DNA of 64,000 nucleotides from Pseudomonas coleopterorum. Lineage in GTDB: Bacteria; Pseudomonadota; Gammaproteobacteria; Pseudomonadales; Pseudomonadaceae. Under the pieces are notes generated by a model. That model was not told the DNA's origin. It searched no databases and worked only from the letters and a program-made list of their open reading frames with translations. How positions within the stretch are numbered: position 1 is the stretch's first letter; each line of letters opens with the position of its first letter. Of this stretch, positions 1-64,000 are shown piece by piece. The stretch covers positions 1,426,001 to 1,490,000 of the forward strand of contig NZ_FNTZ01000001.1 in assembly GCF_900105555.1 (NCBI RefSeq), written 5' to 3'. A program made the translations under genes and the position numbers.

Positions 1-1
1 C

Positions 2-337
2 GAGTTGGCGCCCGACCTGGTGTGGCCGCTGGTCCAGCTGATCCAGCAGGCGTTCTACACCGAGCGCCTTGACGTAACCCAGCCAGCGCAACTGGCCAGC
101 CTGGCCGAGCGGGCAGGGGTGCCGCGCATCGAATTCGTCGAGGCATTCGACAGCGATCAGCGGGTGCAGACCACCCAGGCGGATGTCGCCTGGGCGCAGG
201 GGTTGGGCATTGCAGGTTTCCCGACGCTGCTCGCCGAGCGGGAGGGTCAGCTGGCCTTGCTGACCAATGGTTATCGACCGCTGGCCGAGCTGTCGCCGCT
301 GTTGGCCCGCTGGCTGGAACGTGCTGCCCATGCATGA
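2..337 (+). CDS. DsbA-family thiol oxidoreductase-like protein, C-terminal part (5' truncated by window)
   Basis: The reading frame is open from base 2, so only the last 111 or so residues are present. The segment has the helical insertion and the closing thioredoxin-fold region typical of DsbA-family proteins, including a GFPT stretch that supplies the cis-proline next to the active site, preceded by a W-A-Q-G-L-G-I helix end. The CxxC region would lie upstream of the window and cannot be checked. The stop codon overlaps the start of the ABC transporter gene by eight bases, so the two are probably translationally coupled. The best guess is the COG3531-type cytosolic DsbA-like group; substrate unknown. 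Confidence 0.75.
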   Translation, partial: ELAPDLVWPLVQLIQQAFYTERLDVTQPAQLASLAERAGVPRIEFVEAFDSDQRVQTTQADVAWAQGLGIAGFPTLLAEREGQLALLTNGYRPLAELSPLLARWLERAAHA

Positions 338-2156
338 CCGCCCCGGCCCCGTCGGGGAGACAGTTTTGCACGGGGCGGCAGACCGCCTGAGCTGGGGTGA
401 AATCCGCCGTCTGGCCCTGCAACACAAGCGGGCACTATGGACCGCCAATGGGGTGGCCGTGCTGGCCACCCTGTGCAGCGTGCCGATTCCGCTGCTGTTG
501 CCGTTGCTGGTCGATGAAGTGCTGCTTGGTCATGCTGGCAGTGCCACTCGGTGGATGAGCCATGTGCTGCCCAGCGCCTGGCATATCCCCGTTGGCTTCA
601 TCGGCCTCATGCTGGTGGTCAGTTTCACCCTGCGCTGCGGCGCGTTGCTGTTCAACGTAGCGCAGGCGCGGCTGTTCGCCGGATTGGCGAAGGACGTGGT
701 CTATCGCTTGCGATTGCGCCTGATCGAGCGGCTCAAGCGTATCTCGCTCAGCGAATACGAAAGCCTGGGCAGCGGGACCGTCACCACGCACTTGGTCACC
801 GACCTGGACACCCTCGACAAATTCGTCGGCGAAACCTTGAGTCGCTTTCTGGTCGCCATGCTGACCCTGGCAGGCACTGCGGGCATCCTGATGTGGATGC
901 ATTGGAAACTGGCCCTGCTGATCCTGCTGTTCAACCCCTTGGTGGTGTACGCCACGGTAGTACTGGGCAAGCGCGTCAAGCACCTGAAAAAACTCGAGAA
1001 CGACAGCACGGCGCGCTTTACCCAGGCACTCAGCGAAACCCTTGACGCCATCCAGGAAGTGCGGGCCAGCAATCGCCAGGGTTATTTCCTGGGGCGGTTG
1101 GGCCTGCGGGCTCGCGAGGTCCGCGACTTTGCCGTCGCGTCCATGTGGAAAAGCGACGCATCGGGCCGCGCCAGTGCGTTGTTGTTCCAGTTCGGCATCG
1201 ACATCTTCCGCGCCGCTGCGATGCTCACGGTGCTGTTCTCCGACCTGAGCATTGGTCAGATGCTGGCGGTGTTCAGCTACCTCTGGTTCATGATCACGCC
1301 AGTCGAACAACTGCTCAACCTGCAATACGCCTACTACGCGGCAGGCGGGGCACTGAACCGGATTAATGAATTGCTCGCCCGTGCCGATGAACCCAGGTAT
1401 GAGGGCGGCAGCGATCCGTTCCGCGACCGCGAGACAGTGGGCATCGACATTCGTGGCCTGAGCTTCGCCTATGCCGAAGACAAGGTGCTGGACCGCCTGG
1501 ACCTGTCCATCGTGGCCGGCGAAAAAGTTGCCATCGTCGGCGCCAGCGGAGGCGGCAAGAGTACCCTGGTGCAGTTGCTGCTCGGGCTCTATACGCCACA
1601 GGCGGGAGAAGTGCGCTTCGGTGGCGCGCTGCAGCAGGCCATTGGCCTTGAGACCCTGCGCGATAATGTCGCGGTGGTGCTGCAGCATCCGGCACTGTTC
1701 AACGACACCATTCGCGCCAACCTGACCATGGGGCGCGACGCCGGTGACCAGGCGTGTTGGGACGCCTTGCGGATCGCCCAGTTGGACGGCACGGTACGGG
1801 ACATGCCGCAGGGGCTGGACAGCGTCGTCGGCCGCTCGGGCGTGCGTCTTTCCGGAGGTCAGCGACAGCGTCTTGCGATTGCGCGGATGGTGCTCGCCGA
1901 GCCCAAGGTGGTCATCCTCGACGAGGCCACTTCGGCACTCGATGCGGCCACCGAGTACAACGTGCACCAGGCCCTCGGGCGCTTCCTGCGAGGACGCACT
2001 ACAGTGATCATTGCCCACCGGTTGTCTGCGGTGAAACAGGCCGACCGCGTGCTGGTGTTCGACGGCGGTCGGATCGCCGAAGATGGCGACCACCAGCAAC
2101 TCATCGCGGAGGGCGGGTTGTATGCGCGTCTGTACGGTTATCTGCAGCAGGTTTAG
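330..2156 (+). CDS. ABC exporter, fused permease and ATPase half-transporter
   Basis: This 608-residue protein has the exporter layout: a six-helix membrane domain (about residues 30-330) followed by a nucleotide-binding domain (about 365-600). All ATPase motifs are intact: Walker A GASGGGKST starting at residue 404, signature LSGGQRQR at 507, Walker B VVILDEATSALD near 527, and an IIAHRLS switch histidine. The ATG at 330 is chosen over a further upstream GTG because it overlaps the preceding stop as ATGCATGA, a common coupling arrangement, and the upstream extension reads as out-of-family sequence. It should act as a homodimer in the inner membrane exporting lipid, peptide or drug; the substrate cannot be told from sequence. 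Confidence 0.88.
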   Translation: MHDRPGPVGETVLHGAADRLSWGEIRRLALQHKRALWTANGVAVLATLCSVPIPLLLPLLVDEVLLGHAGSATRWMSHVLPSAWHIPVGFIGLMLVVSFTLRCGALLFNVAQARLFAGLAKDVVYRLRLRLIERLKRISLSEYESLGSGTVTTHLVTDLDTLDKFVGETLSRFLVAMLTLAGTAGILMWMHWKLALLILLFNPLVVYATVVLGKRVKHLKKLENDSTARFTQALSETLDAIQEVRASNRQGYFLGRLGLRAREVRDFAVASMWKSDASGRASALLFQFGIDIFRAAAMLTVLFSDLSIGQMLAVFSYLWFMITPVEQLLNLQYAYYAAGGALNRINELLARADEPRYEGGSDPFRDRETVGIDIRGLSFAYAEDKVLDRLDLSIVAGEKVAIVGASGGGKSTLVQLLLGLYTPQAGEVRFGGALQQAIGLETLRDNVAVVLQHPALFNDTIRANLTMGRDAGDQACWDALRIAQLDGTVRDMPQGLDSVVGRSGVRLSGGQRQRLAIARMVLAEPKVVILDEATSALDAATEYNVHQALGRFLRGRTTVIIAHRLSAVKQADRVLVFDGGRIAEDGDHQQLIAEGGLYARLYGYLQQV

Positions 2157-2305
2157 TTCGCCCCTGGCGTCACGACGAGCTATGGAAAAAAACATTCGAC
2201 GCCGAAGAAACGGTGCCGGTCCTTTCCGAAACTAGCCTAAAGTGTGCCAGCGGTGATTGAAGTTCTGACTTGGACGTTGCCTGGATTGCTGAAGCAAGGA
2301 ACCTC

Positions 2306-4768
2306 ATGAAGCACACGCAGACTCTCGATACGCCGAGATTACTGGGGATCGTCTGGCCATTCATCGCCGTTGTGGGATTGATGGCAATGCTGGGTTGCAT
2401 CAGCCTTTACGCACTGTCCGCAGTGCGTAGCTATGTTGCGGGCGAAAGTTTCTGGTCCAAGGGTCAGAAAGACGCAATCTACTACCTGAACCTGTATGCC
2501 GACAGCCGTGACGAGGACGTATTCCAGAAATACCTGCGCGCCATCGCCATTCCCCAGGGCGGTCATCAGCTGCGCCTGGCTCTCGACCAGCCCGAGCCTG
2601 ATCTTGCGGCGGCGCGGGCCGGCATTCTGAAGGGCAACAACCACCCCGACGACATGCAGAACATCATCTGGCTGTATCGTCACTTCAGCGATGTCAGCTA
2701 CATGTCCAGGGCCATTGCGCACTGGAAGACCGGTGACACCTACCTGGTCCAGCTCGACGAACTGGCGCAGCGCATGCACGCCGCGCAGCAGGCCGGCACC
2801 GCAACCGAAGCGGACATGGCGCGCTGGAAGCACCAGATCATGACGATCAATGACGCGGTCACGCCCGCCGCCATGGCTTTCAGTGTGGCGCTGGGCGAAG
2901 GTTCGCGTGCGGTGCAATATCTGCTGGTGGTGAGCAATCTGCTGGTCGCCTTGCTGTTGATCGTGCTGGCCCTGTGGCGCACGCACAAGCTGCTCAATCA
3001 GCGCCATGCCTTTGCCTATGCGCTCCAGCTGGAGAAGGACCGCGCTCAGGTGACCCTGGCGTCCATCGGCGATGGGGTGATCACCACCGATGTCGAAGGC
3101 GCAATTCTCTACATGAACCCGGCCGCCGAGCGTCTCACCCATTGGAACGCCGATCAGGCCGTGGGGCTGCCGCTGGCGGCGCTCTTCAACTTGCTCGACG
3201 AGAATGCCGAGAAGGACAACTTCACCCTCATCGACCACATCGTCAGCGGCGACCTACGCGGCGGCAGCGAGCACGCGAAGCTGATCCAGCGCCTGGACGG
3301 CAGCACGGTTTCGGTGACGCTGGTGGGTGCCCCCATCCAGACTGACCAGCACATCAGCGGGACCGTGCTGGTGCTGCACGACATGACCCAGGAACGTCAG
3401 TACATCGCCAACCTTTCCTGGCAGGCCACCCACGATGCACTGACCGGATTGGCCAATCGCCGCGAATTCGAGTTCCGCCTCGAACAGGCCCTTACCGCGC
3501 TGCAACGCTATCCGGGTTGTCACTCCCTGATGTTCCTGGACCTGGATCAGTTCAAGCTGGTCAACGACACCTGCGGCCATGCTGCCGGCGACGAACTGCT
3601 TCGCCACATCTGCGCACTGCTGCAATCAGGGCTGCGCGAAGGCGATACCCTGGCGCGTCTGGGCGGGGACGAATTCGGCATTCTCATCGAGAACTGCTCC
3701 GCCGGCGAATCGGAGGAGCTCGCCGAAACCCTCCGCCAGACCGTGCAAAACCTGCATTTCGTGTGGAAAGGTCGGCCTTTCGTGACCACCGTAAGCGTCG
3801 GCATGGTGCACCTGACCCAGGCACCGATCACCCTCGAAGCTTCGATGCGCGCCGCCGACATGGCCTGCTACCTGGCCAAGGAACGGGGCCGTAACCGGGT
3901 CCAGGTCTACCATGCCGCCGATAGCGAGCTGACCGTGCGGGTAGACGAAATGGCCTGGGTCCAGCGCCTGCACATGGCCTTGGAAGAAAACCGCTTCTGT
4001 CTCTATGCACAGGAAATCGCCGCGCTGGGCATACAGGACGGCCCACCGGGTGGACACATCGAGATTCTCCTGCGCCTGAGCGATGAAACCGGCCGCATCA
4101 TCATGCCCGACGTGTTCATTCCAGCCGCCGAGCGCTACGGCTTGATGACCGCCCTCGACCGCTGGGTGGTGCAGAATGTATTCAAGGTGGTACGCCAGAC
4201 CCTGGATCAGCCCGATCAGGGCCCCTTGGCGGTCTGCGCCATCAACTTGTCGGGGATCAGCATAGGCGACGAGGAGTTTCTCGAGTTCCTGCGAGAACAA
4301 TTTAGCCTGTACGCGATTCCAGCCGAATTAATATGTTTCGAGATCACCGAGACCAGCGCGATCGCAAATCTTGGTAGCGCGATCCGATTTATCAATGAAT
4401 TGAAGAGCTTAGGATGTCATTTTGCCCTCGATGACTTCTGTGCCGGCATGTCCTCTTTTGCCTATTTGAAACATTTACCTGTCGATTATTTGAAAATCGA
4501 TGGCAGCTTCGTTAAAGATATGTTGGACGACCCGATCAATCGGGCGATGGTGGAAGTGATCAACCATATTGGCCACGTCATGGGCAAGCGCACCATTGCC
4601 GAGTTTGTCGAGACGCCTCTGATAGAACAGGCCTTGCTGGAAATTGGTGTGGACTACGCACAGGGATACTTGATCGAGCGACCGCAGGTCTTTACCTGTG
4701 ACAGTCTGCGCCGGCATCCGGGCAGACTGCGGCCGTCGCGATTCGGGGTTCCCGACACTTTCCGATAA
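2306..4768 (+). CDS. Membrane-anchored PAS-GGDEF-EAL cyclic-di-GMP enzyme
   Basis: The 820-residue product has a helix near residues 15-37, a periplasmic sensor region of about 170 residues, a second helix near 205-225, then PAS, GGDEF and EAL domains. GGDEF is exact (residues 453-457) and an inhibitory RxxD site (REGD, 444-447) lies five residues before it, so the cyclase looks competent and product-regulated. In the phosphodiesterase domain the name motif is EIL (586-588), but the later signatures with the NLS asparagine, the FEITET glutamate, DDFCAG, the KID lysine and the IAEFVE glutamate are present. The ATG at 2306 is preceded by AAGGA five bases away. It is probably bifunctional or conditionally a phosphodiesterase; input signal unknown. 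Confidence 0.85.
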   Translation: MKHTQTLDTPRLLGIVWPFIAVVGLMAMLGCISLYALSAVRSYVAGESFWSKGQKDAIYYLNLYADSRDEDVFQKYLRAIAIPQGGHQLRLALDQPEPDLAAARAGILKGNNHPDDMQNIIWLYRHFSDVSYMSRAIAHWKTGDTYLVQLDELAQRMHAAQQAGTATEADMARWKHQIMTINDAVTPAAMAFSVALGEGSRAVQYLLVVSNLLVALLLIVLALWRTHKLLNQRHAFAYALQLEKDRAQVTLASIGDGVITTDVEGAILYMNPAAERLTHWNADQAVGLPLAALFNLLDENAEKDNFTLIDHIVSGDLRGGSEHAKLIQRLDGSTVSVTLVGAPIQTDQHISGTVLVLHDMTQERQYIANLSWQATHDALTGLANRREFEFRLEQALTALQRYPGCHSLMFLDLDQFKLVNDTCGHAAGDELLRHICALLQSGLREGDTLARLGGDEFGILIENCSAGESEELAETLRQTVQNLHFVWKGRPFVTTVSVGMVHLTQAPITLEASMRAADMACYLAKERGRNRVQVYHAADSELTVRVDEMAWVQRLHMALEENRFCLYAQEIAALGIQDGPPGGHIEILLRLSDETGRIIMPDVFIPAAERYGLMTALDRWVVQNVFKVVRQTLDQPDQGPLAVCAINLSGISIGDEEFLEFLREQFSLYAIPAELICFEITETSAIANLGSAIRFINELKSLGCHFALDDFCAGMSSFAYLKHLPVDYLKIDGSFVKDMLDDPINRAMVEVINHIGHVMGKRTIAEFVETPLIEQALLEIGVDYAQGYLIERPQVFTCDSLRRHPGRLRPSRFGVPDTFR

Positions 4769-4814
4769 GGGCAATTTGCCGCTGTTCTTCACTTAATTAA
4801 ATGGAGGTTTGCCA

Positions 4815-5597
4815 GTGAACGATCCTTTTATTCGACTGGGTCCGCTGATGGACGCAAAGAGTTATCCCGAATGGGCACAGAAACTCATCGAAGACTGTGC
4901 GCCGAACAAGCGGCGGGTTGTCGAGCATGAAGTCTATGCACGAATGCGCGACAACCAGCTGAGCTCGCGCACCATGCGCCACTACCTGATCGGCGGCTGG
5001 CCGGTGGTGGAGCAATTCTCGCTGTACATGGCGCAGAACCTGACCAAGACCCGCTTCGCCCGGCATCCGGGCGAGGACATGGCGCGTCGCTGGCTGATGC
5101 GCAATATTCGTGTCGAGCTCAACCATGCCGATTACTGGGTACACTGGAGCCAGGCCCATGGCGTCAGCCTGCAGGACCTCATCGCCCAGGATGTGCCGGC
5201 CGAGCTGCATGCGCTGAGCCATTGGTGCTGGCAGAGCTGTGCCACCGATTCGCTGGCGGTTGCCATGGCGGCGACCAACTATGCCATCGAGGGTGCAACC
5301 GGCGAGTGGTCGGCCGTGGTCTGCGCCGACGATACCTACGCCCAGGCGTTCCCCGAGCAGAACCGCAAGCGTGCCATGCGCTGGTTGAGCCTGCACGCCC
5401 AGTACGACGATGAGCATCCATGGGAAGCCCTGGAAATCATCTGCACGCTGGTCGGCAACCACGCCACCGAGGCGCAGCAGACCGAACTGCGCAACGCCAT
5501 CTGCAAGAGCTACGACTTCATGTTCCTGTTCCTGGAACGCTGCATGGCGCTCGAGCAGCAGCGCACCACGACGCTGGACAACAGGGTCGTGGCGTGA
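4815..5597 (+). CDS. undA: UndA-like non-heme iron fatty acid decarboxylase (TenA/heme-oxygenase fold)
   Basis: The 260-residue all-helical protein would be labelled TenA family by domain search. It carries the metal ligands of heme-oxygenase-like diiron enzymes: Glu66 (VVEQF), Glu101-x2-His104, Glu159 (YAIEG) and His194-x3-Asp198-x2-His201. The length and motif spacing fit UndA of P. fluorescens, which oxidatively decarboxylates lauric and related medium-chain acids to terminal alkenes such as 1-undecene. The neighbouring order yciK-mupP-ubiG-mtaD-mtnA-gyrA also fits my memory of the Pf-5 locus. The GTG start is favoured because GGAGG lies seven bases upstream; a TTG two codons earlier is too close to it. 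The alternative is an uncharacterised oxygenase of the same fold. Confidence 0.8.
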   Translation: MNDPFIRLGPLMDAKSYPEWAQKLIEDCAPNKRRVVEHEVYARMRDNQLSSRTMRHYLIGGWPVVEQFSLYMAQNLTKTRFARHPGEDMARRWLMRNIRVELNHADYWVHWSQAHGVSLQDLIAQDVPAELHALSHWCWQSCATDSLAVAMAATNYAIEGATGEWSAVVCADDTYAQAFPEQNRKRAMRWLSLHAQYDDEHPWEALEIICTLVGNHATEAQQTELRNAICKSYDFMFLFLERCMALEQQRTTTLDNRVVA

Positions 5598-5633
5598 AGG
5601 CCGTAGCGGCTTGATGACGGTCTAGCAGGATCA

Positions 5634-5702
5634 CCTCAGGCGGCGCCATGGTTGCGCGACAGGCTGGCTGGCCGGTCGCACGGAATGGCGCCTGTCCTGA
5701 GG
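5634..5702. terminator. Long hairpin between convergent undA and yciK
   Basis: CCTCAGG and GGCGCCAT (from 5634) pair with ATGGCGCC and CCTGAGG (to 5702), giving a two-part stem with a small bulge and a GC-rich inner loop. It sits exactly between two converging genes and lacks a strong T-run on either side, so it may act as a bidirectional terminator or transcript-end stabiliser. Confidence 0.5.
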
Positions 5703-5709
5703 ACACTTC

Positions 5710-6450
5710 TCACTGGGCATCGAACGCCTGCCCGTTGATCCCGGCACTGTCGGGTCCCATCAGATAGAGGTACACCGGCATGATCTGTTCGGGTAGCGGA
5801 TTGCGGCCCGGGTCCTCGGCTGGGTAGGCCTGCGCGCGCATCGCCGTGCGCGTTCCGCCAGGGTTGATACTGTTGGAGCGTGCGGCGCAGACCCCTTCCA
5901 GTTCGTCGGCCAGGGTCTGCATCAGGCCCTCGGTGGCGAATTTCGACACGCCATAGGCGCCCCAGTGCGCACGTCCCTTGCGACCGACGCTGCTCGAGGT
6001 GAACACCACCGAGCCATCTTCGGCCTGCTTGAGCAGGGGCAGCAGCGCGCGAGTGAGCATGAAGGTCGCATTCACGTTGACCTGCATCACCTGGATGAAT
6101 TCATCGTCGGGTAGCACATCGAGAGGCGTTCGCGGGCCGATGATCGAGGCGTTGTGCAGCAGCCCGTCGAGGCGGCCGAATGTTGTCTCGATCATCTGCG
6201 CCAGTTCGGCGTACTGCGCGGTGTGTGCGCTGTGCAGATCGAACGGGATAACCACCGGCTGGGGATGCCCGGCCGCTGCGATCTCGTCATACACGGCCGT
6301 CAGGTTGGACTCGGTCTTGCCCAGCAACAGCACGGTAGCGCCGTGGGCGGCATAGGTTTGCGCGGCGGCGGCGCCGATGCCGCGGCCGGCACCGGTGACC
6401 AGGATGACGCGCCCGGCCAGCAGGTCGGGGCGGGCTGAGTAATCGAACAT
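5710..6450 (-). CDS. yciK: YciK-type short-chain dehydrogenase/reductase
   Basis: This is a 246-residue classical SDR with the NADP(H)-binding TGAGRGIG (19-26), the structural NAS motif (100-102), catalytic Ser at 153-154 and Tyr166-x3-Lys170. Length and motif wording match the YciK oxidoreductase family, whose physiological substrate is not settled. It is the last gene of the ubiG-mupP-yciK reverse-strand unit, 23 bases after mupP, with AGGAG just before its ATG. Co-location with ubiG and mupP is conserved in Pseudomonas, but the three products have no obvious common pathway. All catalytic residues are present, so an active reductase is expected. Confidence 0.88.
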   Translation of the reverse strand: MFDYSARPDLLAGRVILVTGAGRGIGAAAAQTYAAHGATVLLLGKTESNLTAVYDEIAAAGHPQPVVIPFDLHSAHTAQYAELAQMIETTFGRLDGLLHNASIIGPRTPLDVLPDDEFIQVMQVNVNATFMLTRALLPLLKQAEDGSVVFTSSSVGRKGRAHWGAYGVSKFATEGLMQTLADELEGVCAARSNSINPGGTRTAMRAQAYPAEDPGRNPLPEQIMPVYLYLMGPDSAGINGQAFDAQ

Positions 6451-6473
6451 GGGATCTCCTGAAAAAAGGTGGC

Positions 6474-7151
6474 TCAGCAGCCGCAGAGGGCCTGGTCCAG
6501 CACGCGGCGCAGATCGGACGGGTGGTCCACCACCACATCGGCGCCCCAGTGATCGGGGTTGTCGTCGGGGTGGATGTAGCCGTAGCGCACCGCTGCGGTC
6601 CTGGTCCCGGCATCGCGGCCTGATTCGATATCGCGCAGATCGTCACCGACGAACAGCACGCTGGCTGGGTCCAGCTCGAGCTTGCTGCAGGCCAGCAGCA
6701 GCGGTTCGGGGTCCGGCTTGCTGCGGGTCACATGGTCGGGGCAGATGAGTATTGCCGAACGTTGTGCCAGGCCCAGTTGCTGCATGATGGGCTCGGCGAA
6801 GCGCAGCGGCTTGTTGGTCACTACGCCCCAGATCAGCCTGGCCTGCTCGATGTCGGCGAGCAGTTGCGCCATGCCGTCGTACAGGTGGCTGTGCACCGCG
6901 CAGCCGTCCTGATAGCGTTCGAGGAACTCCAGGCGCAGCGCTTCGAACTCCGGCGCCTGCGGCGACAGGTCGAACGCGGCCTGGACCATGGCCTTGGCGC
7001 CGCCAGAAATCACGTCGCGTACCCGTTGCTCGTCGATGGGCGGCAGCTGGCGCGCAGCGCGCATGGCCTGGCAGATGGCGATGAAGTCCGGCGCGGTGTC
7101 GAGCAACGTGCCGTCCATGTCGAAGAGTACCGCTCGAAGGCGCATGCTCAT
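6474..7151 (-). CDS. mupP: N-acetylmuramic acid 6-phosphate phosphatase MupP (HAD family)
   Basis: The 225-residue HAD phosphatase has motif I DMDGTLLD (nucleophile Asp11, acid Asp13), a helical cap, motif II with TNKP, and the acidic motif GDDLRD near residue 168. Pseudomonas MupP removes phosphate from MurNAc-6-phosphate in the cell-wall recycling route that bypasses de novo UDP-MurNAc synthesis and lowers fosfomycin sensitivity. Its assignment over a generic phosphoglycolate phosphatase rests on the conserved position directly after ubiG. The start overlaps the ubiG stop by four bases (ATGA), implying coupled translation. An alternative ATG two codons downstream is possible. Confidence 0.87.
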
Positions 7152-7846
7152 TCCTCGCGAAGGGTCTGGATCATGTAATTGACGTCGACATCGGTGGCCA
7201 GCTTGTAGTGCTTGGTCAGCGGGTTGTAGGTCAGGCCGATGATGTCCTTGACGGTCAGTCCGGCCTCGCGGCTCCAGGCACCGAGCTCGGAAGGGCGGAT
7301 GAATTTCTTGAAGTCATGGGTGCCGCGCGGCAGCAGCTTCATGATGTATTCGGCGCCGATGATCGCGAACAGGTACGCCTTGGGGTTGCGGTTGATGGTC
7401 GAGAAGAACACCTGGCCACCGGGCTTGACCATGCGGAAACAGGCACGGATGACCGACGAAGGGTCCGGCACGTGCTCGAGCATTTCCAGGCAGGTGACCA
7501 CGTCGAATTTTTGCGGGCATTCGGCTGACAGGGCTTCGGCAGTGATCTGGCGGTATTCCACTTCCACGCCCGATTCCAGCTGATGCAGGCGAGCGACCGC
7601 CAGCGGCGCCTCGCCCATGTCAATACCGGTCACCTTGGCGCCGCGCAGGGCCATGGCCTCGCTGAGGATGCCGCCGCCGCAACCGACGTCCAGCACCTGC
7701 TTGCCCGCCAGGTTGACGCGCTCGTCGATCCAGTTGACGCGCAACGGATTGATGTCGTGCAGCGGCTTGAACTCGCTGTTGCGATCCCACCAGCGGTGCG
7801 CCAGGGCTTCGAACTTGGCGATTTCAGCGTGGTCGACGTTGCTCAT
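7148..7846 (-). CDS. ubiG: Ubiquinone biosynthesis O-methyltransferase UbiG
   Basis: This 232-residue class I methyltransferase has the SAM-binding signature VLDVGCGGG (51-59), the acidic residue of motif II and the family pattern [14 protein letters not shown] near the N terminus. UbiG performs both O-methylations of ubiquinone synthesis on 2-polyprenyl-6-hydroxyphenol and demethylubiquinol, at the cytoplasmic membrane face. It is the first gene of the ubiG-mupP-yciK unit and is separated from mtaD, transcribed the same way, by 57 bases, so a longer mtaD-ubiG-mupP-yciK operon is plausible. Length is normal for the family and nothing is missing. Confidence 0.95.
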
Positions 7847-7903
7847 TGGGTGTCCTCTAAACGTTGTGATTCCAGAATTCGAGAGTGCCGGGGTCTTCAG
7901 CCT

Positions 7904-9232
7904 TCATTGCCCTGCGGCAATGCGCTCGCCCCAGGTGCCGGCCATGTCGCGCAGCCTGGTTTCGTCCAGGCGCGTCAGACGGCCATTGTCAAGCAGGTGC
8001 TTGCCCGCCACCCACACATGGCGGACGCAATTGCGGCCGCTGGCATAGATCAGTTGCGACACCGGGTCGTACACCGGTTGCTGGGCCAGTCCGGACAGGT
8101 CGAAGGACGTCAGGTCCGCCGCCTTGCCCACTTCCAGCGAACCGATGTTCGCTTCCATGCCCAACGCACGGGCACCGTTGAGGGTGACCATGCGCAGCGC
8201 GCGGTGGGCATCCAGCGCAGTTGCCGAACCCGCCACGGCCTTGGCCAGCAGCGCTGCGGTACGTGTGTCGCCGAGCAGGTCGAGGCTGTTGTTGCTGGCG
8301 GCACCATCGGTGCCCACCGCCACATTGACCCCGGCCTGCCAGAGTTTTTCCACCGGGCAGAAGCCACTGGCCAACTTGAGGTTGGACAGCGGGCAATGCA
8401 CGACGTTGCTGTTGCTTTCCACCAGCAGGGCGAGGTCGCCGTCATCCACCTGGGTCATGTGCACCGCCTGGAACCGCGGGCCGAGCAAGCCGAGCCGGGC
8501 CAGTCTGGCCAGCGGACGCTCGCCGGTCTGCTGTAGGGCATCGTGCACTTCGCCGGCGGTTTCGTGGACGTGCATCTGGATCGCGGCGTCCAGCTCATCG
8601 GCCAGCACGCGGATCTTCTCCAGGTTCTCGTCGCTCACCGTGTAGGGCGCATGGGGGCCGAAGGCAATGCTCACGCGGGAATGGTGCTTGAGGTCATTGA
8701 ACAGCTCGACGCCCTTGTGCAGCGCCTCATCGGCATCCCGCGCGCCGGGGATGGGGAAATTCAGCACCGGCACGCTGATCTGGGCGCGCATGCCGCTGGC
8801 GTGCACACGCTCGGCGGCCACTTCGGGAAAGAAGTACATGTCCGAAAAACAGGTGATGCCGCCCTGCAGCTGCTCGGCTATGGCCAGGTCGGTGCCGTCG
8901 CGCACGAATGCCTCGCTGACCCAGCGAGCCTCGGCGGGCCAGATGTGGCGTTCGAGCCAGGTCATCAGTGGCAGGTCGTCGGCCAGGCCGCGGAACAAGG
9001 TCATGGCCGCGTGACCATGGGCATTGACCAGACCCGGCGCGAGCAACTGCCCAGGCAACTCGCGGATTTCCCGTGCCTGCAGCCGGGCAGCCGAGCTGCG
9101 CGGGCCAATGAAGACGATCTGCCCATCACGGATGCCCAAGGCATGCTCCTGAAGCACGACACCGGCGGGCTCGACCGGTACCAGCCAGGTTGGCAGCAAC
9201 AGCAGGTCCAGGGCGGTATCGACGTCGAGCAT
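7904..9232 (-). CDS. mtaD: 5-methylthioadenosine/S-adenosylhomocysteine deaminase (TrzA/MtaD amidohydrolase)
   Basis: The 442-residue amidohydrolase keeps the complete metal and catalytic set: His72-x-His74, His221 with Glu224 in HVHET, a following histidine at 258 and Asp309 in VGTDG. MtaD converts methylthioadenosine to methylthioinosine, which Pseudomonas then phosphorolyses to methylthioribose 1-phosphate. The next enzyme in that salvage route is MtnA, encoded divergently next door. Here mtaD looks fully active while the MtnA neighbour does not, which is notable because the pair normally work in sequence. The divergent gap of 105 bases holds -10-like elements on both strands. Confidence 0.88.
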
Positions 9233-9296
9233 GGCAAGTTCCGGGCTTGTGCAGGTGGTGGCGAAGTATACCCGAGCGTCTTGGACGGGGGCTCGC

Positions 9297-9302
9297 TATA
9301 AT
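9297..9302 (+). promoter_or_regulatory. Perfect TATAAT -10 element before mtnA
   Basis: A consensus TATAAT lies 35 bases before the mtnA ATG. No good -35 box is found at 16-18 bases upstream (a TTGGAC lies only 10 bases away), so strength is uncertain. On the opposite strand TATACT at about 9264-9269 could serve mtaD. Confidence 0.4.
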
Positions 9303-9337
9303 CGAGCGCTTTTGGCGTCTGAGTACGGAGTTGGGGC

Positions 9338-10414
9338 ATGCGTGATCGATTGTTGGCGGCGGAACGGGTCAAAGCCGTTGATTGGCGAGGTGACGCGTTG
9401 CACCTGATCGACCAGCGTGCACTGCCCGCCGAAGAAGTCTGGCGCACGTTCGTCGATGCGCCCGGCGTGGCTGGCGCAATCCGCACAGGCGTGGTGTCCG
9501 GGGCTTCGGCGGTCGCCATCTGCGCTGCCTATGCCGTTGTACTCGCCGCGCGCCTGCATCGCACCGCCGCAGACGATTGGCGTGCCGCGCTGGAACAGGA
9601 CCTGCGCCTGCTGGCGGCGATCCGTCCGGCCACGGCCCATCTGTTCTGGGCGCTGGAGCGCATGCGCGAACGTCTGGGCCGAGTGCGCACCGACGAAGAC
9701 CCAGTGCCTGCCCTGGAAGCCGAAGCCCTGGCCATTCACCAGAGCGATCGCGAAGCCAATTTGACCATGGCCCAGTTGGGCGTCGAGGTGATCCGTCGGC
9801 ACCAGGGCAATCTGCAGACCGTGCTGACCCACGGCAGTGCCGGCGCGCTGGCCAGCGGCGGCTTCGGTACCGCGCTCGGGGTCGTGCGTGGGGCCTTCCA
9901 TGAAGGCATGCTCGAACGTGTCTATGCCGATGAAACCCGGCCTGGGCTGCAAGGCTCGCGCCTGTCGGCCTGGGAGTTGTCCAGCGAGGACATCCCGGTG
10001 ACCGTGACGGCCGATTCGGCGGCGGCGCACCTGATGAAGAGCAAGGGCATCACCTGGGTGATCGTCGGCGCCGAGCGGATTGCCGCCAATGGCGATATCG
10101 CCGGCCCGATCGGCACCTATCAGCTGGCGGTCTGCGCCATGCATCACGGTGTTCGGTTCATGGTCGTGGCCAGCAGCGCAGCGATCGACCTGGCCCTGGA
10201 AAGCGGCGACGACATTCCCTTGCTCGAACGCGATGGTCGCGAATTGCTGGAAGTGGCCGGAACGCGGGTCGGCGCGGACGTCGATGCATTCAATCCGATC
10301 CACGACGTGACACCGGCCGATCTGATCGACGTGATCGTCACCGAAAAAGGCATCGTCGAACGACCCGATGCGGCGAAGCTGGCGCAATTGATGTGCCGTC
10401 GACGCCTGCATTGA
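9338..10414 (+). CDS. mtnA: MtnA-like protein (methylthioribose-1-phosphate isomerase fold) lacking catalytic Cys and Asp
   Basis: The 358-residue protein aligns end to end with MtnA aldose-ketose isomerases and keeps the ADETRP, GSRL-AWEL and DSAAAHLM blocks. Three defining sites differ. The catalytic cysteine in the LTHC(N) motif is Gly166 in LTHGSAG; the catalytic aspartate of VGADRI is Glu246 in VGAERI; and the substrate-phosphate loop RGAPAIG reads SGASAVA (54-60). The usual NK after NGDxA is GP. The bases were read directly and no frameshift is involved. The locus is the usual one beside mtaD and gyrA, so this seems to be the orthologous gene with an altered active site. It may be a pseudoenzyme, a moonlighting protein or an isomerase with a new substrate. 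Confidence 0.85.
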
Positions 10415-10727
10415 ATTCGCCGCAGTGGCAAAACGCTCACTTTTTTCCTCCACAAAGGTCTGCAAGCGCCGCAGCGCCATGCCAGAGGCTCGATGCGACT
10501 CGATCAAGGGTCCTGTCAGGGTTTAAGGGGATAGGTGTCTGACGGCGATTGTGCTAACATCCGGCGGTTTTCGGGGGTGCATCGAGGTGCTCCCCCAGCG
10601 CCGTCGGTCCAAGGCGTAACTCGTTGATTTGTCGTAAGTCGCCGTTGGCATCGGCCAGCGGTGGCAAGCTTCGTTCTTCTCACAGGGAGGCAACGGAGTT
10701 TCACCAGAAAAAGGAATCAGGCTTCTC
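10415..10727 (+). other. gyrA upstream region (313 bases, no gene)
   Basis: No convincing coding sequence lies here. It contains a candidate extended -10 element, then a hairpin with GGGGG (10573-10577) pairing with CCCCC (10592-10596) and a GCA/TGC inner stem, in what would be the gyrA leader. A leader of about 160 bases would leave room for supercoiling-sensitive or post-transcriptional control, but nothing recognisable is seen. Confidence 0.5.
10552..10560 (+). promoter_or_regulatory. Extended -10 promoter candidate for gyrA
   Basis: TGCTAACAT fits the TG-n-TAnnnT extended -10 pattern, with the hexamer at 10555-10560, about 167 bases before the gyrA start. No strong -35 hexamer is apparent, which is compatible with an extended -10 promoter. 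It is a candidate only. Confidence 0.4.
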
Positions 10728-13532
10728 ATGGGCGAACTGGCCAAAGAAATCCTCCCGGTCAATATCGAAGACGAGCTGAGACAGTCCTACCTCGACTACG
10801 CCATGAGCGTGATCGTGGGTCGTGCACTGCCTGATGCACGTGATGGCTTGAAGCCCGTGCATCGCCGCGTTCTGTTTGCGATGAGTGAACTGGGCAACGA
10901 TTGGAACAAACCCTACAAGAAGTCGGCTCGTGTGGTCGGTGACGTGATCGGTAAGTACCACCCGCACGGTGATACCGCGGTCTACGACACCATCGTGCGC
11001 ATGGCCCAGCCATTCTCCCTGCGCTATCTGCTGGTCGATGGCCAGGGCAACTTCGGTTCCGTGGACGGCGACAACGCCGCGGCCATGCGATACACCGAAG
11101 TGCGCATGACCAAGCTGGCCCACGAGCTGCTGGCCGACCTGCACAAAGAGACCGTCGACTGGGTGCCCAACTACGACGGCACCGAGCTGATCCCGGCGGT
11201 CATGCCGACGCGTATCCCCAACCTGCTGGTCAACGGCTCCAGCGGTATCGCCGTGGGCATGGCGACCAACATTCCGCCGCACAACCTGGGCGAAGTGCTC
11301 GACGGGTGCCTGGCGGTCATCGACAACCCGGACGTCACCATCGATGAGCTGATGCAGTTCATCCCCGGCCCCGACTTCCCGACCGCCGCCATCATCAACG
11401 GTCGCCAGGGCATCATCGAGGCCTACCGCACCGGTCGCGGCCGCATCTACATGCGTGCCCGATCGCACGTCGAGGACATCGACAAGGTCGGTGGTCGTCA
11501 GCAGATCGTCGTCACCGAGCTGCCGTACCAGCTGAACAAGGCCCGCCTGATCGAGAAGATCGCCGAACTGGTGAAAGAGAAGAAGCTCGAAGGCATCTCC
11601 GAGCTGCGCGACGAGTCCGACAAGGACGGCATGCGTATCGTCATCGAACTGCGCCGCGGTGAAGTGCCGGAGGTGATCCTCAACAACCTCTATGCACAGA
11701 CCCAGCTGCAGGCTGTGTTCGGTATCAACATCGTCGCCCTGATCGACAACCGTCCACGCATTCTCAACCTCAAGGACCTGCTCGAAGCCTTCGTGCGCCA
11801 CCGTCGCGAAGTCGTCACCCGTCGCACCGTGTTCGAGCTGCGCAAGGCGCGCGAGCGCGGGCACATTCTCGAAGGCCAGGCGGTCGCGCTGTCCAACATC
11901 GATCCGGTCATCGCCCTGATCAAGGCCTCGCCGACCCCATCCGAAGCCAAGGAAGCGCTGGTCAGCACGCCATGGGAATCCAGTGCCGTGGTGGCCATGG
12001 TCGAGCGTGCCGGCGCCGAGTCCTCGCGTCCGGAAAACCTCGATCCACAGTACGGTCTGCGCGACGGCAAGTATTTCCTCTCGCCGGAACAGGCCCAGGC
12101 CATCCTCGAGCTGCGCCTGCATCGCCTGACCGGTCTGGAGCACGAGAAGCTGCTGGCCGAGTACCAGGAGATCCTCAACCAGATCGCCGAGCTGATCCGC
12201 ATCCTCAACAGCGCCGAGCGCCTGATGGAAGTGATCCGCGAGGAGCTGGAGCTGATCCGCGCCGAATACGGCGACGTGCGCCGTACCGAGATCCTCGACT
12301 CGCGTCTGGACCTGACCCTGGGTGACATGATCCCAGAAGAAGAGCGCGTGGTGACCATTTCCCACAGCGGCTACGCCAAGACCCAGCCCCTGTCCGCCTA
12401 CCAGGCCCAGCGCCGTGGCGGCAAGGGCAAGTCGGCCACCGGCGTCAAGGACGAGGACTACATCTCGCACCTGCTGGTCGCCAACAGCCACGCCACGCTG
12501 CTGCTGTTCTCCAGCAAGGGCAAGGTGTACTGGCTCAAGACCTACGAAATTCCCGAGGCCTCCCGCGCCGCCCGTGGCCGTCCACTGGTCAACCTGCTGC
12601 CGCTGGATGATGGCGAGTACATCACCACTATGCTGCAGATCGATCTGGAGGCCCTGCAGGCCACCGCCGGTGCCGACGAAGAGCTGGACGACGCCGACGA
12701 CACCGTGCTCGAAGGCGAGATCGTCGAGCCGGAGGAGGTCGTCGAGGCCGCCGAAGGCGAAGACGGCGATACGCCCGAGCTGGTGGCCGAGCCGACCGGT
12801 GCCTACATCTTCATGGCGACCGCATTCGGTACCGTCAAGAAGACCCCATTGGCCCAGTTCGCCCGTCCGCGCTCCAGCGGTCTGATCGCGCTCAAGCTCA
12901 AGGAAGGCGACACCCTGATCGCCGCTGCCATCACCGACGGTGCCAAGGAAGTCATGCTGTTCTCCGATGCCGGCAAGGTGATCCGCTTCGCCGAAGGCGT
13001 CGTGCGTCAGATGGGCCGTGGCGCTCGTGGTATTCGCGGCATGCGTCTGGGCAAGGGTCAGCAACTGATCTCCATGCTGATCCCCGAGTCCGGTGCACAG
13101 ATCCTCACCGCTTCGGAGCGCGGCTTCGGCAAGCGCACGCCGCTGAGCAAGTTCCCTCGTCGCGGTCGCGGCGGTCAGGGCGTGATCGCCATGGTCACCA
13201 AGGAACGCAACGGCAAGCTGATCGGCGCGATCCAGTCCCAGGAAGGCGAAGAGATCATGCTCATTTCCGACCAGGGCACACTGGTGCGTACCCGAGTCGG
13301 TGAAGTGTCGAGCCTCGGCCGAAACACCCAGGGCGTGACCCTGATCAAGCTGATCACCGACGAGAAGCTGGTGGGCCTGGAGCGGGTTCAGGAGCCATCG
13401 GAAGTCGAGGAAGACGAGCTGGAAGAAGGTGTCGAAGGCGTTGAAGGTGTCGAAGCTATAGAGCCGGACGGTTCCGAATTGGCTCAGGGTGACGTTGAAG
13501 CCGATGCCGCGGACGAAACGCCCGAGGAGTAA
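10728..13532 (+). CDS. gyrA: DNA gyrase subunit A
   Basis: This is a 934-residue type II topoisomerase A subunit. The catalytic tyrosine is Tyr122 in the MRYTEVRM motif, and numbering matches E. coli through the quinolone-resistance region, where Thr83 and Asp87 are seen; Thr83 is the normal Pseudomonas residue, so no resistance substitution is inferred. The C-terminal part holds the beta-pinwheel repeats, including a clear GyrA-box QRRGGKGK. A strongly acidic stretch of about 45 residues (roughly 646-690) interrupts the C-terminal domain, and a second acidic tail ends the protein. These account for the excess over the E. coli length. It heads the serC-pheA-hisC region but is separated from serC by a palindromic repeat. 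Confidence 0.98.
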
Positions 13533-13545
13533 GCTGTAGGGCAGT

Positions 13546-13659
13546 AGATCGGCGGTGCGGCCTTCGCGGGCAGAGCCCGCTCCCACAAAGGCGCGTGAAT
13601 GCCTGTGGGAGCGGGGCGGGCGGCGAGCCCTCTGCCCGCGAAGGCCTCACCGCCGATCT
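13546..13659. repeat. Paired REP palindrome (REPIN-like) between gyrA and serC
   Basis: Two inverted REP units form a 114-base imperfect palindrome. The outer arms AGATCGGCGGTG and CACCGCCGATCT pair, and each half carries the core GCAGAGCCCGCTCCCAC or its complement. A single copy of the same core recurs at 45661-45688. The element separates gyrA from serC transcription and could stabilise or end the gyrA message. It also creates a false upstream extension of the serC frame. Confidence 0.85.
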
Positions 13660-13711
13660 TCCGACAGACACACCCGGGTCAGCCCCGAATTCAAGCAGAG
13701 CGAGAGTGGAT

Positions 13712-14797
13712 GTGAGCAATCGAGCCTTTAACTTCTGCGCAGGCCCCGCTGCGCTTCCCGAAGCCGTACTGCAGCGCGCCCAGGCTGAGATGCTGAACTG
13801 GCGTGGCAAGGGTCTCTCGGTGATGGAAATGAGCCATCGCAGCGAGGACTACACCGCCATCGCCGAAAAGGCCGAACAGGACCTGCGCGATCTGCTTGGC
13901 GTCCCGTCCAATTACAAGGTGCTGTTCCTGCAGGGCGGTGCCAGCCAGCAGTTCGCCGAGATCCCCCTGAATCTGCTCCCCGAAGGCGGCACGGCGGACT
14001 ACGTCGAAACCGGCATCTGGTCGAAGAAGGCCATCGAGGAAGCCCGTCGCTACGGCCACATCAACGTCGCGGCCAGTGCCAAACCCTACGACTACCAGGC
14101 CATTCCCGGCCAGAACGAGTGGACACTGACGCCCGGCGCGGCCTACGTGCACTACGCGTCGAACGAAACCATCGGCGGCCTGCAGTTCGACTGGATTCCG
14201 CAGACCGGCGACACCCCGCTGGTGGTCGACATGTCCTCGGACATTCTCTCGCGGCCCATCGACGTCTCCCAGTTCGGTCTGATCTACGCCGGTGCGCAGA
14301 AGAACATCGGTCCCAGCGGCCTGGTCGTGGTCATCGTGCGCGACGACCTGCTGGGCAAGGCCCGCAGCGCCTGTCCAACCATGCTCGACTACAAGATCGC
14401 GGCTGTTAACGGCTCGATGTACAACACGCCGGCGACCTACTCCTGGTACCTCTCCGGCCTGGTGTTCGAGTGGCTCAAGGAGCAGGGCGGCGTTGCCGCC
14501 ATGGAAGCGCGCAACCGGGCCAAGAAAGACCGTCTGTACGGCTTCATCGACGCCAGCGCGTTCTACAGCAACCCGATCTCGGTCAACGCCCGGTCGTGGA
14601 TGAACGTACCGTTCCGTCTGGCCGACGAGCGCCTGGACAAGGCGTTCCTGGCCGGCGCCGACGCGCGTGGCCTGCTCAACCTCAAGGGTCACCGTTCGGT
14701 CGGTGGCATGCGCGCCTCCATCTACAACGCCCTGGGCCTTGCCGCCATCGAAGCGCTGGTCGACTACATGGCGGAGTTCGAAAAGGAAAACGGCTGA
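13712..14797 (+). CDS. serC: Phosphoserine/phosphohydroxythreonine aminotransferase
   Basis: The 361-residue class V PLP aminotransferase has Lys197 in GAQKNIGPSG as the Schiff-base lysine and the family N-terminal pattern FNFCAGPAALP. It makes phosphoserine from phosphohydroxypyruvate and 4-phosphohydroxythreonine for pyridoxal phosphate synthesis. The GTG at 13712 gives the conserved N terminus; the frame stays open upstream only because it runs through the REP element. The stop overlaps the pheA start by one base. It is the first gene of the classical Pseudomonas serC-pheA-hisC-tyrA/aroA-cmk-rpsA supraoperon. Confidence 0.96.
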   Translation: MSNRAFNFCAGPAALPEAVLQRAQAEMLNWRGKGLSVMEMSHRSEDYTAIAEKAEQDLRDLLGVPSNYKVLFLQGGASQQFAEIPLNLLPEGGTADYVETGIWSKKAIEEARRYGHINVAASAKPYDYQAIPGQNEWTLTPGAAYVHYASNETIGGLQFDWIPQTGDTPLVVDMSSDILSRPIDVSQFGLIYAGAQKNIGPSGLVVVIVRDDLLGKARSACPTMLDYKIAAVNGSMYNTPATYSWYLSGLVFEWLKEQGGVAAMEARNRAKKDRLYGFIDASAFYSNPISVNARSWMNVPFRLADERLDKAFLAGADARGLLNLKGHRSVGGMRASIYNALGLAAIEALVDYMAEFEKENG

Positions 14798-15891
14798 TGT
14801 CCGAACATGAACTCAAGGCCCTGCGGGTCCGCATCGACAGCCTCGACGAAAAGATCCTCGAGCTGATCAGCGATCGCGCCCGCTGTGCCGAAGAAGTCGC
14901 ACGGGTCAAGATGGCGGCGCTGGCCGAAGGCGAGGTGCCGGTGTTCTACCGGCCCGAGCGCGAGGCGCAGGTGCTCAAGCGCGTGATGGAACGCAACAAG
15001 GGGCCGCTGAGCAACGAGGAAATGGCGCGTCTGTTCCGCGAAGTCATGTCCTCCTGCCTGGCCCTGGAAAACCCGTTGAAGGTGGCCTACCTGGGTCCGG
15101 AGGGCACCTTCACCCAGGCCGCTGCGATGAAGCATTTCGGCCATGCGGTGATCAGCAAGCCGATGGCCGCGATCGACGAGGTGTTCCGCGAAGTGGTCGC
15201 CGGCGCCGTGAATTTCGGCGTGGTGCCGGTGGAGAATTCCACCGAAGGCGCGGTGAACCACACCCTCGACAGCTTCCTCGAGCACGACATGGTGATCTGC
15301 GGCGAGGTCGAGTTGCGCATCCACCATCACCTGCTGATCGGCGACAACACCAAGACCGACAGCATCACTCGCATCTACTCCCATGCACAGTCCCTGGCGC
15401 AATGCCGCAAATGGCTGGACGCACACTACCCGAATGTGGAGCGGATCGCGGTGGCCAGCAACGCCGAGGCGGCCAAGCGGGTCAAGGGCGAATGGAATTC
15501 GGCGGCCATCGCCGGCGACATGGCGGCCGGCCTGTATGGCCTGGAGCGCCTGGCCGAAAAGATCGAGGACCGCCCGGACAACGCCACGCGGTTCCTGATC
15601 ATCGGCAACCAGGAAGTGCCGCCGACCGGCGACGACAAGACCTCGGTCATCGTGTCCATGAGCAACCGCCCCGGTGCCCTGCACGAGCTGCTGGTGCCGT
15701 TCCATGACAACGGCATCGACCTGACACGGATCGAGACGCGTCCGTCGCGCAGCGGCAAGTGGACCTACGTGTTTTTCATCGACTTCATCGGCCACCATCG
15801 CGACCCGTTGATCAAGGGCGTGCTGGAACAGATCAGTCAGGAAGCCGTGGCACTCAAGGTGCTCGGCTCGTACCCCAAAGCGGTTCTCTAA
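14797..15891 (+). CDS. pheA: Bifunctional chorismate mutase/prephenate dehydratase (P-protein)
   Basis: The 364-residue protein has an AroQ-type chorismate mutase domain (about 1-90), a prephenate dehydratase domain (about 95-275) with the catalytic Thr-Arg-Phe triad at 264-266, and a C-terminal ACT domain whose GALHELL and ETRPS motifs form the phenylalanine feedback site. It converts chorismate to phenylpyruvate. The ATG at 14797 shares one base with the serC stop and gives the standard family length. Allosteric inhibition by phenylalanine is expected because the ETRP motif is intact. Confidence 0.97.
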   Translation: MSEHELKALRVRIDSLDEKILELISDRARCAEEVARVKMAALAEGEVPVFYRPEREAQVLKRVMERNKGPLSNEEMARLFREVMSSCLALENPLKVAYLGPEGTFTQAAAMKHFGHAVISKPMAAIDEVFREVVAGAVNFGVVPVENSTEGAVNHTLDSFLEHDMVICGEVELRIHHHLLIGDNTKTDSITRIYSHAQSLAQCRKWLDAHYPNVERIAVASNAEAAKRVKGEWNSAAIAGDMAAGLYGLERLAEKIEDRPDNATRFLIIGNQEVPPTGDDKTSVIVSMSNRPGALHELLVPFHDNGIDLTRIETRPSRSGKWTYVFFIDFIGHHRDPLIKGVLEQISQEAVALKVLGSYPKAVL

Positions 15892-15908
15892 CAGAAGGGT
15901 TAGCACGC

Positions 15909-17018
15909 ATGACCGATTTCCTTGCCCTGGCCCAGACCGGTGTTCAGCAGCTGTCCCCGTACGTTCCCGGCAAGCCGGTGGACGAACTGGCCCGAGAGCT
16001 GGACATGGACCCGGCCAGCATCATCAAGCTGGCCAGCAACGAGAACCCGTTGGGCGCAAGCCCCAAGACCCGTGCCGCGATCGAGCGCGAGCTGGCCGAA
16101 CTCACGCGCTACCCCGATGGCAACGGTTTCGACCTCAAGACCCTGCTGGCTCGGCAGTGCCGCGTGCAGATCGACCAGGTGACCCTGGGCAACGGCTCCA
16201 ACGACATTCTCGAACTGGTTGCCCGCGCCTACCTGGCGCCCGGCCTGAACGCCGTGTTCAGCGAGCATGCATTCGCCGTCTATCCGCTGGTCGTGCAGGC
16301 CGTGAACGCCGGCGCGCGGGTCGTCCCGGCCAAGCAGTTCGGCCATGACCTGCCCGCGATGCTGGCAGCGATCGACGACAAGACCCGCATCGTGTTTCTG
16401 GCCAACCCGAACAACCCGACCGGGACCTGGTTCGGACCGCAGGCGCTGGAAGACTTCCTGGCGGCGGTTCCGCCCGGCGTGCTGGTGGTGCTCGACGAGG
16501 CCTATATCGAATACGCCGTGGGCGGCGACCTGCCTGACGGCCTGGATTACCTGGCGCGCTATCCCAACCTGCTGGTGTCGCGCACGTTCTCCAAGGCTTA
16601 TGGCCTGGCTGCGCTGCGGGTGGGCTACGGTCTGTCGTCGCCGACCATCGCCGACGTGCTCAATCGTGTGCGCCAGCCATTCAACGTGAACAGCCTGGCG
16701 CTGGCCGCCGCGTGCGCCGCGCTGACCGACACCGAATATCTGCAGCGCAGCCGCGAACTCAACAGCGCCGGCATGCAGCAGTTGGAAGCCGGTTTCACCG
16801 AGCTGGGTCTGCAGTGGATCCCGTCCAAGGGCAACTTCATTGCCGTGGACGTGGGTCGCGACGCCGGTCCGGTGTTTCAGGGGCTGCTGCGCGAGGGCGT
16901 GATCGTGCGCCCGGTGGCCGGTTATGGCATGCCCAATCACCTGCGCGTGACCATCGGCCTGGCCGAAGAAAACAGCCGCTTCCTGGAGGCACTGCGCCAG
17001 GTGCTGGCTCGTGTCTGA
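15909..17018 (+). CDS. hisC: Histidinol-phosphate/aromatic aminotransferase HisC
   Basis: This 369-residue class I PLP aminotransferase has the cofactor lysine at 229 in SRTFSKAYGLAALR, the N-P-N-N-P-T-G motif, and the conserved LDEAYIEY stretch. Within this operon the broad-specificity HisC homologue is thought to transaminate phenylpyruvate and hydroxyphenylpyruvate as well as histidinol phosphate. AGAAGG precedes the ATG by about ten bases. The stop overlaps the tyrA-aroA start by eight bases, so coupled translation is likely. Confidence 0.94.
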   Translation: MTDFLALAQTGVQQLSPYVPGKPVDELARELDMDPASIIKLASNENPLGASPKTRAAIERELAELTRYPDGNGFDLKTLLARQCRVQIDQVTLGNGSNDILELVARAYLAPGLNAVFSEHAFAVYPLVVQAVNAGARVVPAKQFGHDLPAMLAAIDDKTRIVFLANPNNPTGTWFGPQALEDFLAAVPPGVLVVLDEAYIEYAVGGDLPDGLDYLARYPNLLVSRTFSKAYGLAALRVGYGLSSPTIADVLNRVRQPFNVNSLALAAACAALTDTEYLQRSRELNSAGMQQLEAGFTELGLQWIPSKGNFIAVDVGRDAGPVFQGLLREGVIVRPVAGYGMPNHLRVTIGLAEENSRFLEALRQVLARV

Positions 17019-19272
17019 TTTCACGCAATTGCAACCGGGCGCTGCCAGAATAGGCCGCCTGGTGGTAGTGGGATTGGGGTTGATCGGCGGCTCCTTCGCC
17101 AAAGGCATCAAGCAAAGCGGCTTGGCCGACGAAGTGGTCGGGGTCGATCTCGATCCACGTTCCTGCCAGCGCGCCGTCGAGCTGGGTGTGGTGGACCGCT
17201 GCGAAGTTGAGCTCGCCAGCGCCTGTGTCGGCGCCGATGTGATCCAGCTGGCGGTGCCGATCCTGGGCATGGAGAAACTGCTGGCGGCGCTGGCTCGACT
17301 CGATCTGGGTCGGGCGGTGATCACCGATGTCGGCAGCGCCAAGGGCAACGTGGTTCGGGCCTATCGCGACGCCTTTGGCGGCGATCTGTCACGCTTCGTG
17401 CCGGGCCATCCGATCGCCGGTTCCGAGCAGAGCGGGGTGGAGGCAGCCAATGCCGAGCTGTTCAAGCGGCACAAGGTGATCCTCACCCCGCTGGCCGAAA
17501 CCTCGCCTCAGGCGCTGGCCCGGGTCGACGGCCTGTGGCGCACCCTGGGGGCGGACGTGGAGCACATGCAGGTCGAGCGCCACGACGAGGTGCTTGCCGC
17601 CACCAGCCACCTGCCGCACCTGCTGGCGTTCGGTCTGGTCGACTCGTTGGCCAAGCGCAGTGAAAACCTGGAAATCTTCCGCTACGCTGCTGGCGGTTTC
17701 CGCGATTTTACCCGAATCGCCGGCAGCGATCCGGTCATGTGGCACGACATCTTCCTCGCCAACCGCGAGGCGGTGCTGCGCACACTCGATACATTTCGCA
17801 GCGATCTCGACGCCTTGCGCGACGCGGTCGATGCAGGGGATGGGCATCACCTGCTGGGCGTGTTCACGCGCGCCAGGGTGGCCCGCGAGCATTTCAGTAA
17901 AATCCTGGCCCGTCGGGCCTATGTGGACGCTATGAACTCCAATGACGACCTGATCTTCCTGGGCAAACCCGGCGGCAGCCTCAATGGCCGCATCCGCGTA
18001 CCGGGCGACAAATCCATCTCGCACCGTTCGATCATGCTCGGCTCGCTGGCCGAAGGCACCACCGAAGTCGAAGGCTTCCTGGAAGGCGAGGACGCTCTGG
18101 CGACCTTGCAGGCCTTCCGCGACATGGGCGTGGTCATCGAAGGCCCGAACCAGGGCCGCGTGACCATCCACGGCGTCGGTCTGCACGGGTTGCAGGCGCC
18201 GCCAGGGCCGATCTACCTGGGCAACTCCGGGACCTCGATGCGCCTGCTCGCCGGCATCCTGGCAGCGCAGAGCTTCGACACCACGCTGACCGGCGATGCC
18301 TCGCTGTCCAAGCGCCCCATGAACCGCGTGGCCAACCCCCTGCGGGAAATGGGCGCGGTCATCGAGACCGCTGCCGAGGGTCGTCCGCCGATGGTCATTC
18401 GCGGCGGACAGCGCCTCAAGGCGCTGAACTACACCCTGCCGATGGCCTCTGCCCAGGTCAAATCCTGCCTGTTGCTGGCTGGATTGTGGGCCGAAGGCAA
18501 GACCACCACCACCGAGCCTGCACCGACCCGCGACCACACCGAGCGCATGTTGCGTGGTTTCGGCTACCCCGTGCACGTCGACGGCCCGCAGGCATCGGTC
18601 GAGTCCGGGCACACGTTGACCGCGACCCATATCGAAGTGCCGGGCGACATCTCTTCGTCCGCCTTCTTCCTGGTGGCCGCTTCGATCGCCGAAGGTTCGG
18701 ACCTGACCCTGGAGCACGTCGGCATAAACCCCACGCGTACGGGCGTCATCGATATCCTGCGCCTGATGGGCGCCGACATCACCTTGGAAAACCAGCGTGA
18801 AGTCGGTGGCGAACCGGTTGCCGACCTGCACGTGCGGGCTGCCCGGCTCAAGGGCATCGAGATTCCCGAAGCGCTGGTGCCGCTGGCGATCGACGAATTC
18901 CCCGTCCTGTTCGTGGCAGCCGCCTGCGCCGAAGGGCGTACCGTATTGCGCGGTGCCGAAGAGCTGCGGGTCAAGGAATCCGACCGTATCCAGGTCATGG
19001 CTGATGGCTTGCAAGCCCTGGGCGTCAAATGCGAGCCGACGGCGGATGGCATCATCATCGACGGCGTCGGCCACGGGGTGCCAGCCATGGGCGGTGGCGA
19101 AGTTCACGGCCACGGTGATCACCGCATCGCCATGGCTTTCAGCGTCGCCTCCCTGCGCGCCAGCGCGCCGATCCGCATCCACGACTGTGCCAACGTCGCC
19201 ACGTCGTTCCCCAACTTCCTCGGTCTGTGCGCCCAAGTGGGTATCAACGTAGCCGAAGAGGGCAAGTCGTGA
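17011..19272 (+). CDS. aroA: Fused prephenate/cyclohexadienyl dehydrogenase and EPSP synthase (TyrA-AroA)
   Basis: The 753-residue fusion has an NAD(P)-dependent TyrA domain (1 to about 300) with [12 protein letters not shown] (21-32), [10 protein letters not shown] and SHLPHLLAF motifs, followed by a 446-residue EPSP synthase beginning near Met308 with the family opening [23 protein letters not shown] synthase landmarks such as GNSGTSMRL, the R-E-SDR region and HGDHRIAM are all present. TyrA makes tyrosine precursors and AroA makes 5-enolpyruvylshikimate 3-phosphate, the step targeted by glyphosate. The fusion is normal for Pseudomonas. The GTG start overlaps hisC by eight bases, and its stop overlaps the cmk start by four. 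Confidence 0.96.
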
Positions 19273-19955
19273 ACGTGGCGCCAGTCATCACCATCGACGG
19301 GCCCAGCGGTTCGGGCAAAGGTACCGTCGCCGGTATCCTGGCCAAGCGTCTGGGCTGGAAGCTGCTCGATTCGGGCGCTTTGTATCGGCTGCTGGCCTAC
19401 GCCGCACGCAACCACGGCGTGGATTTGAGCAACGAAGCTTCACTGATGGTCATGGCTGCGCACCTGGACGTGCAGTTCATTGCCGCCGCCGATGGCCAGC
19501 CACAGCGCATCGTCCTGGAAGGCGACGATGTCACACGGGACATTCGCAACGAGCAGATCGGCGCCTGCGCTTCCCAGGTCGCTGCCCTGCCAGCGGTACG
19601 CGATGCCTTGCTGCAGCGCCAGCGGGCGTTTCAGGAACTGCCTGGCCTGGTCGCCGATGGTCGCGACATGGGCACGGTGGTGTTCCCCGATGCGCCGCTC
19701 AAGGTGTTCCTGACCGCGAGTGCAGAGGAACGTGCGCGCAGACGTTACTTGCAGTTGAAGACAGCCGGCAACGATGTTAGTCTGTCGAGTCTGCTAGATG
19801 AGATACGTGCACGCGATGAGCGTGACACCCAGCGCGCAGTGGCCCCGCTCAAGCCGGCGACCGATGCCATACAGCTGGATTCCACGGAGTTGTCCATCGA
19901 GCAGGTGTTGGAACGCATCATGAGCGAGATCGCACTTCGCGATATCGCCGGGTGA
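19269..19955 (+). CDS. cmk: Cytidylate kinase
   Basis: The 228-residue P-loop kinase has GPSGSGKGT at 11-19, the CMP-binding region and the lid with ERARRRY. It phosphorylates CMP and dCMP. The GTG at 19269 overlaps the aroA stop as GTGA; a further upstream ATG would extend into the aroA coding sequence. A hairpin with a T-run follows directly after the stop. Confidence 0.96.
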
Positions 19956-19956
19956 C

Positions 19957-20003
19957 GAAGAAGCCATACGGGAACCCAGTCAACATCCCGGTGGCTTTCT
20001 TTT
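19957..20003 (+). terminator. Intrinsic terminator after cmk
   Basis: GAAGAAGCCA pairs with TGGCTTTCTT (one bulge) and an inner CGGGA pairs with TCCCG, followed by TTTT. It begins two bases after the cmk stop and would end or attenuate transcription before rpsA. Confidence 0.55.
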
Positions 20004-20076
20004 ACTTGAACGAAACCCACGTTGTCTGGAGCGTGGCTGATGGGCGTATGTTTCGCCCAAATCTACAGGAATTAAA

Positions 20077-21765
20077 ATGAGCGAAAGCTTTGCAGAACTC
20101 TTTGAAGAAAGCCTAAAAACTCTCAATCTTCAGCCAGGCGCAATCATCACCGGTATCGTCGTCGATATCGACGGTGACTGGGTTACTGTCCACGCCGGCC
20201 TGAAGTCCGAGGGTGTCATCCCGCTCGAGCAGTTCTACAACGACGCTGGCGAACTGACCATCAAGGTCGGTGACGAAGTCCACGTTGCGCTGGACGCGGT
20301 AGAAGACGGCTTTGGCGAAACCAAGCTGTCCCGCGAAAAAGCCAAGCGCGCCGAGTGCTGGATCGTTCTGGAAGCAGCTTTCGCCGCCGAGGAAGTGGTC
20401 AAGGGCGTTATCAACGGTAAGGTTAAAGGCGGCTTCACTGTCGACGTTAACGGCATCCGTGCGTTCCTGCCTGGTTCCCTGGTCGATGTCCGCCCTGTGC
20501 GCGACACCACCCACCTGGAAGGTAAAGAGCTCGAATTCAAGGTCATCAAGCTGGACCAGAAGCGCAACAACGTTGTCGTTTCCCGTCGCAGTGTCCTGGA
20601 AGCCGAGAACTCCGCCGAGCGCGAAGCTCTGCTGGAATCCCTGCAGGAAGGTCAGCAAGTCAAGGGTATCGTCAAGAACCTCACCGATTACGGCGCATTC
20701 GTCGATCTGGGTGGCGTCGATGGCCTGCTGCACATCACCGACATGGCCTGGAAGCGTATCAAGCACCCATCGGAGATCGTCAACGTTGGCGACGAGATCG
20801 ATGTCAAGGTTCTGAAGTACGATCGCGAGCGTAACCGTGTATCCCTGGGCCTGAAGCAGCTGGGCGAAGACCCATGGGTTGCTATCAAGGCACGTTACCC
20901 AGAAGGCACTCGTGTCATGGCACGCGTGACCAACCTGACCGACTACGGCTGCTTCGCAGAGCTGGAAGAAGGCGTGGAAGGCCTGGTACACGTTTCCGAA
21001 ATGGACTGGACCAACAAGAACATCCACCCTTCGAAAGTCGTACAAGTCGGCGACGAAGTGGAAGTCATGGTTCTGGACATCGACGAAGAGCGTCGTCGTA
21101 TCTCCCTGGGCATCAAGCAGTGCAAGTCGAACCCATGGGAAGACTTCTCTGGCCAGTTCAACAAGGGCGACAAGATCTCCGGCACCATCAAGTCGATCAC
21201 CGATTTCGGTATCTTCATTGGTCTGGACGGCGGCATCGACGGCCTGGTTCACCTGTCCGACATCTCCTGGAACGAAGTGGGCGAAGAAGCCGTACGTCGT
21301 TTCAAGAAGGGCGACGAGCTTGACACCGTCATCCTGTCGGTAGATCCAGAGCGCGAGCGCATCTCCCTGGGCATCAAGCAACTGGAAGACGATCCGTTCT
21401 CCAACTACGTTGCTGTCAACGACAAAGGCGCTATCGTTCGCGGTACCGTTAAAGAAGTTGACGCCAAGGGCGCTGTGATCACCCTCGCCGACGACATCGA
21501 AGCCACTTTGAAAGCTTCTGAAATCAGCCGTGACCGCGTTGAAGACGCGCGCAACGTCCTGAAAGAAGGCGAAGAAGTCGAAGCCAAGATCATCAGCGTC
21601 GACCGCAAGTCCCGCGTCATCCAGCTGTCGATCAAGTCGAAAGACGTTGAAGACGAGAAAGAAGCTATCCAAAGCCTGCGCGACAAGCCAGCCACTTCGG
21701 ATATCGCTGCCGGTCCGACCACTCTGGGCGACCTGCTGCGTGCTCAGATGGAAAAGCAGAACTAA
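20077..21765 (+). CDS. rpsA: 30S ribosomal protein S1
   Basis: This 562-residue protein carries six S1 RNA-binding repeats; the repeated G-A-F-V-D, V-H-[IV]-S and [RI]-S-L-G-[LI]-K-Q signatures are easy to see. S1 docks mRNA on the small subunit and autoregulates its own translation in gamma-proteobacteria. Codon use is visibly more restricted than in flanking genes, as expected for a highly expressed ribosomal gene. The leader contains a GGGCG/CGCCC hairpin (20042-20058) close to the start and an A-rich start region without a strong Shine-Dalgarno, typical of rpsA. Confidence 0.98.
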
Positions 21766-21783
21766 GTTCTGTTTGACCTGTAG

Positions 21784-21812
21784 AAAAAGGGCGACTTCGG
21801 TCGCCCTTTTTT
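21784..21812 (+). terminator. Intrinsic terminator of rpsA
   Basis: GGGCGAC (21789-21795), a TTCG tetraloop, and GTCGCCC (21800-21806) are followed by six T. The stem is perfect and flanked by an A-run on the left, so it might also work on the reverse strand. Confidence 0.93.
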
Positions 21813-21916
21813 GTGCCTGCGATTTGTGTTTCGTACCGTTCGGCAGAAACGGATGCCGAACTTAAAAGTGCCTGGGAGGCTCAAAGGCATAAGTGAATAC
21901 CCAAGGACCTCCAGGG

Positions 21917-22216
21917 ATGAAAACCGTAGTAACCGCGATGCTGTTCGTAGTAGTTGGTCTGACGTCCGGGTGCTCCACCACATCGGTGGTCAAACGAGAT
22001 TATCGGGGCATGCAGGCGTTGCAAATCAACTGCAGTGGCTTGGGTTCGTCATGGGGCAAGTGCTATGACAAGGCCCATCAATCGTGCCGCTCGGCAGGCT
22101 ACAAGGTCTTGGCAAAGACATCGGATATCAAGGAGGACCCGGAGGATGGTTTCCTGGGCTGGAATCCCGGCATGGCCAGTCGGACCATGTTCGTGCGCTG
22201 CAACAGCCAGGGATGA
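21917..22216 (+). CDS. Small four-cysteine lipoprotein (first of a tandem pair)
   Basis: The 99-residue product has a lipoprotein signal ending in LTSGC (lipidated Cys19), then a mature domain with Cys39, Cys49, Cys57 and Cys95. The block INCSGL-x-SSW-x2-C, AGY-x2-LAK and KEDP is shared with the next gene, so the two arose by duplication. Four cysteines with matching spacing suggest two disulfides in the periplasm. The start at 21917 is chosen because it gives a compact signal peptide with a Lys after Met and follows CCAGGG. I do not recognise a characterised family. Single-gene transcription is likely, since the rpsA terminator lies upstream. Confidence 0.82.
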   Translation: MKTVVTAMLFVVVGLTSGCSTTSVVKRDYRGMQALQINCSGLGSSWGKCYDKAHQSCRSAGYKVLAKTSDIKEDPEDGFLGWNPGMASRTMFVRCNSQG

Positions 22217-22395
22217 CAGGTCAGGGCGGTGTTGTACGAATAGTTACAATCTTCCGAGTCATCGCACTGAAACCCGCCTGAAGTAAATTAGCAATCGGCC
22301 AGCTACTTGGATAGGGTAGATGGCCTGTGGTTGTTGATCGATTTCGCTGTTACTCCTGAACCCGTGTCCATCCTGAAGTAGACAAGGCCCGAGTC

Positions 22396-22695
22396 ATGAA
22401 ATTTACCTTGCTCATCGCAGCATTGCTGCTGGTGACCGCCTGCGCCGCCACCTCCACCTCCCACGGCAAGCGTGGCAACCGCGGGTTGCACATCAACTGT
22501 TCCGGGCTCACTTCGTCCTGGGCACAGTGCGAGAAAGAGGCGGAGTCCGCCTGTGGGCCTGCGGGCTACCGCACCCTGGCCAAGTCCAGTGACGCCAAGG
22601 AAGACCCTGATGACTACGTCTTCGGTCTTAACCCTGCCGGTTATTCCACGCGCAGCATGATCGTCAAATGCCGCAAGAGCAGTGCGTTCAAATAG
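22396..22695 (+). CDS. Small four-cysteine lipoprotein (second of a tandem pair)
   Basis: This 99-residue lipoprotein has a lipobox LVTAC (Cys16) and Cys35, Cys45, Cys53 and Cys92. The 10- and 8-residue cysteine spacings equal those of the preceding gene, and INCSGL, SSW, AGY, LAK, SD, KEDP and NP recur in the same order. The region between the two genes is 179 bases without coding potential, so each copy may have its own promoter. Position 2 after lipidation is Ala, which does not favour inner-membrane retention, so outer-membrane anchoring is expected. Function unknown. Confidence 0.82.
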   Translation: MKFTLLIAALLLVTACAATSTSHGKRGNRGLHINCSGLTSSWAQCEKEAESACGPAGYRTLAKSSDAKEDPDDYVFGLNPAGYSTRSMIVKCRKSSAFK

Positions 22696-22806
22696 TGCAC
22701 CGACAACTGATTGCGAAGAAGTCAAGAGTCGGGCTGTTCAAATCTGTCAAGCCATGCTAAAACCTTCTGAGCGCTGATCTAGCTGCTTGATAAAGAAGGG
22801 AAAAAT

Positions 22807-23100
22807 ATGACGAAGTCGGAATTGATCGAACGTATTGTCACCCATCAAGGTCTACTTTCATCCAAGGATGTGGAACTGGCCATCAAGACCATGCTTGAAC
22901 AAATGTCCCAGTGCCTTGCCACGGGTGACAGGATCGAGATACGCGGTTTCGGCAGCTTTTCCTTGCACTATCGCGCGCCGCGTGTCGGGCGTAACCCGAA
23001 GACTGGTCAGTCAGTGAGCCTGGACGGCAAGTTCGTTCCGCATTTCAAGCCCGGCAAGGAATTGCGCGACCGGGTGAACGAGGATGAAGAACTCGTTTGA
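22807..23100 (+). CDS. ihfB: Integration host factor subunit beta
   Basis: The 97-residue DNABII protein has the family arm motif GRNPKTG and the ending [13 protein letters not shown] typical of the beta subunit. With IhfA it makes the IHF heterodimer that bends DNA by proline intercalation. The start ATG is preceded by GAAGGG. Position after rpsA matches the conserved Pseudomonas rpsA-ihfB order, here interrupted by the two small lipoprotein genes. Confidence 0.97.
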
Positions 23101-23121
23101 TCGACGTTGAAGGAGAAGGCT

Positions 23122-23472
23122 TTGCGTAATCTCAAGAAATTGCTGCTGGTGCTGATCTTCCTGGCAGTCGCCGCCGCTGTGCTGATATTCGTGCTCGAGA
23201 ACCAGCAGGCCGTGGCGTTGAGCGTTCTTGGGTGGTCCAGCCCGTCGTTGCCGGTTTCGGTCTTCATACTGGCAGGTGTGCTTGCCGGCATGTTGTTGGG
23301 GCCGTTGTTCGGTTGGTACATTGCCGCCAGCAGCAAGCGGCGCTGGCGCAAGCAGTTGCGAGCCAAGGCTCGCGCCGAGCGACGCGCCGCACTTGCGACC
23401 GTGCCCCTCGATTCTGCATCTGCTGCCGGCGCGCCTGCGCAGCCTGTGACTCAGCCGCCCGCAGTCAAGTAA
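23122..23472 (+). CDS. LapA-domain (DUF1049) small inner-membrane protein
   Basis: The 116-residue product has two membrane helices (about 6-24 and 45-66) flanking the conserved LENQQ-x-V turn, followed by a basic cytoplasmic tail with SKRRWRK and an Ala/Pro-rich end. This is the layout of LapA/YciS proteins, which pair with LapB in lipopolysaccharide control in enterics; here no lapB is adjacent. The TTG at 23122 is the best start because AAGGAG sits six bases before it; the TTG at 23107 precedes that site. It follows ihfB by 21 bases and is probably cotranscribed. Confidence 0.8.
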   Translation: MRNLKKLLLVLIFLAVAAAVLIFVLENQQAVALSVLGWSSPSLPVSVFILAGVLAGMLLGPLFGWYIAASSKRRWRKQLRAKARAERRAALATVPLDSASAAGAPAQPVTQPPAVK

Positions 23473-23602
23473 GCACGCAGTCCGTGGAAACCGCCCATGG
23501 AAACATCGCGTATCACCGCACGTCCTGATTGAACGGTATTTCATGCGCCGCATGCGCATGTTCTGTTGCACAATAGCCGCAGACTGTTTTCCAGGACTTC
23601 AA

Positions 23603-24415
23603 ATGTCACTCCCATTTCCTTTCGGACGTCGCCTCCCAGGCGCCTTGCTGGCAATTGCATGGCTTGGCCTGGCAGGGTGTTCCTCACCCAAGACCGCCAT
23701 CTACGAACACGAAAACTTTGCCGACTCGGGTACGTTCTCGCGCAACTACCCCGTCAGTGACGTGGCCTCCTGCGAGGCTGCGCGCCGCGGGTTGCTCAGT
23801 CAGGGCTACATCATCACCAGCAATGATCCGCGCCAGGTCAGCGGGCACAAGAGCTTCCAGCAAACCGGCGAGAGTCATCTGGAAATCAGCTTCAACGTGG
23901 TCTGCGTAGCCGATGCCAGCAGTGATCACAGTTCCACCGTGTTCGCCAACGCCCTGCAGGATCGCTACGCGCTGAAGAAGGTCAACAACTCCGCCAGTGT
24001 GGGCGTGGGGGTGTTGGGTTCGGTGTCGATGCCGATCGGGTCCACCGACGACTCCATGGTCAAGGTGGCCAGTGAAACGGTGGCGTCGGATACGTTCTAC
24101 GACCGCTATTTCGCCCTGGTCGAGAGCTTCATGCCGGTCAAAGCCAAGAAAGCGCCAGCGCCGCAGCCAACCCAGGATGAGCTGGGTGTGCCCGACACCG
24201 CACCCGCTGCTTCCCTGGCGCCTGCAGTAGCGGCGCCAGCGGCCATCCAGGCGCCTGGGGTAGACGCGGTGTCTGAACAGGAGGCATCGCAACCGGTGGC
24301 ACCTCCGGCGCAACCGGCACCGATCGAAATCATTACACAGCCCGAAACGCCGCAGGCAGTCCCCGACGCCGCCCCTGAAACGCCTGCCGCCGACACGCCT
24401 GTCTCGCAGCCTTGA
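23603..24415 (+). CDS. DUF2242 lipoprotein with Pro/Ala-rich tail
   Basis: This 270-residue protein has a lipobox LAGC (Cys26), a folded region to about residue 185 matching the DUF2242 pattern (YPVSD, C-E-A-A-R-R, NDPRQVSGHK), then roughly 80 residues of low-complexity proline, alanine and glutamine. Such tails often span the periplasm or bind peptidoglycan. The ATG at 23603 is selected because the longer frame start adds cysteines before the signal peptide. No partner or function is indicated. It converges on the AraC regulator with only 21 bases between. Confidence 0.75.
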   Translation: MSLPFPFGRRLPGALLAIAWLGLAGCSSPKTAIYEHENFADSGTFSRNYPVSDVASCEAARRGLLSQGYIITSNDPRQVSGHKSFQQTGESHLEISFNVVCVADASSDHSSTVFANALQDRYALKKVNNSASVGVGVLGSVSMPIGSTDDSMVKVASETVASDTFYDRYFALVESFMPVKAKKAPAPQPTQDELGVPDTAPAASLAPAVAAPAAIQAPGVDAVSEQEASQPVAPPAQPAPIEIITQPETPQAVPDAAPETPAADTPVSQP

Positions 24416-24436
24416 AGACCATGTACGTATGGGCCA

Positions 24437-25456
24437 TCAACGGTTCGTGCGGCGGTACTCTCCGGGCGTGACTGCGCACCAGCGCTTGAACGCACGCTGG
24501 AAGGCTTCGGCCGAGGTGAATCCCAGTAGATAGGCAATTTCGCCGAAGGCCAGCTCGGTGTCACGGATGTAGGTCTGTGCCAGGTCCCGGCGGGTGTCGT
24601 TGAGAATCGAGCGAAATTGGGTGCCTTCCTGGGTCAGCTTGCGGCGCAGGGTCCAGGCCGGCATTTTCAGGCAGGCGGCGACTTCGTCCAGCGTGGGTTC
24701 GCGTCCGCCATTGAGCAAGGGGCCGAGCAGCTGGCTGACCCGTTCGGCCAGGGTCCGGATACGGGTCAGCCGTTCCAGTTCCTGCTCGCACAGTTGCAAC
24801 AGATGCTGCCAGGTGCTGGGACAGTGCTCGGGGTTGCGCAGGCTGAGGCTGGCGTGGGTGAGACGCAGTTGATTGTGTACGCAGCCGAAGCTGGTGTTGG
24901 CAGGGTAGTGGTCGGCGTACTCCGGCGCGGCGAACTCGATCTCCAGCCGCTGCGCAAGAATGTCTTGCCCCGCCAGGACGTTCAGTTGCCGCAGCCAGCC
25001 GGTCAGCAGCGAATCCACCACGAACCGGTTATAGGCGTTGTAGGGGCTGATCGAATAGAACCGTAGCCAGGCGCCTTCGCGGTCTTCATGAAAGCTCGAC
25101 TGCCCACGGTAGTTGGCTGCATACAGTGCTTCGAAGCGAATCAGCGTACGAGCGGCTTCGCGCACCGTTGGCGCCTGTGCGGCCGTGATACCTGCCAACC
25201 CCGCCTGGCTCAAGCGACTGGCCTTACCGATGCGCAGGCCCAGGGCAGGGTCGCCGGTGAGTGCGATGGCCGCATGCCCCAGGCGCATATAGCGGGCGAT
25301 GGTCAACCGTGCACCGGCCACGTTGAGCCGACTGGGCTCCAGTCCGTATTGGGCCAACAGGGGCGAGGGGTCATGACCGTGGCTGCGTACGGCTTCGGCC
25401 AGGCTTTGAGTAAAGCCGACCGACAGGTCGCCGAGTTTGATGCGCTGGCCGGTCAC
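24437..25456 (-). CDS. AraC-family transcriptional regulator
   Basis: The 339-residue regulator has an N-terminal arabinose-binding-like domain of the PF12625 type (about 20-210) and a C-terminal double helix-turn-helix with LAFGEIAYLLGFTSAEAFQRAFKRW, the canonical AraC second recognition helix. It starts four bases after the stop of the nitrilase-fold gene, so the two form an operon. Its target may include the palindromic site in the divergent fadH promoter region. Ligand unknown. Confidence 0.88.
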   Translation of the reverse strand: MTGQRIKLGDLSVGFTQSLAEAVRSHGHDPSPLLAQYGLEPSRLNVAGARLTIARYMRLGHAAIALTGDPALGLRIGKASRLSQAGLAGITAAQAPTVREAARTLIRFEALYAANYRGQSSFHEDREGAWLRFYSISPYNAYNRFVVDSLLTGWLRQLNVLAGQDILAQRLEIEFAAPEYADHYPANTSFGCVHNQLRLTHASLSLRNPEHCPSTWQHLLQLCEQELERLTRIRTLAERVSQLLGPLLNGGREPTLDEVAACLKMPAWTLRRKLTQEGTQFRSILNDTRRDLAQTYIRDTELAFGEIAYLLGFTSAEAFQRAFKRWCAVTPGEYRRTNR

Positions 25457-25460
25457 GCGC

Positions 25461-26588
25461 CTAGAGCCACAAGTTGATCAGGCGCGCGCCGCGCCCATCG
25501 CCGACTTGCCCGAACCGTTCACGCTGGCGCGCGAAACTTTGCCCTTCGTAGAACTGATTCCAGAAATGCCCGCCCATGAACACGGTCATGCTGGCCAAGG
25601 GCGCGCTGGCTTCGCTCAGACGTTGCCAGGCGTGTGCCTCGCTGACTTCGCGAGGTGACACGGCGACATCGGTGGGCGCCGGGCTGATGCGGAAGCCACG
25701 CCATGGGCTGGACCAGCGACCCCGGCCCAGCACCGATGCTGGCACCGCCAGCAGTTGCACGTCCTGCTGGCGTAGTTGGGCGTGACTGGCCGGGTGCCAG
25801 CTGTCGGTGCCGATCAGTACGGCGAGTTTTCCCGCCGGGGTGTCGAAAACGTTGAATGGCGCATCGCCCAGGGATTGCACAAAGCGCCGGGTAGGGTGAC
25901 TGGTGAAATGCTGGAGCTGCGGCTGACCGAGGATGGAGCCATCGGTGGCGAACACGACGCTGGCGTTGTACAACGGCCCGCTGTCGGTCCGCAGCCGGCC
26001 GTCGGCAACCGAAGGCTTGGGCAGAATGATGGAGCCCGCGACCAGCGTCACACCGAACTGCCTGGCGAGGCCGCCAAACAGTTGCTGGTATTGATCGGCC
26101 ATGCGCGCCGCCTTCATGCGCAGATAGGCGTCGGCGAAGCGGTCGTCGCCATGGGCTTGGACCAATCCGGCGAGCAGGTCCAGCGGGTTGCTGGCGGCGA
26201 GCCATTGTTCGGCATCGCGGCGTTGCGCGGCCTGGTAGAACTCGTTCTTCTCGCCCACGGCCCACAACCAGGTGCCGATGTGCTCGGGCAGCACGACGAT
26301 GGTCTTGCCGTTGAGCAGGCCGGCGTCCTGGGCGTGTTGCAGATAACCGGCCAGTTTCAGGCGCAGGCGTTCGACACTCTGGTAGTCCGCCGGGAACAGT
26401 TCGGGCTGAACGCCCAGTAGATTGCCCCGCCCGGCCGGCATGCCGTCGATCCCCTCGAACGTGACGCGCAGGTCCGACAGGTAGTGGCCCACGGGCCGCT
26501 GGGTCGTCCACAGCGCATAGGTGGTCAACGCCGCCAGGCAAAGCAGGGCGACCACGGACATCAGGATTTTGCGCATGAGGGACAACAA
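25461..26588 (-). CDS. Membrane-anchored nitrilase-fold protein, probable pseudoenzyme
   Basis: The product is up to 375 residues, with one N-terminal helix (about 7-27) and a carbon-nitrogen hydrolase fold outside it. The glutamate of the catalytic triad is present (Glu102 in VVLPEH). The segment that should hold the nucleophilic cysteine (pattern I-C-Y-D) reads I-G-T-D at 259-262, and the lysine position in the GQPQLQH segment is not lysine. Two of three catalytic residues therefore appear lost by hand alignment. Starts are ambiguous: TTG at 26588 or 26585 follows AGGAG by 4 or 7 bases, while the ATG at 26576 is 16 away. It is co-operonic with the AraC gene. Confidence 0.72.
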   Translation of the reverse strand: MLSLMRKILMSVVALLCLAALTTYALWTTQRPVGHYLSDLRVTFEGIDGMPAGRGNLLGVQPELFPADYQSVERLRLKLAGYLQHAQDAGLLNGKTIVVLPEHIGTWLWAVGEKNEFYQAAQRRDAEQWLAASNPLDLLAGLVQAHGDDRFADAYLRMKAARMADQYQQLFGGLARQFGVTLVAGSIILPKPSVADGRLRTDSGPLYNASVVFATDGSILGQPQLQHFTSHPTRRFVQSLGDAPFNVFDTPAGKLAVLIGTDSWHPASHAQLRQQDVQLLAVPASVLGRGRWSSPWRGFRISPAPTDVAVSPREVSEAHAWQRLSEASAPLASMTVFMGGHFWNQFYEGQSFARQRERFGQVGDGRGARLINLWL

Positions 26589-26605
26589 TCAGCTCCTGTT
26601 GGTGA

Positions 26606-28801
<2,196 letters not shown>

Positions 28802-28806
28802 AATGA

Positions 28807-28838
28807 GCAGCGCGCCGGGTCGGTCCCGGCGCCGCTGC
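28807..28838. terminator. GC-rich hairpin after fadH
   Basis: GCAGCG-CGCCGGG pairs with CCCGGCG-CCGCTGC around a five-base loop, starting six bases after the fadH stop. There is no T-run, so it may be a transcript-stabilising stem or a weak terminator before the next gene. Confidence 0.45.
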
Positions 28839-28866
28839 ATTCCCACGTCCAGCTTGTCAGGCCCCC

Positions 28867-29757
28867 ATGCTTCTTGATCTACCACGCGCTCCGTTGCAAC
28901 CCTTGCGATTGTCCTGGCTCGCCGAGGCCGGCATCGAGGCGGCCATACTCCGGCTGGATCTCATCGATCCGCTGATCAGCGGCAACAAGTCGTTCAAGCT
29001 GCAGTATCACCTACTGGCTGCTCGGGCCGCTGGCTGCAGGGGGCTCATCAGTCTGGGCGGTGCCCATTCCAATCACCTGCATGCCCTGGCGGCGGCCGGT
29101 GAGCGCCTGGGTCTGCGCACGGTCGGCTTGCTGCGCGGCCACGCCCAGGTGACGCCGACCGTGACTGACCTGCAGCGGTGGGGAATGGAGCTGCACTGGT
29201 TGGGTTACGAGGGGTATCGACAGCGCCACCGGGAGGATTTCTGGGCACCCTGGCAGGCACGCTACCCCGATCTGCTGCCGGTGCCCGAGGGTGGCGGAGG
29301 GTTGCTGGGGGCCAAGGGGTGTGCAGCTCTGAGGGCTCAAGTGCAGGCGCAACTGGCAGATATCGGCTGGGACGATTTCGAGGCATGGTGGCTGGCGGTA
29401 GGGACTGGTACGACGCTGGCTGGCCTGGTCCTGGCCGAAGGCGGGCAGCGCCGGGTTTACGGAGCGCTGGCTGTCGGACCGGGGCATGGTGTGATAGAGC
29501 AGGTGAATGCGCTGTGCGGCGAACGGGGTCATACCCTGCTCGATGCCAGCCGTGGCGGCTTTGCCAAAACGGACAGCGCGCTGCTGGCGTTCATGCGCGA
29601 CTGCGAGGCCGAGGCGGGTGCTCCTCTGGAGCCTGTGTACACGGCCAAGGCGTTGTGGGCCTTGCGCGAGGCGGCAACGGCGGGCGTGCTCGCCGCAGGC
29701 AGCCGCGTGGTGTTCGTGCATACCGGCGGCCTGCAGGGTTGGCGGGCCGCGCCGTGA
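28867..29757 (+). CDS. PLP-dependent D-cysteine desulfhydrase / ACC deaminase-like enzyme
   Basis: The 296-residue fold-type II PLP enzyme has the cofactor-binding SGNKSFKL motif near residue 38 and the LGGAHSNHLHA loop that holds the catalytic serine. The phosphate-binding loop is GTGTTLAG near 181. This branch is usually annotated ACC deaminase/D-cysteine desulfhydrase, and such short versions are more often D-amino-acid lyases than true ACC deaminases. Its stop is four bases from that of the convergent cytochrome b561 gene. Substrate not settled. Confidence 0.78.
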   Translation: MLLDLPRAPLQPLRLSWLAEAGIEAAILRLDLIDPLISGNKSFKLQYHLLAARAAGCRGLISLGGAHSNHLHALAAAGERLGLRTVGLLRGHAQVTPTVTDLQRWGMELHWLGYEGYRQRHREDFWAPWQARYPDLLPVPEGGGGLLGAKGCAALRAQVQAQLADIGWDDFEAWWLAVGTGTTLAGLVLAEGGQRRVYGALAVGPGHGVIEQVNALCGERGHTLLDASRGGFAKTDSALLAFMRDCEAEAGAPLEPVYTAKALWALREAATAGVLAAGSRVVFVHTGGLQGWRAAP

Positions 29758-29761
29758 CGTT

Positions 29762-30337
29762 TCAGTCGCGCTGCGGCAGCATGCGGCGAAGGGTATTGTC
29801 GCCGCGCAGGTAATGATGGCCCAGGCCCAGCAGGCCGTGCAGGCCGATCAGCCAATAGCCCCAGCTGGCGATGCGCATGTGCCATTCCTGCAGGCGCCCA
29901 CCGAGGTCACGGTCCTCCCCGATCAGGTGAGGCAACTCGATGCCCCAGAACGAGACGGGCCGGTTCTGCGCGCTGAGGATCAGCCAGCCGAGCAACGGCA
30001 GGCCGATCATCAAGGCGTAGAGTGCAAGGTGCATCAGGCTGGCCAGGCGGGTCTGCCAGGCGGGGAGGGGCGGAACGATGCTCGGGGTGACGCCCAGGCT
30101 TCGTGCCAGCAGACGCAGCCACACCAGCAAACCCACGCTCAGGCCCAGCATGAAGTGAAACTGCACGATCAGTACGCGCGCGCCGCTGCCTCGTGCGAAT
30201 TGTCCGCGCAACTCGATACACGCATAGGTGGCGGCCAGCAGGACCAGCATCGACCAGTGAAGGGCGATGGACAGGCTGCCGTAACGCGCGTGGGTGTTTC
30301 TCCAGGTCATCGGGCGACTACTCGAGCGGTCATGCAC
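29762..30337 (-). CDS. Cytochrome b561-family diheme membrane protein
   Basis: The 191-residue protein has four hydrophobic helices and conserved histidines within or beside them (IALHWS, QFHFML, MHLALY, GLHGLLGLGHHYL), as needed for two b-type hemes. These proteins pass electrons from quinol to periplasmic acceptors. The Met at 30337 is the longest start; the Met ten codons later (30310) is equally possible, since neither has a clear ribosome site. A DUF1853 gene lies 44 bases upstream on the same strand. Confidence 0.85.
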   Translation of the reverse strand: MHDRSSSRPMTWRNTHARYGSLSIALHWSMLVLLAATYACIELRGQFARGSGARVLIVQFHFMLGLSVGLLVWLRLLARSLGVTPSIVPPLPAWQTRLASLMHLALYALMIGLPLLGWLILSAQNRPVSFWGIELPHLIGEDRDLGGRLQEWHMRIASWGYWLIGLHGLLGLGHHYLRGDNTLRRMLPQRD

Positions 30338-30381
30338 AGGGTATCGGGCCGGCCGTGGACATCTTTAGCCAGCCCCGTGCT

Positions 30382-31329
30382 TCATACGCCCGGCAGGGCT
30401 GGCCAGGGGTCGGCGACCAGGAAGACCCGCTCGGCTTCCTGCCAGTCACCATGAGCATCGTGGGTCAGACGCACGAGCATCTGCGCGGCGGCGAGTGGGT
30501 CCAGTTGCTGCAGCCAGGCGTTGAGCTGGTCGGGTGCCCAGGCGTCGGCGGCAGCGAGGCGAGCCGGTGCCAGCCACGCATCGCGCGGCAGCGGCTGCCA
30601 GCGCCCGTCCGGGCGTTGCTCGACGAAGATCGGCCAATCGCGCTGATGCACCCAGCGTCCGCGCAAGTGGTCGGGGTGGGCATGTTCGGGCGCGCTCGCT
30701 ACACCTGGCCAGGGGTAGAACAGGTAGCCGGCCAGCCACAGGTGGGCGTCGAGCTGCTCTATGCCCAGGTCGTGCAAGGCTTCGCGGCCCTGACTGGACG
30801 TGGAAATGGGCAACTGGTGCTCGGCCAGGTGGTTGAGCTTGCGACCCAGCCGATCCTGGGTGTTGGGGCCCAGCCACTGAAAGGCATCATGGCCGTCGGC
30901 GGCCACCGGCCCCAGGTACAGCTTGATGGCCAGTTCCAGGTGATGCACACCGTCGCGGTCGCGAATCACCATGTCGAGCTCGCCCAACGTGTGTCCACCC
31001 TTGCGAATCGGCAGGTTGGCGGCGAGCAGCTCGATACCGGGCGCCTGCTGCAGGGCGAATTGCCACAGGCGTTCGTAGTACAGGCCAAGGCGCCGCGTGG
31101 GGGCCTGGGCCAGCCAGTCGACCAGGGGTTGGCTGGCCTCGTCCAGGGCCAGCAGCCACGCCTGCAAGTCTTCGGGCTGTTCGGCCCAGCGGCTGCCGGC
31201 CAGGGGATGGCGTTGCGTCCAGGGCGCCGTGTGCAGCAGCGGCGGGGCGAGGATGACCCACGCCAGATCGCGCACCTGGGGCTGGCGCAGGTGGCGCGGG
31301 AAGTCGGCGAGGGCGGCAAATGGATTCAT
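30382..31329 (-). CDS. DUF1853 family protein
   Basis: This 315-residue soluble protein matches the DUF1853 pattern: an N-terminal [13 protein letters not shown], a central [10 protein letters not shown] with a Leu-Glu-Leu-Ala-Ile-Lys-Leu-Tyr-Leu strand, and [12 protein letters not shown]. The E-L-D, E-L-A and K arrangement resembles a PD-(D/E)xK nuclease core, which is my inference from spacing and not established. It is divergent from nadK. No signal peptide or membrane segment is seen. Confidence 0.75.
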
Positions 31330-31368
31330 GGGACGATCCCGGTCAATGGCGGGGTGGCTGAAAGGGTT

Positions 31369-31396
31369 TTGTGCGGCAACGGCTTTACTCCATAAT
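31369..31396 (+). promoter_or_regulatory. Sigma-70-type promoter candidate for nadK
   Basis: TTGTGC (31369-31374) and CATAAT (31391-31396) are separated by 16 bases, about 100 bases before the nadK start and in the divergent region with DUF1853. Confidence 0.4.
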
Positions 31397-31496
31397 CCAG
31401 ATCCGTATTTGTGTCCGCAACCGCTGGTTGCGCGACAGCGTTGTGGAATGTGCCTGGCGCATCCCGATAGCCAGAACAGACCCGAGCAGGAGCCTC

Positions 31497-32390
31497 ATGG
31501 AGCAATTTCGCAATATCGGTATCATCGGCCGCCTCGGCAGCTCGCAGGTGCTCGATACCATTCGCCGCCTCAAGCGCTTCCTGCTCGACAGGCACATGCA
31601 CGTCATCCTCGAGGACACCATCGCCGAAGTGCTGCCCGGCCACAACCTGCAGACGTCTTCGCGCAAGATGCTCGGCGAGGTCTGCGACCTGGTGATCGTG
31701 GTCGGCGGCGACGGCAGCCTGCTGGGCGCGGCGCGGGCATTGGCCCGGCACAACACGCCGGTGCTGGGCATCAACCGCGGCAGCCTGGGTTTCCTCACCG
31801 ACATCCGTCCTGACGAGCTTGAAGTCAAGGTAGCCGAGGTACTGGATGGACACTATCTGGTGGAGAATCGTTTCCTGCTCGAAGCCGAGGTGCGCCGGCA
31901 TGGCGAGGCCATCGGCCAGGGCGATGCGCTCAACGACGTCGTGCTGCACCCGGGCAAGTCGACCCGCATGATCGAGTTCGAGATCTACATCGACGGGCAG
32001 TTCGTCTGCAGCCAGAAGGCCGACGGCCTGATCCTCGCCACGCCGACCGGCTCGACCGCCTACGCACTGTCGGCGGGCGGGCCGATCATGCACCCCAAGC
32101 TCGATGCGATCGTGATCGTGCCCATGTACCCGCACACGCTTTCGGGTCGGCCGATTGTCGTCGATGGCAACAGCGAGATGAAAATCGTTGTCTCAAAGAA
32201 CATGCAGATCTATCCGCAAGTCTCATGTGATGGTCAGAACCACTTTACCTGCGCCCCGGGCGATACCCTTACGGTGCGCAAGAAATCGCAGAAACTGCGC
32301 CTGATCCACCCGCTGGACCACAATTATTACGAAGTGTGCCGGACCAAACTCGGCTGGGGCAGCCGGCTCGGCAACACCGGAGGCGATTGA
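31497..32390 (+). CDS. nadK: NAD kinase
   Basis: The 297-residue kinase has the GGDG motif at 70-73, the NRGSLGFL loop and the TPTGSTAYALSAGGPI catalytic region. It phosphorylates NAD to NADP. The ATG at 31497 has AGGAG six bases before; the longer open frame upstream is not conserved in character. Its stop shares one base with the next start, so nadK, the phosphoesterase and the rhomboid gene form a tightly coupled operon. Confidence 0.95.
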   Translation: MEQFRNIGIIGRLGSSQVLDTIRRLKRFLLDRHMHVILEDTIAEVLPGHNLQTSSRKMLGEVCDLVIVVGGDGSLLGAARALARHNTPVLGINRGSLGFLTDIRPDELEVKVAEVLDGHYLVENRFLLEAEVRRHGEAIGQGDALNDVVLHPGKSTRMIEFEIYIDGQFVCSQKADGLILATPTGSTAYALSAGGPIMHPKLDAIVIVPMYPHTLSGRPIVVDGNSEMKIVVSKNMQIYPQVSCDGQNHFTCAPGDTLTVRKKSQKLRLIHPLDHNYYEVCRTKLGWGSRLGNTGGD

Positions 32391-33358
32391 TGCTCGACCC
32401 GGCGCGAAGTTACGACCTGATCGGCGATGTGCACGGTTGCGCACTCACCCTCGAACATCTGCTCGACAGGCTGGGCTATCGCAAGCAGGGCGGCGTCTGG
32501 CGCCATGGGTCGCGCCAGGCGCTGTTTCTCGGCGACATCATCGATCGCGGGCCACGGATTCGCGAGTCCCTGCACATCGTCCATGACATGGTCGTGGCCG
32601 ATCAGGCGCGCTGCATCATGGGCAATCACGAGTTCAACGCCTTGGGCTGGAGCACGCCGGCCCTGCCGGGCAGTGGCAAGCACTATGTGCGCGAACATGT
32701 GCCACGGCATGAACGCCTGATCCAGGCGACCCTCGACCAGTTCGCTCAGCACCCTGGCGACTGGCATGATTTTCTTGGCTGGTTCTACGAGTTGCCGTTG
32801 TTTCTGGATGCCGAGCGCTTCCGGCTGGTGCACGCGTGCTGGGACGCAGGCCTCATCGAGCCGCTGCGCCGACAGCACCCGGATGGCTGCATCGACGCGC
32901 ATTTTCTGCAGGCATCAGCGGTCAAGGGCAGCTTTGCCAGCCAGGTGTTCGACCGTCTGCTGCGCGGCACCGACATGCGTCTGCCCGGTGGTCTCACCCT
33001 GACCGGGGCCGACGGCCTGAGTCGGGCCTTCTTTCGGACCAAATTCTGGGAAGACGATCCGCAAACCTACGGTGATGTGGTGTTTCAGCCCGATGCGCTG
33101 CCAGACGAAGTGGCCTGCGCGCCGTTGAGCGAGGAGCAGAAGAACGCCTTGCTGCGCTATGGAGTCGATGAGCCGTTGCTGTTCGTCGGCCATTACTGGC
33201 GCAGTGGGCGACCGGCGGCGATACGGCCCAACCTGGCTTGCCTGGATTACAGCGCGGTGCTGTACGGCAAGTTGGTGGCGTACCGTCTGGACCAGGAAAC
33301 CCGAATCGATCCGCGAAAGTTCGTGTGGGTCGAAGTCGAACGCCCGGAGGCGTGTTGA
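32390..33358 (+). CDS. Serine/threonine-phosphatase-like metallophosphoesterase
   Basis: The 322-residue protein has the metallophosphoesterase metal-binding motifs in order: GDVHG near residue 13, GDIIDRGP near 50 and GNHE near 82. This is the diadenosine tetraphosphatase/PrpE-like branch, whose members act on phosphoproteins or on nucleotides. The start overlaps the nadK stop as TGATG and the end overlaps the rhomboid start in the same way. Linkage to nadK suggests a nucleotide substrate, but this is only inference. Confidence 0.82.
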   Translation: MLDPARSYDLIGDVHGCALTLEHLLDRLGYRKQGGVWRHGSRQALFLGDIIDRGPRIRESLHIVHDMVVADQARCIMGNHEFNALGWSTPALPGSGKHYVREHVPRHERLIQATLDQFAQHPGDWHDFLGWFYELPLFLDAERFRLVHACWDAGLIEPLRRQHPDGCIDAHFLQASAVKGSFASQVFDRLLRGTDMRLPGGLTLTGADGLSRAFFRTKFWEDDPQTYGDVVFQPDALPDEVACAPLSEEQKNALLRYGVDEPLLFVGHYWRSGRPAAIRPNLACLDYSAVLYGKLVAYRLDQETRIDPRKFVWVEVERPEAC

Positions 33359-34230
33359 TGAGTGCCATTGCTGTATTGCGTCTGCCCCTGAGCACCGACT
33401 TGAGTGGTTTCGTGGGGTTGCTGAGACGTCTGAAGGTACCCCATCGGGTCAGCGAGGAGCAAGGTAGCCAAGTGCTTTGGGTGCCCGACGAACGCCTGGC
33501 GCAGGATATTCGCGACCTGTACCAGCGCTATCCGGAAGGCAACGCCGAAGTCGATCCGCAATTGATGGCCCGGCATGCGCCGGTGCAGAGGCCGGGTTTC
33601 GTGCAGCAGCTCAAGGCCAGCCCGGCCACGGCTGCGGTGCTGCTGGCGTGCCTGATGGTGGCGGCAGTGACCCTGCTGGGGGACAACCTGGGCAGTCTGC
33701 GCTGGCTGACCTTTCTCGACTTTCAGGTGCAGGGCGAGTACCTCTACTTCACGCCGCTGGCCGATACCCTGGCGAGCGGACAGTGGTGGCGTCTGTTCAG
33801 CCCCATGCTGATCCATTTCGGTTTGCTGCACCTGGCGATGAACGCGTTGTGGTACTGGGAGCTGGGGCGGCGTATCGAAGCATTGCAGGGGCGGATCAAT
33901 CTGCTCGGGCTGACCCTGTCGTTCAGCCTGGTGTCGAACGTGGTCCAGTACCTGGTCAGTGGGCCGAGTTTGTTCGGCGGGTTGTCGGGCGTGCTGTATG
34001 GCTTGCTGGGGCACTGCTGGTTGTACCAGTGGCTGGCGCCCAACCCGATCTACCGTTTGCCGCGTGGTGTGCTGGTGATGATGCTGATATGGCTCGGGCT
34101 GTGTCTGAGCGGGCTGGTGAGCGTGCTGGGCTTCGGCGAAATTGCCAATGGTGCGCATGTCGGCGGACTGTTGATCGGCTGCGCCACGGGCGTCATGGGC
34201 GGCCTGCTGGCCCGGCGCAAGTCCCGGTAA
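33358..34230 (+). CDS. Rhomboid intramembrane serine protease (GlpG-like)
   Basis: The 290-residue protein has a cytoplasmic N-terminal domain (about 1-85) as in GlpG, then six membrane helices. The catalytic serine is Ser210 in GLSGVLYG and the histidine is His267 in GAHVGG, both in helices as expected. The family HFG..HL..N pattern (HFGLLHLAMNALWYW) is intact. It should cleave membrane proteins within the inner membrane. It is the last gene of the nadK operon and is followed by REP elements. Confidence 0.9.
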   Translation: MSAIAVLRLPLSTDLSGFVGLLRRLKVPHRVSEEQGSQVLWVPDERLAQDIRDLYQRYPEGNAEVDPQLMARHAPVQRPGFVQQLKASPATAAVLLACLMVAAVTLLGDNLGSLRWLTFLDFQVQGEYLYFTPLADTLASGQWWRLFSPMLIHFGLLHLAMNALWYWELGRRIEALQGRINLLGLTLSFSLVSNVVQYLVSGPSLFGGLSGVLYGLLGHCWLYQWLAPNPIYRLPRGVLVMMLIWLGLCLSGLVSVLGFGEIANGAHVGGLLIGCATGVMGGLLARRKSR

Positions 34231-34260
34231 GCGTGTCGGCGGCGTGCCTGATGGTGTGCG

Positions 34261-34385
34261 GTGAGGCCGGACGCGGCTTGCGCCGCTGCTACAGGGGCGC
34301 GGGAGCGCGTTGGTGGTGTAGGCGGTGAGGCAGGACGGGTTTGCGCCGCCATGTGGCAGCGGTGCAAGCCGCGTCGGTGGTGGGT
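34261..34385. repeat. REP cluster (GCGGCTTGCGCCGCTGCTACA family)
   Basis: One clear unit (34261-34298) carries GACGCGGCTTGCGCCGCTG and is followed by a diverged palindromic pair (about 34325-34385) containing GGTTTGCGCCGCC and GGTGCAAGCCGCGTC. The same family occurs at 36901-36998 and 47243-47344. The cluster fills the gap between the rhomboid gene and nspC; nothing else is seen there. Confidence 0.8.
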
Positions 34386-34514
34386 GCGGTGTGTCCGGTG
34401 CTGCGGTCGGTGGGGTGGTATCGCGTGGAAATCGGGCGGTCGCTCTTTCGGTCCGGGGTAACTGAAGGCACAATGCGGGTCCTTTTTTTGGCTGGCCATG
34501 CCGGGGGCCTCGAA

Positions 34515-35612
34515 ATGATCAATACGCCGTACTACCTCATCGACAAACAGAAGCTCCTGGGCAACCTGGAAAAGATCGCCTACGTACGCGAACAGTCCGG
34601 GGCCAAGGCTTTGCTGGCGCTCAAGTGCTTCGCCACCTGGTCGGTGTTCGACCTGATGGAGCAGTACATGGACGGCACCACCTCGTCGTCGCTGTACGAG
34701 CTCAAGCTGGGTCGGCAGAAGTTCGCCGGTGAAACCCACGCCTACAGCGTGGCCTGGGCCGACGACGAGATCGAAGAGATGCTCGCCAACTGCGACAAGA
34801 TCATCTTCAACTCGATCGGCCAGCTGCAGCGTTTTGCCCAGGCTTCGCAAGGCAAGACCCGCGGCCTGCGGGTCAACCCGCAGGTCAGCAGTTCCGACTA
34901 CCTGCTGGCCGATCCGGCGCGACCGTTCAGCCGTCTGGGCGAATGGGACCCAATCAAGGTCGAGGAAGTGATCGAGCAGATCTCTGGCTTCATGTTCCAC
35001 AACAACTGCGAGAACGGCGACTTCGCTTTGTTCGACAAGATGCTGGGGACCATCGAGGAGCGCTTCGGTCATCTGTTGCACAAGGTGCAATGGGTCAGCC
35101 TCGGCGGCGGCATTCATTTCACCGGTGAAGGTTACGCACTGGACGACTTCTGCGCCCGGCTCAAGGCCTTTTCGCAGAAGTACGGTGTGCAGGTGTACCT
35201 GGAACCTGGCGAGGCGGCGATCACCAACAGCGCATCGCTGGAAGTCACCGTGCTCGACACCCTCTACAACGGCAAGCACCTGGCCGTGGTCGACAGCTCG
35301 ATCGAAGCACACATGCTCGACCTGCTGATCTACCGGCTCAATGCCAAGCTGGCCCCCAGCAGTGGCGAACACACCTACATGGTGTGCGGCAAGTCCTGCC
35401 TGGCCGGCGACATCTTCGGCGAATACCCGTTCGAGCGTCCGTTGGCCATCGGTGATCGCCTGTCGTTCGTCGATGCCGCCGGCTACACCATGGTCAAGAA
35501 GAACTGGTTCAACGGCCTGAAGATGCCGTCCATCGTAGTGAAACAACTTGACGGTACAGTCGAGGTGGTTCGTGAGTTTGGTTTCGAAGACTACCTGTCC
35601 AGCCTTTCGTAA
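34515..35612 (+). CDS. nspC: Carboxynorspermidine/carboxyspermidine decarboxylase
   Basis: The 365-residue PLP enzyme of the alanine-racemase fold has its cofactor lysine at residue 37 (ALLALKCFATW), the HNNCEN substrate loop and the CGKSCLAGD motif with the cysteine from the partner subunit. It decarboxylates carboxyspermidine or carboxynorspermidine in the non-SpeE polyamine route. The ATG at 34515 gives the family N terminus NTPYYLID; the frame continues upstream through REP-like DNA. The dehydrogenase that supplies its substrate follows 18 bases later. Confidence 0.92.
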   Translation: MINTPYYLIDKQKLLGNLEKIAYVREQSGAKALLALKCFATWSVFDLMEQYMDGTTSSSLYELKLGRQKFAGETHAYSVAWADDEIEEMLANCDKIIFNSIGQLQRFAQASQGKTRGLRVNPQVSSSDYLLADPARPFSRLGEWDPIKVEEVIEQISGFMFHNNCENGDFALFDKMLGTIEERFGHLLHKVQWVSLGGGIHFTGEGYALDDFCARLKAFSQKYGVQVYLEPGEAAITNSASLEVTVLDTLYNGKHLAVVDSSIEAHMLDLLIYRLNAKLAPSSGEHTYMVCGKSCLAGDIFGEYPFERPLAIGDRLSFVDAAGYTMVKKNWFNGLKMPSIVVKQLDGTVEVVREFGFEDYLSSLS

Positions 35613-35630
35613 GCGGACAGCCGAGGAGAA

Positions 35631-36884
35631 GTGAATAAATTGAAGAAGAACGTTCTTATCATTGGTGCAGGAGGTGTCGCCAAGGTGGTGGCCCACAAGT
35701 GCGCGCAGCACAACGATGAACTTGGTCGTATTGCCATCGCGTCGCGCAACATCTCCAAATGCCAGGCCATCATCGACAGCGTCAAGGCCAAGGGCAGCCT
35801 CAAGCAGCCCGCCGATATCCAGGCGTTCGCGCTCGATGCGCTGGACGTCGAGGCGACCAAGGCACTCATCGTGCAGACCGAGTCGCAGATCGTCATCAAC
35901 GTCGGTTCCGCGTTTTTGAACATGTCGGTGCTGCGCGCCTGCATCGACACCGGCGTGGCCTACCTGGACACCGCCATCCACGAGGAACCGGGCAAGGTCT
36001 GCGAAACGCCGCCCTGGTACGGCAACTACGAGTGGAAGCACCTGGAAGAGTGCCAACAGAAGAACGTCACCGCCATCCTGGGCGTGGGCTTCGATCCGGG
36101 CGTGGTCAATGCCTATGCCGCGCTGGCGCAGCAACAGCATTTCGATCGTATCGATTCGATCGATATCCTCGACGTCAACGCCGGTTCCCACGGCAAGTAT
36201 TTCGCCACCAATTTCGATCCGGAAATCAATTTCCGGGAATTCACCGGGCAGGTCTGGAGCTGGCAGAACAGCCAGTGGACCAGCAACACCATGTTCGAAG
36301 TCAAGCGCACCGACGATCTGCCGGTGGTGGGTTCACAGAACCTGTACCTGACCGGGCATGACGAAGTGCACTCGCTGTCGAAGAATCTCGATGTGCCCAA
36401 CGTGCGCTTCTGGATGAGCTTCGGTGAGCATTACATCAATGTGTTCACGGTGCTGAAGAATCTCGGTCTGCTGTCGGAGCAGCCGGTGAAGACCGCCGAA
36501 GGTCTGGAAGTGGTACCGCTCAAGGTGGTCAAGGCGGTATTGCCAGATCCCTCGTCGTTGGCGCCGGGCTACACCGGCAAGACCTGCATCGGCGATCTGG
36601 TCAAGGGCAGCCGCAATGGGCAGCCCCACGAGATGTTCATCTATAACGTCGCGGACCACGAAGAAGCCTACGCCGAGACCGACAGCCAGGGTATTTCCTA
36701 CACCGCCGGTGTGCCGCCCGTGGCTGCCGCCCTGCTGGTTGCCCGTGGCGAATGGGACGTTCAGCGCATGGCCAACGTCGAAGAGCTGCCCGCAGAGCCG
36801 TTCCTCAAGGCGCTCGACGCCATGGGCCTGCCGACGCGCATCAAGGACGCCTCCGGCGACCGCGCCTGGGACGCCACCGCGTAA
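35631..36884 (+). CDS. Carboxynorspermidine/carboxyspermidine dehydrogenase (saccharopine dehydrogenase family)
   Basis: This 417-residue enzyme has the Rossmann signature IGAGGVAKV (11-19), a VGFDPGVVNAY segment and the saccharopine-dehydrogenase C-terminal domain. It condenses aspartate semialdehyde with putrescine or diaminopropane using NADPH. It uses a GTG start with GAGGAG directly upstream. Together with nspC it makes spermidine or norspermidine. The genomic order here is decarboxylase first, dehydrogenase second. Confidence 0.9.
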   Translation: MNKLKKNVLIIGAGGVAKVVAHKCAQHNDELGRIAIASRNISKCQAIIDSVKAKGSLKQPADIQAFALDALDVEATKALIVQTESQIVINVGSAFLNMSVLRACIDTGVAYLDTAIHEEPGKVCETPPWYGNYEWKHLEECQQKNVTAILGVGFDPGVVNAYAALAQQQHFDRIDSIDILDVNAGSHGKYFATNFDPEINFREFTGQVWSWQNSQWTSNTMFEVKRTDDLPVVGSQNLYLTGHDEVHSLSKNLDVPNVRFWMSFGEHYINVFTVLKNLGLLSEQPVKTAEGLEVVPLKVVKAVLPDPSSLAPGYTGKTCIGDLVKGSRNGQPHEMFIYNVADHEEAYAETDSQGISYTAGVPPVAAALLVARGEWDVQRMANVEELPAEPFLKALDAMGLPTRIKDASGDRAWDATA

Positions 36885-36900
36885 GCCCCGCCAACCGCGA

Positions 36901-36998
36901 CCCCTGTAGCGGCGGCGCAAGCCACGTCAGGGGTCGCCCAGTTTTTCCAGACACACCTCTGTGGCCGATGACGCGGTTTGCGCCGCTGCTACAGGGGC
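36901..36998. repeat. Inverted REP pair (REPIN) after the polyamine genes
   Basis: CCCCTGTAGCGGCGGCGCAAGCC (read as two blocks from 36901) and its near-complement GCGGTTTGCGCCGCTGCTAC plus AGGGG (to 36998) face each other across about 30 bases. This is the two-unit arrangement of mobile REPINs. Confidence 0.85.
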
Positions 36999-37115
36999 CG
37001 TGGTATTTGGAGGACTACCGCCGGTCTGAGTGCAGGTGGGAATTTTGGAACATCAAGCTGCTATCAGCGGCCTGATATTCCGTAACGTTCCCACTCTCGT
37101 GCGAGGCAAAAAACA

Positions 37116-38213
37116 ATGATCAAGACTGACCGTAAGTGGATGGTAGCGCTGTGCGCTGCTGGCGTGGCAATGGCTTTGAGCGGCTGCGCGCGTGATCCGG
37201 AAAAACGCTCGGTTTCCGAACTCGCTGTGAGCGGTACCAAGAGCATGTTCCGCACTGATTCGGACATGCAGACCGTCCTGAACAAATTCGCCAGCTTCGA
37301 CGCCAAGGCCGTGGAGAAAATCACGGCCGTCGAGGCTCGGCAGCAACCCACCATTGCCGATGCCGTCAAAGGCGTGCTCGCCGATGAAAAACGTGACAGC
37401 ACTCCGACCGCCCTTGTCCCTGGTGTGACCACTCGTGATATCACCGTACCGGGCGCAGCAGGCGCACTGCCGGCTACCGTCTACACCCCCGAAGGCAAAG
37501 GACCGTTCCCGGTGGTCCTGTACTTCCACGGTGGCGGCTGGGTATTCGCCGATCGCAAGGTATATGACGGTGGCGCGCGCGGCATCTCCAAACAAGCCAA
37601 TGCCGTGGTCGTGTCCGTCGACTACCGCCGCGCGCCTGAAAACAAGTTCCCCGCTGCTCATGACGATGCCTTGGCGGCCTATCGCTGGCTGAGCAAGAAC
37701 GCTTCCGCGGTCAATGGCGATGCCAAACGTCTGGCACTGGCTGGCGAAAGCGCCGGCGGCAACCTCGCTGTGGCAACCGCAGTCGCAGCCCACAAGGCCG
37801 GTCTGACCGAGCCCAAGCATGTGCTGTCGGTCTACCCGGTGGCTCAGTCCAATACCGAGACCGAGTCCTATCGCAAGTACGCCGATGCCATGCCGCTCAA
37901 CCGTCCGATGATGCTGTGGTTCATCGACAACGTGACCAAGGGTCCGGCTGACGTGAAAGACACGCGCATCGATCTGGTCCATGCCGACTTGAAGGGCTTG
38001 CCGCCGGTGACAGTCATCAACGCCGAAATCGACCCGCTGCGCGACGATGGCGCCGAGCTGGAAAAGGCGCTGCGTACTGCGGGTGTCAGTGTCGAGCGCA
38101 AGGTTTATCCCGGCGTGACCCACGAATTCTTCGGCACCGCTGCAGTGGTGAAAAAAGCCGAGGAAGCCCAGATGTATGCAGGCGAGCGTCTGAAAGCCGA
38201 CCTGGCCAAATAA
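37116..38213 (+). CDS. Lipoprotein alpha/beta hydrolase (hormone-sensitive lipase type)
   Basis: The 365-residue protein has a lipobox LSGC (Cys24), a linker, and an esterase domain with the oxyanion motif HGGGW (138-142), nucleophile Ser212 in GESAGG, Asp306 and His336. All catalytic residues are present, so an outer-membrane or periplasmic carboxylesterase is expected. Its upstream region contains GAACAT and CCTGAT separated by 17 bases, faintly like an envelope-stress sigma (AlgU) promoter. The catalase-like gene follows 40 bases later. Confidence 0.85.
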   Translation: MIKTDRKWMVALCAAGVAMALSGCARDPEKRSVSELAVSGTKSMFRTDSDMQTVLNKFASFDAKAVEKITAVEARQQPTIADAVKGVLADEKRDSTPTALVPGVTTRDITVPGAAGALPATVYTPEGKGPFPVVLYFHGGGWVFADRKVYDGGARGISKQANAVVVSVDYRRAPENKFPAAHDDALAAYRWLSKNASAVNGDAKRLALAGESAGGNLAVATAVAAHKAGLTEPKHVLSVYPVAQSNTETESYRKYADAMPLNRPMMLWFIDNVTKGPADVKDTRIDLVHADLKGLPPVTVINAEIDPLRDDGAELEKALRTAGVSVERKVYPGVTHEFFGTAAVVKKAEEAQMYAGERLKADLAK

Positions 38214-38253
38214 TAAAGACCCAGCGTGATAACCGTACGACCTGAGCAGAGGC

Positions 38254-39387
38254 ATGCACATGAACCATTCTTCGGATAACCCATTGGCGGACCGTTCACT
38301 GCCGGAAGGTGGATTGACCGTCACTCCGCTGGTGTTTGAGCCTTCATTCGAGCAGGTGCCCGATGACGAGGCTGAAACCAGCCAAGAGCTTAATCAGGTG
38401 ATGCGCAGCATCCTGGATACGACGTTCGAAGACGGCGGCCACGCGTTGCGTGGCGTGCATGCCAAGGCTCACGGGCTGGTACGGGGTCATATCACAGTAC
38501 TCGACGGTCTTCCTGCGCCTTTGGCGCAGGGCGCCTTTGCCGTCCCTGGCACACTGCCGGTGGTGATGCGCTTTTCCACCAACCCGGGTGACATTCTGGA
38601 CGACAAGGTCTCTACACCCCGTGGCTTGGGGCTGAAGATCGTCGGCGTTCAGGGCGAGCGCTTGCCGGGCAGTGAAGGCGATGTGACCCAGGATTTCGTG
38701 ATGCAGAACGCCAAGGCGTTCACCGCTGCCACGCCCAAGGCGTTCTTGAAGAGTCTCAAACTCTTGGCCAAGACCACAGACAAGGGGCCTGGTCTGAAGA
38801 AGGCGTTTTCGGCGCTGCTTCGTGGCGTGGAGTCGGTGATCGAAACCATGGGCGGTGAAAGCGGTACGCTCAAGAGCATGGGCGGGCATCCGCTGACCCA
38901 TGTGCTGGGCGAAACCTTCAATACCGTCGTGCCGTTTCTGTACGGTAACCACTACGCCAAGCTGGAAGTGGTGCCAGTGGCCCGATCGCTGACCGATTTG
39001 ACCGATCAACCCGTCGATCTGGACGGCAAACCGGACGGACTGCGTGAAGCAGTCACCGAATATTTCGCAACCCAGGGGGGTACGTGGGAAGTGCGTATCC
39101 AGCTGGCAACCGACCTTGAGGAAATGCCGATCGAGGATGCTTCCAAGCAGTGGTCGGAAGAGCTGAGCCCCTTCGTGACCGTCGCCCGCATCGAAGTGCC
39201 GGCCCAGGCCGCATGGTCGGAGGAAAGCATTCAGACGATCAACGAGCGGATGTCGTTCAGCCCTTGGCATGGTCTGGCGGCGCACCGTCCGCTGGGGGGT
39301 GTCATGCGTGTGCGCAAACCCGCCTACGAGATGTCCTCCGGCTTCCGCGCCACTCATAACGGTTGCCCGATGCACGAGCCGCGCTGA
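38254..39387 (+). CDS. Catalase-like heme protein
   Basis: This 377-residue protein is shorter than typical catalases and belongs to the catalase-fold group of small SrpA-like proteins. It has the distal-side VHAKAHG histidine region, VMRFSTNPGD (the F-S-T pattern) and a C-terminal FSPWHGLAAHRPLGG motif typical of this group. Substrate may be organic peroxide rather than hydrogen peroxide. Start could be either Met1 or Met3. No signal peptide is seen. Cotranscription with the upstream esterase is likely. Confidence 0.82.
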   Translation: MHMNHSSDNPLADRSLPEGGLTVTPLVFEPSFEQVPDDEAETSQELNQVMRSILDTTFEDGGHALRGVHAKAHGLVRGHITVLDGLPAPLAQGAFAVPGTLPVVMRFSTNPGDILDDKVSTPRGLGLKIVGVQGERLPGSEGDVTQDFVMQNAKAFTAATPKAFLKSLKLLAKTTDKGPGLKKAFSALLRGVESVIETMGGESGTLKSMGGHPLTHVLGETFNTVVPFLYGNHYAKLEVVPVARSLTDLTDQPVDLDGKPDGLREAVTEYFATQGGTWEVRIQLATDLEEMPIEDASKQWSEELSPFVTVARIEVPAQAAWSEESIQTINERMSFSPWHGLAAHRPLGGVMRVRKPAYEMSSGFRATHNGCPMHEPR

Positions 39388-39395
39388 GATCTGGG

Positions 39396-39430
39396 CAGGC
39401 GGTCTGCCGATGGCGGTCAGTGACCGCCTG
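39396..39430. terminator. Hairpin at convergent catalase-like and histidine kinase gene ends
   Basis: CAGGCGGTC (39396-39404) pairs with GACCGCCTG (39422-39430); an alternative tighter palindrome GGCGGTCA-TGACCGCC is centred on the kinase stop codon. It may end transcription from both sides. Confidence 0.45.
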
Positions 39431-40586
39431 AGGCATACGCCGGAAAACGCACGGCAAAGGTGGTCCCCGCCTGTGCGGTAGATACCACCTCGACCACACC
39501 CCCGTGGGCCTTGGCAATCTCGCTGACGATGAACAGGCCCAACCCGACACTGCGCACTTCGCCACCCGCTTCCGCCCCTCGTGTCATGGGAGAGAAAATC
39601 GTGCTCAGCTGGGTTTCGTCAATCGGATTGCCGACATTGTGCACGGCTATTTCGACGGTCCCTTGTGCTGCCGACACGCGCACGTCGATAGGGCTTTCGC
39701 CATCGCCATAGGTCACCGCATTCGAGACCAGATTGCCGAGCAATTGCGCCAGACGGTCCGCGTCGGCCTGGCAGAACAAGGCTTCGTCGCTGGCGCTGAA
39801 AGCGATTTCGCGGTGCGGGTGAAGCAGGCGCAACGAGGCGACGGCGGCCGCGATGACACGGTCCAGTTGGATGGGTGCGCGGCTCACCGCCAAACCCTGA
39901 CCAATTCGCGCCTGGGTGAAGTCCAAGAGGTCGTTGATCAGGCGTTGCGAACGTGTCGTGGCCTCCCTGATGTGGCCGAGCATGGTGTCCTGCCGTTCGG
40001 TCATGTCCTGCGAACGCAGGTACTGCGCTGCCATCGACACGACCTGCAACGGGTTGCGCAGATCGTGGCTGACGATGCCGATCATCTGCTCGGCGAACAG
40101 TGCGCGATCTACGGCGAGCTCGCGCTGTCGATTCAGTTCGTGTTCCAGCACCACATGCCGCTGCAAGGCGTCCTCGGCCTGGCGCTTGGCCTGCAGCAGT
40201 TCCTGTTCGAAACGCATGCGGTCAGCCACGATGAACGCCGATACGGCGTTGAGCACCTGGCCTTCATGCTCGCGTCTTCCGGCATTGAGCACCATCGGCG
40301 CGACAGTGCCTTGCGCGGTCAAGAAGTCCAGTTTGACCTCGGTGATGAAACCCTGCATCGCCAGCAATGGCATCCAGTGCGTCTGGTAGAACATGCGGCC
40401 ACCCACGGTCAGCAGTTCCTGCAGCTTGCGTGTGCCGATCAGTTGCTCGCGGGTATGGCCCAGCCACTGGCAGAACGTCTGGTTGACTTCGAGGATCAAG
40501 CCCTTTTCGTTGATGAGCAGCAGGGCGCACGGGGCCTGCTGATAGAGCGCCTCGGCATTCGGGATGCCCGTGGCCTCGACGCTCAT
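39417..40586 (-). CDS. PAS-domain sensor histidine kinase paired with an RsbQ-like hydrolase
   Basis: The 389-residue soluble kinase has an N-terminal PAS domain (about 8-125), a coiled coil, the phospho-accepting His174 in IVSHDLRNPL, an N box NLVSNAV, a variant G1 box HNVGNPI and a G2 box VGLGLFI. No membrane helix and no receiver are present. The start at 40586 overlaps the hydrolase stop by four bases, so the pair is coupled. In Bacillus RsbQ acts with the PAS phosphatase RsbP; here the PAS output is a kinase. The hydrolase likely supplies a ligand sensed by this PAS domain (inference). Confidence 0.88.
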   Translation of the reverse strand: MSVEATGIPNAEALYQQAPCALLLINEKGLILEVNQTFCQWLGHTREQLIGTRKLQELLTVGGRMFYQTHWMPLLAMQGFITEVKLDFLTAQGTVAPMVLNAGRREHEGQVLNAVSAFIVADRMRFEQELLQAKRQAEDALQRHVVLEHELNRQRELAVDRALFAEQMIGIVSHDLRNPLQVVSMAAQYLRSQDMTERQDTMLGHIREATTRSQRLINDLLDFTQARIGQGLAVSRAPIQLDRVIAAAVASLRLLHPHREIAFSASDEALFCQADADRLAQLLGNLVSNAVTYGDGESPIDVRVSAAQGTVEIAVHNVGNPIDETQLSTIFSPMTRGAEAGGEVRSVGLGLFIVSEIAKAHGGVVEVVSTAQAGTTFAVRFPAYASGGH

Positions 40587-41398
40587 GCGGGCAGATGGCC
40601 GCAGGTCTGGTCGAGGAAAGTCTGGATGGCATCGATGCAGGCGGCAGGCTGGCTCAGGTGCGGGCAGTGGCCTTCGTTCTCGACCAGCACCATGCGGCAA
40701 TCGTCGATCACTTGAGTCAGGTATTCGCCAACGGCCCTGGGCGCGATGAAGTCGTCGGAAGACTGGATGACCAGTACCGGTTCGCGTAACTGGCGCACAT
40801 CTTCGCGGCTGTCGGTGAGGAAGGTCACGCGCGCGAAACGTTTGGCGATGTCCGGGTCGGTCTGGCAGAAGCTGTTGGTCAGTTCGGCGCCCAGTTCCGG
40901 CGTTTCCGAGTTGCCCATGATGCGTGGCGCCATCGCACTGGACCAGCCCAGGTAGTTGCTTTCAAGAGTCGAGAGCAGGGCGTCGATGTCGTCGCGGGTG
41001 AAGCCGCCGGGATAGTCCTCGTCGGTGATGTAGGACGGCGAGGGGCCGACCATGGCGTGGGCACTGATCAGCCCGGGGCTCAGGTTGGCAGCCATGACGC
41101 CGGCCATCGCGCCGACCGAATGGCCGATGAACACCACGGGACCCTGTTTGAATTCCTGGATGATTTCGATGATGTCCTCGGCATAGCCCGCCAGCGTCGA
41201 GTACTTGTCGATGTCATAGGCGCCGATATCGGACTTGCCGCATCCGACCATGTCGAACAACACCGTGCGGTAGCGCTTGGCAAAGGTGGGTTCGACCATG
41301 CGCCACATGTTCTGGTCGCAGCCAAACCCATGGGCGAACACCAGCGTCAGAGGCCCCTGGCCCTTGACTACCACATTGTTGCGAGCCTGGACGGACAT
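40583..41398 (-). CDS. RsbQ/KAI2-type alpha/beta hydrolase
   Basis: This 271-residue protein is strongly RsbQ-like: FAHGFGCDQNMW, FDMVGCGKSD, GHSVGAM and GPSPSYI are nearly the Bacillus wording. The triad Ser94, Asp216 and His244 is intact. Homologues include the plant KAI2 and D14 receptors, which hydrolyse and report butenolides. It starts 96 bases from the ydiJ stop with a TetR-like palindrome between, and is followed by its PAS kinase with a four-base overlap. It is expected to process a small hydrophobic molecule for signalling. Confidence 0.9.
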   Translation of the reverse strand: MSVQARNNVVVKGQGPLTLVFAHGFGCDQNMWRMVEPTFAKRYRTVLFDMVGCGKSDIGAYDIDKYSTLAGYAEDIIEIIQEFKQGPVVFIGHSVGAMAGVMAANLSPGLISAHAMVGPSPSYITDEDYPGGFTRDDIDALLSTLESNYLGWSSAMAPRIMGNSETPELGAELTNSFCQTDPDIAKRFARVTFLTDSREDVRQLREPVLVIQSSDDFIAPRAVGEYLTQVIDDCRMVLVENEGHCPHLSQPAACIDAIQTFLDQTCGHLPA

Positions 41399-41440
41399 CC
41401 GAGAAATTCCTGTGTGCGCAAGCGAGCATGCGAGGTCGAT

Positions 41441-41455
41441 TAGACGACTAGTCTA
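41441..41455. promoter_or_regulatory. Operator-like palindrome before the RsbQ-like gene
   Basis: TAGACGACTAGTCTA has perfect TAGAC/GTCTA arms and a central GACTAGTC palindrome, 42 bases before the hydrolase ATG. The shape resembles TetR-family operators. No TetR gene is seen nearby. Confidence 0.5.
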
Positions 41456-41493
41456 CCCGAGCATAGTCACCGACGTCAGGCTCGCCAGCGCTC

Positions 41494-44400
41494 TCAAACG
41501 GTGTTTTTTCTCACGTGCTCCAGCAGGGCCTGTAGCGGGTGACGGACCGTGTGACCTTCTTCGCGTTTGACCTGACTGCGGCAGGAATAGCCGTCGGCAA
41601 GCAGATTGCCCGAGCTCTGGTAGCGGGCCAGCAACGGCTGCCAGGATTGCCCGTAGATGACCTTGGAGGTGGCGACGTTACGCGCTTCATGGCCATAGGT
41701 GCCGGACATGCCGCAGCAGCCGCTGGCCAATACCTGCAGGGTCGCGCCCAGACGGCTGAACACCTGTTGCCAATGGGTGATGCTGTTCGGCTCGTTGGTC
41801 TTCTCGGTGCAATGCGGCAACAGCTGGTAGACGCCGCCGGTGCCGGGCTCGCCGGTCTGCGGCAGTACCTGGGCCAGCCATTCCTGTGGCAGCAGAACGG
41901 TCGGTGCCTGGTCGTGGCCCAGGGTTTTCGCGTACTCCTGGCGGTACACCAGGGTCATGGCTGGGTCCAGGCCGACCAGGGCGATGCCGCTGGCCTGCAA
42001 TTGCCGCAGCGACTGGGCGTTGTGCCGGGCGGCCTTGTCGAACGCACCGAGGAAACCCTGTACCTGCAACGGCTTGCCGTTGGCAGCGAAGGGGGCCAGG
42101 TAGATGTCGAAACCCAGGCGCGAAATCAGCTCGAGCCAGTCGGCCATTACCGGCGTGTCGAAGTAGCGGGTGAAAGCATCCTGCACCAGGATCACGCTGC
42201 GCTGACGCTGCTCGGAAGTCAGCCGGGCGAGACGATCGGCGGTCGCCGCGCGCACGTTCCAGTCGCGACAGTGAGCCTGGAAATCCACCAGGCTCAGCAA
42301 CGGGCTGTCGACCATGCCCGCCACGCGTTGCAGTGCCTGTTGCACCGGCGCGAAGGACATGACCGCGTTGTAGGCGCGGGGAAAGCGCGCCAGGTACGGG
42401 ATGCTGAATTCCAGCGAGCCGATCAGGTAATCCTTCAACGGTCGCAGATAGCGCCCGTGGTACAGCTGCAGAAAGCGCGCACGGAATTCCGGCACGTTGA
42501 CCTTGACCGGGCACTGCCCCGCGCACGACTTGCAGGCCAGGCAGCCGGCCATGGCGTCGTACACCTCGTGGGAAAAGTCGTCGCGGCCCATGCGCCGGGC
42601 CAAGCTGTTGCGCGCACGCTGGAACAGGTTGCCGCCCGCGCTCTGCAGCACGTTGGCGCCGTGCAGGCCCTGCAGGCGCAGCCATTCGCGGATCAGCGAG
42701 GCACGGCCCTTGGGCGAATGAATACGGTTGCGTGTGGCTTTCCACGACGGGCACATGGCGTCGTTCGGGTCGAAGTTGTAGCACGCACCGTTGCCGTTGC
42801 AGTGCACGGCGCTGTCGTAGCTCTGCCAGACCCGCTCGTCGATGCTGCGGTCCAGTTCGCCACGCAAGGTCACTTCGTCGACCTGGGTCAGTCGCGCGTC
42901 GGCGACAGTGGCGGGTGTGGCGATCTTGCCCGGGTTGAGCTGGTTGAACGGATCGAAGGCGGCCTTGAGTGCCTGCAGGGCTGGATACAGCTCGCCGAAG
43001 TACTCTGGCACGTATTGCGAGCGCAGGCCCTTGCCGTGCTCGCCCCAGAGCAGGCCACCGTGCCGCTGGGTGAGCGCCGCGACCTCGTCGGAAATGGGCC
43101 GGATCAGCGCGGCCTGGCGCGGGTCCTTCATGTCCAGGATCGGCCGCACGTGCAGCACGCCGGCATCGACATGGCCGAACATGCCGTACTGCAGGCCGTA
43201 ACCGTCGAGCAGTGCACGGAACTCGCCGATGTAGGCCGCCAGGTTCTGCGGCGGCACGGCGGTGTCCTCGACGAATGGCTGCGGCCGCGCTTCGCCCTGA
43301 ACGTTGCCGAGCAGGCCCACGGCGCGCTTGCGCATCGCGTAGACCCGGCTCACCGCCAGGGCGCCGACCGCCAGCGTGTGGCCCAGGCGCGGCACCGTGG
43401 TGTCCTGCTGCAGGTGGGCAATGAACTGTTCGACACGCTGCTCGACCGCGCCCAGGTCGTCGCCGCTGAATTCCACCAGATTGATGCCCAGGGTCGGCGC
43501 CTGTGCGTCGGTGGGAAAGTATTCGGCCACGCCATGCCAGACGATGTCGTTCATGGCCAGCAGGAGGACCTTGGAGTCCACGGTTTCGATCGACAGCGGC
43601 TGGTGCGCCATCAAGGCATTGGCGTCGTTGAGCGCGTCCATGAAGCCGGCATAGCGCACATTGACCAGAATGGAATGCCTGGGGATCGGCAGCACGTTGA
43701 GCTTGGCTTCGACGATGAAGCCCAGCGAGCCTTCCGAGCCGCAGAGTACGCTGTTCAGGTTGAAGCGCCCGTCGGCCTCGCGCAGGTGGGCCAGGTCATA
43801 GCCGGTGAGGCAGCGGTTGAGTTTGGGGAAGACCGCGTCGATCAGTTCGGCCTGCTCGCCGGCGATGGTCGCTGCGCACCGATAGACCTCGGCGATGCGG
43901 CCGTCGCCCGCGCGGTTGGCTTGTAACTGCGACGCGTCGAGGCTGTGGCTGTGCAGGCGCTCGCCGCCCAGCAGCAGGGTGGTCAGCTCCAGCACGTGGT
44001 CGCGGGTCTTGCCGTAGGTGCAGCTGCCCTGGCCGCTGGCGTCGGTGTTGATCATGCCGCCAATGGTCGCGCGGTTGGAGGTCGACAACTCGGGGGCGAA
44101 GAACAGTCCATGGGGCTTCAGGGCCGCGTTGAGCTGATCCTTGACCACGCCGCTCTGGACCCGCACCCAACGCTCTTCGACGTTGATCTCCAGCACCTGG
44201 TTCATGTGCCGGGACAGGTCCACCACCAGGCCATCGGTCAGCGACTGGCCGTTGGTGCCGGTGCCGCCGCCGCGTGGGGTCAGTACTACCCTGCGATGTT
44301 CCGGCTGGCTGGCCAGGCGGGTCAGGAGCTGCACGTCGGCCTCGTGCCGAGGGAATACGGCGGCCTGGGGCTGGCGCTGATAGATCGAGTTGTCCGTGGC

Positions 44401-44523
44401 CAGCACCGTGCGCATGGCGTAGTCGTCGACGATCTCGCCCTGGAAACCTGCACGTTCGAGCTGACGCAGCAGCGCCTGATAGGGCGCAAGAGGAGCTTTC
44501 TGGCGGGACAGTTCGGCGATCAT
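41494..44523 (-). CDS. ydiJ: D-2-hydroxyglutarate dehydrogenase YdiJ (FAD and iron-sulfur)
   Basis: This is a 1009-residue fusion of a FAD-binding type 4 oxidase domain (about 1-530, TPRGGGTGTNGQ), a ferredoxin-like iron-sulfur region with CNGNGACYNFD and CLACKSCAGQCPVK, and a C-terminal CCG-type domain (GCCGMSGTYGH). The length and wording match E. coli YdiJ, which oxidises D-2-hydroxyglutarate and feeds electrons to the respiratory chain. The start at 44523 aligns with the E. coli N terminus (MIPQ-type); the frame is open upstream to 44646, and Met at 44571 is possible. A LysR gene is divergent. Confidence 0.9.
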   Translation of the reverse strand: MIAELSRQKAPLAPYQALLRQLERAGFQGEIVDDYAMRTVLATDNSIYQRQPQAAVFPRHEADVQLLTRLASQPEHRRVVLTPRGGGTGTNGQSLTDGLVVDLSRHMNQVLEINVEERWVRVQSGVVKDQLNAALKPHGLFFAPELSTSNRATIGGMINTDASGQGSCTYGKTRDHVLELTTLLLGGERLHSHSLDASQLQANRAGDGRIAEVYRCAATIAGEQAELIDAVFPKLNRCLTGYDLAHLREADGRFNLNSVLCGSEGSLGFIVEAKLNVLPIPRHSILVNVRYAGFMDALNDANALMAHQPLSIETVDSKVLLLAMNDIVWHGVAEYFPTDAQAPTLGINLVEFSGDDLGAVEQRVEQFIAHLQQDTTVPRLGHTLAVGALAVSRVYAMRKRAVGLLGNVQGEARPQPFVEDTAVPPQNLAAYIGEFRALLDGYGLQYGMFGHVDAGVLHVRPILDMKDPRQAALIRPISDEVAALTQRHGGLLWGEHGKGLRSQYVPEYFGELYPALQALKAAFDPFNQLNPGKIATPATVADARLTQVDEVTLRGELDRSIDERVWQSYDSAVHCNGNGACYNFDPNDAMCPSWKATRNRIHSPKGRASLIREWLRLQGLHGANVLQSAGGNLFQRARNSLARRMGRDDFSHEVYDAMAGCLACKSCAGQCPVKVNVPEFRARFLQLYHGRYLRPLKDYLIGSLEFSIPYLARFPRAYNAVMSFAPVQQALQRVAGMVDSPLLSLVDFQAHCRDWNVRAATADRLARLTSEQRQRSVILVQDAFTRYFDTPVMADWLELISRLGFDIYLAPFAANGKPLQVQGFLGAFDKAARHNAQSLRQLQASGIALVGLDPAMTLVYRQEYAKTLGHDQAPTVLLPQEWLAQVLPQTGEPGTGGVYQLLPHCTEKTNEPNSITHWQQVFSRLGATLQVLASGCCGMSGTYGHEARNVATSKVIYGQSWQPLLARYQSSGNLLADGYSCRSQVKREEGHTVRHPLQALLEHVRKNTV

Positions 44524-44725
44524 GGCAGTCGGAATCCGGCGGGGCAGTGGATTTGCATTCGAAACAGGCATGTGTGCAATGGGCCGAGGCGCGCGGTGAT
44601 CGAGTTCGAAGAGCCGATCGTATCTACCGCAGGGGCCTTGCATCATGACGTGCGTGACCGTATTTTCGCCGACACGGGCCCACTGGGCAAACGTATATCC
44701 TTCGCTTTTTGCATGAGCTCAATGA

Positions 44726-45631
44726 ATGAATCCTCGACGGCTCACACCTTCCATGTCGTTGCTGCTGGCGTTCGAAGCTGCGGGTCGCCACGGCAGTTTC
44801 ACCCGGGCGGCGGCCGAACTGGCCTTGACTCAGAGCGCGGTGAGTCGGCAGGTGCAGGCCCTCGAAGCGCTGCTAGAGGTGGCGTTGTTCAAACGTGAAG
44901 GCAGGCACATCGAGTTGACCGCAGCAGGCGCGCTGTACCAGCACGAGCTGGCTGGCGCCCTGGCGCGGATTCGCGGCGCCACCCTGCAGACCATTTCCCA
45001 TCGCATCGAGGCCGATACCCTGCACCTGGCGGTGCTGCCGACCTTCGCATCCAAATGGCTGATGCCGCGGATGGGAGACTTCTATGGGCGCCACCCCGGC
45101 AGTCTGGTGCATCTTCATTCGCGCATCGTGCGCGGTGACCTGTCCGAAGGCGTGCAGGACATGAGCGCGATCATCTGCGCGGGGTCGGGGCAGTGGCCGG
45201 GCTATGTGGCGCATCGATTGCTCTCGGAGAAGCTGGTGGTGGTGGCCAGCCCCAAGGCTTTGCCCGCTCATGAGCAGATGTCCGTGCAGGATGCAGGGCG
45301 GCAGTTGCTGCTGGGCGTGGTGTCGCGGCCACACGCGTGGTCGGACTGGTTTGCCAGCGTCGGGTTGACCGGCTCGTCGACCCTGCGCCTGGGGCCGAGC
45401 TTCGAACACACGGCGCACCTGATCCAGGCGGTCATCGCCGGGATAGGCATCGGGCTAGTGCCGCGCATTCTGGTACAGGACGAAATCGCCCAGGGTGAGT
45501 TGGTGACCCTCTTCGAGCCTATGGAAAGCGGCCGCGGGTATTACCTGGCGTATCCCACCCACAATCAGCAACTGCCGTCGCTGGTGGCCTTTCGCGAGTG
45601 GTTGCTGTCCATTCCGTTTCCGGACAGTTGA
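44726..45631 (+). CDS. LysR-family transcriptional regulator, divergent from ydiJ
   Basis: This 301-residue LysR protein has the winged helix-turn-helix (about 10-65, FTRAAAELALTQSAVSRQVQ) and a periplasmic-binding-like effector domain. It is of the GcvA-like group (VVASPKALP). The divergent location suggests control of ydiJ and itself. The Met at residue 10 is an alternative start. The ydiJ-lysR spacing is about 200 bases from the chosen starts. Confidence 0.88.
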   Translation: MNPRRLTPSMSLLLAFEAAGRHGSFTRAAAELALTQSAVSRQVQALEALLEVALFKREGRHIELTAAGALYQHELAGALARIRGATLQTISHRIEADTLHLAVLPTFASKWLMPRMGDFYGRHPGSLVHLHSRIVRGDLSEGVQDMSAIICAGSGQWPGYVAHRLLSEKLVVVASPKALPAHEQMSVQDAGRQLLLGVVSRPHAWSDWFASVGLTGSSTLRLGPSFEHTAHLIQAVIAGIGIGLVPRILVQDEIAQGELVTLFEPMESGRGYYLAYPTHNQQLPSLVAFREWLLSIPFPDS

Positions 45632-45647
45632 GGTTGCAGGCCTGAAA

Positions 45648-45700
45648 GATCGTGGGATGCCCTTCGCGGGCAGAGCCCGCTCCCACAAATACCGCGATCT
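45648..45700. repeat. Single REP element, same family as the gyrA-serC pair
   Basis: The core GCAGAGCCCGCTCCCAC lies at about 45670-45686 and is flanked by GATCG and CGATC inverted arms. It follows the LysR stop and shares its core with 13546-13659. Confidence 0.8.
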
Positions 45701-45807
45701 TCTGAAGCATCCTGTTGGTCGAGGGGTTGCACACGTTCTGTAGCAACTCGCTGACAAACCATCGAAGGGGCCGGCTGTCAGAGTGCCACTGACCGTGAGG
45801 AATAGCC

Positions 45808-46941
45808 GTGTTCCACATCTATGCGACTGTCGCGTTTCTGTATGTTGCGCTGCGCTTCATCTACCCATTGCCCTTGGCCGCCGGCTGGCGTTTGCTGATC
45901 GGTCTGGTACTGCTGGCCGCGTCCAAATACCACATGCTGATTCTGGCGTTCACCGGGACCATGTACTCGCCTGAAGTCCCCTATTGGGTGGCGTACAGCG
46001 CTGGCTGGGCCTTTACCGGGTTTGCGCTGCTGTTCGCTTTCGTGCTGGTGCTTGATCTGGGCATCCTGTTGACCCGCCTGGTCCGTCGCCGCGCTTCGTC
46101 ACGCAGGGCCCTGGCCAAATGGCGCTATGGCGTGGCAGCGCTGGCGGTGGTGGTCTCCGGCTTCGGCGTGGCCCAGGCCACTCGCGTGCCGGACGTGCGC
46201 CAGGTGGACATCCAGATACCCGGGCTGGCGCCAGCGCTGGATGGGTTCCGGCTGGTGCAGCTGTCCGACCTGCACATCAGCGTGCTGTTTCCCGAGCCCT
46301 GGGTGGAAGAAGTCGTCACGCGCACCAACGCGCTGGCGCCGGATCTGGTGGTGATCACCGGGGACCTCATCGACGGCACCCTGCAGGCACGGGCCACCGA
46401 CGTGCGACCGCTGGCGAAGCTGCGCGCCCGCGATGGCGTGATCGCGATTCCCGGCAACCACGAGTATTACTTCGGCAACGAAGGCTGGATGGCCAAGTTC
46501 CGCGAAGCGGGCATGCACAGCCTGATCAACCAGCATGAGGTGGTCGGCGATACACGCGGGCAACTGGTCATCGCCGGTATCACCGACAAGGTCGCCACCC
46601 GGTACGGAGGTAGCGCACCGGACCTGGATCTGGCCCTGCGCGGTGCACCGGCCGATGCGCCGATCGTGCTGCTCAACCATCGACCCGCCGGGATCGACCA
46701 GGCGATCGCCGCCGGGGTCGATCTGCAGCTGTCAGGGCACACCCATGGCGGCATGATTCGCGGTTTCGATCAGGTGGTGGCCAAGGCCAACGAGGGGTTC
46801 GTGTCCGGGTTGTACCGCCGTGCAGGTCTGCAGTTGTATGTCAGCAATGGCAGCGGGTTGTGGAACGGCTTTCCGATTCGTTTGGGGGTGCCGTCGGAAA
46901 TCACCGAGTTCACCTTGCGCGCAGTGCCGACCGGACGTTGA
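45808..46941 (+). CDS. Membrane-anchored metallophosphoesterase (YkuE/YaeI type)
   Basis: This 377-residue protein has three or four N-terminal helices (to about residue 125) and a calcineurin-like domain with LSDLHIS, GDLIDG, GNHEYY and SGHTHGG metal motifs. The YkuE/YaeI branch includes UDP-diacylglucosamine pyrophosphohydrolase-like and phosphodiesterase enzymes acting at membranes. It uses a GTG start preceded by GAGGAA. Orientation of the catalytic domain (cytoplasm or periplasm) is not clear. Confidence 0.86.
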   Translation: MFHIYATVAFLYVALRFIYPLPLAAGWRLLIGLVLLAASKYHMLILAFTGTMYSPEVPYWVAYSAGWAFTGFALLFAFVLVLDLGILLTRLVRRRASSRRALAKWRYGVAALAVVVSGFGVAQATRVPDVRQVDIQIPGLAPALDGFRLVQLSDLHISVLFPEPWVEEVVTRTNALAPDLVVITGDLIDGTLQARATDVRPLAKLRARDGVIAIPGNHEYYFGNEGWMAKFREAGMHSLINQHEVVGDTRGQLVIAGITDKVATRYGGSAPDLDLALRGAPADAPIVLLNHRPAGIDQAIAAGVDLQLSGHTHGGMIRGFDQVVAKANEGFVSGLYRRAGLQLYVSNGSGLWNGFPIRLGVPSEITEFTLRAVPTGR

Positions 46942-47020
46942 GTCGTGATGTGGAGTGAATCAATGGCGTGCATTGCACTCCTTTGTTTGAAGGGTTTTTC
47001 ATCACATGAGGAGCAAAACC

Positions 47021-47230
47021 ATGAGCCATGCATTCAAGGTGGGTGACGCGGTGCGCTGGAATTCCGAGGCGGGGGAGATTCACGGCAAGGTGACCAAGGT
47101 TCACGTCAAGGACGTGGAGTTCATGGGCAAACACCGGCCGGCGTCCAAGGACGAGCCGCAGTACGAGGTCAAGAGCGACAAGACGGGTCATTCGGCGCTG
47201 CATCACGGTGATGCCTTGCACAAAGCATGA
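47021..47230 (+). CDS. DUF2945 (hypervirulence-associated TUDOR-like) small protein
   Basis: This 69-residue basic protein has the DUF2945 pattern FKVGDAVRWNSEAGEIHGKVTK opening (seen in pieces at residues 4-25) and the ending YEVKSDKTGHSALHHGDAL. The fold is a small SH3/Tudor-like barrel. GAGGAG precedes the ATG at 47021; an ATG five codons earlier overlaps that site. Function is unknown in bacteria; stress-related roles have been suggested for the family. Confidence 0.85.
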   Translation: MSHAFKVGDAVRWNSEAGEIHGKVTKVHVKDVEFMGKHRPASKDEPQYEVKSDKTGHSALHHGDALHKA

Positions 47231-47242
47231 ACGTCGTCTGCG

Positions 47243-47344
47243 CCCCCGTGTAGCAGCGGCGCAAGCCGCGTCGGCGTCGTATGCGCAGTGTCAGGCGTAT
47301 TGCGGCGAGGCCGGACGCGGCTTGCGCCGCTGCTATAGGGGCGG
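47243..47344. repeat. Inverted REP pair (REPIN) between DUF2945 and yghU
   Basis: GTAGCAGCGGCGCAAGCCGC (47249-47268) faces GCGGCTTGCGCCGCTGCTAT (47317-47336) across about 48 bases. Family is that of 36901-36998 and 34261-34298. It sits between convergent genes. Confidence 0.87.
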
Positions 47345-47361
47345 TGCAAGCCGGGATGGGG

Positions 47362-48201
47362 TTATTTGAAGTCGGCGGCGCTATGGCGTTCGGGGACTTG
47401 GGTCGCTTCATCGCCCCAGGTGCGGTTGACACGTTGACCGCGCTGCACGGCGGGACGTTGGGCGATCTCTTCGGCCCAGCGCTGCAGGTGAGGATACTCG
47501 TCAACCGCCAGGAATTGCGCTGCGTCGTACAGATTGCCGCGCACCAGTTGCCCATACCACGGCCAGATCGCAATGTCGGCCACGGTGTATTCGTTGCCGG
47601 CTATGAAGCGCGTCTCGGCCAGCCGCTTGTCCAGTACATCCAGCTGACGCTTGGCTTCCATGGTGAACCGGTTGATCGGGTACTCCAGCTTCTCCGGCGC
47701 ATAGGCATAGAAGTGCCCGAAGCCGCCACCCAGATAGGGGGCTGCGCCCATCTGCCAGAACAGCCAGTTCATGGCCTCGGTGCGTGCTGCTACATCGGTG
47801 GGCAGGAACTCGCCGAACTTCTGCGCCAGGTGGATCAGGATGGAGCCTGACTCGAACACCCGCACGCCGGCACCTTCACTGTGATCCACCAGCGCCGGGA
47901 TCTTCGAGTTCGGATTGATCTCGACGAACCCGCTGGAGAACTGATCGCCTTCGCCGATGCGAATCGGCCAGGCGTCGTATTCGGCATCGGCGTGGCCCAG
48001 TTCCAGCAGCTCTTCGAGCATGATGCTCACCTTGACGCCGTTGGGGGTCGCCAGGGAATACAGCTGGAACGGGTGCTTGCCCACGGGCAGGGTCTGCTCA
48101 TGGGTAGCGCCGGCGGTCGGGCGGTTGGTCTTGGAAAACTGGCCGCCGGATTCCGCGTCGTTTTTCCAGACCTTGGGTGGAACGTAGGGGGTAGGGCTCA
48201 T
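47362..48201 (-). CDS. yghU: YghU-type glutathione S-transferase / disulfide reductase
   Basis: The 279-residue Nu-class GST has the N-terminal extension PPKVW, the thioredoxin-like domain with ATPNGVKV and the helical domain with ADIAIWPWYG. YghU binds two glutathiones and reduces disulfides rather than conjugating electrophiles. AGGAGG lies before the ATG at 48201. An 11-codon longer frame lacks a ribosome site. It is transcribed away from tRNA-Gln. Confidence 0.93.
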   Translation of the reverse strand: MSPTPYVPPKVWKNDAESGGQFSKTNRPTAGATHEQTLPVGKHPFQLYSLATPNGVKVSIMLEELLELGHADAEYDAWPIRIGEGDQFSSGFVEINPNSKIPALVDHSEGAGVRVFESGSILIHLAQKFGEFLPTDVAARTEAMNWLFWQMGAAPYLGGGFGHFYAYAPEKLEYPINRFTMEAKRQLDVLDKRLAETRFIAGNEYTVADIAIWPWYGQLVRGNLYDAAQFLAVDEYPHLQRWAEEIAQRPAVQRGQRVNRTWGDEATQVPERHSAADFK

Positions 48202-48323
48202 GAAGTGTGCCTCCTGATAGGGTTGAAGATGCACGCCGGGCGTGGCAAGTGGGCGATGAAGATAGGACTTGGCACAGGCGCGTACAGTTCATCCCTGCAC
48301 CGTTTGAAGCCGGGTCCAGTGAC

Positions 48324-48347
48324 GCCGGAAAGCAACCGGCTGTTTTT
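48324..48347 (+). terminator. Orphan intrinsic terminator upstream of tRNA-Gln
   Basis: GCCGG, a seven-base loop and CCGGC are followed by TGTTTTT. The nearest plus-strand gene upstream ends more than 1000 bases away, and yghU runs the other way, so what it terminates is unclear. A short unannotated RNA from about 48210 on is possible. Confidence 0.45.
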
Positions 48348-48449
48348 GAAGAATATTTATTGCAATTGGGGTTTCCTGCGCGAAAGAAACCTGATAAATT
48401 CCCGCTCGTTCATGCAGAGGCCAGCAACTGGCTTTCTCGCACCGGATAC

Positions 48450-48524
48450 AGGGGCGTCGCCAAGCGGTAAGGCAGCAGGTTTTGATCCTGCCATGCGTTG
48501 GTTCGAATCCAGCCGCCCCTGCCA
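48450..48524 (+). tRNA. tRNA-Gln (anticodon UUG)
   Basis: The acceptor stem AGGGGCG pairs with CGCCCCT, the anticodon stem GCAGG/CCTGC encloses the loop TTTTGAT with TTG at 48482-48484, the T loop is GTTCGAATC, and CCA is encoded. All four arms fold without mismatch problems. No partner tRNA lies beside it. Confidence 0.93.
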
Positions 48525-48771
48525 TTATCCACGTCATATCGACACTGCACATGAACCCGGCACATGACGTGCACCTTCTGCTTCACCTTCCTGTTCGCAC
48601 ATGATTTCTCCACCCGCTGTACACGCTCGTCTCGCTTTCAGGATACGTGGCCTGTTCAAGGTGTGGCGCTGTCTGCAAGTCGTTTCACGTGAACCACCGG
48701 ACACCCTTGACGCCGCGCGCGCTCGGGAACCCCGCTGCCAGGTCACTGCCTAACACACACGTAGCAATGCA

Positions 48772-51700
48772 TTGGGTCAATGGCACCTTTATAAGGTAGT
48801 TGGAGGCGTTCTGAACGACACGACAGTTGCAGCTCGCGCATTCCAGGTCGAGTGCCTGCGCAAGGTAATGGAAGAAGCCGGTTTCGACCTGCACGATCCA
48901 CACACCCATGTTGTGCTGAGCCAGTTGCAGGCCTTGGCCCGATCGCCTGCGCCCGAGGCCGCCCCCGATAAGCCCAGCCGTTCGCCGCATGTGACCGACG
49001 AGGCTCGCCAACGCGCCGTATTCGACAGCTCCATCGATTTTGCGATGGTGGTGATCGATACCCAAGGCATCGTGACCGACTGGAACATGGGTGCGACCCA
49101 CGTCATGGGTTGGACCTCGGATGAGATGTGCGGCAGCAGCGCCGAACCGTTTTTCACGCCCGAAGACCGCGAGCAGGGCCGGCTGGCCCTGGAAATGCGC
49201 CTGGCGCTGCGTGACGGGCGTGCCAATGACGAGCGCTGGCATCTGCGCAAGGATGGCCAGCGCTTCTGGGCATCTGGCGAGATGATGCCGCTGTATGACG
49301 ACGGCCTGCACCTGGGCTTCGTCAAGATTCTGCGCGACCGTACCAACGAGCACCTGGCCGGCCTGGCCATAAAGGAAACCCAGGAACGCTACCGCCTGGC
49401 CGTCAAGGCCACCAACGATGCCATCTGGGACTGGGACCTGAGCGGCAACCAGGTGGTGTGGAACGAGGCGCTCGAGCAGGCCTACGGCCATCCTCTGGCG
49501 TCGGTCGAACCGACCGGTGACTGGTGGATCGGGCATATTCACCCTGACGATCGCGCGGGCGTCTACGAGTCCATTCATGCCGTGATCGACGGCAGTCAAT
49601 CGGCCTGGTCCGGCGAATATCGGTTTCAGCGTCACGACGGTTCATTCGCCGAAGTGCTCGACCGTGGGCACGTTATTCGCAATGCCGAAGGACGGGCGGT
49701 GCGGATGATCGGCGCGATGCTCGACCTGACCCGTGTGCGCAACGCCGAGAGCGCGCTGCGGCAGAGCGAGGAACGTTTTCGCAAGATCCTGGAGAACATC
49801 GAATCGGCGTTCGCCATCGTCGAGGTCAAGTTCGACGCCGAAGATCGGCCCATCGACTACTGCTTCATCGAGGCCAACCCGGCCTTCGAACGCCAGGCCG
49901 GTGTCAACCTGCGCGGGCGTTGGGTGACCGAGTTCGCCCCGGACCTGGAGCAGTTCTGGTTCGACACCTATGGCCATGTGGCCAAGACCGGCGAGCCGGC
50001 TACTTTCGAGAACTATGCCGAAGCGTTCAAACGCTGGTTCGATGTGCGAGCCGTGAAAGTCGGCCTTCCCGAAGAACGCAAGATAGCGGTGATCTTCAGC
50101 GACGTCACCGCCCGACGCAATGCCGAGGATCGTCTGCGCACCAGTGAAGCCGTGGCACGGGAAAACATCGAACGGGTGCAACTGGCCCTGGCTGCAGGGG
50201 CCATCATCGGCACCTGGCACTGGCACCTGCCGACCGATCGCTTCGCGGTCGACGAAGGCTTTGCCCTGGCGTTCGGGCTGGATCCGGCGCTGGGCCGTGA
50301 AGGCTTGAGCCTGGAAACGATCGTGGCGACGGTGCATCCCGACGATCGCGAAGGCCTGAGTGCTGCGATCAGCGAAGTGATCCAGCGTGGCGGCAGTTAT
50401 TCCCATCAGTATCGAGTCCGCCGGGCCGACGGCCACTATTACTGGATCGAGGCCAACGGCCGTGTCGAGAACGACGCCGAAGGTAAACCGCTGCGTTTTC
50501 CAGGGGTGCTCATCGACGTCGAGGCGCGGCGCTCGGTCGAGGCCGAGCGCGATCGCGCCCTGTCTGCGCTGCGTGCTCTCAACGATACCCTGGAACAGCG
50601 CGTCACCGAGCGCACAGTCAAGCTGATCCAGGCCGAAGAGAAATTGCGCCAGTCGCAGAAGATGGAAGCGGTCGGGCAGCTCACCGGCGGCCTGGCCCAT
50701 GACTTCAACAACCTGCTGGCCGGCATTTCCGGTGCGCTCGAGCTGATGAGCACGCGCATCGCCCAGGGCCGCTGGATGGAAACCGACAAGTACATCAGCA
50801 CCGCACAGGGCGCGGCCAAGCGCGCTGCGGCGCTGACGCACCGGTTGCTGGCGTTTTCCCGACGCCAGACCCTCGATCCACGGCCCACCGATGTCAATGC
50901 GCTGATGGAAGGCATGACCGAACTGATTCAGCGCACGGTAGGCCCCAGCATTCGCGTGGAAACGGTCGGTGCGACCAACCTGTGGCCCACGCTGGTGGAT
51001 GTCAGTCAGCTGGAAAACGCCTTGCTCAACCTGTGCATCAATGCCCGCGATGCCATGCCCAATGGCGGGCGCATCACCATCGAGACCGCCAACCGCTGGA
51101 TGGATCGTGAGGCCGCGCGTAGTTACGACATACCCGAAGGCCAGTACCTGTCGGTCAGTGTCACCGACACCGGCACCGGCATGGCGCCGGACGTCATTGC
51201 CAAGGCGTTCGATCCGTTCTTCACCACCAAGCCCATCGGTCAGGGCACCGGGCTGGGCTTGTCGATGATCTACGGCTTCGCCAAGCAGTCGGGCGGCCAG
51301 GTGCGGATCTATTCGGAAGTGGGCGAGGGCACTACCTTGCGCATCTACCTGCCGCGCTATTACGGCGAGGTCGATGACGAGATACCGGAAACCCGCGAAT
51401 CCCTGGCCGCCGCAGCACATGCCGGGGAGACCATCCTGATCGTCGACGACGAACCGACCGTGCGCATGCTCTTGACCGACGTACTGGGCGATCTGGGCTA
51501 CACCTTGATCGAGGCGGCCGACAGCCTGGCAGGCCTCAAGCTGCTGCAATCGGACGTGCGTATCGATCTGCTGATCACCGACGTCGGGTTGCCCGGCGGC
51601 ATGAACGGTCGGCAGATGGCCGACGCCGGGCGTGAGGTGCGGCCTGAGCTCAAGGTGCTGTTCATTACCGGCTATGCGGAAAACGCAGCGATCGGCAATG

Positions 51701-51789
51701 GTTACCTGGGGCCCGACATGCAGGTGTTGACCAAGCCGTTCGCCATGGACACGCTGGCGTCCAGGGTCCGCGAGCTGATGAGTCCCTGA
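48772..51789 (+). CDS. Hybrid sensor histidine kinase with four PAS domains and a receiver
   Basis: The product is up to 1005 residues: PAS domains near 78-190, 205-320, 330-450 and 465-585, a coiled coil, HisKA with His643 in LAHDFNN, HATPase with NLCINARDAM, DTGTG and GLGLSM, then a receiver with phospho-acceptor Asp937 (LLITDVGLP) and the switch residues. No membrane segment is present. The start is uncertain: TTG at 48772 has no ribosome site; GGAGG at 48802-48806 points to a CTG at 48811; ATG at 48868 is also possible. It is a soluble cytoplasmic sensor; the lack of a nearby response regulator suggests a remote partner. Confidence 0.85.
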   Translation: MGQWHLYKVVGGVLNDTTVAARAFQVECLRKVMEEAGFDLHDPHTHVVLSQLQALARSPAPEAAPDKPSRSPHVTDEARQRAVFDSSIDFAMVVIDTQGIVTDWNMGATHVMGWTSDEMCGSSAEPFFTPEDREQGRLALEMRLALRDGRANDERWHLRKDGQRFWASGEMMPLYDDGLHLGFVKILRDRTNEHLAGLAIKETQERYRLAVKATNDAIWDWDLSGNQVVWNEALEQAYGHPLASVEPTGDWWIGHIHPDDRAGVYESIHAVIDGSQSAWSGEYRFQRHDGSFAEVLDRGHVIRNAEGRAVRMIGAMLDLTRVRNAESALRQSEERFRKILENIESAFAIVEVKFDAEDRPIDYCFIEANPAFERQAGVNLRGRWVTEFAPDLEQFWFDTYGHVAKTGEPATFENYAEAFKRWFDVRAVKVGLPEERKIAVIFSDVTARRNAEDRLRTSEAVARENIERVQLALAAGAIIGTWHWHLPTDRFAVDEGFALAFGLDPALGREGLSLETIVATVHPDDREGLSAAISEVIQRGGSYSHQYRVRRADGHYYWIEANGRVENDAEGKPLRFPGVLIDVEARRSVEAERDRALSALRALNDTLEQRVTERTVKLIQAEEKLRQSQKMEAVGQLTGGLAHDFNNLLAGISGALELMSTRIAQGRWMETDKYISTAQGAAKRAAALTHRLLAFSRRQTLDPRPTDVNALMEGMTELIQRTVGPSIRVETVGATNLWPTLVDVSQLENALLNLCINARDAMPNGGRITIETANRWMDREAARSYDIPEGQYLSVSVTDTGTGMAPDVIAKAFDPFFTTKPIGQGTGLGLSMIYGFAKQSGGQVRIYSEVGEGTTLRIYLPRYYGEVDDEIPETRESLAAAAHAGETILIVDDEPTVRMLLTDVLGDLGYTLIEAADSLAGLKLLQSDVRIDLLITDVGLPGGMNGRQMADAGREVRPELKVLFITGYAENAAIGNGYLGPDMQVLTKPFAMDTLASRVRELMSP

Positions 51790-51824
51790 GCCCTGCGGTG
51801 GTGCCCGACTCACAGGAGTAATTG

Positions 51825-53060
51825 ATGAACGACCTTACCTCCACCAGCCCCGGACTTGCGCCGGGTTGGCGATCCCAGCGCCGACTGGGCACGGTCGAGG
51901 TGCCGGTGCATTACATGCGCGGCGGTACCTCCACCGGTGTAGTCCTGTGGGAGCCGTTGCTGCCGACCGATACGGTTCTGCGTGAGCAACTGCTGCGCCA
52001 GTTGATGGGGGTGCCTGCGGCAGGCAGCCATTCCGGCAACCGGCAGATCACCGGTCTGGGCCGCGGTCCGGCGACCAGCAACAAGGTGTTCGTGATGAAC
52101 ACCGAACGCGTGGACGGCCAGCTGCGTCTGGTCAGCACCCTCGCGCAACTGGCCAGTGACCATGCCGAGATCGACTGGAGCGTGAATTGCGGCAACATGT
52201 CCAGCGCGCTGCTGCTGTGGGCGCTGGATGTCGGACTGCTCCAGGCCCCGGTCGGCGGCTTGTGCGAAGTCGATATCCGCAACACCAACACAGGCGTGGT
52301 CACGACGGCGCGCATGCAGTGCGACGAGCAGGGGCATTTCGTCAAGGCGCAGATTCCTGGCGTGATGGGTGACTACCCCGCCGTGGACCTGTTTCTCCAG
52401 GCGCCGGTCGGCAACAAGACCGGTGCCTTGCTGCCGACCGGCGCGGTCGTCGACCACGTGGCTGGCATCGAGGTCTCCTGCGTCGATGTGGCGGTGCCGA
52501 TGGTCATCGTCGATGCGCGCAGCCTGGGCAAGACCGGGCACGAACCCGTCGCATCGCTCGCGGCGGATGCAGCCTTCATGGCCACCTTGCGCACACTGTG
52601 GACCGAGGCCGGATTGAAAATGGGGCTGCGCCGCAAGGACGGTGTGCCCATGACCTGCGACGAGCTGGCGCGCAGCGAAACCATCCCCAAGATCTGCATC
52701 GTCGGCGCGCCGCGCAAGGGCGGTCATATCGCCGTACGCTACTTCACCCCGCAGACCGGTCATGCCTCCATGGCGGTGTCCGGCGGCTGCTGCCTGGCAG
52801 CAGCGTGTCTGATCCCGGGCACTACCGCCCACCAGGTGGCCTGTGACATCGCCGCTCCTGAAGCGACATTTGCGGACATTCACGTCAGCATCGAAAACCC
52901 CGCCGGGCGCCTGGACACCACGGTGGTCGCGGCGCTTTCCGATGGGCAACTGCAGATCCGCAGTGCGGCCTACCGCCGCAGTACGCAGATTCTGATGCGT
53001 GGTCATGCGCCCCTCTATGCTGCTTCCAGCCAATTGCAGAGCGCACTGCTCGGTTCCTGA
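51825..53060 (+). CDS. PrpF-family isomerase (aconitate/4-oxalomesaconate type)
   Basis: This 411-residue protein of the diaminopimelate-epimerase-like fold has the family MRGGTSTG opening, NCGNMSSAL and the SGGCCLAAACL stretch. PrpF relatives isomerise double bonds of tricarboxylates such as cis- and trans-aconitate or methylaconitate. It lies next to the itaconate island and converges on its TRAP genes, separated by a strong hairpin. ATG at 51825 has AGGAG seven bases before; the TTG one codon earlier is less likely. It could prepare a substrate such as trans-aconitate, but this is inference. No prpC/prpD pair is near. Confidence 0.82.
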   Translation: MNDLTSTSPGLAPGWRSQRRLGTVEVPVHYMRGGTSTGVVLWEPLLPTDTVLREQLLRQLMGVPAAGSHSGNRQITGLGRGPATSNKVFVMNTERVDGQLRLVSTLAQLASDHAEIDWSVNCGNMSSALLLWALDVGLLQAPVGGLCEVDIRNTNTGVVTTARMQCDEQGHFVKAQIPGVMGDYPAVDLFLQAPVGNKTGALLPTGAVVDHVAGIEVSCVDVAVPMVIVDARSLGKTGHEPVASLAADAAFMATLRTLWTEAGLKMGLRRKDGVPMTCDELARSETIPKICIVGAPRKGGHIAVRYFTPQTGHASMAVSGGCCLAAACLIPGTTAHQVACDIAAPEATFADIHVSIENPAGRLDTTVVAALSDGQLQIRSAAYRRSTQILMRGHAPLYAASSQLQSALLGS

Positions 53061-53061
53061 T

Positions 53062-53100
53062 CCTGGCCCACCGGACTCCAGAGAGGCCCGGTGGGCCAGG
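53062..53100. terminator. Bidirectional hairpin between prpF-like gene and TRAP genes
   Basis: CCTGGCCCACCGG (53062-53074) and CCGGTGGGCCAGG (53088-53100) form a perfect 13-base-pair stem with a 13-base loop, one base after the prpF-like stop and before the dctM-type stop. Confidence 0.65.
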
Positions 53101-53104
53101 GCCG

Positions 53105-54388
53105 TTACGGCATGCCCAGCCAGTTGGGCAAAGCCAGGGAAAGAAACGGCACGTAGGTGACCAGCAGCAGAAACATCAGCAGGATCGACAGCCACGGCAG
53201 GGCCGCGCGGATGGTCTGACCCAAGGTCAGGCCGGTGACCGCAGAGGTAACGAACAGGTTCAGGCCCACTGGCGGGTGCACCAGACCGATTTCCATGTTG
53301 ACCACCATGACGATGCCCAGATGTATGGGGTCGATCCCCAGTTCCATCGCGATCGGAAAGAAGATCGGCGCCAGGATCAGGATGATCGCCGAGGGCTCCA
53401 TGAAGCTGCCGGCCACCAGCAGGACGATGTTGACCATGATCAGGAAGCCCAGCGGCGTGAGGCCTTCCGACAGCACCCAGTTGGTGATCTGCTGAGGAAT
53501 CTGTTCGGTGGTCAGAACGTGGGCAAACAGCATGGCGTTGGCAATGATGAACAGCAGCATGATGGTCAGGCGGCCGGATTCGAGCAGCACTTTCGGACAT
53601 TCGGCCAGGCGCATGTCCTTGTACACGAACAGGGCGATGAACGCCGAATAGACCGCCGCCACGGCGGCCGCTTCGGTGGGGGTGAACATGCCGCTGTAGA
53701 TGCCGCCCAGGATGATCACCAGCAACAGCAGACCCCAGAAGGCCCGACGCGCAGTGGTCAGCCATTCACGGAAGGTAGCGCGTGGCTGGGCTGGGAGTTT
53801 CTTGATCCGGGCGACGATGTAGATCACCACCATCAGGATCACGCCCAGCAGGATGCCTGGAATGACGCCGGCCATGAACAGCTTGCCCACCGAGGTTTCG
53901 GTGGCTGCCGAGTACACCACCATCACGATCGAGGGCGGGATGAGAATGCCCAGGGTGCCGGCGTTGCAGATGATGCCGGCACCGAACTCTCGGGGGTAGC
54001 CGGAGCGCACCATGCCGGCCACGGCAATCGAGCCGACTGCTGCGACGGTGGCTGGCGAGGAGCCGGAGAGGGCGGCGAACAGCATGCACGCCAGCACGGC
54101 GGCAATCGCCAGGCCACCGCGAATGTGACCGACGCAGGCGTTGGCGAAGTCGATCAGCCGTTGCGCGACGCCGCCGGTGGTCATGAAGGCGCCGGACAAC
54201 AGGAAAAACGGTATCGCCAGAAAGGTATAGCTGTCCGAGGTTTCGAACAACTTGATCGCCAGCGAACTCAACGAATCCTGACTGAACAGCAGGATCGATA
54301 CCGCTCCGGACAACCCCAATGAAATGGCGATGGGCACGCCCAGGAACATGAAAACGAACAGCAGCAGGAACAGACAGATAACGGTCAT
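53105..54388 (-). CDS. TRAP transporter large permease (DctM type)
   Basis: The 427-residue protein has about twelve hydrophobic helices and the DctM signatures GVPIAISLGLSG, SGSSPATVAAVGS and PPSIVMVVY, plus the HPPVGLNLF motif near the end. It is the main membrane subunit of a TRAP transporter driving uptake with a sodium gradient. Its start overlaps the dctQ-type stop by one base. In the itaconate setting the likely substrate is itaconate or a related C5 dicarboxylate; the sequence alone cannot say. Confidence 0.93.
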   Translation of the reverse strand: MTVICLFLLLFVFMFLGVPIAISLGLSGAVSILLFSQDSLSSLAIKLFETSDSYTFLAIPFFLLSGAFMTTGGVAQRLIDFANACVGHIRGGLAIAAVLACMLFAALSGSSPATVAAVGSIAVAGMVRSGYPREFGAGIICNAGTLGILIPPSIVMVVYSAATETSVGKLFMAGVIPGILLGVILMVVIYIVARIKKLPAQPRATFREWLTTARRAFWGLLLLVIILGGIYSGMFTPTEAAAVAAVYSAFIALFVYKDMRLAECPKVLLESGRLTIMLLFIIANAMLFAHVLTTEQIPQQITNWVLSEGLTPLGFLIMVNIVLLVAGSFMEPSAIILILAPIFFPIAMELGIDPIHLGIVMVVNMEIGLVHPPVGLNLFVTSAVTGLTLGQTIRAALPWLSILLMFLLLVTYVPFLSLALPNWLGMP

Positions 54389-55020
54389 CAGCGGTGCTCC
54401 TCGCCCGGGTTGGCCAGCTTGCTGGCTTCCGCAGCTTCGTCGGCCAGGCCCAGTCCGGTCTGCCGATGGGTGTAGATGCGATACATGATCTCAAGGTAGC
54501 GCGCGATGACCAGGGCGAAGCCGATCGGCACGATGAGGGCGATATGGCCGACCTGAATACCGTAGCGATCCAGGTCTTCGGCGCCGATGCCGGCAACCAG
54601 CACCGCCGACACCCACTTGATGCTGGCGACCAGGAACAGCCCGGCATACACCAGGCAGCAGCCGCACGCGATCATCGCCAGAATCCGCTGTGCCGGCTTG
54701 CTGGTTTTCTTCACCAGCACGTCGACCCCGAGGTGGCCGGCGGTGCGCACGCCGTAGGCGATACCGAAAAAGATCAGCCAGCCGAACAGCGCCTTGGTCA
54801 AGGCGATGCTCCAGGTCATTTCCTGGGCGTAGCCCATCAGGTGGTCACCGATGCCGGCGAACAGGTCGCTGCTCCACGCCCATTTGTCGCTGAGGGTGTA
54901 GAACATCGTGTAGAGGTTGTTGAGGGCGACGTAGACGAACGTCACCAGTGTCATGGCAGCCAGCAGGAAGGCGATCATGCCTTCCTCGAAGCGCTCCCAG
55001 ACCTGCCTGAGCGATTGCAT
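54388..55020 (-). CDS. TRAP transporter small permease (DctQ type)
   Basis: This 210-residue protein has four hydrophobic helices and the DctQ pattern in FEEGMIAFLLAAMTLVTFVYV opening (residues 12-32), with GVRTAGHLGVDVL in the middle. It partners the large permease downstream and sits about 100 bases after dctP-type gene. It is somewhat longer than typical DctQ, with an acidic C-terminal tail. Confidence 0.92.
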   Translation of the reverse strand: MQSLRQVWERFEEGMIAFLLAAMTLVTFVYVALNNLYTMFYTLSDKWAWSSDLFAGIGDHLMGYAQEMTWSIALTKALFGWLIFFGIAYGVRTAGHLGVDVLVKKTSKPAQRILAMIACGCCLVYAGLFLVASIKWVSAVLVAGIGAEDLDRYGIQVGHIALIVPIGFALVIARYLEIMYRIYTHRQTGLGLADEAAEASKLANPGEEHR

Positions 55021-55123
55021 AGGAATTCTCCGAACGTCGAGACAGCGGCCACCGTCACGCGGACAGCCGCAGGTACTTCACCCTTGACCGCAGTCGGACG
55101 GGTGCAGTGGACGGATCAGCCCC

Positions 55124-56206
<1,083 letters not shown>

Positions 56207-56249
56207 TCAGTTTGAGGATGGCTCAATCGACGCCGTGCCGAAAATCTGT

Positions 56250-56284
56250 ATTTGCGTAAGCCGGCGTTCGGCATTACCGAACGC
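56250..56284. promoter_or_regulatory. LysR-type operator copy A (before TRAP genes)
   Basis: A 35-base site whose core is GCGTTCGG-CATTA-CCGAACGC, a perfect 8-base inverted repeat. It includes TTCGGCATTACCGAA with the T-N11-A pattern of LysR boxes, preceded by TTTGCGTAAG. 29 of 35 bases equal those at 61867-61901, in the same orientation relative to the downstream gene. It lies in the 174-base ccl-dctP gap. Confidence 0.8.
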
Positions 56285-56296
56285 TTCAGTACAGGC

Positions 56297-57121
56297 CTAG
56301 CCCTGTGGGGCGTCGAGCAAACGCCTGGCGCGCTGCAACACCGGCGCATCGACCATCTGGCCGTCGAACCGGAAAGCGCCCGCACCCCCGGCGGCGGTGC
56401 TGGCTGCCAGTACGGCACGGGCCCATTCCAGATCCTGGACGCTGGGTGCCAGTGCCGCATGAATCACCGCCACCTGACGCGGATGGATGCACAGTGCGCC
56501 GCCGTAGCCCAGGTTGCGCGCGTGCTCGATGGCGCGCTGCAACCCCGGCGCGTCATCAAGGACGGCGAACACCCCGTCCAGTGGCGGCAGCAGGTTGGCA
56601 GCGCGCGAATGCAGCTGCACGCTCATGCGGCTTTGGTCGAGAAAGGCTTCTGCCGATGGCGTGCCATTGTTCAGGCCCAGGTCCAGGGCCAGGTCCAGGC
56701 TGCCGAAACACAGCCGTTCGACGCCGGGGCCGTTGGCGATGGACTCCAGCGCCAGCACACCCCGGGCGCTTTCGATGATCGGCCACAGCGGCTTGCCGGC
56801 CTGGCTCGCCGTGGTCAGCTGGGCGCAGGTTTCGGCCTTGGGCAACACGACCCCGACGACACCTGGGTGGCTGGCGCAGAAAGCCAGGTCGCTGGCGTGT
56901 TCGGCATGCCCGGGGGCGTTCACCCGAACCCATACGCGGGCCGTGTCGGTCTGCTGCAGAAACTGGGCAAGATGCACCCGCGCCTGGCGCTTGAGGACCT
57001 CTTCGACGGCGTCTTCGAAATCGACGATCACCGCATCGGCGCCTGCGGCCAAGGCTTTGGCGAACCGTTCGGGGCGGCTGCCCGGCACGAACAGGGCCGA
57101 GCGAAGGGTAGGTATCGGCAT
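56297..57121 (-). CDS. ccl: (S)-citramalyl-CoA lyase (HpcH/HpaI-CitE family)
   Basis: This 274-residue CitE-type lyase keeps LRSALFVPGSRPERF, the metal-binding VDFEDAV with Asp and Glu, LPKAE, IESARGV and GSLDLALDLG. In the itaconate route it splits citramalyl-CoA into acetyl-CoA and pyruvate. Assignment as Ccl rather than citrate lyase beta rests on the gene set around it: CoA-transferase, hydratase and TRAP genes, in an order matching my memory of P. aeruginosa PA0877-PA0886. It is the last gene before the TRAP operator. Confidence 0.8.
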   Translation of the reverse strand: MPIPTLRSALFVPGSRPERFAKALAAGADAVIVDFEDAVEEVLKRQARVHLAQFLQQTDTARVWVRVNAPGHAEHASDLAFCASHPGVVGVVLPKAETCAQLTTASQAGKPLWPIIESARGVLALESIANGPGVERLCFGSLDLALDLGLNNGTPSAEAFLDQSRMSVQLHSRAANLLPPLDGVFAVLDDAPGLQRAIEHARNLGYGGALCIHPRQVAVIHAALAPSVQDLEWARAVLAASTAAGGAGAFRFDGQMVDAPVLQRARRLLDAPQG

Positions 57122-57157
57122 GGTTCATGGTTCCCGGTGGAGGCGGTGGCAGACGGA

Positions 57158-58357
57158 TCAGATCACGCCGGCCGCCGCCATGTGCGTCTGCTGTTCGGCT
57201 GAATAACCCAGCTCGTCAAGAATGCCTGCGGTGTGCTGGCCCAGGTCGGGGACCGCATCCATGCGCGGTGCGAACGCCGCGTTGCTGGCCGGCGGCAGCA
57301 GGGCAGGGAGCTTGCCGGACGGGCTGTCCACCTGGCGCCAACGGTCGCGCCCGGCCAGTTGCGGATGCGCCCAGACGCCAGCCATGTCGTTGACCCGGGC
57401 GTTGGCGATCTGCGCGGTGTCCAGGCGCTCCAGCACCTGCTCGACCGACAACGTCGCAAAGCTGTCGACGATGATCTGCCGCAGTTGATCGCGGTGACGT
57501 GAGCGCTCGAAGTTGCTGGAAAAACGCGGGTCGGCGGCCAGCGCCGGATCGAGCAGTACCTTCTCGCAGAACAGCGCCCATTCGCGCTCGTTCTGCAGGC
57601 CGAGCATCACCGTGCCACCATCGCCGGTGGGGAAGGGGCCGTAGGGGTAGATGGTCGAGTGCGCCGCGCCGGCGCGGGCCGGTGGTGGCGCGCCGTTGTA
57701 GGCGTAGTACAGCGGGTAGCCCATCCATTCCACCAGGCTTTCCAGCATCGACACGTCGATGCGGCTGCCGACGCCGGTCTTGTCGCGCAGCATCAGTGCC
57801 GAGAGCACCCCGGTGTAGGCGTACATGCCGGCGGCAATGTCGGCGATCGAGCAGCCGGCCTTGGCCCGCTCCTCTTCGCCGGGTCCGCCGGTTACGGAGA
57901 GGAAACCGCCTTCGCTCTGGATCAGCAGGTCGTAGGCTTTTTTCTTCTCGTAGGGGCCGCCTTCTCCGTATCCGGAGATGTCGCAGACGATCAGGCGCGG
58001 GTAACGCGCGTGCAGCGCTTCGAACGACAGTCCCATGCGCGCCGCTGCACCCGGCGCCAGGTTCTGTACCAGCACGTCGGCCTTGGCCAGCAGTCCGTGC
58101 AGCACGGCATCGGCGGCCGCGTGTTTCAGATCCAGTGTCAGGCTCTCCTTGGAGCGATTGGTCCAGACGAAGTGCGAGGCCAGGCCGTCGACTCGCTGGT
58201 CGTAACCACGGGCGAAGTCGCCGCTGCCGGGGCGTTCGACTTTCACCACACGGGCCCCCAGATCGGCCAATTGACGGGTGCAGAAGGGTGCAGCGATGGC
58301 ATGTTCCAGGCTGATGACGGTGATGCCGTCCAGCGGACGCGGATTGAGCTCGGTCAT
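57158..58357 (-). CDS. ict: Itaconate CoA-transferase (CaiB/BaiF family III)
   Basis: This 399-residue family III CoA-transferase has the nucleophile Asp173 in SIADIAAGMYA and the N-terminal PLDGITVISLEHAIAAPF. Ict moves CoA from succinyl-CoA to itaconate as the first step. It lies 36 bases before ccl and 15 after the MmgE/PrpD gene. Family members also act on mesaconate, so itaconate is inferred from context. Confidence 0.8.
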   Translation of the reverse strand: MTELNPRPLDGITVISLEHAIAAPFCTRQLADLGARVVKVERPGSGDFARGYDQRVDGLASHFVWTNRSKESLTLDLKHAAADAVLHGLLAKADVLVQNLAPGAAARMGLSFEALHARYPRLIVCDISGYGEGGPYEKKKAYDLLIQSEGGFLSVTGGPGEEERAKAGCSIADIAAGMYAYTGVLSALMLRDKTGVGSRIDVSMLESLVEWMGYPLYYAYNGAPPPARAGAAHSTIYPYGPFPTGDGGTVMLGLQNEREWALFCEKVLLDPALAADPRFSSNFERSRHRDQLRQIIVDSFATLSVEQVLERLDTAQIANARVNDMAGVWAHPQLAGRDRWRQVDSPSGKLPALLPPASNAAFAPRMDAVPDLGQHTAGILDELGYSAEQQTHMAAAGVI

Positions 58358-58372
58358 GGGGTCACCTGTGGG

Positions 58373-59722
58373 TCAGATCAAATCGGTCAAGGTCTGGGCG
58401 TCGCGCAATTGCCAGATGCGCTCGATCAGCGTCTGTCCCTCGGCCGGTGTGCGTGCACCGGAAAAGGCCAGCAGGCGCAGGAACTTGGCTTCCAGTTCGG
58501 GGCGCGACAGGGTATTGCCGGGGTCGCCCTTGGGCTCGTCGATGGCGGCGCTCAGGGTACGGCCGTCAGTAGTCGTGACGATGACTCGCCCCAACCAGCG
58601 CGCGGGGTAGGCCGCATCGACCTCGGGGTCCAGCTCCATGCTGACTTTCTGGCGGAAGCCGTCGACTGCCGCATCCGTCAGCGCCAGGTCACGGAATTCG
58701 ATCAGCTGTGCGCTGCCATGAACGGCGATCAAGCCCAGCACCGCGCCCATGGAGAATTTGGCCTGGTGTACCGTGCTGGGCTTGACCACTCGGCCCAGGA
58801 CATCGATGGCGCCCTGATGCACGCGGGTCACCACCTTGGCGATCTGCTCGTGGTGCAGCCCTTCACGCTGCATCAAGTGCAGGAGGGCATCGGCGGCCGG
58901 ATGGGTATGGCGGCACGAGGCGTGGAACTTGAACGAGGTTTCCGCCAGTGCCCAGCGGCTGCCCAGGCGATCGTCCAGACGGCTGGCGTCGGCGTCGCTG
59001 GACATGCCGGCAGCCAGACCCTGCTCGCCTTCCAGGATGTTGCGCGCCCCCGTCAGGCCGTCTTCGGTCATGTAGGCGGCGAGCAAGCCATCGGCGGCGG
59101 CCTTGGCGGTGTGCAACTGCTTGGAGTCGGCGGCGTCGCGCAGGAATTCCCAGAGCCCGGCCGCCTGGGTGCCGGCATTGCCCAGCAGGTTGATGAACTG
59201 CTCGCGGTCGAACCCCAGCAGTTTGCCCACGGCGACCGCAGCGGCCAGGGTGCCCACCGTGGCGGTGGTGTGGAAGATTCGATAATGGGAGCGGCCCATG
59301 AACTCGCCGATGCGGATGCCCGCTTCGTAGCCGGCCACCGACGCCAAGAGCAACTCCCGCCCCGATTTGCCACGCTCCTGCGCCGCGGCCAGCACGGCGG
59401 AAAACACCACGGTGGCAGGGTGCAGCACCGAGCTGTTGTGCAGGTCGTCCTGCTCCACCAGGTGCGACGCGGCGCCGTTGATGAGGGCGGCGAAGTAGGG
59501 CGAAGTACCGCGACCGTTGACCAGCATTCTCGCCGGGCCATCGCCGGGCCCCATGCGCTGCGCGTAGCGTTCGAACAAGGGGATGGGGTGGGCACCCTGG
59601 CTGGCCAGTGCCGAGCCGACCCAGTCCAGGAACAGGTCTTCGCAGCGGGCCAGAACGGGCTCTGGAATGTCGGCGTATTGCAGGTCGGCGAGAAACCGGG
59701 CCAAGCGCTGTGTGGCATTCAT
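58373..59722 (-). CDS. MmgE/PrpD-family protein
   Basis: The 449-residue protein matches the MmgE/PrpD fold shared by 2-methylcitrate dehydratase and cis-aconitate decarboxylase (IRG1). It has an N-terminal helical domain (DWVGSALASQGAHP, seen at about 29-42) and a lid domain with SFKFHASCRHTHPAADAL holding conserved histidines. In an itaconate-degrading island it may process a related C6 or methylated acid. Whether it decarboxylates aconitate is open. It is within the ich-to-ccl transcription unit. Confidence 0.78.
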   Translation of the reverse strand: MNATQRLARFLADLQYADIPEPVLARCEDLFLDWVGSALASQGAHPIPLFERYAQRMGPGDGPARMLVNGRGTSPYFAALINGAASHLVEQDDLHNSSVLHPATVVFSAVLAAAQERGKSGRELLLASVAGYEAGIRIGEFMGRSHYRIFHTTATVGTLAAAVAVGKLLGFDREQFINLLGNAGTQAAGLWEFLRDAADSKQLHTAKAAADGLLAAYMTEDGLTGARNILEGEQGLAAGMSSDADASRLDDRLGSRWALAETSFKFHASCRHTHPAADALLHLMQREGLHHEQIAKVVTRVHQGAIDVLGRVVKPSTVHQAKFSMGAVLGLIAVHGSAQLIEFRDLALTDAAVDGFRQKVSMELDPEVDAAYPARWLGRVIVTTTDGRTLSAAIDEPKGDPGNTLSRPELEAKFLRLLAFSGARTPAEGQTLIERIWQLRDAQTLTDLI

Positions 59723-59732
59723 GGACAGGCCC

Positions 59733-60896
59733 TCAGAAACTGCGTGGCAGTTCGAGCAGATGCTCGGCCACGTAGGACAGGATCAGGTTGGTGGAAATCG
59801 GCGCCACTTGGTACAGGCGGGTTTCGCGAAACTTGCGCTCGACGTCGTATTCGCAGGCAAAACCGAAGCCGCCATGGGTCTGCAGGCAGGCATTGGCGGC
59901 CTCCCACGACGCTTTCGCAGCCAGGTACTTGGCCATGTTGGCGCTGGCGCCGGCATTCTTGCCGCTGTCGTATTCCTCACAGGCGCGCCAGCGCATCAGG
60001 TCGGCCGCTTCGATTTCGATGTGCGCCTCGGCAATGGGGAACTGCACGCCCTGGTTCTGGCCGATCGGCCGGCCGAATACGACCCGGTCGCGGGCGTAGG
60101 CGCTGGCCTTTTCGATGAACCAGCGACCATCACCGATACACTCGGCAGCGATCAGCGTGCGCTCGGCGTTGAGGCCGTCGAGGATGTAGCGGAAACCCTT
60201 GCCTTCCTCCCCGATCAGGCTGTCGGCAGGCAGTTCGAGGTTGTCGAAGAACAGTTCGTTGGTCTCGTGGTTGACCATGTTGGCGATCGGCTGAACGGTC
60301 AGGCCCTTGCCGATGGCTTCGCGCAGATCGACCAGAAAGATCGACATGCCTTCGGATTTGCGCGTGACTTCGGCCAACGGCGTGGTGCGTGCCAGGAGAA
60401 TCATCAGGTCCGAATGCTGCACCCGCGAGATCCACACCTTCTGGCCATTGATGACGTACTTGTCGCCCTGGCGCACGGCGGTGGTCTTGACCTTGGTGGT
60501 GTCGGTACCGGTGGTCGGTTCCGTGACGGCCATCGATTGCAGGCGCAGTTCCCCGCTGGCCAGTTTGGGCAGGTAGTGGCGCTTCTGCGCCTCGCTGCCG
60601 TGACGCAACAGGGTGAACATGTTGTACATCTGGCCGTGTACGGTCCCCGAGTTGCCGCCGCAGGCGTTGACTTCCTCGAGGATCACCGAGGCTTCGGCCA
60701 GGCCCAGGCCGGAGCCGCCGTATTCGCTGGGGATCATCGCCGAGAGCCAGCCGGCATCGGTGAGGGCCTTGACGAAGCTTTCGGGAAAACCCTTTTCTTC
60801 ATCGATCTTGCGCCAGTAGGCGGCGTCGAATTCGGCGCACAGGGCACGAACGCCTTCGCGGATGGCATTGAGGTCTTCTTCGTCATAGGCAGGCAT
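59733..60896 (-). CDS. Acyl-CoA dehydrogenase of the itaconate cluster
   Basis: This 387-residue flavoprotein has the three-domain ACAD fold with AVTEPTTGTD and QTHGGFGF. The usual catalytic glutamate near the C terminus (YEGT in MCAD) is absent, replaced by YQVAPIS. Instead Glu245 in GLNAER sits where isovaleryl- and long-chain ACADs carry their base. It is therefore likely active. Its substrate in itaconate catabolism is not established; oxidation of a branched C5 thioester such as methylsuccinyl-CoA would fit. Confidence 0.85.
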   Translation of the reverse strand: MPAYDEEDLNAIREGVRALCAEFDAAYWRKIDEEKGFPESFVKALTDAGWLSAMIPSEYGGSGLGLAEASVILEEVNACGGNSGTVHGQMYNMFTLLRHGSEAQKRHYLPKLASGELRLQSMAVTEPTTGTDTTKVKTTAVRQGDKYVINGQKVWISRVQHSDLMILLARTTPLAEVTRKSEGMSIFLVDLREAIGKGLTVQPIANMVNHETNELFFDNLELPADSLIGEEGKGFRYILDGLNAERTLIAAECIGDGRWFIEKASAYARDRVVFGRPIGQNQGVQFPIAEAHIEIEAADLMRWRACEEYDSGKNAGASANMAKYLAAKASWEAANACLQTHGGFGFACEYDVERKFRETRLYQVAPISTNLILSYVAEHLLELPRSF

Positions 60897-60929
60897 GTGC
60901 GGATCTCGGAGTCGGTGTTGAGTGAGCGG

Positions 60930-61802
60930 TTACTGGCCAGGTTGTGGCGAGCCGGTAGTGACAGTGTCGAAAGCGACATCGGCGCTCTGGGCGACACCGG
61001 CTTCGTTGCCGGCCCACAGGCGCGCCTTGCCCTGTTCGAGCAGGCAGCCGCCGAGCTGGAACGGGGTGGGTACGGTAAGGGGACGCACGCCTCGATAGGC
61101 GAAATGCCGCACCCGCGCCTGGGGATTGGCGTGGATGAAGCTGCGCAGCAGCAGGGTGGCGATCAGCGGGCCATGCACCACCAGACCGGCGTAGCCTTCG
61201 GTGCCGGTCACGTAGGGGTGGTCGTAATGGATCCGGTGACCATTGAAGGTGACGGCCGAGTAGCGAAACAGCAGGGTCGCAGTCGGCGTCACGCTTTCAC
61301 TCCACTGCGCGGCAACCGGCGCTGGGTCACTGGTCAGCTTGGGCGGGTTCGGCTCGCGGTAGACGATGTCCTGCTCTTCGCGCAGGCACAGGCGACCGTT
61401 CTGGCTGTAGTCGTGGCGTACGGTGACGAACAGCAACGCGCCAGTGTGGCCGTGTTTTTCTTCGATGCGCAGGATGGTGGAGACACGCTCGGCAGCAGAA
61501 CCGACCGTCAGTGGTTCGATGAACTCGAGACGGCCCCCGGCCCACATGCGGTTGCGGTCATCCGCAGCGGGCAGAAAGCCGCCGCGCAGCGGATGCCCAT
61601 CCGGGCCCAATCGACTTTCCGCGACCGGCGCCTGGAAGAAGCACCACTGCCACAAGGGCGGCAGGGGCTCGCCGTCTTTCGGCGCAGGCTCGCCGAACGT
61701 CGCGGCAATGCGTTCGACGATGTTCTGGCTCAGTACATCGCGCGCCTGCTCGGTGCGGCCCGTCCAGGCACTGTAGTCGATGGCTGAATCTGAAGCGCTC
61801 AT
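60930..61802 (-). CDS. ich: Itaconyl-CoA / mesaconyl-C4-CoA hydratase (MaoC family)
   Basis: The 290-residue double-hotdog hydratase has an N-terminal FAS1-type half and a C-terminal MaoC half with RYSAVTFNGHRIHYDHPY, which contains the hydratase Asp/His pair. Ich hydrates itaconyl-CoA to (S)-citramalyl-CoA. Start at 61802 with AGAGG upstream; the frame is open far beyond on the opposite strand of the LysR gene. It is the first gene of the catabolic unit and faces the shared operator at 64 bases. Confidence 0.82.
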   Translation of the reverse strand: MSASDSAIDYSAWTGRTEQARDVLSQNIVERIAATFGEPAPKDGEPLPPLWQWCFFQAPVAESRLGPDGHPLRGGFLPAADDRNRMWAGGRLEFIEPLTVGSAAERVSTILRIEEKHGHTGALLFVTVRHDYSQNGRLCLREEQDIVYREPNPPKLTSDPAPVAAQWSESVTPTATLLFRYSAVTFNGHRIHYDHPYVTGTEGYAGLVVHGPLIATLLLRSFIHANPQARVRHFAYRGVRPLTVPTPFQLGGCLLEQGKARLWAGNEAGVAQSADVAFDTVTTGSPQPGQ

Positions 61803-61866
61803 GGTCGGCCTCTGCGTTGTTGTTGTGCAGCGATGATGCGAGGCCCGACGCATTCTGTGAATTTGC

Positions 61867-61901
61867 ATTTGCGTAAGGCGGCGTTCATATTTGCCGAACG
61901 C
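61867..61901. promoter_or_regulatory. LysR-type operator copy B (ich / regulator divergent region)
   Basis: This 35-base site matches copy A at 29 positions, with GCGTTC and GAACGC arms and the same T-N11-A box. It lies 64 bases before ich and 19 before the LysR ATG, so it can serve activation of ich and autorepression. Similarity extends a further ten bases on the ich side (AAAT-R-CA-R-ATT). Confidence 0.83.
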
Positions 61902-61920
61902 CCGACGGTAGGATCCCACC

Positions 61921-62817
61921 ATGCATTTCGACCTGGCTGACCTGCGCCTTTTCATCCACATCGGCGAGTCGCCGAGCCTGACCCAGGGCGCGCGCCGGGC
62001 GTTCCTGTCGCCGGCTGCGGCCAGCGCGCGGATCAAGGCGCTGGAGCAACAGCTCGAGACGCGTTTGCTGTACCGCGACAGCCGTGGCGTGGAACTGACG
62101 CCTGCGGGCCAGAAGCTGCTGGTGCATGCGCGGTTGATCATGCGTCAGGTCGATTACCTGAAAGCCGATTTCACCCATCTGGGGGGCGACTCGGCAGGGC
62201 ACATCCGTATTTTTGCCAACACCACGGCGGTCACGGAATTTCTGCCTGAAGTGCTGGCCGGTTTTCTTGCACAACGGCCTGGTGTCAGTGTCGACCTGCA
62301 AGAGCGACTGTCGCGCGACATCGTGCGTGGCGTGCTCGACGGCAGCACCGACATGGGCATCATCGCCGGGCCGGTGGAGGCGGCGGGGTTGCAGGTGATG
62401 CACTTCAGCACCGACCGGCTGGTACTCACTGTGCCCTTGGGGCACGAGCTGGCCCGGTGCAAGCGCATCGGTTTCAAGCAGACGTTGGCGTTCCAGCACA
62501 TTGGCCTGCACGAGGGCAGCACCTTGCTCAGCTTTCTGCGCGAACAGGTCGAGCGGAGCGGTCAGGGGCTGTCGCTGCGCATTCAGGTGTCGAGCTTCGA
62601 AGCGATCTGCCGGATGGTCGAGGCGGGCGTGGGCATCGGCATCATTCCCGAATCGGCTGCCCTGCGGCACAGCCGCACCATGCGCCTGGTGACCATCGAA
62701 CTGGACGAGCCCTGGGCAGTGCGCGAACGCAGCATTCTAGTGCGTGAACTCGAGGCGCTGCCGGGCACGGTCCGCGCGCTGATCGCCACCCTGATGCCGC
62801 CCCCACCGCCGGATTGA
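61921..62817 (+). CDS. itcR: LysR-type regulator of itaconate catabolism
   Basis: This 298-residue LysR protein has the N-terminal winged helix-turn-helix (about 4-62, SLTQGARRAFLSPAAASARIKALE in two overlapping helices) and an effector domain with FANTTAVTEFLPEVL. Its position opposite ich matches the itaconate-responsive ItcR/RipR regulators I recall from P. aeruginosa. The two operator copies in this window give it two targets, ich and the TRAP genes. Effector itaconate or itaconyl-CoA is inferred. Confidence 0.83.
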   Translation: MHFDLADLRLFIHIGESPSLTQGARRAFLSPAAASARIKALEQQLETRLLYRDSRGVELTPAGQKLLVHARLIMRQVDYLKADFTHLGGDSAGHIRIFANTTAVTEFLPEVLAGFLAQRPGVSVDLQERLSRDIVRGVLDGSTDMGIIAGPVEAAGLQVMHFSTDRLVLTVPLGHELARCKRIGFKQTLAFQHIGLHEGSTLLSFLREQVERSGQGLSLRIQVSSFEAICRMVEAGVGIGIIPESAALRHSRTMRLVTIELDEPWAVRERSILVRELEALPGTVRALIATLMPPPPPD

Positions 62818-62933
62818 GATGATGCATTGCAACTTGGCCCCAGGCTTTCTATCATCGCCGCGGGTGCGCCGCTGCATACGGTACGGCGCAGGTTAAAGTT
62901 CAGCGTTGGTCGGGCCGCCAACGGAGACTCCCC

Positions 62934-64000
62934 GTGTCCGAAACCAAACCGGCCGTGCCTGTCATTCCTCGCCCGCAACAGCTCACCGAGCGTGCCCTGG
63001 CGGCGCTCGAACGTTTCTCTCACATCGAAGCCGTCAGCGGCATCGTGTTATTGCTCGCCGCCATCGCTGCGCTGGTCTGGGCCAACAGCCCGGCAGCCGA
63101 GTCCTACGAGCATTTCTGGCACACCCAGGTCACTCTGGGGCTGGGCGATTTCAGCGTGTCGCGCTCACTGCACTTTCTGGTCAACGATGGCCTGATGACC
63201 ATCTTCTTTCTGGTGGTGGGCGCGGAGATACGCCAGGAAATCAAGGACGGCGCCTTGGCCAATCTGCAACTGGCGACCTTGCCGCTGGGTGCTGCACTGG
63301 GCGGCGTGCTGATGCCGGCCTTGCTCTACACCGTGCTCAACCATGGCACCGCTGCCAGCGCCGGCTGGGCAGTGCCGACCGCGACCGATATCGCCTTTGC
63401 GGTGGGCGTGCTGGCGTTGCTGGGCAAGTCGATCCCGGCCAGCGTGCGGATTCTGCTGCTGGCCTTGGCGATCATCGACGACATCGTGGCGATCCTGATC
63501 ATTGCGGTGTTCTACACCGCCAGCCTCGACTACCTGGGTCTGCTGGTCGCCGTGGCCGGTGTGCTGCTGGTGCTGGTGTTCCAGCGCATGGGCATCAGCA
63601 AGGCATCTGCCTACGTGCTGCCTGGGGCGATCGTCTGGTTCGGCCTGCTCAAGACGGGCGTTCATCCCACCCTTGCCGGTGTGATTCTGGGCTTGTTGAC
63701 GCCGGTCTACTCCAAGCCGATGGCCGAGCGTCCGGTAGACGTCATACGCCGCAACTTCAACGAGTTGATGGAGCGCTTCACCCCTGGCAGCGACAATCGC
63801 GAAGCGGTGGTCGAGCCGCTGCGGCAGCTGCGCGATGCGCAACGCGAAGTGCTGCCACCGGTGCAGCGGATTCAGGTCGGCCTGCACCTGTGGGTCGCTT
63901 TCGGGGTCATGCCGCTGTTCGCCCTGGCCAACGCCGGGGTGAGCTTCGGTGGGGCGAACCTGGGCGATGCGATGTCGCAGCACGTGTTCGCCGGGGTGAT
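62934..64000 (+). CDS. nhaA: Na+/H+ antiporter NhaA (3' truncated by window)
   Basis: The first 355 residues are present and the gene runs off the end. The central DD pair for ion exchange is Asp182-Asp183 in [20 protein letters not shown] and [15 protein letters not shown] motifs are also clear. GTG at 62934 has GGAG seven bases before. It exchanges sodium for protons in the inner membrane and is unrelated to the itaconate cluster. Confidence 0.94.

Follow-up and report, generated by a model that had tools for sequence, protein, structure and literature searches.

A Pseudomonas MtnA homologue that lacks both catalytic residues is probably a pseudoenzyme retained under purifying selection

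The mtnA-family gene of Pseudomonas coleopterorum, located at 9338..10414 (+ strand) of the window (the whole analysed stretch of 64,000 nucleotides), encodes a protein of 358 amino acids in which both the catalytic Cys and the catalytic Asp are replaced. The gene is kept and remains under selection without the catalytic Cys and without most of the methionine salvage pathway, and the protein therefore probably has another job. We favour the interpretation that it is a pseudoenzyme, dead as a MTR-1-P isomerase and retained for a putative non-isomerase role. Three features of pseudoenzymes, namely a fold predicted to be intact, lost catalytic residues and purifying selection, are present in the window protein.

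The open reading frame extends from ATG to TGA and translation of the whole frame revealed no internal stop, which bears out the initial annotation in that the frame is full length and has not decayed by frameshift. The protein is a full-length MtnA homologue above the curated cut-offs (431 bits against NF004326, cut-off 271; 362 bits against TIGR00512 salvage_mtnA, cut-off 279) and scored 216.8 bits against PF01008. The elements that distinguish the MtnA enzymes, the Cys of LTHC, the Asp of VGAD, the loop RGAPAIG and the motif NGDxANK, are all altered. Gly166 (codon GGC, 9833..9835) occupies the catalytic Cys position within LTHGSAG and Glu246 (codon GAG, 10073..10075) the catalytic Asp position within VGAERI. 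The substrate loop reads SGASAVA (residues 54-60, 9497..9517), and Gly256-Pro257 (10103..10108) stands in NGDIAGP (residues 251-257) where Asn-Lys is conserved, all on the + strand. These four readings were confirmed from the codons and by comparison with the solved MtnA-fold proteins 1t9k, 6a34 and 2yrf, which have Cys and Asp at both compared sites. We take the Cys and Asp at these positions to be the catalytic residues of B. subtilis MtnA; the PDB titles for mutants of the sister enzyme ribose-1,5-bisphosphate isomerase (C135S and D204N) are consistent with a catalytic Cys and Asp. Human MRI1 (mediator of Rho-dependent invasion) keeps the catalytic residues, unlike the window protein. An open frame of 403 codons (9296-10507, - strand) runs antisense to mtnA over its entire length; long frames of this kind are frequent in GC-rich genomes.

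An artefact is practically out of the question, either as an error of sequencing or as a second, active mtnA elsewhere. The replacements are not a sequencing error, since the same or equivalent ones occur in the records P0001-P0004, L003, L004 and L032. The search for a second mtnA proposed in the initial annotation found none: the genome (4.92 Mb, two contigs, rated 100% complete) has a single PF01008 match, the window protein itself. The closest relatives, P0001-P0004 (87-96% identical to the window protein; P0002 is named P. rhizosphaerae), have in common with L003, L004 and L032 (Pseudomonas sp. 286; L003 and L032 are apparently one genome) Glu246, the changed loop and the loss of Cys, replaced by Gly or Ala. 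P0005 (86% identical) has Glu and the changed loop with the Cys still present, and P0006 and P0007 (76-77% identical) have all these motifs intact. These relatives nest in that order on the mtnA tree with support of 97-100; by parsimony, therefore, the loop and the Asp were lost first in the window lineage and the Cys last.

The replacements had been treated as a peculiarity of a single locus, which they are not: loss of the Cys is spread across the genus. In an evenly drawn sample of 398 Pseudomonas genomes, mtnA was present in 396, including all 385 near-complete ones; the two genomes without a match have completeness values of 86% and 77%. To score the Cys motif, a DNA pattern for THCNxGA was sought anywhere in the genome and was present in 244 genomes and absent in 154; a few of the positives may be due to chance because a backwards control pattern matched 3/398. 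We read the copies from 152 of the 154 pattern-negative genomes (the other two being those without an mtnA match) and from 49 of the 244 pattern-positive ones. The Cys position of the 152 pattern-negative copies was occupied by Gly, Ser or Ala in 149 and by Cys in 3. At least 149 of the 398 genomes, i.e. more than one third of the species sampled, thus carry a Cys-less mtnA. The frame is intact in 148 of these 149 copies (only that of G321 is disrupted, by a frame break) and none contains an internal stop. The commonest state, Gly166 with Asp246 and Cys247, was found in 115 of the 152 copies, and the Asp is lost as well in 16 of the 149. The Cys is missing from proteins labelled P. putida, P. 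soli, P. mosselii, P. monteilii and P. entomophila and present in those labelled P. alkylphenolica and P. tussilaginis; for P. chlororaphis and P. yamanorum, there are records of either state. Outside the window lineage, the loss of both residues is best developed in Phytopseudomonas (P. flavescens and relatives), some members of which have a Cys one residue later. At least 15 changes at the Cys and 5 at the Asp are required on the mtnA tree, which was built without the duplicates L001 and L112; the partial copies L116, L124, L123, L270 and L271 were left out of both the tree and the dN/dS analysis. No literature title or abstract opening on Cys-less MtnA in Pseudomonas was found in a search that had subscription papers mostly outside its scope, and an account may be in print.

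The methionine salvage genes provide the context for these losses. In the window genome, none of MTI phosphorylase (MTIP), MtnB, MtnC, MTA nucleosidase (MtnN) and AdoMet decarboxylase (SpeD), the five functions covered by the search, had a match that reached the cut-off. Neither a supply of MTR-1-P via MTIP nor a use of MTRu-1-P via MtnB/MtnC was found. The window protein accordingly differs from the MtnA isomerase of TIGR00512/NF004326 in the catalytic Cys, the Asp, the loop and Asn-Lys, and in that the searched pathway genes are absent. For mtnD, 388/398 genomes passed PF03079, so that this non-discriminating cut-off was not used for counts; the match in the window genome has an E value of 1.8e-12. 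The proposal that salvage is either interrupted or rerouted holds for interruption, which it even understated. As the search covered these five functions, some room is left for rerouting, e.g. via MtnK, MtnW/MtnX or other users of MTRu-1-P.

The gene mtnC (TIGR01691) was over cut-off in 156 of the 398 genomes. All 156 have the Cys motif (23 were read directly), compared with 88 of the 242 genomes without mtnC; the motif is missing in 0/156 and 154/242, respectively, and mtnC is lacking in all 149 genomes with a Cys-less mtnA. This association is clustered on the tree (6-7 mtnC changes), and an independent-pairs test gave four supported pairs and none contrary, too few to reach significance. 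A hand-chosen, non-random panel of 59 genomes (G398, with coordinates identical to G249, was omitted) was examined for further genes. MTIP, MtnB and SpeD were found in 10, 10 and 9 of the 10 mtnC-positive genomes; in 8, 0 and 0 of the 18 mtnC-negative genomes with the Cys; and in 0, 0 and 1 of the 31 Cys-less genomes, the window genome being among the zeros. In a ninth mtnC-negative genome with MTIP, G202 (with Cys-containing MtnA), the match is split into two adjacent parts (profile 2-87 and 86-238), which may reflect decay of the gene. Among the Cys-less panel genomes, SpeD was matched only in G283 (L299); this match lies in a shorter frame, scores above the type found in mtnC-positive genomes and perhaps comes from another gene cluster. 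MTA/SAH nucleosidase was over cut-off in 0/59 panel genomes, and MTA nucleosidase was therefore rejected as an alternative sink for MTA. Taken together, the genomes read as a series from the full pathway through MtnA with MTIP and MtnA alone with Cys to MtnA alone without Cys, in which related genomes share states.

The gene has remained under purifying selection. The dN/dS check suggested in the initial annotation gave values of about 0.1: 0.10 for the window gene paired with L003 or L004, and an omega of 0.087 in the codon maximum likelihood (ML) analysis of the window clade. Compared with L032, dN/dS was 0.099 for mtnA, 0.063 for mtaD, 0.047 for gyrA, 0.031 for ubiG and 0.066 for mupP. The dS of mtnA in this comparison (0.605) was the highest among the five neighbouring genes, which disfavours selection on the RNA, and a constraint at the RNA level was rejected. 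The ML omega was 0.113 for Phytopseudomonas, 0.094 for Cys-less genes with Asp, 0.095 for mtnC-negative genomes with Cys and 0.036 for mtnC-positive ones, based on random samples of 12 for the three large groups and on 3 sequences for the window clade. Fixing omega to 1 in the window clade lowered lnL from -2195.2 to -2327.0, i.e. by 132 log units. Median pairwise dN/dS, calculated for the 1074-base copies only, was 0.048 (mtnC-positive), 0.146 (mtnC-negative with Cys), 0.189 (Cys-less with Asp) and 0.197 (Asp-less). Judged by these group values, the constraint is relaxed two- to fourfold relative to mtnC-positive genomes (2-3 times in ML omega, about 4 times in the pairwise medians) and is about equal before and after the loss of Cys, yet it is still strong. 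Conservation in at least 98% of the 132 Cys-less proteins with Asp was found for 71 of the 99 family-invariant positions, and 41 are conserved in all 18 Asp-less proteins. The losses concentrate on the active-site motifs compared with other invariant sites, a contrast which is partly circular because sites 166 and 246 define the groups and the motif list is our own.

The mtnA gene is flanked by a divergent mtaD-type gene (7904..9232, - strand; NF006549), whose amidohydrolase product belongs to an earlier step of the MTA route in Pseudomonas, and by gyrA downstream (10728..13532, + strand; NF004043, TIGR01063). The mtaD product keeps the motifs HGH, HVHE, HCPLSN and GTDG, which we take to contain its metal ligands, as had been claimed. 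Of the 68 Cys-less loci read with their flanks, 64 have mtaD there and 64 have gyrA within 1.5 kb. The four sites without mtaD (L153, L155, L158 and L186, from G163, G142, G091 and G342) have the Cys-less mtnA between ubiG and gyrA, and on the evidence of these loci a role tied to an adjacent mtaD was rejected. The gyrA gene is not within 1.5 kb in G296, G336 and G374, and a fourth locus without it in the flank, that of G345, seemingly ends at a contig edge. Neither neighbour alone explains the retention of mtnA, since mtaD is absent at four sites and gyrA lies outside 1.5 kb in three. At L169 and L179, a long open reading frame (449 codons or more, extending beyond the locus) lies downstream of mtnA in the usual place of gyrA; it starts with MST and has PLIDDR or PLIDER.

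The position next to gyrA nevertheless bears on the possibility that mtnA is a relic under weak constraint, its frame being held open because untranslated mtnA mRNA would harm gyrA expression or because a misfolded product would be toxic. The frequency of gyrA in the flank is consistent with this, as are the relaxed constraint relative to mtnC-positive genomes and a crude scan that found no promoter- or terminator-like site between 9150 and 10800 (shuffled sequences gave 0.3 and 1.2 sites). Coupling to translation, however, would keep a frame open and not preserve amino acids, and omega is 0.09 rather than 1; the high dS of mtnA also argues against a relic, and the gene is intact in G296, G336 and G374 even though gyrA is not within 1.5 kb. 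We regard this explanation as doubtful. It is also improbable that the protein is still an isomerase, acting on another sugar 1-phosphate with different catalytic residues. MtnA of M. jannaschii is described as promiscuous (PMC6302742), and elsewhere in the genus Cys247, which replaces Arg247 beside the Asp, could take over catalysis. Of the 149 Cys-less copies, 120 have Cys247 (VGADCI, e.g. in L225), in 115 cases together with Gly166 and Asp246; Cys247 also occurs, together with the original Cys, in 4 of the 28 Cys-containing mtnC-negative copies readable there, and in none of the 23 mtnC-positive copies read. The pocket persists in the 132 Cys-less copies with Asp246, as Arg54 is kept in 99% and Lys257 in 86% of them. 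In the window clade, however, Arg247 stands beside Glu246 and both the substrate loop and Lys257 are missing, so that no replacement catalytic residue is apparent there. Moreover, the co-occurrence of Cys loss and Cys247 is not significant after tree correction, and no source of a substrate was found among the pathway genes examined. A relocated catalytic Cys was thus rejected as a general answer. The score for ribose-1,5-bisphosphate isomerase (TIGR00511) was 134.7 bits, well below the cut-off of 314.1, and the catalytic pair of that enzyme is missing.

A protein of the same superfamily which is not an enzyme is eIF2B alpha, the regulatory subunit of a eukaryotic exchange factor, 22-23% identical to the window protein in a structural alignment. 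The window protein shares with this subunit both the fold and the replacement of the Cys and Asp: Ala129 and Glu198 in eIF2B alpha correspond to Gly166 and Glu246. The two proteins are not orthologous by our searches, in which the window protein stayed below the IF-2B alpha/delta cut-offs and scored as MtnA; its nearest relatives are Pseudomonas MtnA proteins. Bacteria are not known to have an eIF2 system. In eIF2B alpha, the former catalytic pocket binds sugar phosphates and has been reused for sensing them (PMC8187479). Unlike eIF2B alpha, which keeps Asn-Lys, the window protein has Gly-Pro, and it is therefore uncertain whether this pocket could still sense a ligand in it; by this analogy, sensing would be more plausible in the Asp-retaining clades, where Arg54 (99%) and mostly Lys257 (86%) are kept. 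Canonical binding of MTR-1-P is unlikely in the window clade because both the loop and Asn-Lys are changed.

The preferred interpretation of the window protein as a pseudoenzyme suggests the following course of events. The ancestor would have been a MTR-1-P isomerase whose pathway was lost first and its active site afterwards. A main source of MTA would have disappeared together with SpeD-type spermidine synthesis; MTIP and MtnB/MtnC would then have been lost, which may have freed MtnA from catalysis. The protein would have been kept for a second, non-isomerase job, most likely that of a regulatory or scaffolding subunit which binds a ligand or a partner. Such a route would parallel that of eIF2B alpha, in which an old active site with Ala129/Glu198 senses sugar phosphates. 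The putative new role raised in the initial annotation thus gains no more than indirect support, from retention and purifying selection. As a tentative and rather speculative extension, Pseudomonas MtnA may repeatedly have turned into a ligand sensor or scaffold after the loss of salvage, which in the lineages with both residues lost would be a bacterial replay of the eIF2B change at the same two positions; a hidden core role predating the loss of catalysis would then explain why mtnA is present in every one of the 385 near-complete genomes sampled.

Databases name the Cys-less Pseudomonas MtnA proteins isomerases, including those labelled P. putida, and metabolic models that rely on these names would include a salvage step which is probably inoperative. 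Should the protein be retained for another function, this function may be genus-wide in Pseudomonas, and the natural series of pathway and Cys states makes it directly testable. If true, this would be a recent and replicated change from enzyme to non-enzyme inside the MtnA/eIF2B superfamily.
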